Virus record (IMG/VR): IMGVR_UViG_3300001589_007084
Span: 8,808 to 38,048 of that record
Reading direction: 5' to 3' (one strand)
DNA length: 29,241 bases
Source of the DNA: a virus
The notes beneath the pieces were generated by a model. That model ran no database searches. It was given only the letters and a program-made list of their open reading frames with translations, and was not told the origin of the DNA. Both the position numbers and the translations under genes were made by a program. Positions within the stretch are counted from its first letter, which is position 1, and every line of letters begins with the position of its first letter. Below are positions 1 through 29,241 of this stretch, one piece after another.

Positions 1-71
1 GTATCTAAAAGATTATATACAAAAGCATTAGACTCACAATAAGGACATTTAATTTTATTAACATTTAACAC
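1..71 (-). CDS. Small CxxC protein, N-terminal part (cut by window edge)
   Basis: An open frame begins at a GTG just after the stop of the neighbouring 186-aa gene and runs off the left edge without a stop. The 23 visible codons contain the motif KCPYCES, a CxxC pair typical of one half of a zinc ribbon. There is no clear Shine-Dalgarno sequence and the start is GTG, so the exact start is uncertain. A competing ATG at 64-62 in another frame stops after 19 codons and looks less real. Function unknown. Confidence 0.45.
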   Translation of the reverse strand, partial: MLNVNKIKCPYCESNAFVYNLLD

Positions 72-83
72 TTAGTTGTTATA

Positions 84-644
84 CTAGATTCTTCGAAGAA
101 TTTTAGTCATAGACTGTGTTTTTTTTCTTTTAGATGGAATTGGGCCTGTTGGGCCAGCTAAACCTGTTGCATTTGCTTGAGCGTTTGTGTTTGCAGGACC
201 TAATGATCCTCCTATACTAGCTCCTGAATTCATTTCAGCCATAATTGCTTCTTCCATTGCAGATAGATAACCTTCTGGGGTTCCTATATCATGACCAATA
301 GAAGGTATAATTTTCTTTTCTTCAAGCTTTTCAATTAACATATCAGCTGTAGGTTTATTGTATGTTGTTTGTACATGTTCTTTTAATAAAGCTAGAGCTG
401 CAATGTATGAAGCTAACCTTGTTTTTCCTCCTGGAATAGAACCTAACAATCTTTTTAAATTAAAAACCATTCTATCTACAAGAGTCATAGCTGCTTTTTC
501 ATCAGACGTTTTTGCTTTTTTAAGAGATTTACCTTTAGCATCAACTAAACCAAGTTCGAAAGCTTTAGTTTTGTCAAACGGAGTCACTAACTTCATTAAT
601 ATTCTAAAAATTATAGCTGCATCAATATAATTAACTGGAGCCAT
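84..644 (-). CDS. Hypothetical phage protein, 186 aa
   Basis: I do not recognise a function. The N-terminal two thirds look like a compact helical domain (PVNYIDAAIIFRIL, then LVTPFDKTKAFELG and RMVFNLKRLLGSIPGGK). The last 45 residues are low in complexity, rich in Gly, Asn, Ala and Pro, and end in a basic tail (KRKK, ILRRI). The start overlaps the end of the upstream gene by 14 nt, which suggests translational coupling. It is the third gene after the DNA polymerase in a run of three small phage genes; similar proteins appear, from memory, in cyanophage genomes. Confidence 0.75.
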   Translation of the reverse strand: MAPVNYIDAAIIFRILMKLVTPFDKTKAFELGLVDAKGKSLKKAKTSDEKAAMTLVDRMVFNLKRLLGSIPGGKTRLASYIAALALLKEHVQTTYNKPTADMLIEKLEEKKIIPSIGHDIGTPEGYLSAMEEAIMAEMNSGASIGGSLGPANTNAQANATGLAGPTGPIPSKRKKTQSMTKILRRI

Positions 645-1002
645 TGTCCATATCCTTTAGTAACTTAGCAGTTGTTAAACAATGAGAAATTTCATTGAGT
701 TCTTGTTTATCCATTAAACTAAGATATGTCAATACTGTTCTAAAAACTTGTTTTTCTACATCTGTTGCAAAATAAAATAAAATTCTTTTTGCAGCTTGAA
801 GTTCAAAGTTATTAGTAAAACATATTACGTGATTAACTAACAATCTTATATTTTTAGTCTTATCAGTATTAATTTTCTTAGCTAACTTTTTTGCTAATTT
901 AAATCTATTTAAATCTTCTATAAATTCTTCTTTAGAATGACAGAAAGGATTCTTATAATTTTTAGCAGCAAAGTATTCTAATGTACTACCGTTTAATTCC
1001 AT
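631..1002 (-). CDS. Hypothetical phage protein, 123 aa
   Basis: A predicted all-helical protein. The pattern of an aromatic/Asn-rich N-terminus (YFAAKNYKNPFCHSKEEF), a basic helix (RFKLAKKLAKKI) and a cysteine-containing helix (LLVNHVICFTNNF) resembles small DUF7207-type proteins annotated in T4-like phages; this is from memory and not tested. The ATG directly abuts the TAG of the upstream gene and the 3' end overlaps the downstream start, so it belongs to the same operon. No catalytic motif is visible. Confidence 0.75.
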   Translation of the reverse strand: MELNGSTLEYFAAKNYKNPFCHSKEEFIEDLNRFKLAKKLAKKINTDKTKNIRLLVNHVICFTNNFELQAAKRILFYFATDVEKQVFRTVLTYLSLMDKQELNEISHCLTTAKLLKDMDNGSS

Positions 1003-1548
1003 CTAGTTTTTGTTTACGCCATAATCTGTGTCAGCTTTTACGATGACTTTAGGTTTTAAATCAACTTTTTGTTCTTTAGTATTTTTACCAACTTCAATAG
1101 GAATAGCTGCTGGGTCTATTTTCTGATTAGCATCTTTTCTTCCTATTTTAACTTGTGATCCTGGTTGTGGTTGAACAGGAGGTGGTGGTGGTGGCATTTG
1201 TTGTTCTTGATCTTGTTCTTGATCCATATCCTGATCAGGCATTGGTTCTTTTTCTATTGTCTTATGTGTTTCAGCTCCGTTTGCTGATTTTTTAACATGA
1301 ACTTCTTTAGTTTTTGTATTTCTATCATGTGATTTAGCTTTTTCTTTTTTTTCATCTTTAGCTTCAGAATATCCTCTTCTTTTAAGGTCTATTCTTTTCT
1401 TTTCAAGATCTTTTTCTTTTTGAAATTTTGATCTTTCGCCACCTAATTTGCCTTTAGATATTTCGTGACCATCATTAATTCTTTCATTAAGAAATAATGT
1501 CCATTCGGTTATATTTTTAAACTTAGATAAAATCTTATCAGTAATCAT
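1003..1548 (-). CDS. Charged, Pro/Gln-rich hypothetical protein, 181 aa
   Basis: The ATG at 1548 is preferred because GGAG lies 7 nt upstream; a longer frame starts 6 codons earlier without such a site. The N-terminus (ITDKILSKFKNITEWTLFLNERI) looks folded. The rest is mostly low complexity: a Lys/Glu-rich stretch likely helical or disordered, an acidic Asp/Gln repeat, then six consecutive prolines in a PPPPPPVQPQP tract, then a Lys-rich tail. Such composition fits a flexible linker or a scaffold or binding protein, but no function can be assigned. It lies directly downstream of the polymerase gene. Confidence 0.7.
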   Translation of the reverse strand: MITDKILSKFKNITEWTLFLNERINDGHEISKGKLGGERSKFQKEKDLEKKRIDLKRRGYSEAKDEKKEKAKSHDRNTKTKEVHVKKSANGAETHKTIEKEPMPDQDMDQEQDQEQQMPPPPPPVQPQPGSQVKIGRKDANQKIDPAAIPIEVGKNTKEQKVDLKPKVIVKADTDYGVNKN

Positions 1549-1572
1549 AATAATTCTCCATATCATTATTTA

Positions 1573-4074
1573 TTATGAAAAGAAATCAATTAGTGTAGCT
1601 ATTTTCTTTGTTGACCAACCAATAGGGTCTAAAATGTGTTTAAACGGATCAGCAACGGTCTTTTCAAACATTTTCTCTCTATCTATGTATTGATCTATAT
1701 CAATTTCTTCAGGTAACGAAGTCATGAACGATATAACATGAGTTCCTACATTGTTAGGTTCTCTTAAATAAACAAACCTACCTTTTTCACCATCTTTAAT
1801 AGTTTCCCATTGATTAGTTAATTCTTTATTAACAAGCAATCTATTAAAAGCAATAGCTCCTTTGACATGAGGTGGTGTACCTTTCATGTATCCATCGCTC
1901 AAAGTATACTCTGAAATGTTATTCATTGTTCTAGGAAAAGCAATTTCTTGAGGAACCATTTTCATATATTCTTCTTTTACTTCTGCAATATATTTTTGTA
2001 ATGTTTCTTCGTCTTCATTAAGAGTAAGTGTAATCATTTTCATTAACTTATCTCTCATTATCTGAGGTGTAGAAGATCTTATAGCTTCTAAACCTTGAAT
2101 TTTTATCTTAGGTTCTTTATGTCTAAATCCTTCAGTATCCCAAACAGACATAGCATATCTTTTCTTAGCAGTCCAAAAAGCTGAGTCAGCAATACATTCA
2201 CGCTTCATAATCATTTTCTGGCCTAGAGTATTTTGATACTTAGAAACACCTACATATCCTTCTTCTAATACTTTATCGAGTTGTTCCTCAGCAATTTTAT
2301 TCAAGATATCAATTACTTCTTCTTTAGTCTTATCACTAAAAAACTTATCTACTAAAGGTTGTATATTTAGATAATTAGAATCAGTATCAATAGCTAATAT
2401 ATAATCTTTATTGTCTGTCTTCAATAGTTTATTCATATATGCATTTAGATTCTTTTCAGCTTCTTGTATAATAAATTGACCTGATAAAGTAATCGATTCA
2501 CCTAGTCTTTGATCGTACCATCTATAAAATTTATTAGTTATAGCACCATAACCACTATTCAACAAAATCTTTCTTACTTGTTGATTGTTTTTATCATAGG
2601 AATATTCCTTACCTTCTCTTTGCTTTTTCAACATAGAGTCTTTATAACGTAATCTTTCCTCATACAAAGTTCTCATTAGTTTAGGAATAATACCTTCTTT
2701 TTCTTTACTAAACATCCAACCAGAACCTGCAACAATATAATTCTTACTTTCTTCTGGTAAAGGTTCTCTATCAAGAAACTTTTTTATTCTTGCTTCTGGA
2801 CTAATATCAGGCCATACTTTAGATTTGTTAATTATAGTTTCAGGAGAGATATTATACTGCATAATCAAATGAGGATAGAGAGAATTCACATCAAAGGATA
2901 ATACCCATCCATGCTTTCCACAAAGAGGTTCTTTTACATAACCTCCAGGAATCTGAGATGTTTTTTCTTTCATTTCAATACTGAAATGAGGTTGCATATT
3001 TTGTTTATTAAGTTCATTATTAATCAAGGAATCCCACGATCTTACCGGTGAACCTACTTCATCAAAGTTCATGCAAGACTTATAAGCAATAGCTAACTGA
3101 GCATCAATTAAACCAAGTTTATCATCTAACATTTTAACTAGGTTCACATCTTGTATATTATAATCAATAAACTTTTGATAATTAGTATAATACAACGTAT
3201 GCAAGCCTGTCACTTCGCTATGATCTAATTTTCTTTGGCCTAGTTCAAGATAAGCAACCCAATCTAATCTATAAGATTCCTGTGTAAAGTTTTTTCTATA
3301 TAATAAGATATAATCTATTACAGATACACCTTTAATAGAAACTTCTTTTATTCTAAGACTTTGATTGTTTTCCTTTTTAATGTTAATCTCTCTTATGTCA
3401 CTTCTATTCCATGGAGATAATTTATTAGGATCCATACCTAAATTATTCAATCTGTTAAACAAGTATGGCATATCGAAACCAGCAACATTCCAACCTGTTA
3501 CAACATCAGGAAAATTAGTAGACCAAAATTTTACAAACTTACTTAACAGATCTTGTTCAGATTTACATTTAATATAAACAACTTTTTCAAGTTGATCTTT
3601 ACTTAATTCAGATTTTTCAGAAGACCAATCGTTATCTCCAAAACATACAAACTTATCTATTATATTGTCATATATACAAATAGCAGTTACAGGATATGCT
3701 GCAGCATCAGCAGTAGGAAAACCTTCATTAGAAGTTACCTCAATATCTATATTAAAAGTTCTTATCTGTTCTCTTTTCCATAGCTTGTCAGCATTAGGAA
3801 AAGTTTCATTTATATATGTTGAATGAAATAAAGGAAAACCATATACTTTTAAGTTTGGATGGTCTTTAACGAAGTTATTAGCGTCTGTCATCGTGTCGAA
3901 TTGGGTTGGCTTCAACCAATTACCATATATAGATGTAACACCAGTATTTTTATTTGATTCGAGGTATAATGTAGGACCGTATTTGAGTTTATGTCTAAAC
4001 TCTTTTCCATCCTCAAGACCTCTTACGAAAAGGGTATTACCCCATCTATTCACATTTGTATAATATCTACTCAT
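1573..4074 (-). CDS. 43: DNA polymerase, family B, T4 gp43 type
   Basis: Replicative DNA polymerase with a 3'-5' proofreading exonuclease. The exonuclease motifs are present: FNIDIEV (Asp110, Glu112), GWNVAGFDMPYL (Asp201) and YNIQDV (Asp309). The polymerase motifs are also intact: LSFDVNSLYPHL (Asp395), RKILLNSGYG (Lys502, Asn506, Tyr509) and AIDTDS (Asp563, Asp565), followed by TAKKRY near 635. The C-terminus IDFFS resembles the clamp-binding tail of T4 gp43 (LDFLFG). At 833 aa it is a little shorter than T4 gp43 (898 aa). It lies 15 nt downstream of regA, in the same order as in T4. No clear Shine-Dalgarno sequence precedes the ATG, which would suit coupling to regA. No intein or intron is evident. 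Confidence 0.98.
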   Translation of the reverse strand: MSRYYTNVNRWGNTLFVRGLEDGKEFRHKLKYGPTLYLESNKNTGVTSIYGNWLKPTQFDTMTDANNFVKDHPNLKVYGFPLFHSTYINETFPNADKLWKREQIRTFNIDIEVTSNEGFPTADAAAYPVTAICIYDNIIDKFVCFGDNDWSSEKSELSKDQLEKVVYIKCKSEQDLLSKFVKFWSTNFPDVVTGWNVAGFDMPYLFNRLNNLGMDPNKLSPWNRSDIREINIKKENNQSLRIKEVSIKGVSVIDYILLYRKNFTQESYRLDWVAYLELGQRKLDHSEVTGLHTLYYTNYQKFIDYNIQDVNLVKMLDDKLGLIDAQLAIAYKSCMNFDEVGSPVRSWDSLINNELNKQNMQPHFSIEMKEKTSQIPGGYVKEPLCGKHGWVLSFDVNSLYPHLIMQYNISPETIINKSKVWPDISPEARIKKFLDREPLPEESKNYIVAGSGWMFSKEKEGIIPKLMRTLYEERLRYKDSMLKKQREGKEYSYDKNNQQVRKILLNSGYGAITNKFYRWYDQRLGESITLSGQFIIQEAEKNLNAYMNKLLKTDNKDYILAIDTDSNYLNIQPLVDKFFSDKTKEEVIDILNKIAEEQLDKVLEEGYVGVSKYQNTLGQKMIMKRECIADSAFWTAKKRYAMSVWDTEGFRHKEPKIKIQGLEAIRSSTPQIMRDKLMKMITLTLNEDEETLQKYIAEVKEEYMKMVPQEIAFPRTMNNISEYTLSDGYMKGTPPHVKGAIAFNRLLVNKELTNQWETIKDGEKGRFVYLREPNNVGTHVISFMTSLPEEIDIDQYIDREKMFEKTVADPFKHILDPIGWSTKKIATLIDFFS

Positions 4075-4089
4075 ATAACTATTATAGAG

Positions 4090-4476
4090 TTATTTTGTTT
4101 TATTTTTACCAATTGTATAATTTTGTTTGAGAGTCCATTTACTTTTTTCTTTGAAAGGAATAACTTTAACTCTTGAAAGAGAAGATGGTTCTAATTTATC
4201 TTTATCTACAACAGTGCATAGATTCCATTGTTCTAATAATTTTGTAATACCATTTCTTCTTTTTATATCATCAGGAGTCAAATCTCTTTGGTATCCATCT
4301 AATATAAACAATTCTCTGTAATGGCAGATAAAATATTGACCTCTTTTGTGAAGAACGTGACACGATTGAACAAGTTTATTGTTGGAACTTTCCATACCAA
4401 TTCTTGATAATGTCTCAATAATTTTTAGGAAATTATCGCGATCGCCTAATTTTATTTCTAATAAATTCTCTATCAT
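4090..4476 (-). CDS. regA: RegA translational repressor
   Basis: RegA binds the initiation regions of early phage mRNAs, including its own in T4, and blocks ribosome loading. The 128-aa product can be followed along T4 RegA (122 aa): NFLKIIETLSRIGM matches DFLKVKETLTRMGI, QSCHVLHKRGQYFICHYREL matches QSCHILQKKGLYYIVHFKEM, and the C-terminal WTLKQNYTIG matches WKLVPKYTIG. It sits between the clamp-loader gene 62 and polymerase gene 43, as in T4. A small gene is inserted between 62 and regA. The start lies inside a predicted hairpin fused to a late-type promoter (4475-4514). Confidence 0.96.
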   Translation of the reverse strand: MIENLLEIKLGDRDNFLKIIETLSRIGMESSNNKLVQSCHVLHKRGQYFICHYRELFILDGYQRDLTPDDIKRRNGITKLLEQWNLCTVVDKDKLEPSSLSRVKVIPFKEKSKWTLKQNYTIGKNKTK

Positions 4477-4509
4477 AACCTAACACAATAATTTAATTTG
4501 CTAGGTTAT
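4475..4509 (-). promoter_or_regulatory. Hairpin covering the regA ribosome binding site
   Basis: ATAACCTA (minus strand 4509-4502) and TAGGTTAT (4482-4475) are perfect 8-base inverted repeats separated by 19 nt. The 3' arm contains the AGG of the likely Shine-Dalgarno sequence and the first two bases of the regA ATG. The 5' arm overlaps the last bases of the late promoter, so it would be absent from an RNA starting near 4501. Confidence 0.6.
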
Positions 4510-4514
4510 TTATA
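4507..4514 (-). promoter_or_regulatory. T4-type late promoter TATAAATA upstream of regA
   Basis: The minus strand reads TATAAATA, an exact match to the T4 late promoter core. Initiation about six bases downstream would give a transcript starting near 4501 with a leader of about 25 nt before regA. It lies in the only gap between the 64-aa gene and regA. The same 15-mer, AAAATTTATAAATAA, recurs at 8099-8113. Confidence 0.7.
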
Positions 4515-4519
4515 AATTT

Positions 4520-4714
4520 TTATTTGTCTAGTTTAAAAAAAACATATTCTTCATCATTAGGAGCTTTTATAGATATTGACGGAACATTTTTATCTACGGC
4601 TTGTTTGCCTACAAACTTCCATTCGTATCCATTTTTCATTTGATCATTCATAGTATTAATAAACTTTTCATTATCAATGCTAAACATTGACATCACTAAG
4701 ACTAATATACCCAT
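4520..4714 (-). CDS. Hypothetical small protein, 64 aa
   Basis: The start ATG overlaps the gp62 stop as TAATG and is preceded by a strong AAGGAGG about nine bases upstream, so translation is probably efficient and coupled. The first eleven residues are hydrophobic (MGILVLVMSMF), followed by a soluble stretch with Trp and charged residues (NGYEWKFVGKQ). This could be a short membrane anchor but is too short to call firmly. It is an insertion between genes 62 and regA relative to T4. Function unknown. Confidence 0.75.
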   Translation of the reverse strand: MGILVLVMSMFSIDNEKFINTMNDQMKNGYEWKFVGKQAVDKNVPSISIKAPNDEEYVFFKLDK

Positions 4715-5148
4715 TATTGTTTTCCTCCTTCACGTTTTTGAAACCACTCAAGTATTAACTTCTTATCTTTTTCTTTTATTAACTTTTCATATTGGCTAGC
4801 AACTTTACTAGACACTTTAAAGTATTCTTTTACACATTCGTTGTATTCTGAAACAACATTTTTAGCCCACATAGACCAATAATTTTTCTTAGGTAAACCA
4901 TGAAAATAGAAATCAAATACCATCTGATCAGATATGTTAATATCTCTATTTACCTCATTAGCATACAATATTGTATCACTTCTTTGTGACATAGCTAGAT
5001 TAGTTAGGTATTTGTTAAAACCATTTAAATCATTAGGTTTTTGTTTATTCGATATAGATTTAAGAAAAATAAAAGGATTTACTTTTTGTTCCTCAGTATT
5101 ATATTCAATAGGTCTAGTAATTATATTACCAAATAGATCTATTTCCAT
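4714..5148 (-). CDS. 62: Clamp loader small subunit, gp62
   Basis: In T4, gp62 binds a gp44 tetramer to form the ATP-driven loader of the gp45 clamp. Identification rests on position (between 44 and regA), the 10-nt overlap with gene 44, and features seen in shortened phage gp62 proteins: LNGFNKYLTNLAMSQRSDTILYANEVN, then the MVFDFYFHGLPKKNYWSMWAK segment, which resembles the T4 FNYLMAAVPRGKRYGKWAK region. It has no ATPase motif, as expected. At 144 aa it is shorter than T4 gp62 (187 aa). Confidence 0.88.
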   Translation of the reverse strand: MEIDLFGNIITRPIEYNTEEQKVNPFIFLKSISNKQKPNDLNGFNKYLTNLAMSQRSDTILYANEVNRDINISDQMVFDFYFHGLPKKNYWSMWAKNVVSEYNECVKEYFKVSSKVASQYEKLIKEKDKKLILEWFQKREGGKQ

Positions 5149-6077
5149 TTTACACCTTTAATAACTTCAATAACAAAAGCTGCTAAGTTGATTTCTTGAT
5201 TAGTAACAAAAGCAGCTTTATGTTGATAGTCACTCATACAAAGAATTAGAGTTGGTATAGATTCTTCGTTTATATATTCAACAATATTAGTATACAAATC
5301 ATTGAACAATTGATCTGTATCTGGATTGTCAGCAATCCATTGTCTACAAGATTTAAAATCACTTTTCTTCATAAAATTAATTAAAGTTTTTACTTTATTT
5401 GTATTAACAATAGATATTATTCCACTATCAATGTTATTGTTTACTTGACTATATCTCTGCAATTCATTAATAATTCTTCTTGTATCTGGATAGAATCTTT
5501 GAACAATTTCAAGTACACTAGGTTTATTAAACTCTATTCCTTCAAGAGTTAATATCTTAAACATTCTTCTTGCTATGTCAGACATCATTACATGTTTTTC
5601 ATCAGCACCAACACCAAAATCAATAACAGAACATCTTGAATGTAACGGAGCAATAATTTTATGTTTAAAGTTACAAGTTAATATAAATCTACTATTCTTT
5701 GAAAATTCTTCTATAAAATTTCTAAGAGCAGGCTGTACAGCTAAACCAAGATAATCAGCTTCATCAATTATTACTACTTTAGGTTTATCTTTCATTGAAG
5801 TTGTACTAACAAACTTTTTAATCTTATCTCTTAAAACGTCTATAGATCTTCCTTCATCAGAACCATTAACAACTATATAGTCACATCCTAGTTCTTTACA
5901 CAATGCTTTAGCTACAGTAGTCTTACCTGTTCCAGCAGAACCAGAAAATAATAAATTAGTTACTTCGCCTTTATGAATTAAGTTCTCAAAAGTTTTTTTC
6001 AAGTTACTAGGTAAAATTATATCACTTATCTTTTCAGGTCTATACTTTTCAGCCCATATAAATTGTTCAGTTATCAT
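5139..6077 (-). CDS. 44: Clamp loader ATPase, gp44
   Basis: AAA+ ATPase subunit of the sliding-clamp loader. Visible motifs are the N-terminal WAEKYRPEKISDI box, Walker A GSAGTGKTT (residues 46-54, Lys52), Walker B VIIDEAD (102-108) and the SRC motif LHSRC (145-149) with the arginine finger Arg148. The length (312 aa) is close to T4 gp44 (319 aa). The start ATG overlaps a previously easily missed 52-aa gene by 11 nt, and the stop overlaps gp62 by 10 nt. Confidence 0.97.
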   Translation of the reverse strand: MITEQFIWAEKYRPEKISDIILPSNLKKTFENLIHKGEVTNLLFSGSAGTGKTTVAKALCKELGCDYIVVNGSDEGRSIDVLRDKIKKFVSTTSMKDKPKVVIIDEADYLGLAVQPALRNFIEEFSKNSRFILTCNFKHKIIAPLHSRCSVIDFGVGADEKHVMMSDIARRMFKILTLEGIEFNKPSVLEIVQRFYPDTRRIINELQRYSQVNNNIDSGIISIVNTNKVKTLINFMKKSDFKSCRQWIADNPDTDQLFNDLYTNIVEYINEESIPTLILCMSDYQHKAAFVTNQEINLAAFVIEVIKGVKWK

Positions 6078-6225
6078 ACTTGTTATTTCTCTTTTTGTTG
6101 TTATAGCTTTTTTGCTGAAAATCTTTTTTCTTATATGTTTCTTCTGGATGAAACATCATCCACTTACTTATATTATTTTCTTTAGCCCAACGGCCTATCA
6201 AATCTAATTTATGTTTTTTTGACAT
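6067..6225 (-). CDS. Small basic hypothetical protein, 52 aa
   Basis: This short frame fills what would otherwise be a 131-nt gap between the 93-aa gene and gene 44. It runs from ATG at 6225 to TGA at 6069-6067, overlapping the upstream gene by 17 nt and gp44 by 11 nt, the same overlap style as its neighbours. The product starts MSKKHKLDLIGRWAKENNIS, contains a WMMFHPEETY segment, and ends in a Lys/Asn-rich tail. The upstream AGGG is only a weak ribosome binding site. Function unknown. Confidence 0.65.
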   Translation of the reverse strand: MSKKHKLDLIGRWAKENNISKWMMFHPEETYKKKDFQQKSYNNKKRNNKYDN

Positions 6226-6490
6226 TTTTTATATCCCTATCTTGATCTAACATTAAGTGTAATTGTAAAGGTACTAACATATGAAGTTTATAATTTTCAG
6301 CCTTCTTGTCATCTTTAAGTTTATTTTTATATTTTGTTATATATTCTAGTGCATCTTTAACTGTAAGATCTAGTAACCTATGATGAACTTCTTTTCCTGA
6401 TGTTAACACTTTATCAGCAGCCATATGAGCATCCATAATAGATTCTTCTAAACTAACTCTTTCCTCAACTGTTAAACTATCCTTTGACAT
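6209..6490 (-). CDS. Hypothetical protein, 93 aa
   Basis: A small, soluble, helix-rich protein (SLTVEERVSLEESIMDAHMAAD, then KDALEYITKYKNKLKDDKKAE). It overlaps the end of gene 45 by 14 nt and the start of the 52-aa gene by 17 nt, so it is part of the clamp-clamp loader operon. I see no motif for a function. Location between clamp and loader genes hints at a replication- or late-transcription-related role, but this is inference only. Confidence 0.75.
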   Translation of the reverse strand: MSKDSLTVEERVSLEESIMDAHMAADKVLTSGKEVHHRLLDLTVKDALEYITKYKNKLKDDKKAENYKLHMLVPLQLHLMLDQDRDIKNVKKT

Positions 6491-7127
6491 AATTACCCTC
6501 TGGTTGTAAAGCTACATAATAGGTAATGTAATTTCCTTCAAACTTAACTAATCCTTTAGTACATATAGCAATTTTATAATCATCAGGTACCATCTTTAAT
6601 TTATCAACCGATATAGATAAATCATACACATCTGATGTTTCTGGTATATCTACACTAAACACATTGCTATTAGGTATAGATTTATCATGAGCTAGTATAC
6701 CTTTATTACTAAATGTCACGTCTGTAGCATTATTGATACTACAAGCTCTTACAATCATAGACAATGTATTTCTATCTAAATTCATATGAACTTCTTCGCT
6801 TGGTAAAGTTACTCCTTTGTCTGGTGGTGATGTTACAACTGTAGGATCAGCATAATAATATTTCTGAGTTATTTTACCTTGTTTTAAGGTCATACATTCG
6901 TCACCTAATTCTAAATCAGGATCTTCAAATAAAGATATAACTCCTAAAAATTCATTTAAATCATATATACATACTTGTTTATCAAAGTTTTCTTCAATTG
7001 TACTATTTGCATATATATCTTTAACATTACTAATTGTTTCTAAAGTATTACCAGGTTTGATTACAATCGATTGGTTAATAGTAGAAAAATTCTTTAGTGT
7101 AGCTAAAGTTGTTTTACTCAGTTTCAT
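6477..7127 (-). CDS. 45: Sliding clamp, gp45
   Basis: Processivity clamp for gp43; in T4 it also activates late transcription. The N-terminus MKLSKTTLATLKNFSTINQS matches T4 gp45 MKLSKDTTALLKNFATINSG. Further matching segments are VCIYDLNEFLGVISLF (T4 VAIYDLNGFLGILSLV), YYADPTVV (T4 WPAADPSTVV) and the C-terminal VKFEGNYITYYVALQPEG. Length is 216 aa against 228 in T4. It overlaps both neighbours, and late promoters in this window (4507, 8100) fit a clamp-coupled late transcription system. Confidence 0.97.
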   Translation of the reverse strand: MKLSKTTLATLKNFSTINQSIVIKPGNTLETISNVKDIYANSTIEENFDKQVCIYDLNEFLGVISLFEDPDLELGDECMTLKQGKITQKYYYADPTVVTSPPDKGVTLPSEEVHMNLDRNTLSMIVRACSINNATDVTFSNKGILAHDKSIPNSNVFSVDIPETSDVYDLSISVDKLKMVPDDYKIAICTKGLVKFEGNYITYYVALQPEGNYVKG

Positions 7128-7680
7128 TTCTTTTCCTTTTAAATCTTCTTTTCTTTGTTATAGGAGTATCGTCAATTTTTTTCAAAGAATCTATATTCCA
7201 CGTATCGCCTTCCATAAATTCACTAGTTTTACCAGCTGCAACAACACGCCACTTTGTCTTCTGTCCCATATATTCACCAAAATAATCGCTTATCCAATCA
7301 CCAGTTCTCAAATACCAATTTATGTCAGCAGCATATCCTTCCCACAAATTAAACATTGTGGTATTCTTTGATCTTTGTTTACTATCAGATAAACCTAATT
7401 TCATTGATTGTTTGTAAGAAGAAGCCTGTTCTTTAGCATTCTTTAACCAACTCAAAACTTCTTTGAGTTCAACTAATTCACTATTGTATACTGTCGAATG
7501 ATAAGTTTTATTTTTAGGTGGACCATTTTTTTCAAGTCGAAGCTCTCTTGCTTTTTTCAATCTTTCAACAGCAGCTTCTTTTTGTTCGGGTGACATAGGC
7601 TTTCTTTTACGTTTTATTTTTATAGGTTTTCTTTCACCCATAATTTCTTTCGCAAGTTTATCTTTATCATATTTTGGCAT
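7114..7680 (-). CDS. Hypothetical basic protein, 188 aa
   Basis: First gene of the replication operon, with GAAGGG upstream of the ATG and a 14-nt overlap into gene 45. The first 60 residues are strongly basic (KPIKIKRKRKPMSPEQKEAA, RLKKARELRLEKNG), suggesting nucleic-acid contact. A Trp/Tyr-rich domain follows (MFNLWEGYAADINWYLRTGDW, then YMGQKTKWRVV), and the C-terminus is again basic (KKRRFKRKRNE). No known domain is recognised. Its place before gp45 suggests co-expression with the replisome. Confidence 0.78.
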   Translation of the reverse strand: MPKYDKDKLAKEIMGERKPIKIKRKRKPMSPEQKEAAVERLKKARELRLEKNGPPKNKTYHSTVYNSELVELKEVLSWLKNAKEQASSYKQSMKLGLSDSKQRSKNTTMFNLWEGYAADINWYLRTGDWISDYFGEYMGQKTKWRVVAAGKTSEFMEGDTWNIDSLKKIDDTPITKKRRFKRKRNETE

Positions 7681-7700
7681 AATAATTTCCCTTCAAAGTT

Positions 7701-7729
7701 ATTATAGGGAAAACTAAAATTTTTTTTAA
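7701..7729 (-). promoter_or_regulatory. Possible sigma70-like promoter for the replication operon
   Basis: A perfect TATAAT at 7706-7701 has TTAAAA (4 of 6 matches to TTGACA) 17 nt upstream, within a T-run/A-run sequence. It lies just downstream of a terminator and upstream of the 188-aa gene, where an operon promoter is expected. The AT-rich context makes chance matches common. Confidence 0.4.
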
Positions 7730-7744
7730 ATAAGAATTTTAAAC

Positions 7745-7775
7745 AAAAAAAAACGTCCGGGTAAAACCTGGACGT
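7745..7775 (-). terminator. Rho-independent terminator
   Basis: On the minus strand a 10-bp stem (ACGTCCAGGT / ACCCGGACGT, one G-U pair) with a TTT loop is followed by nine T. It lies after the 70-aa gene and separates the late unit starting at 8100 from the replication operon. A small hairpin (GTTGG/CCAAC) stands just before it at about 7780-7800. Confidence 0.88.
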
Positions 7776-7817
7776 ACATGTTGGCGCCTTATCCCAACTT
7801 GCGAATCTTTTTATATA

Positions 7818-8030
7818 CTATTTATTCTTTTTATTTGATTTTGTTTTCTTTGCTTTGTAATTATTTTCATCTTCATGAAAAGCAACTAACCATTTCAAAT
7901 CTGTTTTAATTTCAATTATTGAATTTTGAATTTGATTTAAGTGTTTAGTCTCAATCATGTATACTCTCCATGCAATAAAGCCTACAACAGATACAAGAGA
8001 AGTTATAAAAAGTGTTTCATAGTAAGTCAT
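7818..8030 (-). CDS. Small single-pass membrane protein, 70 aa
   Basis: Residues 5-25 form one hydrophobic segment (ETLFITSLVSVVGFIAWRVYM), followed by a helix (HLNQIQNSIIEIKTDLKWLVAFHEDE) and a Lys/Asn-rich tail. This pattern fits an N-terminal membrane anchor with a cytoplasmic or periplasmic amphipathic helix. GGGGAC precedes the ATG. It has its own late promoter and terminator, so it may be expressed late, as lysis or envelope proteins are; that role is not shown by the sequence. Confidence 0.7.
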   Translation of the reverse strand: MTYYETLFITSLVSVVGFIAWRVYMIETKHLNQIQNSIIEIKTDLKWLVAFHEDENNYKAKKTKSNKKNK

Positions 8031-8098
8031 GTTAGTCCCCAGATATTATATGTATAAAAATATATTGCTGTTTTATCTACAGGGGCTACCTGGTTAGC

Positions 8099-9133
8099 TT
8101 ATTTATAAATTTTATTATGTGTGCTGTTACATCTTATGAAAGTTGCACACTTTCCCATCTCTTTTAAAGAAGAAGCTCCAATATAAGTACATGAAGATCT
8201 TATACCACCTAATAATTGTTGTACAGTTGGTGTCAAAGGTCCTTTAAAATCTATTGAAACTATTTTTCCTTCTGAAGCTTTATAATGAGCTAAACCTTCA
8301 TTATATTTTTCTTGAGCTTTCATAGAAGACATACCATAAAATTCTTTAACCATTTTACCGTCGATGTTTTTAAGATCACCACCAGATTCTTTATGACCAG
8401 CTAACATTCCACCTAACATTATAAAGTGAGCACCTCCACCAAAGGCTTTTGCTACATCACCTGACGTTGTACATCCTCCATCGCCTATTATATGCCCTCC
8501 AATACCATTAGCAGCATCAGAACATTCTATAATAGCAGATAGCTGTGGATAACCTACACCTGTTTGTATTCTAGTAGTACACACACTTCCTGGACCTATT
8601 CCAATTTTTATTATATCTGCACCAGCAAGTAACAATTCTTGTGTTTGTTCAGCTGTACATACATTACCAGCTACAATAATAGTATCAGGATTAGCTTCTC
8701 TTAATCTTTTTATAAACGAAACAAATCTTTCTGTATATCCATTTGCAACATCTATATTAAGCCATTTAATAGTGTTTTTAGGTAATTTACCTTTTAACAT
8801 TTTCCATTTTTGAATGTCTAAATCAGTTATCCCTGTTGAATAACCAATATTTACTCTTGGCTTAGTAAAGAATAAATTATACAAACTATCAATATCATAA
8901 TGTTTATGTAAAAATGTTAACATTTTAAATTTATCTAATACTTTACTTACTTCAATAGTACCTGTTGTATCCATATTAGAAGCTATTATGGGAATGCCTT
9001 TCCATTTAGCATTGCTATTAAGAAATGTATATGATCTTTCTAAATTTACTTGTGACCTTGTTTTTAATGTACTTCTTTTAGGTCTTAGAAGTACATCGTC
9101 AAAATTTAATTTAACTTCGTTTTCAATTCGCAT
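8099..9133 (-). CDS. guaC: GMP reductase
   Basis: Converts GMP to IMP with NADPH and releases ammonia. The 344-aa protein starts at ATG 9133, where RIENEVKLNFDDVLLRPKR matches the N-terminus of GMP reductases; the frame is open 19 codons further but lacks homology there. IPIIASNMDTTGT, GNVCTAEQ, GVGPGSVCTTR-like GIGPGSVCTTR (catalytic Cys185, Thr187), GHIIGDGGC, FYGMSS and YKASEGK (Glu288) follow. The Cys-Thr-Glu set corresponds to human GMPR Cys186, Thr188 and Glu289. There is no CBS domain, which with FYGMSS and GIRSSCTYIGA separates it from IMP dehydrogenase. It overlaps the phosphoribosyltransferase gene by 11 nt. Confidence 0.95.
   Translation of the reverse strand: MRIENEVKLNFDDVLLRPKRSTLKTRSQVNLERSYTFLNSNAKWKGIPIIASNMDTTGTIEVSKVLDKFKMLTFLHKHYDIDSLYNLFFTKPRVNIGYSTGITDLDIQKWKMLKGKLPKNTIKWLNIDVANGYTERFVSFIKRLREANPDTIIVAGNVCTAEQTQELLLAGADIIKIGIGPGSVCTTRIQTGVGYPQLSAIIECSDAANGIGGHIIGDGGCTTSGDVAKAFGGGAHFIMLGGMLAGHKESGGDLKNIDGKMVKEFYGMSSMKAQEKYNEGLAHYKASEGKIVSIDFKGPLTPTVQQLLGGIRSSCTYIGASSLKEMGKCATFIRCNSTHNKIYK
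8100..8107 (-). promoter_or_regulatory. T4-type late promoter TATAAATA
   Basis: An exact TATAAATA on the minus strand overlaps the last codons of guaC and lies about 70 nt upstream of the 70-aa membrane protein gene, in an otherwise non-coding gap. A start about six bases downstream would give a leader of about 60 nt. Confidence 0.65.
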
Positions 9134-9593
9134 ATTCGTTCTCCCATGGAAAAAGTAACCAATCTTCTTCGTAGTATAATTTTCCAACATAATCTGATTC
9201 TATTTTAGACGAAGATCTTTCGTATAGAGTACAGATTTTATTTGTATCATTGAAAGAGACATTTAAATCTTTATACCATTTTTCAAGAATAAGCTTAAAC
9301 GTATCTCCCACATCATTTATATCATCAACAAAAAGATATTTTTTTGAAGTATCAACATTAGAAGCAAAGTGATTCCAATTTTTATCATTATTACATACTT
9401 TGTCTCTAAGTCTAATATCTAAAGGAATAAATGGAATATCCATTGTATGTGAAATCATAATTCCAGGAATAGCTCCTCCTCTTACAATTCCTACAATATA
9501 ATCCGGAATCCATTTACTTTTATAGATATCTAAAACGACCTTCATTTGAAGGTCGTTTATTTCTGTCCAAGATATTTTATCAATATTATGCAT
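9123..9593 (-). CDS. Purine phosphoribosyltransferase, Gpt/HPRT-like
   Basis: Type I phosphoribosyltransferase fold: VGIVRGGAIPGIMISH is the N-terminal loop, YLFVDDINDVGDTF is the PRPP-binding motif, and the C-terminal EEDWLLFPWE is typical of Gpt-type xanthine/guanine enzymes, in which a Trp stacks on the purine base. It would join a free purine base to PRPP to give IMP, GMP or XMP. The exact base is unclear. The 156-aa length matches E. coli Gpt (152). It overlaps the DUF932 gene and guaC, giving a small purine cluster. A strong hairpin lies inside its coding sequence (9533-9558). Confidence 0.88.
   Translation of the reverse strand: MHNIDKISWTEINDLQMKVVLDIYKSKWIPDYIVGIVRGGAIPGIMISHTMDIPFIPLDIRLRDKVCNNDKNWNHFASNVDTSKKYLFVDDINDVGDTFKLILEKWYKDLNVSFNDTNKICTLYERSSSKIESDYVGKLYYEEDWLLFPWENEYAN
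9533..9558 (-). other. Strong hairpin inside the phosphoribosyltransferase gene
   Basis: A perfect 11-bp inverted repeat, AAACGACCTTC / GAAGGTCGTTT, with a 4-nt loop begins 35 nt after the start codon. On the minus strand it is followed by TTTT-A, so it looks like a weak terminator or attenuator. It encodes normal-looking residues (NDLQMKVV). Confidence 0.7.
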
Positions 9594-10536
9594 TAGCGTA
9601 TTCTAAAGCTAACTTTACTGCATTTATTTTTTTATTTTTATTAGCACCATACCACATACTGTTTAGTCTAGTTTCGTCACTATTTCCAACTCTATGGTCT
9701 GTTACATATGTAACAGCGTTCAATGCTTGCCACCAAGATCCTGTTGCATATTCAACACCAGGTTGTTTATCAAAAGCATCATATGCTAATTGAGCTGTTC
9801 TTGTTAACATCTCATCTTTCTTAGATTCACCAAATATTTTACCTAAGAATTCTTTAAATTGTTTATCTTCAGCTTGTACAGAACCCAATTTTTCAGCTAC
9901 GGATTTATATTCATCCATTTTTTCTGTAGCTAATCCAAGAATCTTTTTTACCATTTCTGGCTCAAATTCTTTTCTATGAGTAATTCTAGCAAAATTTTCT
10001 ACTTTGGAACCTAAAGATAATGTCAATGTATTGTTACACACAACTCTTATTGGTGTAAATCTTACATCTACAGATTGTCCAAATTGATGAGGATTAGAAA
10101 ATAAAAGATAACCTTGTATCTTATCTCCACCAAACAATTCAAATGAAGAATCAATTTTTCCTAAAGCCCATACTTTTTTTCCACCCATAAGTGAACCTGC
10201 AGTATGCATTTTAATTGAACCTTCTTCACAGAACTGCTCAAAAAATTCAAAAGCAGTTTTATTCTGTACAGGAACCCATTCGTCTCCAACTATATCTAAA
10301 ATTTTATCATCAGATTTTCTAGTTAGAACTTTTTTATTAGGAATTCTTACTCTTTCACCTTCTCTATTCATAAAAGAAAGATCTTTTTTTTCTACTTCCC
10401 AATTGAGACCTGCAACATCCATCATTTCTAAAGGCATAATTCCTTCTTTAACTTCAGTTCCTAATCTATGCCATGGCTTTTGTCCAACATAAGCCATTTG
10501 AGCGTTTCCATCAATAATTTCTAATTCGTGTGCCAT
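9586..10536 (-). CDS. DUF932 family phage/plasmid protein
   Basis: A 316-aa protein of the DUF932 family (TIGR03299-like), common on plasmids and phages and of unknown function. Recognisable segments are YVGQKPWHRLGTEV near residue 16, then VGDEWVPVQN, FTPIRVVCNNTL and the C-terminal TGSWWQALNAVTYVTDH with an Asn/Arg-rich end. The usual start MAHELEIIDGNAQM is preceded by GAGAGG six bases from the ATG. It lies directly upstream of the phosphoribosyltransferase gene and overlaps it by 8 nt. Some workers link this family to recombination or DNA handling, but this is not established. Confidence 0.88.
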   Translation of the reverse strand: MAHELEIIDGNAQMAYVGQKPWHRLGTEVKEGIMPLEMMDVAGLNWEVEKKDLSFMNREGERVRIPNKKVLTRKSDDKILDIVGDEWVPVQNKTAFEFFEQFCEEGSIKMHTAGSLMGGKKVWALGKIDSSFELFGGDKIQGYLLFSNPHQFGQSVDVRFTPIRVVCNNTLTLSLGSKVENFARITHRKEFEPEMVKKILGLATEKMDEYKSVAEKLGSVQAEDKQFKEFLGKIFGESKKDEMLTRTAQLAYDAFDKQPGVEYATGSWWQALNAVTYVTDHRVGNSDETRLNSMWYGANKNKKINAVKLALEYANA

Positions 10537-10576
10537 AATATACCTCTCAATGTTTTTATTATGTTATTATTATAGT

Positions 10577-10594
10577 AACTTTTTTAAAAAAGTT
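10577..10594. repeat. 18-nt perfect palindrome upstream of the DUF932 gene
   Basis: AACTTTTTTAAAAAAGTT is a perfect palindrome in the 77-nt gap between the DUF932 start and the 66-aa gene stop. On the minus strand TATAAT follows it (CTATAATAATAAC) but no convincing -35 box is present. It may be a weak terminator for the 66-aa gene or a protein-binding site. Confidence 0.4.
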
Positions 10595-10613
10595 TTTGTT
10601 AATACAACTTTTT

Positions 10614-10814
10614 TTAGAACGGAATGTAATCTAGATCTAAACCATATTCAAAATGACCATTGTCCATATCAAAGACACATTTATCAACTAAGTTATACCA
10701 AACTTCTTGAACTGAGATACCTTCTTTATCACCAACTGATTCACATAACTCAATTCTTTTGATCTTAGCTTCACCAAATTTACCAAATACTTTTTGACCT
10801 ACTTTTAATTTCAT
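10614..10814 (-). CDS. Hypothetical small protein, 66 aa
   Basis: The ATG at 10814 follows AGGAGATAAA, a strong ribosome binding site; a longer frame starting at 10853 would run through the terminator and is rejected. The product (KLKVGQKVFGKFGEAKIKRI... YNLVDKCVFDMDNGHFEYG) has the alternating pattern of a small beta barrel. No function is recognised. It is directly downstream of the structured RNA and its U-tract, so its expression could depend on readthrough at that site. Confidence 0.75.
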   Translation of the reverse strand: MKLKVGQKVFGKFGEAKIKRIELCESVGDKEGISVQEVWYNLVDKCVFDMDNGHFEYGLDLDYIPF

Positions 10815-10828
10815 TTTATCTCCTATAT

Positions 10829-10879
10829 AAAAAAATGAGGGGCTCTCTAACAATTACTTCTACCTAGGTATACCCCTCA
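10829..10879 (-). terminator. Possible terminator or attenuator (pseudoknot plus U7)
   Basis: TGAGGGG and CCCCTCA (7 bp, four G-C pairs) end directly at seven T on the minus strand, about 15 nt before the 66-aa start codon. The loop is long (30 nt) and holds one arm of another stem, so this is not a classic terminator. Confidence 0.45.
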
Positions 10880-11006
10880 GCGGTAGAAGCAGGTTGCTTT
10901 TATGGTAGGATAATGGTTCCTTGAGCCCAACCAGACTTGTAAACCTCTGAGACTGTCGACCTTATTAAATGGTCTCCCTTATTCAGTCTCTCATCCTTTA
11001 CTATCG

Positions 11007-11015
11007 CTATGTCAT
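11007..11015 (-). other. Two-codon minigene (ATG ACA TAG) with strong ribosome binding site
   Basis: AAGGAGAGATAAAAA precedes ATG ACA TAG at the start of the structured RNA. The leader copies the one that serves the 62-aa gene, so this may be a decayed start or a functional minigene that ends after Met-Thr. Confidence 0.4.
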
Positions 11016-11047
11016 TTTTTATCTCTCCTTAATTTCTCATTATGTTT

Positions 11048-11075
11048 ATAATACCACATTACAGACTAAAGTCAA
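11048..11075 (-). promoter_or_regulatory. Sigma70-like early promoter P1
   Basis: TTGACT (11075-11070) and TATTAT (11053-11048) are 16 nt apart, with TGG before the -10 box. The start would fall near 11041 and drive the structured RNA. The sequence is a near-copy of P2, including the identical 14-mer CTGTTGACTTTAGT. Confidence 0.75.
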
Positions 11076-11078
11076 CAG

Positions 11079-11267
11079 TTATTTTATAACTTTCTGAACT
11101 TTTTTTTCATTTTCTAGAAAAACTTTATCCATCATTGTAACTTCAATAGAATTAGCTAATGTGAAAGCTACATTAGGATTTCTATCACATAACTTGTTAA
11201 CAAACTCAACTTTATCTTCACTGCTCATTAACTCAATTTGATCGATGATTTTATTATAATTATACAT
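11079..11267 (-). CDS. Hypothetical small protein, 62 aa
   Basis: A short, helical, acidic-then-basic protein (MYNYNKIIDQIELMSSEDKVEFV, then a KVFLENEKKVQKVIK tail). AAGGAG lies five bases before the ATG, and promoter P2 lies about 30 nt further upstream, so it is probably an early gene. The stop overlaps the region of P1. Such short early proteins of T-even-like phages often modulate host functions, but nothing in this sequence identifies a target. Confidence 0.78.
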   Translation of the reverse strand: MYNYNKIIDQIELMSSEDKVEFVNKLCDRNPNVAFTLANSIEVTMMDKVFLENEKKVQKVIK

Positions 11268-11296
11268 TTTATCTCCTTAATTTCTAACTATGATTC

Positions 11297-11324
11297 ATTA
11301 TCACACATTTAGAACTAAAGTCAA
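11297..11324 (-). promoter_or_regulatory. Sigma70-like early promoter P2
   Basis: TTGACT (11324-11319) and GATAAT (11302-11297) are 16 nt apart, 12 nt downstream of a terminator. The leader AGAAATTAAGGAGATAAA leads into the 62-aa gene. It is strongly similar to P1 over about 60 nt. Confidence 0.78.
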
Positions 11325-11335
11325 CAGCTAAATAC

Positions 11336-11365
11336 AAAAAAAGGTCCAATTAATTGGACCTTTTT
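11336..11365. terminator. Bidirectional rho-independent terminator
   Basis: The palindrome GGTCCAATTAATTGGACC (11343-11360) is flanked by seven A on one side and five T on the other, so it can end transcription on both strands. On the minus strand it closes the riboswitch-peptide unit 20 nt after the stop codon. Confidence 0.9.
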
Positions 11366-11385
11366 ATCTTTATATTTTAATCGAA

Positions 11386-11502
11386 CTAAGCAGTTTGTTT
11401 ACATGTGCATTTAGACATTATGCGATAGTTCAGTATTTTATGAACTAAAGCACGTCTACGTGCTTGAACAAACTTATTCCATTGATATGGTCTGTAAGTC
11501 AT
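11386..11502 (-). CDS. Riboswitch-controlled basic peptide, 38 aa
   Basis: ATG at 11502 is preceded by GAGGAGG with 6-7 nt spacing, one of the best ribosome binding sites in the window; the frame ends at TAG 11388-11386. The peptide is strongly basic, with nine Lys/Arg (RRR at 15-17) and no Asp or Glu; residues 8-30 could form a helix (WNKFVQARRRALVHKIL), and the C-terminus has CTC. It follows a glutamine riboswitch, the arrangement that gave the Downstream-peptide RNA motif its name. In cyanobacteria glutamine riboswitches control small basic glutamine synthetase inactivating factors such as IF17; whether this peptide acts likewise is inference. Two hairpins lie in the coding sequence (AGTTCA/TGAACT, 11427-11446; AAGCACG/CGTGCTT, 11448-11465). 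Confidence 0.82.
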   Translation of the reverse strand: MTYRPYQWNKFVQARRRALVHKILNYRIMSKCTCKQTA

Positions 11503-11521
11503 TGCCACCCTCCTCTTTTTA

Positions 11522-11575
11522 AAGTTAGGTGCGTTCCTTCAGCGATTGCCTACTTCCGCCCGTGAGGGTGAACGA
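11522..11575 (-). promoter_or_regulatory. Glutamine-II-type riboswitch (glnA / Downstream-peptide class)
   Basis: The minus strand carries the conserved blocks of this aptamer class: CGTTCACCC (11574-11566), GGGCGGAAGTAGG (11561-11549) and CTGAAGGAACGCACC (11542-11528). P1 forms between CGTTC (11574-11570) and GAACG (11536-11532), and P2 between CCC and GGG around a TCAC loop. AAGTAGG (11555-11549) can pair with CCTAACTT (11529-11522) with one bulged A, fitting the pseudoknot of the Downstream-peptide variant. It begins at the thyX stop and ends about 20 nt before a 38-aa gene. The class binds L-glutamine; the direction of control here is not shown by the sequence. Confidence 0.87.
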
Positions 11576-12208
11576 TTATGTCTTATTTATTAAATATTTC
11601 CACGAAACAGGAGCTATTCTCGACACCTCTTCACCAAAATACTCAGATAGTTTTTGTATTTCAACCTGTGCATGTTCTTCTGTTCTAAGTTTATAAATTC
11701 TAGCAGCTGCTGCTAAAGATCCAGTTTCTATCCATTCTGTCATCATAGATTGAGGAAGAATAGCTCTTGCTTGTTCTGGACATATACCCTTATCTAACAT
11801 CATTTTATAAGTATCTTCTGTATGTCTTATTGTTTCTTGATATGCATAACTTATATCATTATCTGGATAAACTTCAGTTGAAGATCCTTGTTTTTTATTA
11901 TCTGCTGCTAATCTCCACTGATATGGAGACCAAAATTCAGGTGTATCCGATACATATCTTCTACTAGTTTCGTTCCTTGTAATTCCTACCATATGTTTAA
12001 ACCATTGTCTAGCTACAAATATAGGAGCTTTAATTCTTACTTGGTATGTAACTTGTGAAAATGGAGTCCAATGGTCGTGTGTGGCTAAATATCTTAACAA
12101 ACCTTCATCTTTGTCACTAAAATGTTTAACTTCTTTTGCGAATGAAACTCTTGCTGCATTTACAACAGATACATCACCTCCCATACTATCAATCAACGTT
12201 ACGTTCAT
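11576..12208 (-). CDS. thyX: Flavin-dependent thymidylate synthase
   Basis: Makes dTMP from dUMP with methylene-tetrahydrofolate, FAD and NADPH. Family features in the 210-aa protein are HDHWTPFSQVTYQ near residue 44 (counterpart of the HxxPFEH segment), RQWFKHMVGITRNETSRRY (68-85) and the C-terminal EQARAILPQSMMTEW plus LRTEEHAQVEIQ. The classical RHR-X7-S motif is altered: KHM replaces RHR and the spacing to the Ser is one residue longer. I recall this variant from other phage ThyX proteins. The start overlaps the clpP end by 20 nt, and the stop touches the glutamine riboswitch. Confidence 0.95.
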   Translation of the reverse strand: MNVTLIDSMGGDVSVVNAARVSFAKEVKHFSDKDEGLLRYLATHDHWTPFSQVTYQVRIKAPIFVARQWFKHMVGITRNETSRRYVSDTPEFWSPYQWRLAADNKKQGSSTEVYPDNDISYAYQETIRHTEDTYKMMLDKGICPEQARAILPQSMMTEWIETGSLAAAARIYKLRTEEHAQVEIQKLSEYFGEEVSRIAPVSWKYLINKT

Positions 12209-12773
12209 AAACTACCTCATCTGCTAAATTATATTTCACAGCTTCTTCTGCTGTCATAAAATTATCTCTTTCCATGTCTGCTTCTAATTTACTATAAGGA
12301 TGTTTAGTATGCTTTTCGTAAATTCCAGTTAACACAGTCTTCCATCTTATAAGTTCCTTCACTTGTATTTCTACATCTGTAGCTTGACCTGAAGCTCCTC
12401 CTAATGGTTGATGTATCATATGTCTACTGTTCTGAGTTACTAATCTTCTAGAACCTGCTGTAGCTAATAAAGAACCCATTGAAGCTGCTTGTCCTGTTAC
12501 AATTGTAGTAATAGGTGACTGTATATACATCATTATATCATATATAGCCATTCCTGCTACAACAGATCCTCCTGGTGAATTTACATACATATTAATAGGT
12601 GCTTTTGGATTTTGTGATTCTAAAAACAACAACGTAGCTACAATATGATTAGCCATATTTTCTTCTACAACACCATTTAAGAATAAAATTCTATCTTTTG
12701 CTAATCTTGTATAAACATCATATGCTTTTTCTTTTCCATCTTTTTCTACTTCAATGACTGCTGGAAACGGCAT
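12189..12773 (-). CDS. clpP: ClpP-type ATP-dependent protease proteolytic subunit
   Basis: Serine peptidase subunit that forms the tetradecameric barrel used with ClpX, ClpA or ClpC. The catalytic triad is intact: Ser98 in GQAASMGSL, His121 in HMIHQPLGG and Asp170 in MERDNFM. The oxyanion segment VNSPGGSV (64-71) and the MANHIVATLLFLES handle region align well with E. coli ClpP. The 194-aa protein begins at the position of mature E. coli ClpP, so it lacks a propeptide. No ATPase partner is in the window, so it probably works with host Clp ATPases or alone. It overlaps both neighbours. Confidence 0.96.
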   Translation of the reverse strand: MPFPAVIEVEKDGKEKAYDVYTRLAKDRILFLNGVVEENMANHIVATLLFLESQNPKAPINMYVNSPGGSVVAGMAIYDIMMYIQSPITTIVTGQAASMGSLLATAGSRRLVTQNSRHMIHQPLGGASGQATDVEIQVKELIRWKTVLTGIYEKHTKHPYSKLEADMERDNFMTAEEAVKYNLADEVVYERNVD

Positions 12774-13515
12774 CTAAATACTCCTCTGCTCTTTTATCAA
12801 AAACGTTTTCTCTGTTCTTTATACTGCCTTTTAAATGAACAATATAACCTTCTTTAAATCTTTTATCCATTTGATTCCAATACTCGTGCATTGGATTAAT
12901 TTTAACTCCAGATTCATATGCTGCTATATTAATAGCAGATTGATCATCAGACCAAAGACCTCTTTTTTCTAAACTATATTCAATTGCCTCATGAGTTAAG
13001 AAAGGTCTCATTTTTATTATAGTGTTTCTGTCCAATAAAAGTACACCAGAATTAAAATAATTTTGTTTATATTTTTCTATTAAATGTTTTTTGTTTAATC
13101 TAGCTAAGTGATCTGGTTCTTTACCTGAATCAAATATTTTACCCATTCTACTTACAGCATGAAAACCTTCTTCTGGATAATATTCTAAAATATTAGGTGA
13201 GTCTGGATAATAATATGTGTCAGTATCTAAATATAAAATTCTATCGTATTCTAAATAACTATCATCTCTGAAAATTTTTAGTATTTCAAAACAAGGAGAA
13301 TAATGTTTTGTTTTTGGAGTACTATCTAATATATAATGCCACCCAAATCTTTGTGCAGCTCCTCCGTTAAACAAAACAGAATTTGTTTTAACTTTTTCAT
13401 TTCTTTCATTTAAAATGTTTACCGTAGCTGTTGTTCTTGTTTCAACAAACTTGTTGTAATATTCTGGACTTATATCAATTTGTATAAGAAGTGTTTTTAA
13501 ATTTTTTGTTGTCAT
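12751..13515 (-). CDS. Glycosyltransferase, family 8-like
   Basis: GT-A fold enzyme that would transfer a sugar from a nucleotide sugar. Visible features are the metal-binding DxD in ILYLDTDTYYY (about residues 94-104), YFNSGVLLLDR, the WSDDQSAINIA segment and HLKGS near the C-terminus, in the order of GT8 family members. The donor and acceptor are unknown. The start overlaps the preceding 88-aa gene by 41 nt and lacks a clear Shine-Dalgarno sequence, so translation may be coupled. It is the last gene of the glycan island before clpP. Confidence 0.85.
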   Translation of the reverse strand: MTTKNLKTLLIQIDISPEYYNKFVETRTTATVNILNERNEKVKTNSVLFNGGAAQRFGWHYILDSTPKTKHYSPCFEILKIFRDDSYLEYDRILYLDTDTYYYPDSPNILEYYPEEGFHAVSRMGKIFDSGKEPDHLARLNKKHLIEKYKQNYFNSGVLLLDRNTIIKMRPFLTHEAIEYSLEKRGLWSDDQSAINIAAYESGVKINPMHEYWNQMDKRFKEGYIVHLKGSIKNRENVFDKRAEEYLDAVSSSH

Positions 13516-13741
13516 TTAATAATTTAAACTCTAGTGCTTTTTTTTTGGTTACGCATGATAATTCAATATTGTTTATATTATTAAAAATTCTATGAATTTG
13601 ACCACCCAAAGATTCTGTATTTTTAATAAGATAATTAATACATAATTGTCTACTGTCGTAAATTCTCGATGTGTTTAATATAACTTGTATGTTATTTTCA
13701 ACAGATGTTAAATATACGACAGCTATTATTACAAATTTCAT
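13475..13741 (-). CDS. Small exported or anchored hypothetical protein, 88 aa
   Basis: The ATG overlaps the upstream stop as TAATG. The N-terminus MKFVIIAVVYLTSVEN looks like a short signal peptide, with a charged residue then a hydrophobic core. The rest is Asn-rich with two Cys and a Lys-rich end. It overlaps the GT8 gene by 41 nt. No function recognised; the long overlap leaves some doubt about the true end of one of the two genes. Confidence 0.6.
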   Translation of the reverse strand: MKFVIIAVVYLTSVENNIQVILNTSRIYDSRQLCINYLIKNTESLGGQIHRIFNNINNIELSCVTKKKALEFKLLNDNKKFKNTSYTN

Positions 13742-13977
13742 TATTTCTTATTAAATTTTTTATAAGCCATGTGTAAAATATAAAACCATACACCGTTTAT
13801 TGATGGTTCAACTAAAGCAACTGCTCCAGCTTCCCATATACTAGCTCCTGTCATAAGGCTTACAACTGTCATTGCAATTACTATATGACCAAGTGTATAT
13901 ACAACTGCTAACATAACACTACTGCCAGCGACAACTTTTTTTAATAATTCAAATATACCTTGTGTAAATTCTGTCAT
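13741..13977 (-). CDS. DUF2061-like membrane protein, 78 aa
   Basis: Two hydrophobic helices (SSVMLAVVYTLGHIVIAMTVVSLMTG, then AVALVEPSINGVWFYILHMAY) with the A-x-x-E-P-x-x-N pattern and Trp/Tyr in the second fit the small DUF2061 inner-membrane family. Function of the family is unknown. GAGGAG precedes the ATG, making this a well-translated gene. A 76-nt gap with a hairpin separates it from the upstream methyltransferase gene, so it may begin a sub-unit of the island. Confidence 0.78.
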   Translation of the reverse strand: MTEFTQGIFELLKKVVAGSSVMLAVVYTLGHIVIAMTVVSLMTGASIWEAGAVALVEPSINGVWFYILHMAYKKFNKK

Positions 13978-14029
13978 AAGATAACTCCTCTTCTTATTGG
14001 TTTATAATGTTATAGTAGATATCTGAATT

Positions 14030-14055
14030 AAAGTTAGACCCAACTAACTTTTTTT
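14030..14055 (+). terminator. Possible terminator for plus-strand transcripts
   Basis: AAAGTTAG / CTAACTTT (8 bp) around ACCCAA is followed by seven T on the plus strand. On the minus strand, the coding strand, the stem is followed only by TTTAATT. It would stop antisense transcription entering the methyltransferase gene; the role is uncertain. Confidence 0.4.
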
Positions 14056-14614
14056 ATGTTTTATGATACCAAACATTTTTACCCATTCTTTTCCATGTTG
14101 ATCCAAAAACTTCTTCAACACTTTGTTTAACAGGTTGCCAAGTAATATCATCACCACAAATTACTCCACCATCTTTTAATTTACATCTAAAAGATTCTAT
14201 CTCATTTTTTACAAATGGATAAGAATGATCAGAATCATGAAAAATAAAGTCCATGCTTTTGTCTGGTATCTGATCAATAACACTTAACGATCTACCTTTA
14301 ATGATTTTTATTCTGTCTTTCCATTCTTTAGCGCTATCTCTAAACTTTTGTTCATTAGCATTGTGATCCCAAGGAACAAATTGATCTCCCCCTGACCATT
14401 TAGGTTTTTCATTATATTGCCAATGATAATCGGGGTTATCGTTTTGAACTTCCCAAGCATCTACAACTGTCATGTGTAAATCAGTATTTTTCATTAGATG
14501 AAAAGTTGTCTCGCCAATCTTTACTCCTAATTCTAATCCAGTTTTCCATCCATAATGATCTGACAACCACCTTAAACATTTCATTCTTGTACTTGGATTT
14601 TTAACTCCTGCCAT
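14054..14614 (-). CDS. Class I SAM-dependent methyltransferase
   Basis: The SAM-binding loop is GLELGVKIGETT (residues 26-37), followed by the VVDAW strand end and a MDFIFHDSDHSYPFVKNEIESF segment (Asp-His-rich, as in Methyltransf_24 family proteins), then LKDGGVICGDDI. These features fit a small-molecule or sugar O-methyltransferase of the type often found in polysaccharide clusters. At 186 aa it is a compact single domain. It overlaps the 65-aa gene by 14 nt. Confidence 0.85.
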   Translation of the reverse strand: MAGVKNPSTRMKCLRWLSDHYGWKTGLELGVKIGETTFHLMKNTDLHMTVVDAWEVQNDNPDYHWQYNEKPKWSGGDQFVPWDHNANEQKFRDSAKEWKDRIKIIKGRSLSVIDQIPDKSMDFIFHDSDHSYPFVKNEIESFRCKLKDGGVICGDDITWQPVKQSVEEVFGSTWKRMGKNVWYHKT

Positions 14615-14798
14615 TTAATTCTCCTCTTTCTAAATTTCTAAGATCTACTTGTGCTTCGTTTTCATTCATATAAGGACCTATCAAATCATAACTTCCTTTT
14701 ATATCAATTCTATATATGTACCAACTATTATTAGCATACAAGCTTGGATATATTCTATACTGAAACCTTTCTGGTTTCGATGAAGATGTAGTTGACAT
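14601..14798 (-). CDS. Hypothetical protein, 65 aa
   Basis: Short protein rich in aromatic residues (RFQYRIYPSLYANNSWYIYRID), ending in a helix (NENEAQVDLRNLERGELN). AAGGAGAAGG lies upstream of the ATG. It overlaps the neighbouring 80-aa gene by 44 nt, and the two share the same strand and operon. No function recognised. Confidence 0.6.
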   Translation of the reverse strand: MSTTSSSKPERFQYRIYPSLYANNSWYIYRIDIKGSYDLIGPYMNENEAQVDLRNLERGELNGRS

Positions 14799-14997
14799 AA
14801 CCTTCTCCTTCTACTTTATAAAAACCTTCACCTTTATCTAATAACTTGTTCCATTCTTCAATGTTCATTATCTCAGCAAAGTAAGTCCAAGCAATTTCGA
14901 TAGAATCGTATATAAAAACATTTATGTTAGATTGCTGAAGGCCTTCTTTAGTTTCTGTTGATGTTGTTCTTCTTATAAATAATTTTTCTTGATCCAT
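14755..14997 (-). CDS. Hypothetical protein, 80 aa
   Basis: A small mixed alpha/beta protein (NVFIYDSIEIAWTYFAEIMN, then EWNKLLDKGEGFYKVEGEGYVNYIFIET). It overlaps the upstream glycosyltransferase gene by 25 nt and the downstream 65-aa gene by 44 nt. No known domain is visible, and its position gives only a loose link to the glycan genes. Confidence 0.6.
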   Translation of the reverse strand: MDQEKLFIRRTTSTETKEGLQQSNINVFIYDSIEIAWTYFAEIMNIEEWNKLLDKGEGFYKVEGEGYVNYIFIETRKVSV

Positions 14998-15677
14998 TCT
15001 TCACTCACTTCTGTTGGATTGGGATTTCCATGGAATACGCACACTTTACCTCCTGGAGGAATAGATGTCCCAAACATTTTACTCCTGTCTCCAGCATGTT
15101 TACCTCTCTCTCTTCCTTTTTTATATGACCACAACCACTCGTCTGGAAACACATTAAGAAAATTAGGATAGTAATTAACATAACTCGATATAACATTTTG
15201 ATCTCCAAAGAAATGTATTTGTTTTTGATAATCATGCCATGTTTTATAATTTTTCATATAATAATCATATATACCGGTGCTATTTGATGTATTAAATCTC
15301 ATAGCAGAGGAATTATATTCCCTTCCGGGGAGAAGACCGTTGTCAGGCCTGATAAAATCCCTAATAACAGCAAAGGGTTTATGATCAAAAAAGCAATCAA
15401 TATTGTCAACAATAACAACGTCCAAATCAAAGTATAGGTATTCCCCATCTGGAAGTACTCCTTTTTTAAAAAGCTGTAGTTTATTCCACCAACCAACTTC
15501 ATCAGTATTTAATTCAACAACTTTGTATTTAGGATACAAATCAACCATATCAGTCAATACATAAAAGTCAAATTTTTTAGTTGTATTTCTTTTTACCATG
15601 TTATATAACCTATGTGTATAATCGGCTCCATATTTGGTTCCCCAATTGACACAAACAACATTTACTTTATTATCCAT
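14973..15677 (-). CDS. Glycosyltransferase, GT-A fold
   Basis: Residues 1-110 follow the pattern of a GT-A sugar transferase: VNVVCVNWGTKYG, FYVLTD, WWNKLQLF and the DxD motif in YLYFDLDVVIVDNID (about 81-95). FFGDQNVISSYV and VFHGNPNP in the C-terminal half fit the conserved acid and His of the same fold. It resembles nucleotide-sugar transferases of capsule and LPS clusters. Donor and acceptor are unknown. Confidence 0.82.
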   Translation of the reverse strand: MDNKVNVVCVNWGTKYGADYTHRLYNMVKRNTTKKFDFYVLTDMVDLYPKYKVVELNTDEVGWWNKLQLFKKGVLPDGEYLYFDLDVVIVDNIDCFFDHKPFAVIRDFIRPDNGLLPGREYNSSAMRFNTSNSTGIYDYYMKNYKTWHDYQKQIHFFGDQNVISSYVNYYPNFLNVFPDEWLWSYKKGRERGKHAGDRSKMFGTSIPPGGKVCVFHGNPNPTEVSEEWIKKNYL

Positions 15678-15684
15678 TATAAAA

Positions 15685-16116
15685 TTACATTTCCTTAATT
15701 ATACCAACGTGATTATCATGTTCTGAATTTTCAATTATTTTAAATCCAAATTTTAATGCCCAATCTATTTTTTTTAAATTCATCCACCCAAACATTTTTA
15801 AATAATTAGACCAATCCTTCTCATATGCTTCTTGTAACAAGAAAGCACCTAGTTCTTTTTGTCTCCATTCTTTACGTATGTTTATAGTACGGAAACGAAT
15901 TGTAGATATATCCCATTCAATTAACTGAGTTACACCAATTAAATAATCATCAAACAAACCATAACATTTAAATTTTGGATTTTCAATTGTTTGTTTGAAT
16001 GGTCCAAGTTTTTTAACATTTTCGTTATAAATTTTATTGGGATCATTGAAATGATTTACTTCTTTCCAATATTTAACACACTCTTGAAAATTAATTTCTT
16101 GTATTGTCAAAGCCAT
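15685..16116 (-). CDS. GNAT-family N-acetyltransferase
   Basis: RFRTINIRKEWRQKELGAFLLQEAYE (about residues 74-99) matches GNAT motif A, with the basic/Gln-x-x-Gly-x-Gly/Ala acetyl-CoA pyrophosphate loop written as RQKELGA. KIDWALKFGFKI near the C-terminus matches motif B (YxxxGF). The fold suggests acetylation of an amino-sugar or another amine. It overlaps the pyruvyltransferase-like gene by 10 nt and lies between glycan genes, which favours an amino-sugar substrate. Confidence 0.75.
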   Translation of the reverse strand: MALTIQEINFQECVKYWKEVNHFNDPNKIYNENVKKLGPFKQTIENPKFKCYGLFDDYLIGVTQLIEWDISTIRFRTINIRKEWRQKELGAFLLQEAYEKDWSNYLKMFGWMNLKKIDWALKFGFKIIENSEHDNHVGIIKEM

Positions 16117-16829
16117 ACTTTACTCGCAAATTCATAATTTAGATTCCTACAATGTTCTAGACTTATTATATTAGGTAACGTAAAAAATTTTTCTTTTAAT
16201 GGTTTTCTAAAATTTGTTTCATAATCTATCTTAACATTTTTACCTAACAGTTTACCCCAATACCATACATGATATGAAGCTGTTAATATTTTATCATGAA
16301 GTTTTATTTGGTTAACAATAAAATCAAGTGTTTTCATGTTAGTTGAATGTTGACCTTGAATGAATCTTTTTGTCTTAGCTCCACCACCAATTTTTAACGT
16401 CTTAGGATGTGCTAGTGGTAATATTTTAGAATTACTTGGTTTTTTAGTATCAAATATAGGATGAAGGCATGATACACATGGAACATATTGGAAAGGTGTA
16501 TTTTGTTGTCTTACTCCAATTAAATCAAATTCTAAAAGCAATGGATGATCAAAAAATTCTTCGTCAATTCCTGTTCCCCAAATAATTTTTCTTTTAGCTT
16601 TTATCTTTTTTGACCATTCCCATATTTTATTTACCCATGCATCACTAGACAATAAACCTCCACCACCAACGATAAATCTTTCACATCTTAATTTTTGAGG
16701 TTCGATCTCATTAATATCAATTATCTTTATATACTTTGGATCTTCTGGATGATAATGATATGGTGAACAATACCAATCTCCTGGATTGGATTTATCTTTT
16801 CTATGTAAGTATACTGTCTTCAGGATCAT
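16107..16829 (-). CDS. Polysaccharide pyruvyltransferase-like protein
   Basis: The order NPGDWYCSPYHY (residues 15-26), FIVGGGGLLSSDAW (52-65), IIWGTGID and LIGVRQQNTPFQYVPCVSC (about 103-121) is the pattern of the PS_pyruv_trans family, which adds pyruvate ketals to sugars of capsules and exopolysaccharides. The 240-aa length is at the short end, and the C-terminal SYHVWYWGKLLGK contains the His-rich transferase segment (S-x-H) of the family. The start overlaps the upstream methyltransferase by 29 nt. Confidence 0.75.
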   Translation of the reverse strand: MILKTVYLHRKDKSNPGDWYCSPYHYHPEDPKYIKIIDINEIEPQKLRCERFIVGGGGLLSSDAWVNKIWEWSKKIKAKRKIIWGTGIDEEFFDHPLLLEFDLIGVRQQNTPFQYVPCVSCLHPIFDTKKPSNSKILPLAHPKTLKIGGGAKTKRFIQGQHSTNMKTLDFIVNQIKLHDKILTASYHVWYWGKLLGKNVKIDYETNFRKPLKEKFFTLPNIISLEHCRNLNYEFASKVWL

Positions 16830-17475
16830 TATTAAATTTCCAAATTCCTACTTCGCTATTAGCATTTTGTTCATGAGGATAACTTTCAAAAAAACAAAGT
16901 CCGTTTTTATAGTTTGGAGGAACAGTACTATTTGCAGCACCTTGTATTAAAATCCATTTATATTTTTTAGTTACATTGTCAAGAAATTTTACTCTTAACT
17001 CATCAGGCCAATGTTGTAATACTTCTTTAACTATTAATAATGTATTTTTATTTCCACCAGGAAGATTATCATAATGTTCAATTTTTTCAAATATTGCTTT
17101 AGGATTTATACAATTGAGATCTGCTCTTTCTAAAGCTATTTCGCTAATGTCATAACCTCTGTATCTTAGACTTTGAGGCCAATTCAAATCTTTATATAGA
17201 TAATATGGACCACAACCAAAATCATGTATTTCTTCTACATTAAATTTGTTAACATGTCTAAATAATATCTTTAACCATTGTTTTGCATTATCAGGTATTG
17301 AACCTGATCCTGCTCCATCTGCTTTTCTCCATCTATTTGTTTTGTATATATCTTGAAAAATTTCTTCCATTTTATCATATTCGAAAGTTTTATGATCATG
17401 TCCTGTTGCATGTTCAACGTAAGTGCTTTCTCTTATTGTATCTAATAAGTTTTTATCTATTGATTTCTCGTTCAA
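16801..17475 (-). CDS. Class I SAM-dependent methyltransferase (TTG start)
   Basis: SAM-binding motif IHDFGCGPYYLYKDL lies near residue 84, followed by YRGYDISEIALERA and a LLIVKEVLQHWPDEL segment, the usual motifs I-III of this fold. The N-terminus contains a Gly/Ser/Asp-rich loop (RKADGAGSGSIPD). The only in-frame start near the N-terminus is TTG at 17475; the next ATG is codon 36. A weak GAGA site precedes it. Probable substrate is a sugar or nucleotide sugar, from context. Confidence 0.8.
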   Translation of the reverse strand: MNEKSIDKNLLDTIRESTYVEHATGHDHKTFEYDKMEEIFQDIYKTNRWRKADGAGSGSIPDNAKQWLKILFRHVNKFNVEEIHDFGCGPYYLYKDLNWPQSLRYRGYDISEIALERADLNCINPKAIFEKIEHYDNLPGGNKNTLLIVKEVLQHWPDELRVKFLDNVTKKYKWILIQGAANSTVPPNYKNGLCFFESYPHEQNANSEVGIWKFNNDPEDSILT

Positions 17476-18112
17476 TTTTTTCTCTTTCCATAGGTAATAA
17501 ATGTTCTCTAGCCCATTGCATGACTAATCCATCTCTATGAGTAACTTTGTTTTCTCTAGACAGTTTTGCAGTATTGTCATCTACTATTTTTTTAGCTTTA
17601 TTAGTAATATTTATTCGTTTTAAAACACCTGCTGCTTTAGCTAATTCAACAGCGTATGTATCTACATACCAATGTAAAAATACAGGATTAGTCATGTATC
17701 CTAATAACTCATACCATTGTCTAGTAACAATAAAGTGAGGAGCTCCCCCTTTTCCTCTTCCATCACTGGGAACTAAAATTCCAATTCTTTTAGGAAAATT
17801 TAATGCTTCATCTTCTGCAATTTCGTCCCAGCTTTTTGTCATCATAATCTCAGCATCTCCTTGCATAAAAATTAAATGACCATTAGCTTTCTGAGCCATC
17901 ATATTCCATCCATGATTAGAATAATAATTACTACCTATTGTTAAATGCTTACTGTCAATAAGTTCTCTATATTTAGGAAGAGTCTCATCATCGTAATTTA
18001 AATAGATATTAAATTCTAATTCATTAAGTGATGTTCTTGTATCTTGCATACTTTCTATCATAGCTGCACATTTTTCTGGTCTTCCTCTTGAAGGAGTACA
18101 TATACTTATCAT
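17453..18112 (-). CDS. Glycosyltransferase family 2-like protein
   Basis: ISICTPSRGRPEKCAAMIESM at the N-terminus and LIFMQGDAEIM near residue 82 (the DxD-like QGDAE replaces the usual DDD) fit a GT2 enzyme. The start at ATG 18112 overlaps the epimerase stop as ATGA, and the N-terminus then matches the family; an ATG 6 codons earlier is possible. The C-terminus is charged (EREKIEREINR). Substrate unknown. Because the DxD is atypical, catalysis is plausible but not certain. Confidence 0.78.
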   Translation of the reverse strand: MISICTPSRGRPEKCAAMIESMQDTRTSLNELEFNIYLNYDDETLPKYRELIDSKHLTIGSNYYSNHGWNMMAQKANGHLIFMQGDAEIMMTKSWDEIAEDEALNFPKRIGILVPSDGRGKGGAPHFIVTRQWYELLGYMTNPVFLHWYVDTYAVELAKAAGVLKRINITNKAKKIVDDNTAKLSRENKVTHRDGLVMQWAREHLLPMEREKIEREINR

Positions 18113-19125
18113 ATTCTTTTTTCTGTCCATGTTTTAGGTGTTTTATCATTAATTATTTCTAAAGGTAAATGATATTTGAAAGGCTTAGGATTTTTTCTAA
18201 TCCAATCAGCTGTTTTTTTAACTGCCTCCTTTACTGTTGTTGTAGTTTTATAATTAAGAAATTTTCTTGCTTTGTCTGAAGAACAAGTTGCATGTTTAAC
18301 TTCTTGAGGTCTTCCACTACTATAATATATTGGATCTTCATTCAAACCTGTTTCATTTGAACATAATGATGCTAACTCGTTTATAGTTATGGATTCTTCA
18401 TCAGGACCTATGTTAATTATTTCATTAAATAAATCTTGATTAGTTCCCATTTTTTCTAAACATTGAATACAATCACCTACGTATGAAAAACATCTTGTTT
18501 GTGTTCCATCGCCATAAATTATAGATGGCTTTCCTTGTAAATTTCTATTGAGCATAATAGACATAACATTTCTAAAAGGATCGTCATATTTCTGATGTTC
18601 TCCTACTATGTTATGAGGTACAGCTATATTCCATTCTATTCTGTGTACTTTGCCAAGTACTTTAAGCACCTCTTCAGCTGCGACTTTTGCAATTCCATAA
18701 GGGTCAACTGGTGCTGGGGACATATTTTCTGTGAAAGGAGCTTTTTGTCCACCATACCTTGCCATGCTTGTACAAAAGACGATTCTTTTAACTCCAGCTG
18801 AGATTGCAGCTGAGAAACTTGTAACCGAAGCTTCGAAGATGTTTCTTGTGATGAAACTAGGAGAGAATACAGATAACCCTTCGTGAGCAGTAGCAGCGCA
18901 ATGATAAAGAAGATCACAACCTTGCATTGCTTTTTCCATAGCTTTGAAGTCACAACAGTCTGCCAGATGGAAGTCAACAAATTCTGGGACATTATCTTCT
19001 TCTCCTCCTATAAAAGTGTCATTTCCTACAACATGAAATCCTAATTCATGCATTCTTACAGCTAAGTGGTGACCTAAAAAGCCTCCAACACCTGTAATAA
19101 AGACTTTTTTACGATGTTGATCCAA
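18109..19125 (-). CDS. NAD-dependent sugar epimerase/dehydratase (TTG start)
   Basis: Extended SDR enzyme acting on nucleotide sugars. GVGGFLGHH (GxxGxxG) is the NAD loop; CTSMARYGG holds the catalytic Ser and DPYGIAK the Tyr-x-x-x-Lys pair; the C-terminus has YGDGTQTRCFSYVGDC and NIGPDEESITI, as in UDP-glucose 4-epimerase and WcaG relatives. The start is TTG at 19125; a TGA lies four codons upstream and no ATG is near. The 5' half of the gene has a clearly higher G+C (about 42% over 18661-18960 against about 30% in the 3' half), suggesting a recombined origin. Confidence 0.88.
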   Translation of the reverse strand: MDQHRKKVFITGVGGFLGHHLAVRMHELGFHVVGNDTFIGGEEDNVPEFVDFHLADCCDFKAMEKAMQGCDLLYHCAATAHEGLSVFSPSFITRNIFEASVTSFSAAISAGVKRIVFCTSMARYGGQKAPFTENMSPAPVDPYGIAKVAAEEVLKVLGKVHRIEWNIAVPHNIVGEHQKYDDPFRNVMSIMLNRNLQGKPSIIYGDGTQTRCFSYVGDCIQCLEKMGTNQDLFNEIINIGPDEESITINELASLCSNETGLNEDPIYYSSGRPQEVKHATCSSDKARKFLNYKTTTTVKEAVKKTADWIRKNPKPFKYHLPLEIINDKTPKTWTEKRI

Positions 19126-19459
19126 TTGTTCTTCTCACTATATCATCATGATTAAATTCAGCCCAATATAATTCAAAAGCAACTCCATCTTCAAGTCCCT
19201 CAAATTGATGTATCTTACCTGGTTTCACTTGTGTGAAGTCTCCAGCTGATAAAATAGTTTCATCAACTAAACCAGATTGTTCACCATCTTGCCATACACG
19301 AACTATCATTTTACCTGACTCTACATAAAAGCCATTCCATTTATATCTATGCTCATGTTCAGAACATTTAAATCCTTTTTTATATTCAATGCGATGAAAC
19401 TCTAATACGCCATTTGCATGTATCAATTCTGTTTGACCCCATATTTTGCCTGCTTTCAT
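19109..19459 (-). CDS. Cupin-fold protein
   Basis: The start at ATG 19459 is preceded by AAGGAGTTAAA; a longer frame to 19504 lacks such a site. EYKKGFKCSEHEHRYKWNGFYVESGKM carries the first cupin motif with the metal-binding H-x-H, and GDFTQVKPGKIHQFEG the second. Small cupins like this in LPS clusters are often sugar isomerases, epimerases or binding proteins; the exact role is unclear. It overlaps the epimerase by 17 nt. Confidence 0.75.
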   Translation of the reverse strand: MKAGKIWGQTELIHANGVLEFHRIEYKKGFKCSEHEHRYKWNGFYVESGKMIVRVWQDGEQSGLVDETILSAGDFTQVKPGKIHQFEGLEDGVAFELYWAEFNHDDIVRRTIGSTS

Positions 19460-19460
19460 T

Positions 19461-19973
19461 TTAACTCCTTGTAAAAATATAATCGTGTCCTTGTAACTTA
19501 TCAATTTCCATAAGTTTGTATCCCCAATTTTCTAATATTTGTTGTGAATTATTATCAGATCTATTAATTTCACAACAAATTACTGGGTTACATTTATCTA
19601 TTGTATTCTTCGCTCCTAATAGAACCTTAGGTTCAAATCCTTCAACATCTAATTTAATAAATCCTATATTGTTATAGTTAAAACTATCTAATTTTTTAAT
19701 AATAACTTCTCTCGGTCCATTACCTTTTATTCTTCCAGCTTTATTTGATGTATAACTTACTGTATTCTCATCTCCTAATGCATGATTATAAATTTCAAGG
19801 TTTCCATCATTGGTATACTTTGGATATCTAAATTCAAAACCAATAACTTTTTTAAATAAAGGAGTTAAATTTCTTGCAAATTCACCTCTTCTATATCCTA
19901 CATCTATAGCTGTATCAAAATTTTTAACATAAGGTTTACATTGTAACCATGTTTCTAGCCAAACATTTTGCAT
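19461..19973 (-). CDS. FkbM-family methyltransferase
   Basis: FkbM proteins are SAM-dependent O-methyltransferases, many acting on sugars. Visible features are AIDVGYRRGEFARNL (motif I, residues 22-36), VIGFEFRYPKY, and the family signature IGFIKLDVEGFEPKVLLGAKNTI. At 170 aa it contains essentially only the core domain. It overlaps the kdsA-like gene by 19 nt and precedes the cupin gene by one base. Confidence 0.85.
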   Translation of the reverse strand: MQNVWLETWLQCKPYVKNFDTAIDVGYRRGEFARNLTPLFKKVIGFEFRYPKYTNDGNLEIYNHALGDENTVSYTSNKAGRIKGNGPREVIIKKLDSFNYNNIGFIKLDVEGFEPKVLLGAKNTIDKCNPVICCEINRSDNNSQQILENWGYKLMEIDKLQGHDYIFTRS

Positions 19974-20752
19974 TCTTCACTCTTTTCAACAAACATATTT
20001 AATTTTTTAATTATAGGAGGTAAGTTTTTTATATCAATCATATTAGGTCCATCGCTTGGAGCATTATCCGGATCATCATGCACTTCCATAAAAAAACTAT
20101 CGACACCCATTGCTGCAGCTGCATATGCTAATTTTGGAACATAGTCTCTATTACCACCAGAACTTGTACCAAGACCTCCTGGTTTTTGAACACTGTGTGT
20201 AACGTCATAAACAAATTTGTTATCATAATTATCCATTATATATTGCATACCTGTAAAATCATTTACTAATGTGTTATATCCAAATGATGTTCCTCTTTCA
20301 GTTATCCAAACTTCCTTTGCTTCATTAGTTTTTGAAAGTATACCATGTACATCCCAAGGTGCAAGAAACTGACCTTTTTTTATGTTAACTATCATTTCAG
20401 ATAAACATGCTTTTTGGATAAGATCTGTTTGTCTACATAAAAAAGCAGGTATCTGTATAACATCTATAACTCCGCTATCTGCTATAATGTCTATATGAAT
20501 TTTTTCATGTATATCTGTAAGAAACATCATAGTTGGATAGCATATTTTTAATGCTTCAAAGTCAAGTAATGTTTCTTGAATTCCAATACCTCTTTTTCCA
20601 TTCATTGAACTTCTATTAGCTTTATCAAACGAAGCTTTGTAATATAAATTTTTTACTTTATTACTTGTAGCTTCCATAATTTGTTCTATCAATTTCTTTG
20701 AATGATCTAAACTTTCATGTTGACATGGTCCTAATATTAATGTATCTATCAT
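19955..20752 (-). CDS. kdsA: 3-deoxy-8-phosphooctulonate synthase-like protein
   Basis: KdsA condenses PEP with arabinose 5-phosphate to give Kdo 8-phosphate, a precursor of LPS and capsule sugars. Family segments are KASFDKANRSS (residues 39-49), TDIHE, DVIQIPAFLCRQTDLI, NIKKGQF, FGYNTLVNDF, YDVTHSVQ and a SSGGNRDYVPKLAYAAAAMG region; LGPCQHES holds a Cys (residue 10) where the metal-dependent class has it, so it is probably a class II enzyme. MEVHDDPDNAPSDG carries the other metal-ligand acids. At 265 aa it is slightly shorter than E. coli KdsA (284). No KdsB or KdsC is in the window. Confidence 0.92.
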   Translation of the reverse strand: MIDTLILGPCQHESLDHSKKLIEQIMEATSNKVKNLYYKASFDKANRSSMNGKRGIGIQETLLDFEALKICYPTMMFLTDIHEKIHIDIIADSGVIDVIQIPAFLCRQTDLIQKACLSEMIVNIKKGQFLAPWDVHGILSKTNEAKEVWITERGTSFGYNTLVNDFTGMQYIMDNYDNKFVYDVTHSVQKPGGLGTSSGGNRDYVPKLAYAAAAMGVDSFFMEVHDDPDNAPSDGPNMIDIKNLPPIIKKLNMFVEKSEECKMFG

Positions 20753-21159
20753 AAAGTTACTAACTCTCTATTTTTAATATGTTGTTCTTCTATATCAGAT
20801 TTTGATTGTCCATAGTATCTTACTGCGTGGTGTTTGTCAACTAAATAATCGTTAATAGATTTATCAGCATAATTAGTCGTTCTCCACAACTCTCCTAAAA
20901 TTCTACCAAATTTTCCTTCAGCATCTTTTCTTGTTTTAAGTGTTATTCCACCTTCATCATCTAACATACCTGTAAGAAATTTCTTAGCAGCCATTCCATA
21001 TTTTTTTTCTTCAACATCTCTAGTTCTTGATTCAGGCGTATCGATAGAATATAACCTTATTCTTTCTTTTTTTAGCCATACACCAAAACCAAGATCAATA
21101 TCAACATCTACTGTGTCACCATCAATTATTTTTATTATTTTACATCTGTATTCGTACAT
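20749..21159 (-). CDS. Staphylococcal-type thermonuclease homologue
   Basis: SNase domain that would cut DNA or RNA in a calcium-dependent way. The order IIDGDTVDVDIDLG (metal-binding Asp), RIRLYSIDTPES with Arg35, Asp40, Thr41 and Glu43, and KFGRILGEL with Arg86 reproduces the catalytic set of staphylococcal nuclease (Arg35, Glu43, Arg87) at nearly the same positions. At 136 aa it is a single domain with no signal peptide, so it acts in the cytoplasm. It sits within the glycan island and overlaps kdsA by the ATGA junction. Confidence 0.92.
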   Translation of the reverse strand: MYEYRCKIIKIIDGDTVDVDIDLGFGVWLKKERIRLYSIDTPESRTRDVEEKKYGMAAKKFLTGMLDDEGGITLKTRKDAEGKFGRILGELWRTTNYADKSINDYLVDKHHAVRYYGQSKSDIEEQHIKNRELVTL

Positions 21160-21162
21160 ACG

Positions 21163-21927
21163 TTATCTTCTTTCTATATCATTTTCAGTTAAATCATCAC
21201 CAAACCATGTTTCTATTATTTTAGCTGGTTTTTTAGTTGTATTGTATGCTTTGTGCCATGTCATTCTTGGAATATCTGCACTCTGTTTGATATCAAAATT
21301 TTGTGTATATCTGTCTTCATTAGAAAATTCAAAATCTATAGCAACTTTACCTTCAACAATATGCCAATGTTCTGATCTATTAAAATGTCTTTGATCACTC
21401 AATGATTGACCAGGTTCTATTGTCAATTCTTTAACAGCCCATCCAACTTGTTGATCTAAAACTCTATACCAACCCCAAGGTCTATGCACAATTGCTTTTT
21501 TCCAATCTTCTAAAATTTTAGAGGAAGCATTTTTTTTATCATTACCTCCTACACCAAACTTAAATTCAATATCTATACCTGATAACAATGGTGTATCCAT
21601 TTCTGGTATGTTCTTTTTATTTCTGTCTCCACCATTCATGAAAATCAATTCACCATCAGGAAACATTGCAACTGCTCTAGTAATTATATCAATGGCTGAA
21701 TCATCCATATCGTCAAAACTAGTAGCATAATTGACGTCATGCATAGAATTTAATATTGTTATTCTTTCATCAAATGGCAAAAAAGGTCTACCTTTTTTTC
21801 TTGTTAACCATTCATCAGAATTAACACCTACTAATAAAAAATCACAATTCTTTTTAGCATCTTTGATATAAGCTAAATGTCCTGAATGTAATGGATCAAA
21901 ACCTCCAGATATTATTCCTATTCTCAT
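21163..21927 (-). CDS. Fusion: cytidylyltransferase-type domain plus PMI-type cupin
   Basis: Residues 1-135 form a nucleotidyltransferase: GGFDPLHSGHLAYI (HxGH at 14-17), GVNSDEWLTRKKGRPFLPF and MNGGDRNKK, as in RfaE C-terminal/TagD-type enzymes that make CDP- or ADP-activated sugars or polyols. Residues about 150-254 match the C-terminal cupin of type II mannose-6-phosphate isomerase/GDP-mannose pyrophosphorylase: VHRPWGWYRVLD, EPGQSLSDQRHFNRSEHW, VEGKVAIDFE, HKAYNTTKKPAKIIE and the final DDLTENDIER. Together this is an unusual two-domain enzyme; an activating and a binding or isomerising step on one polypeptide is inferred. Confidence 0.85.
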   Translation of the reverse strand: MRIGIISGGFDPLHSGHLAYIKDAKKNCDFLLVGVNSDEWLTRKKGRPFLPFDERITILNSMHDVNYATSFDDMDDSAIDIITRAVAMFPDGELIFMNGGDRNKKNIPEMDTPLLSGIDIEFKFGVGGNDKKNASSKILEDWKKAIVHRPWGWYRVLDQQVGWAVKELTIEPGQSLSDQRHFNRSEHWHIVEGKVAIDFEFSNEDRYTQNFDIKQSADIPRMTWHKAYNTTKKPAKIIETWFGDDLTENDIERR

Positions 21928-22559
21928 AAATTAAAATCCCTATCGCTTGTTAATGATTTTGTGTCACTTACTATGGCACATCTAGGTTGAATTCTTTCTA
22001 TAAACACGCCGCATCTATCTGATATATGCATGTCAGCGGCCGTATATCCTTGTTTAAATGCTGCTTCAACTAAGTTTTTAGCTGCATGTGGTTTAATTAT
22101 ATAAGCATATGCACCCCTTGATGTCTTCACACCTTTTCTTACTTCGTAGTATTCTTCAACTTCTAAAGCATTATCTGCATAGTCAGGATCTGGTTCAAAT
22201 CTCCAAGCATCTAAATGTAATATGTCTTTAAAGTCTACTTTAGGTATAGGCTTTACTATTCTAGCATCATGTTCTAAGATTAAATAGTTTTCATTTTGTT
22301 TTGCACATTGCTCCCATAAAGAAAAATGTGACATAAAACATCCTCTTACACCTGGTTTACTATTTTTAATTTCATAAAGTTTTGGTCCTGGTGAGTAAGG
22401 TTTTAAACCTAATTCTTGTATAGCATGATCTGCTTTAGAAGGAACAAAACCATTAACTATGTCTGCGTTTATTCCATTTTTAATACATGATGTCTGAGCT
22501 TCTAAAGCTGAGTGCATACTATGTAAAATTCCTTCAACTTGTATTACGAATGCTTTCAT
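21924..22559 (-). CDS. Glycosyltransferase family 25-like protein
   Basis: GT25 enzymes build LPS outer cores. The motif GVRGCFMSHFSLWEQCAKQNENYLILEHDA (near residues 69-98) is the family signature with Cys-x-x-Ser-His and the acidic EHDA. The start at ATG 22559 overlaps the upstream stop as ATGA; an earlier frame adds 11 codons without support. The product is 211 aa and has a SRGAYAYIIKPHAAKNLV segment of the same family. Substrate unknown. Confidence 0.85.
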   Translation of the reverse strand: MKAFVIQVEGILHSMHSALEAQTSCIKNGINADIVNGFVPSKADHAIQELGLKPYSPGPKLYEIKNSKPGVRGCFMSHFSLWEQCAKQNENYLILEHDARIVKPIPKVDFKDILHLDAWRFEPDPDYADNALEVEEYYEVRKGVKTSRGAYAYIIKPHAAKNLVEAAFKQGYTAADMHISDRCGVFIERIQPRCAIVSDTKSLTSDRDFNL

Positions 22560-23215
22560 AATCCGTACATCTCCTTCAAAGTTTGTTTCCATTCTTTGTT
22601 ATAAGGACATTCTCTATATTTTTTGAACCATGGTCCTCCATCAGTATAATGAACTAACATTGGATCTTCTTTATAATAACCAGCTAAACTATTCCATTTG
22701 TTATGTAGATTGCCTATACTTTCAGCCCAATTCATTCTATGCAAATACATAGGTGTTTCTTCATTGACTAATTTTGGTGTTAATGTTATACATTTTGCAT
22801 TGTTAAACAACATTACAGATGACCAGTTTTTCTTTGGATATATATGTTGCATTTGACCATCCATTTTCATTGTAGACTTAGGACTATAGTCATGTTGTAC
22901 ACACCATACATCATGGTTACCTTTAACTTCTTTAAATATATGTTTCATATCACCAAAAGCTAAAACATCACAATCCATAAACAATGAGTATCCTTGATAA
23001 CCAGACAAGAAAGGAACTAAGAATCTACTTATTGTGAACTCTGTAGAAGCTTTTTTATCTCCAGCTCTCCAATAACATCCTTGCTCTCTAAGTTCATATA
23101 ATTTTAATGGTATAACTTCTATGTCAGGATCATATTTTTGAATTGAATATTTTGCAACTTGATATGCAATGTCTTCTCTACTATCCCATCCTATAAAAAC
23201 TTTTAATTTATCCAT
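22556..23215 (-). CDS. Glycosyltransferase, GT-A fold, GT8-like
   Basis: KLKVFIGWDSREDIAYQVAKYSI at the N-terminus, STEFTISRFLVPFL, the DxD motif in SLFMDCDVLAF (near residue 77) and a SVMLFNNAKC segment are the usual elements of this group, as is the closing HYTDGGPWFK. The start at ATG 23215 has GGAG 7 nt upstream and overlaps the upstream gene by 8 nt; a longer frame begins 12 codons earlier. Likely adds a sugar to an LPS or capsule acceptor. Confidence 0.82.
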   Translation of the reverse strand: MDKLKVFIGWDSREDIAYQVAKYSIQKYDPDIEVIPLKLYELREQGCYWRAGDKKASTEFTISRFLVPFLSGYQGYSLFMDCDVLAFGDMKHIFKEVKGNHDVWCVQHDYSPKSTMKMDGQMQHIYPKKNWSSVMLFNNAKCITLTPKLVNEETPMYLHRMNWAESIGNLHNKWNSLAGYYKEDPMLVHYTDGGPWFKKYRECPYNKEWKQTLKEMYGL

Positions 23216-23993
23216 ACGCATTCTCCATAGATGTTTCCCATGCAAATCCATTGTTAAATTCGTGTTTGTGAAAGGAATGATACATGCAATTGTTAATTAT
23301 TCTTTGTCTATCAGGTTCGATGTTTAGAGCATCTGTTTCTAAATCTTTCATTTTAAATGAAGCAAAAAAAGCTGGACAATATTTGTAACTTATTGTAGGT
23401 ACACCTTTTATCATAGCATCTATTGCTAAATTAGATCCAAAACTTACAACACAATATGCTTCTTTCAATTGATCTTCCCAAGGTGGAGCTTTTTTACCTT
23501 TAGCAGGTTTAGGTCTAATAACTAAATTTCTACCCGTGTATTCATTGATAGTATGAATTATTTTATTAAGCCAATTAATTTCTTCAAAAGCATCCATGTA
23601 AGGTAACGATGGAGGAAGTATAAGGATGTTTTTAGCATCTGATTTATTCTCCCTCCATGGTTGCAACACACTTAGCTCCGGTGGTGTTCTTTTATTAGGT
23701 CTATGCAATAATCTTGTTGGTGCTGTTCCTTTGAAAGTAACTCTTTTCCAAAAAGGACCATAACCATTATCCATATAAAACCAGTTTTTATTTTGTCTTA
23801 CAGATTCTCTACAAACATTTCCACAACCTCTTAATGTACCTGTAACAAACAGGTTATCCATATCTTGTGGAAAAGAAGGTACCCAATCAGCATTATCTTC
23901 ACAATTAAGATACTTAACTTTATCTTGTGTGAGCATTCCCAACATAACTTGCTTAGCAACTTTAGGATCTAGAAATGCATAATCTAACCCCAT
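23208..23993 (-). CDS. Putative capsule-type polysaccharide transferase, paralogue A
   Basis: Resembles the C-terminal half of Capsule_synth/GT-B proteins. Visible: VIRPKPAKGKK (R-x-K-P segment, about residue 158) and AYCVVSFGSNLAIDAMIKGVPTISYKYCPA, the sugar-nucleotide-binding SxxA-x-D/E-A-x-x-x-G-x-P loop. The end, with HEFNNGFAWETSMENAYG, matches its three paralogues. They probably arose by duplication. No clear N-terminal Walker-like or DxD motif is seen. It overlaps the adjacent genes on both sides. Confidence 0.7.
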   Translation of the reverse strand: MGLDYAFLDPKVAKQVMLGMLTQDKVKYLNCEDNADWVPSFPQDMDNLFVTGTLRGCGNVCRESVRQNKNWFYMDNGYGPFWKRVTFKGTAPTRLLHRPNKRTPPELSVLQPWRENKSDAKNILILPPSLPYMDAFEEINWLNKIIHTINEYTGRNLVIRPKPAKGKKAPPWEDQLKEAYCVVSFGSNLAIDAMIKGVPTISYKYCPAFFASFKMKDLETDALNIEPDRQRIINNCMYHSFHKHEFNNGFAWETSMENAYG

Positions 23994-24781
23994 ATTTGTA
24001 CTCTTTCTTTAGAAAAACCTACGTCTTTTCGTCTACCTTTGACATGATCCATGTATTCACCTAAAATTCCTTTTACGAAAGGATGCATTTTTCTTACTTG
24101 TGTTTGATCAATTTTTATTTTGGCGTTCTTAGCAGGCTGAGATAAATCGTATGCTACACAAAGATTGTTTCCTCTCATCTCTCTCATTTCATGATCCCAA
24201 ATAATACTATCATGCCATCCTAAATCATTATATTTTTTAAACATAATTCCTTCATCATACATAGATCTAATTCTTCTAAAATATTCTTCGGTAATATTCA
24301 TGTGTGTATCCCATATCATAAAACCACATTCTGCATATTTGTATCCTCTTTCAAGCAATGACATGAAATGATTTTCTTTGACTAAAGTATTAAAAAATGC
24401 TAGAGGTATAGGTTTAACTGGAACTACATCTCCATCAATCCATCCAATATATCTACAATTATCTTTTCTATTCTCAAAATGAGATAATACAGCATAAACT
24501 TTATGAGAAAATCTTACATGTTCATATTCAAAAGATTTATATTGTTTATCAGTAGGCTTCATATTTGCATAATTTCTTTTATATTCTTCGTAACCTTTTA
24601 CTTCTTTATCAAAATCTAAAATTTTAATTTTTTTTAAATCTAAATCTACTTTAGTTTGTTGTGCATAAGCATAATGGTTCACACCTTCAGGTAATGCTTG
24701 ATCAAAATAATGTAAATGATTACGACCATATTGATCATAACCTGGTTGGTGAAAAGTAGTGCAAAAACTAAATGTATCCAA
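23984..24781 (-). CDS. Glycosyltransferase, GT-A-like (TTG start)
   Basis: CRYIGWIDGDVVPVKPIPLAFF (DxD near residue 116) and ECGFMIWDTHMN give the GT-A pattern, with the SFEYEHVRFSHKVYAVLSHF segment before the DxD. The open frame begins at TTG 24781, preceded by AAAGGAAAAAGTC; the next ATG is at codon 74, past conserved-looking sequence, so TTG is preferred. It overlaps paralogue B by 14 nt and is placed between paralogues A and B. Donor unknown. Confidence 0.75.
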   Translation of the reverse strand: MDTFSFCTTFHQPGYDQYGRNHLHYFDQALPEGVNHYAYAQQTKVDLDLKKIKILDFDKEVKGYEEYKRNYANMKPTDKQYKSFEYEHVRFSHKVYAVLSHFENRKDNCRYIGWIDGDVVPVKPIPLAFFNTLVKENHFMSLLERGYKYAECGFMIWDTHMNITEEYFRRIRSMYDEGIMFKKYNDLGWHDSIIWDHEMREMRGNNLCVAYDLSQPAKNAKIKIDQTQVRKMHPFVKGILGEYMDHVKGRRKDVGFSKERVQIWG

Positions 24782-25724
24782 GACTTTTTCCTTTCTCTAA
24801 ATAATATTGTATAGTAACTGGGTTTTCAAATTCATTTACATGCCAAGATGTATAAGCCCAACCGTATAAATTTTTCATTCTATCCTCCCAGTTGTATTTT
24901 TCAATATCTTCTAACAATTCTAAGTTATTTTCACATGCATCGTAAGCAATACATCTTTTATCTAAAGCAAATGTAGGTATACCTTCTACAATTGATTCAA
25001 CAGCAGCACTACTACTATGTGTAACAACAGCGAAAGACCTACGGATTGAATCCAATACCGATCGTCTAGCTCTTTCAGCATATTCAATATTGACGTTTTC
25101 AAATCCTTCTTTAATGACTTCTGGACCTCTCCTGTCTGGAGATGGATGTGCTCTGATTGTAATGTTTCTCTTAGTAATCTTTCTAATGTGTTCAATTGTA
25201 TCCCTCGCATATTGCCAATATGGTTTTGTATCATCATATTGCCATCCTTTTTCTGATTGTAATAAGAATAAAATACTACCATCTCTGTTTATTATAGGAT
25301 CTTTTTCTGTAAAGTTAAAATTTTTCTTAAATGTATCGTATCTTGAACTGTCCATATCTTTGTTAAAGAAATCGCCTGTTCCAACACAATCATTCAAACC
25401 TAATCTAAACATACCTGTTTCAGATACATTTAAATTATTTCTTATGTAAACAGAATATAAACCTGTGTCTATATGAAAAGTTGGAATGTTTTTTTCTAAT
25501 AGATTTTTTTTTAATAATGCTCTATCAGTTCCTGTTTTTCTCTTTGTAACTGAACCAAACATAAAAGCAACATCTACGTCTTGAGCGTTTTGATCTTCGT
25601 TATATATAACTTCATGATTCAATTGCTCACATGATTTTTGTATCATTTTAAGAGCAAAGAATATTGGATTTTGTAGTGTTCTTTTACTAGCTTTAACTGA
25701 GCAGCCAGCGATTTGAATTTTCAT
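24768..25724 (-). CDS. Putative capsule-type polysaccharide transferase, paralogue B
   Basis: Start at ATG 25724, with GAAGG eight bases upstream; a GTG five codons earlier is less likely. Two conserved blocks identify it with its paralogues: ITIRAHPSPDRRGPEV and SFAVVTHSSSAAVESIVEGIPTFALDKRCIA (the SxxA-x-E-S-x-x-x-G-x-P sugar-nucleotide loop). The C-terminal YGWAYTSWHVNEFENP corresponds to the aromatic ends of the others. At 318 aa it has the longest N-terminal domain, which begins KIQIAGCSVKASKRTL. Confidence 0.72.
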   Translation of the reverse strand: MKIQIAGCSVKASKRTLQNPIFFALKMIQKSCEQLNHEVIYNEDQNAQDVDVAFMFGSVTKRKTGTDRALLKKNLLEKNIPTFHIDTGLYSVYIRNNLNVSETGMFRLGLNDCVGTGDFFNKDMDSSRYDTFKKNFNFTEKDPIINRDGSILFLLQSEKGWQYDDTKPYWQYARDTIEHIRKITKRNITIRAHPSPDRRGPEVIKEGFENVNIEYAERARRSVLDSIRRSFAVVTHSSSAAVESIVEGIPTFALDKRCIAYDACENNLELLEDIEKYNWEDRMKNLYGWAYTSWHVNEFENPVTIQYYLEKGKSLGYI

Positions 25725-26502
25725 AACATATACCTTCACGCATTTCTTTAATTGAGTATTGTTTATAAGCTAAGTTAAAAAACAATTGTTCTCTATTAAA
25801 ATATTCTGGTTTATTTATCTTAGAGAAATCTCTATTTGTGCACCAAGCAGATGGTGCACATCTATGAGTACTAAAAACCGGAACACCTATCTTTAAAGCA
25901 TCTATAGCTACAATACTACCACTTACAACAACAGCATGTGCATTTGCTAAATCCATACTAATTTGATTTATACCAGCAACATTAGGACCACTAGTACCAT
26001 TACCTCTAGGTTTTTTTCTTACTTCAATGGGTCTATTAGTATGACATCTAAGTGCTTTTGTAACATCAAAGATCCATTTATCAACACTTTTTCCATGCAT
26101 ATATTGAGTCATAGTTTCGCTTGAAGGACAAATTACAATTTTATCATGATAGTCAACATATTCAAAAAATTCAATATCATGACCCCATTTTTCAAATCTG
26201 TCTGAAGGTACATTTAATTTTCTATTATCATGTAAACCATTGAAACACCATCTCCAATAAGTGTTATCCCAATCTTCATTATTAGGATCGTATCTTCCAT
26301 GATATGGCATATCACAAAAAATAAATCTATCTTTCATCATATATTCCGAATTGTTACCAATCAAACCCCACAATACAAACATGTCAGTATTATGTTCGTT
26401 TATTTTTGCTCCTGGATACCCTTGTTCTAAGGCTGCGTATATTTTTTCCATCTTTGGTGATGGTCTTGGCTGGATTAAAGATAAGGTCTGAGTCGTTTCC
26501 AT
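25693..26502 (-). CDS. Putative capsule-type polysaccharide transferase, paralogue C
   Basis: Same architecture: an N-terminal half that holds VLWGLIGNNSEY and FIFCDMPYHGRY, an IEVRKKPRGNGTSGPN segment, then AHAVVVSGSIVAIDALKIGVPVFSTHRCAPSAW, and a FFNLAYKQYSIKEMREGICYE end. AAGGG lies five bases before the ATG, inside the upstream gene, and the overlap with it is 28 nt. The shared R-x-x-P and SxxA-x-D-A-x-x-x-G-V-P pattern suggests a nucleotide-sugar enzyme of capsule assembly. Confidence 0.72.
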   Translation of the reverse strand: METTQTLSLIQPRPSPKMEKIYAALEQGYPGAKINEHNTDMFVLWGLIGNNSEYMMKDRFIFCDMPYHGRYDPNNEDWDNTYWRWCFNGLHDNRKLNVPSDRFEKWGHDIEFFEYVDYHDKIVICPSSETMTQYMHGKSVDKWIFDVTKALRCHTNRPIEVRKKPRGNGTSGPNVAGINQISMDLANAHAVVVSGSIVAIDALKIGVPVFSTHRCAPSAWCTNRDFSKINKPEYFNREQLFFNLAYKQYSIKEMREGICYENSNRWLLS

Positions 26503-27326
26503 GGAATCCCTTTCTCAATCTCTTCAGTCCACCACTCTGTATGTACGAATTCATGTAGCCATTGAGTTCTATCAACTCTCGGCGGATTCTCGATATCCTT
26601 CCACTCACGTATAGATAAAGAAGAAGCAATACTAGCAGGTCCAGTAAAAATATGTACACCATTTAAAATTGCCTCCAAAGCTGGTCCTGATGAATAATTA
26701 ACAACACACCATGTTCTCCTTAGTATGTCTTTAAAATTAACAGAATCACTTAATCCTGTCGATACTGGTAAGTCAAAATACAACTCTGGCAATTCTTCAG
26801 CTAACTTGTTATAATTTGTTACCTTATCTCTTGGATGAGGTCTAATTACTATTGGTTTATTAGAATACTTTTTTATTTCTATAACGCAACTTTTAATCCA
26901 TTTGTCTGTAGGTGGCATATCTTTCCATTGCGAACTATCTTGTCTTTGTGTAGCTATTGTAATAAATTCATTATTTTCTATATATGGTTTAACTCTTATT
27001 TTAAATTTATTGACTCTATCAATATCTAAATGTTCTTTGTTTCCAAAGTTTGCAAGGTTATTGATTCCTCCAATTGCTACTCTCCAAGTTTTATCTCTAA
27101 ATATACTACCAACTTCAATTACTATTATTGGTTTATTTTGTTTTGTAAAGTGATCCCAAACTAGTTTGTTCTTTCTCATTCTACCAGTAAACAATATTGA
27201 CCATATAACTGCTACATCTGCATCCATGTCGTTATAAACAACATGTTCTGGACAACCCTCAGCAAATGCTTTAAAAACTGGTGGACTATTCAACGCACCA
27301 TAATCTGTAAATAGCGAAACTTTCAT
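26475..27326 (-). CDS. Putative capsule-type polysaccharide transferase, paralogue D
   Basis: First gene of the glycan island. The N-terminus (SLFTDYGALNSPPVFKAF) is followed by a VAVIWSILFTGRM strand and the KPIVIRPHPRDKV segment, then TWCVVNYSSGPALEAILNGVHIFTGPASIAS, with the R-P-H-P and S-G-P-A-x-E-A-x-x-x-G-V patterns of capsule-synthesis GT-B proteins. It ends VHTEWWTEEIEKGIPW, like the other three. Only AGGA about 13 nt upstream serves as a ribosome binding site. TATAAT occurs in the short leader (near 27331-27336), and a promoter there is possible. Confidence 0.72.
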   Translation of the reverse strand: MKVSLFTDYGALNSPPVFKAFAEGCPEHVVYNDMDADVAVIWSILFTGRMRKNKLVWDHFTKQNKPIIVIEVGSIFRDKTWRVAIGGINNLANFGNKEHLDIDRVNKFKIRVKPYIENNEFITIATQRQDSSQWKDMPPTDKWIKSCVIEIKKYSNKPIVIRPHPRDKVTNYNKLAEELPELYFDLPVSTGLSDSVNFKDILRRTWCVVNYSSGPALEAILNGVHIFTGPASIASSLSIREWKDIENPPRVDRTQWLHEFVHTEWWTEEIEKGIPWKRLRPYL

Positions 27327-27374
27327 AGTATAATTATAGTCCTAAAAATGAATATTTTTTATTTTTTAGTGGAT

Positions 27375-29006
27375 TTATTTTACGTGTCTTATATTTTGAG
27401 CTTGGTGTATAGGTAATAAAGTTGTACCACCTTTTTTACCATCATGAGGTTCTATTTTTGCATATGTGTGTGCTCCCATTCTCATCATACCATTGTATCT
27501 ACCTGATTGCTTTTTACCTTTTTCATCAGTATGATCAACATGAACTTGGCCACCTTTTTTAGCTTTTCTATGTAAAGATGTTAAAGATTTTTTATTAGCA
27601 TTGTAAGCTTTAGTTGCTTGATTTTGTTGATCAGTCATACTATCTTCTTCAACTTTACGTGCAATTTCTCTTTTTATAAGAATAGATTCAACTGTTTTCT
27701 TCAAAGTAATTTGAGAATCTTGTTCCCTAATTCCTAATTCTTTCATTGTAGATTTTCTCAAATTAGATGGAAGACCTTGAACTAATACTTTAGCTTCATC
27801 TTGACTCATAGTCTTTAGAGCTGTCATAGCTTTTGGATCTAATTTTCCAGCTCTCATTTTTAAATCATTCTTTTTCAATTTGGCTTTTTCAATTACCAAA
27901 TCTGCAATATCTGTTTTCATTTCCATCTTCAAGCTTTTCATTTTACTCTTAGCATTTTTTGGAGCTGCAAATTGTTTAGCAGTTTTATAACCTTCAGGTT
28001 TTTGATTATCATCTAAACCGTCAACATTTTTATCTTGTATTTCATCATGACCTTCGTTATGACTACTCAAAGTGTTTTTTGACAGTTCTTGTATAGGCTT
28101 ATAGAAAGGATTGTCTCCTGTAAGTATAGAAGTAAAGTTTACTGTATTTGATTCATCAGTTTCTATTTCTTGTTCATATACTTCATCAGCAGGTTTTCCA
28201 AATTTAGTTTTGTTTTCAATAAAATCTTCTGACACTGAAGGATTGTTCATTGCCTTTATAACTGTAGCTCTAGATTTGAATTTACTAGCTTTAGATATTT
28301 CTTTTTCATTATCACTAATTTTTTCTACCATTGTAGATTCATCTTGTGAATCTTCACCTTCCATAGCTTTCATTCTAAAAGCTTTTCTAACATCTGCTTT
28401 AGGTGTCTTTACAATATCACCAATCATGTCCATGTTCTTTAACATTTTTCTCAATTTAGCTTTAATCATACCAGCAGAGGAAGCTGACATATACATATCA
28501 GGTAAACCCTGTATGTTTACTTTAAAATACATTTCTTCAGTCAATTCAGATTCAGGTGTTATAAAATCTGCATATTCTTCTGTGGCATTTACTTTAGCTT
28601 TTCCCAAAACTTTGTTAGTAGCATTAGTAAAACCTTTATCTCTTTTAGCGCTTGCAGATTCCATATCTTTTTCATGACCGGCTTCTTGTCCTGATTTATC
28701 TAAGTATTTGTATATTTTATTTTTAGATACTTCAGTTATTTTTTTAAATTGATCTTTGAACATAATATTATCCTTATAATTTTCACTATATTTATTACTT
28801 TTAGTGTTTAGTTCTTCTTTTACGTTTTTGAATAGATCAAAATGTCCAAATTGTGCTTCAGCATCTTCATAAGATATATAGTCTACTCTTAAAAAAAGAT
28901 CACCATATCTTTCTTTCATCTGCCTTGACACTTGGGCTCTTGTTACACCTCTTAATAATATAGGAGGTCTTACATTATTTTGAAAATCTACTCTAAATAA
29001 TCTCAT
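27375..29006 (-). CDS. Large charged hypothetical protein, 543 aa
   Basis: I do not recognise a domain with known function. The N-terminus (LFRVDFQNNVRPPILLRGVTRAQVSRQMKERYG) looks folded. Residues about 160-220 hold YFKVNIQGLPDMYMSASSAGMIKAKLRKMLKN, similar in style to small modules I recall from other cyanophage proteins. Between and after these are Lys/Asp/Ser-rich low-complexity stretches. The C-terminus is basic with His and Gly (KKGGQVHVDHTDEKGKKQSGRYNGM). It lies 10 nt after gp46 and is separated from the island by 48 nt. It could be structural, scaffold-like or nucleic-acid-binding; none of these is shown. Confidence 0.75.
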   Translation of the reverse strand: MRLFRVDFQNNVRPPILLRGVTRAQVSRQMKERYGDLFLRVDYISYEDAEAQFGHFDLFKNVKEELNTKSNKYSENYKDNIMFKDQFKKITEVSKNKIYKYLDKSGQEAGHEKDMESASAKRDKGFTNATNKVLGKAKVNATEEYADFITPESELTEEMYFKVNIQGLPDMYMSASSAGMIKAKLRKMLKNMDMIGDIVKTPKADVRKAFRMKAMEGEDSQDESTMVEKISDNEKEISKASKFKSRATVIKAMNNPSVSEDFIENKTKFGKPADEVYEQEIETDESNTVNFTSILTGDNPFYKPIQELSKNTLSSHNEGHDEIQDKNVDGLDDNQKPEGYKTAKQFAAPKNAKSKMKSLKMEMKTDIADLVIEKAKLKKNDLKMRAGKLDPKAMTALKTMSQDEAKVLVQGLPSNLRKSTMKELGIREQDSQITLKKTVESILIKREIARKVEEDSMTDQQNQATKAYNANKKSLTSLHRKAKKGGQVHVDHTDEKGKKQSGRYNGMMRMGAHTYAKIEPHDGKKGGTTLLPIHQAQNIRHVK

Positions 29007-29016
29007 AAACTATTTA

Positions 29017-29241
29017 TTACACTTTTGAATCTTTAATATATGAAAAATTACCTTGCTTATAAAACTCAATCAAAGTTTTAAACCTATCACCTGATTGAGT
29101 TTTATGTGATATAATCCATACATTTACATCAGACATTTCACCTAATATATCCCAAAGTATATCTGTAGCTTCAGCATCTAACGAACTGTCACCAACTTCA
29201 TCCATAATTAATAAATTTGTATTAACAGAATTTTTTATCTT
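29017..29241 (-). CDS. 46: Recombination endonuclease large subunit gp46, C-terminal end (cut by window edge)
   Basis: The last 74 codons are visible. NLLIMDEVGDSSLDAEATDIL contains the Walker B and D-loop of the SMC/Rad50/SbcC family and matches T4 gp46 (NLLILDEVFDSSLD). VNVWIISHKTQ is the following switch/H-loop segment, with the His as expected. gp46 partners with gp47 in processing ends for recombination-dependent replication. In T4 gene 46 lies close to gene 45; here about 20 kb separates the two. The frame is open to the right edge, so the rest of the gene is outside. Confidence 0.93.
   Translation of the reverse strand, partial: KIKNSVNTNLLIMDEVGDSSLDAEATDILWDILGEMSDVNVWIISHKTQSGDRFKTLIEFYKQGNFSYIKDSKV

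Follow-up and report, generated by a model that had tools for sequence, protein, structure and literature searches.

A viral DNA stretch of 29,241 nucleotides (the window) carries a glutamine riboswitch aptamer ahead of an unannotated gene for a small and strongly basic protein, and similar pairs of aptamer and small basic ORF recur in other phages and in the chromosomes of some marine bacteria. It had been predicted that the phage encodes a glutamine riboswitch and that this RNA controls a basic peptide missing from the annotation; the prediction is supported. At the sequence level this support comprises the aptamer, an ORF that appears to be translated, a terminator, a late-promoter motif and a covarying helix predicted to sequester the Shine-Dalgarno (SD) sequence. 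A riboswitch-microprotein cassette with a glutamine-ON switch is highly probable. For the whole explanation, a late glutamine-ON cassette whose microprotein restrains host nitrogen assimilation, we see an even chance.

Glutamine riboswitches are already known in T4-like marine phages, namely the methylophage Melnitz and the pelagiphage Mosig (PMC9004378), and cyanophage glutamine riboswitches are mentioned in two further papers (PMC9964418, PMC9602691). In Melnitz, the tmRNA has been read as riboswitch-controlled, and the riboswitch has been tied to the timing of lysis (PMC9004378). The new part is the unannotated microprotein cassettes; no paper describing them was found in a largely open-access literature that lacked the original report on gifB. 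If our reading is right, many marine phages sense host glutamine by RNA and reply with a tiny protein missed by annotation.

The aptamer and the microprotein gene

The sole Rfam match in the entire window (cmscan) is to the Glutamine aptamer, RF01739, with 56.6 bits (gathering cut-off 35), an E-value of 3.8e-10 and coverage of the full model from 1 to 53. The RNA had been assigned to the glutamine-II class, but that family (RF01704, Downstream-peptide) has no match in the window, and the RNA belongs to the type 1 (glnA) class; the placing of the aptamer and its downstream parts within 11386-11575 was correct. As a predicted aptamer of this class, the window RNA would bind L-glutamine. It is present as a single copy, with no further glutamine aptamer elsewhere in the 38,270-base record, and its first base (11576) is also the final base of the thyX stop codon. 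Glutamine-II riboswitches of marine picocyanobacteria also place a glutamine-sensing RNA ahead of short ORFs, of 17-100 aa (PMC2864571), but form a separate Rfam family.

Table 1. Features of the cassette and its surroundings in the window.
Feature	Position	Strand	Basis or remark
Putative late-promoter motif of T4-like type, AATAAATA, similar to TATAAATA	11584..11591	-	9 nt before first P1 base, within end of thyX
thyX, flavin-dependent thymidylate synthase by reading	11576..12208	-	upstream gene; its position next to the cassette is not conserved
Glutamine (type 1, glnA) riboswitch aptamer	11528..11576	-	RF01739 covariance model
Anti-SD element CACCT, directly 3′ of P1	11527..11531	-	covariation with SD flank
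SD AGGAGGG (11514-11508) and flank	11506..11514	-	AGGAGGG 5 nt before ATG; partner of CACCT is GGGTG (11510-11506)
38-codon gene, basic single-helix microprotein, MTYRP family	11386..11502	-	ORF, homologues and AlphaFold2
Intrinsic terminator AAAAAGGTCCAATTAATTGGACCTTTTT	11338..11365	-	12-bp hairpin and T-run, bidirectional, -17.2 kcal/mol, z -5.8

Conceptual translation confirms the predicted ORF of 38 codons, whose product, MTYRPYQWNKFVQARRRALVHKILNYRIMSKCTCKQTA, has nine Lys/Arg and no acidic residue. An alternative GTG two codons upstream gives a longer frame; the ATG at 11502 is the conserved start, and the strong ribosome binding site expected before it is there (Table 1). The terminator also exists, as a hairpin with a T-run, but lies just outside the interval in which it had been placed; it closes a monocistronic unit.

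IMG/VR was scanned for the start pattern of the peptide alone, with the aptamer forming no part of that pattern. Homologues were found in 44 contigs, and in all 44, as in the window, the aptamer lies directly upstream. Over the first 27 codons of 31 distinct coding sequences of this MTYRP family, pN/pS is 0.36 in frame, compared with 1.05 and 1.27 for the two alternative frames. The constant presence of the aptamer and the purifying selection in frame together indicate that the window ORF is not due to chance. Residues M1, T2, Y3, R4, P5, W8, F11, A14, R15, A18 and R27 are invariant in the family, the first ones having belonged to the search pattern. AlphaFold2 models the peptide as one helix spanning residues 5-34 (mean pLDDT 80), with a low helical hydrophobic moment of 0.10-0.20 and a negative mean hydrophobicity.

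Gene neighbours vary between phages, with thyX upstream solely in the window and in one other contig (L157), and no neighbour is conserved across the family loci: the conserved unit is aptamer plus peptide. Pfam, PHROGs and PDB sequence searches with the window peptide returned no known domain or phage family, and tblastn against 50,697 records gave chance matches alone among named phage isolates. Megablast with 24 kb of the window matched no named phage isolate. A cyanophage host found no support, the psbA/psbD family being absent from 25 partial records, and pelagimyophage-type CsgG was likewise absent. The MTYRP family was found in none of 197 Pelagibacterales or 398 Pseudomonadota chromosomal genomes, in a search where no positive control rang.

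Expression platform and late-promoter motif

The CACCT element can pair with the flank of the SD sequence, and its CA is shared with the conserved 3′ terminus in the aptamer model; because this CA is common to both, the bound and sequestering states should exclude each other. Among 80 distinct phage leaders, 56 form all 5 bp with their own SD partner, compared with 30.4 ± 2.5 when partners are permuted, and the observed mean helix score was reached in none of 2000 permutations, which take no account of relatedness. The pair types seen are CACCT/GGGTG, CACTT/GAGTG, CACTT/AAGTG, CATCT/AGATG and CACTC/GAGTG; at positions 3-5 the type of pair varies through exchanges in both partners. Since the CACCT-type elements covary with the SD flank, a glutamine-ON translational switch is predicted.

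In the window, GAGGGTG at the SD is also able to pair with CACCCTC of the aptamer 5′ strand. In the unconstrained minimum-energy fold of the window leader, pairing covers essentially the whole SD, chiefly through this CACCCTC; when the aptamer is enforced and the CA blocked, the SD is released in part and some of it remains weakly paired, because CCU still pairs weakly. As a general mechanism this second pairing was rejected, being not above chance across leaders (217 of 2000 permutations reach the observed value); it is nevertheless strong in the window leader itself.

The ON direction agrees with known type 1 glutamine switches, in which glutamine binding activates expression (PMC6316151), and the short phage leader copies the layout of the cyanobacterial inactivating factors, which is ON. 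The opposite direction, with the peptide made when glutamine is scarce, is improbable. It gains some weight from the occurrence of the same aptamer before assimilation genes (by reading, glutamine synthetase and amtB) in SAR11-type and SAR86 genomes, where an OFF switch would be expected; the spacers in those host leaders, however, are longer, at about 40-130 nt, and the SD helix is missing there.

In the window a TATAAATA-like motif occupies the fixed upstream place typical of T4-like late genes. Of 156 phage aptamers, 111 have HTAAATA in the 45 nt that precede them (2% expected), and HTAAATA or AATAAATA lies upstream of all 42 testable leaders of the MTYRP family. These motifs suggest a late promoter and late timing of expression.

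Related cassettes in phages and bacteria

A pattern scan of IMG/VR for the aptamer yielded at least 120 loci, five of which were ended by a contig end, leaving 115 complete. Among the complete loci listed, 107 of 115 have a small ORF of 18-81 codons (median 38) that starts 5-45 nt past the aptamer. Each of the 107 products carries a net positive charge; the mean is +6.3, whereas 69 other SD-led small ORFs from these contigs average +0.65 (p 5e-15). The products group into several families that look unrelated to one another, among them YRG peptides of DUF4278 type, one of which matches DUF4278 in Pfam.

The published Melnitz and Mosig loci both fit the pattern of aptamer and small basic ORF. 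In Melnitz, the aptamer (2999-3047 of L161) lies 3′ of ssrA, past the tmRNA at 2574-2991, and 5′ of an unannotated basic ORF of 32 aa, MTLYQQWCYLKAQKEYRRRQKILMYFRIRLKG (MZ577097 46469-46567; L161 3070-3168), at a site where the annotated CDS of the MZ577097 record runs on the opposite strand. The Mosig aptamer precedes a small annotated ORF, Mosig_00116. Like the window, these loci belong to T4-like phages that infect streamlined marine bacteria and carry RF01739 followed by a small basic ORF; they differ in that the window peptide is of another family, and in that the published Melnitz reading is control of the tmRNA, a reading that would change if ours is right. Homologues of the Mosig riboswitch peptide also occur in the pelagiphages HTVC023P (L162), HTVC104P (L163) and HTVC103P (L165), where the stretches covered contain no riboswitch.

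In cyanobacteria, type 1 glutamine riboswitches drive glutamine synthetase inactivating factors (IFs) or DUF4278 proteins (PMC6316151). IF-like and DUF4278 ORFs could be read behind the RF01739 aptamer in cyanobacterial genomes, so the analogy originally drawn to these cassettes is supported, and leaders of the same class there have an equivalent layout, CGCCTC...GAGGCG. With the gifB (IF17) and DUF4278 cassettes the window shares RF01739, a short leader, an SD-sequestering helix directly 3′ of P1 and a small basic product, and in the known cases their riboswitch is an ON switch (PMC6316151). The window peptide also resembles the IFs in being small, Lys/Arg-rich and led by RF01739 (38 aa, 9 K/R, 0 D/E). 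The window cassette differs in having a phage late-promoter motif where theirs is an NtcA-controlled promoter, and in a peptide without IF or DUF4278 similarity. The comparison with inactivating factors gave an hhalign probability of 0.14%, no better than shuffled controls, and homology to IF7 or IF17 was rejected on this and on the Pfam result; nor does Pfam match the peptide to DUF4278 (PF14105) with its YRG motif.

Similar cassettes also sit in bacterial chromosomes. Eight of 17 related marine Pseudomonadota genomes of one family carry a chromosomal microprotein of 35 aa, of the MNLWTQYCRRQAR type (L325-L332), preceded in 8/8 by a tandem glutamine riboswitch. Their leader is typically CACCTAACTTTAAAAAGGAGGGTG, nearly equal to CACCTAACTTTAAAAAGAGGAGGGTG of the window. 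These cassettes thus resemble that of the window in glutamine riboswitch, near-identical leader (CACCTAACTTTAAAAAG) and basic product of about 35 aa, but they have tandem aptamers, sit in chromosomes and are weakly linked in peptide sequence, the profile match between the window peptide and the chromosomal family having an hhalign probability of 12-19%.

GlnE is the adenylyltransferase that normally restrains glutamine synthetase. It is absent from all eight microprotein genomes and present in seven of the nine relatives without the microprotein (Fisher p 0.002, with relatedness of the genomes not taken into account); glutamine synthetase itself is present in 17/17. This is what a microprotein replacing GlnE would predict, in the way that inactivating factors serve in cyanobacteria, although the pattern may reflect a single clade and so could be one evolutionary event. 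If right, the chromosomal microprotein is a candidate answer to how GlnE-less marine bacteria restrain nitrogen assimilation.

A possible function of the microprotein

We propose that a T4-like marine phage carries here a late cassette complete in itself, in which a late promoter would give rise to a short mRNA that begins very close to the aptamer. At low glutamine, CACCT, and in the window phage also the aptamer 5′ strand, would pair with the SD region and block translation. Upon glutamine binding, the aptamer would fold and take up the common CA, the SD would be freed, and the strongly basic single-helix microprotein of 38 aa would be made. Most likely, this would be the phage version of the glutamine-responsive microproteins of GlnE-less marine bacteria, and it would bind and restrain a host nitrogen-assimilation protein, for which glutamine synthetase is the leading candidate. 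A nitrogen-assimilation target falls slightly short of an even chance, and a brake on glutamine synthetase is plausible; the proposed tuning of host nitrogen assimilation gains indirect support from the chromosomal cassettes of GlnE-less bacteria. A phage's reason for restraining glutamine synthetase is not obvious. More tentatively still, and on balance rather doubtfully, glutamine-switched basic microproteins might form a general restraint on glutamine synthetase in GlnE-less marine bacteria, a proteobacterial counterpart of the inactivating factors, with phages carrying late-expressed versions to adjust the nitrogen status of the cells they infect.

The same glutamine-ON cassette could also make a microprotein whose target has nothing to do with nitrogen assimilation and might be the ribosome, RNA polymerase or nucleic acid, with glutamine as a late signal of plentiful amino acids. 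We regard this as a serious possibility, if well below even. The peptide is a very basic single helix, like many phage proteins with targets in the host machinery, and has a late-promoter motif ahead of it; moreover, the peptide family shared by Mosig and the podoviruses HTVC023P, HTVC103P and HTVC104P occurs in the latter without a riboswitch, which means that this family, at least, can work free of control by glutamine. On the other hand, the weakly related chromosomal cassettes are found in genomes without GlnE, and elsewhere this class of aptamer goes with nitrogen genes.

The late-promoter motif and the link to lysis timing made by the Melnitz authors would also suit a membrane-active lysis or lysis-timing factor triggered by rising glutamine. 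Such a role is decidedly unlikely given the low hydrophobic moment and negative mean hydrophobicity of the peptide, and given that similar riboswitch-microprotein cassettes are ordinary chromosomal genes. Very unlikely indeed is that the riboswitch controls something else, be it the upstream thyX or, as published for Melnitz, the tmRNA, and that the ORF is incidental: the aptamer does abut the thyX stop codon in the window and ssrA in Melnitz, but neighbours change while aptamer and peptide stay together in 44/44, the ORF is under purifying selection, and the Melnitz aptamer, too, precedes an unannotated ORF of the same kind.

Several observations concern related genes. In SAR11-like and SAR116 single-cell genomes (L168, L170, L191, L198, L219), tandem glutamine riboswitches stand before glnA and amtB by reading, the N-terminus of one such gene being confirmed as Gln-synt_N; this is contrary to one review, which calls the type 1 class restricted to cyanobacteria. 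Glutamine synthetase of the microprotein-family genomes (L334-L341) retains the tyrosine that is usually adenylylated, with a flank reading DQDLYTM.PEE or similar, the familiar flank being DKNLYDLPPEE. Homologues of a second phage microprotein family, of GTSGY type and about 64 aa (L313-L324), occur in 115 of 197 Pelagibacterales genomes, and a stricter RF01739 search found a match in just 2 of them. Finally, the riboswitch peptide of one phage locus (L033, about 5460-5670) combines a YRG segment resembling DUF4278 with a basic helical one, and in this build it is reminiscent of IF17.
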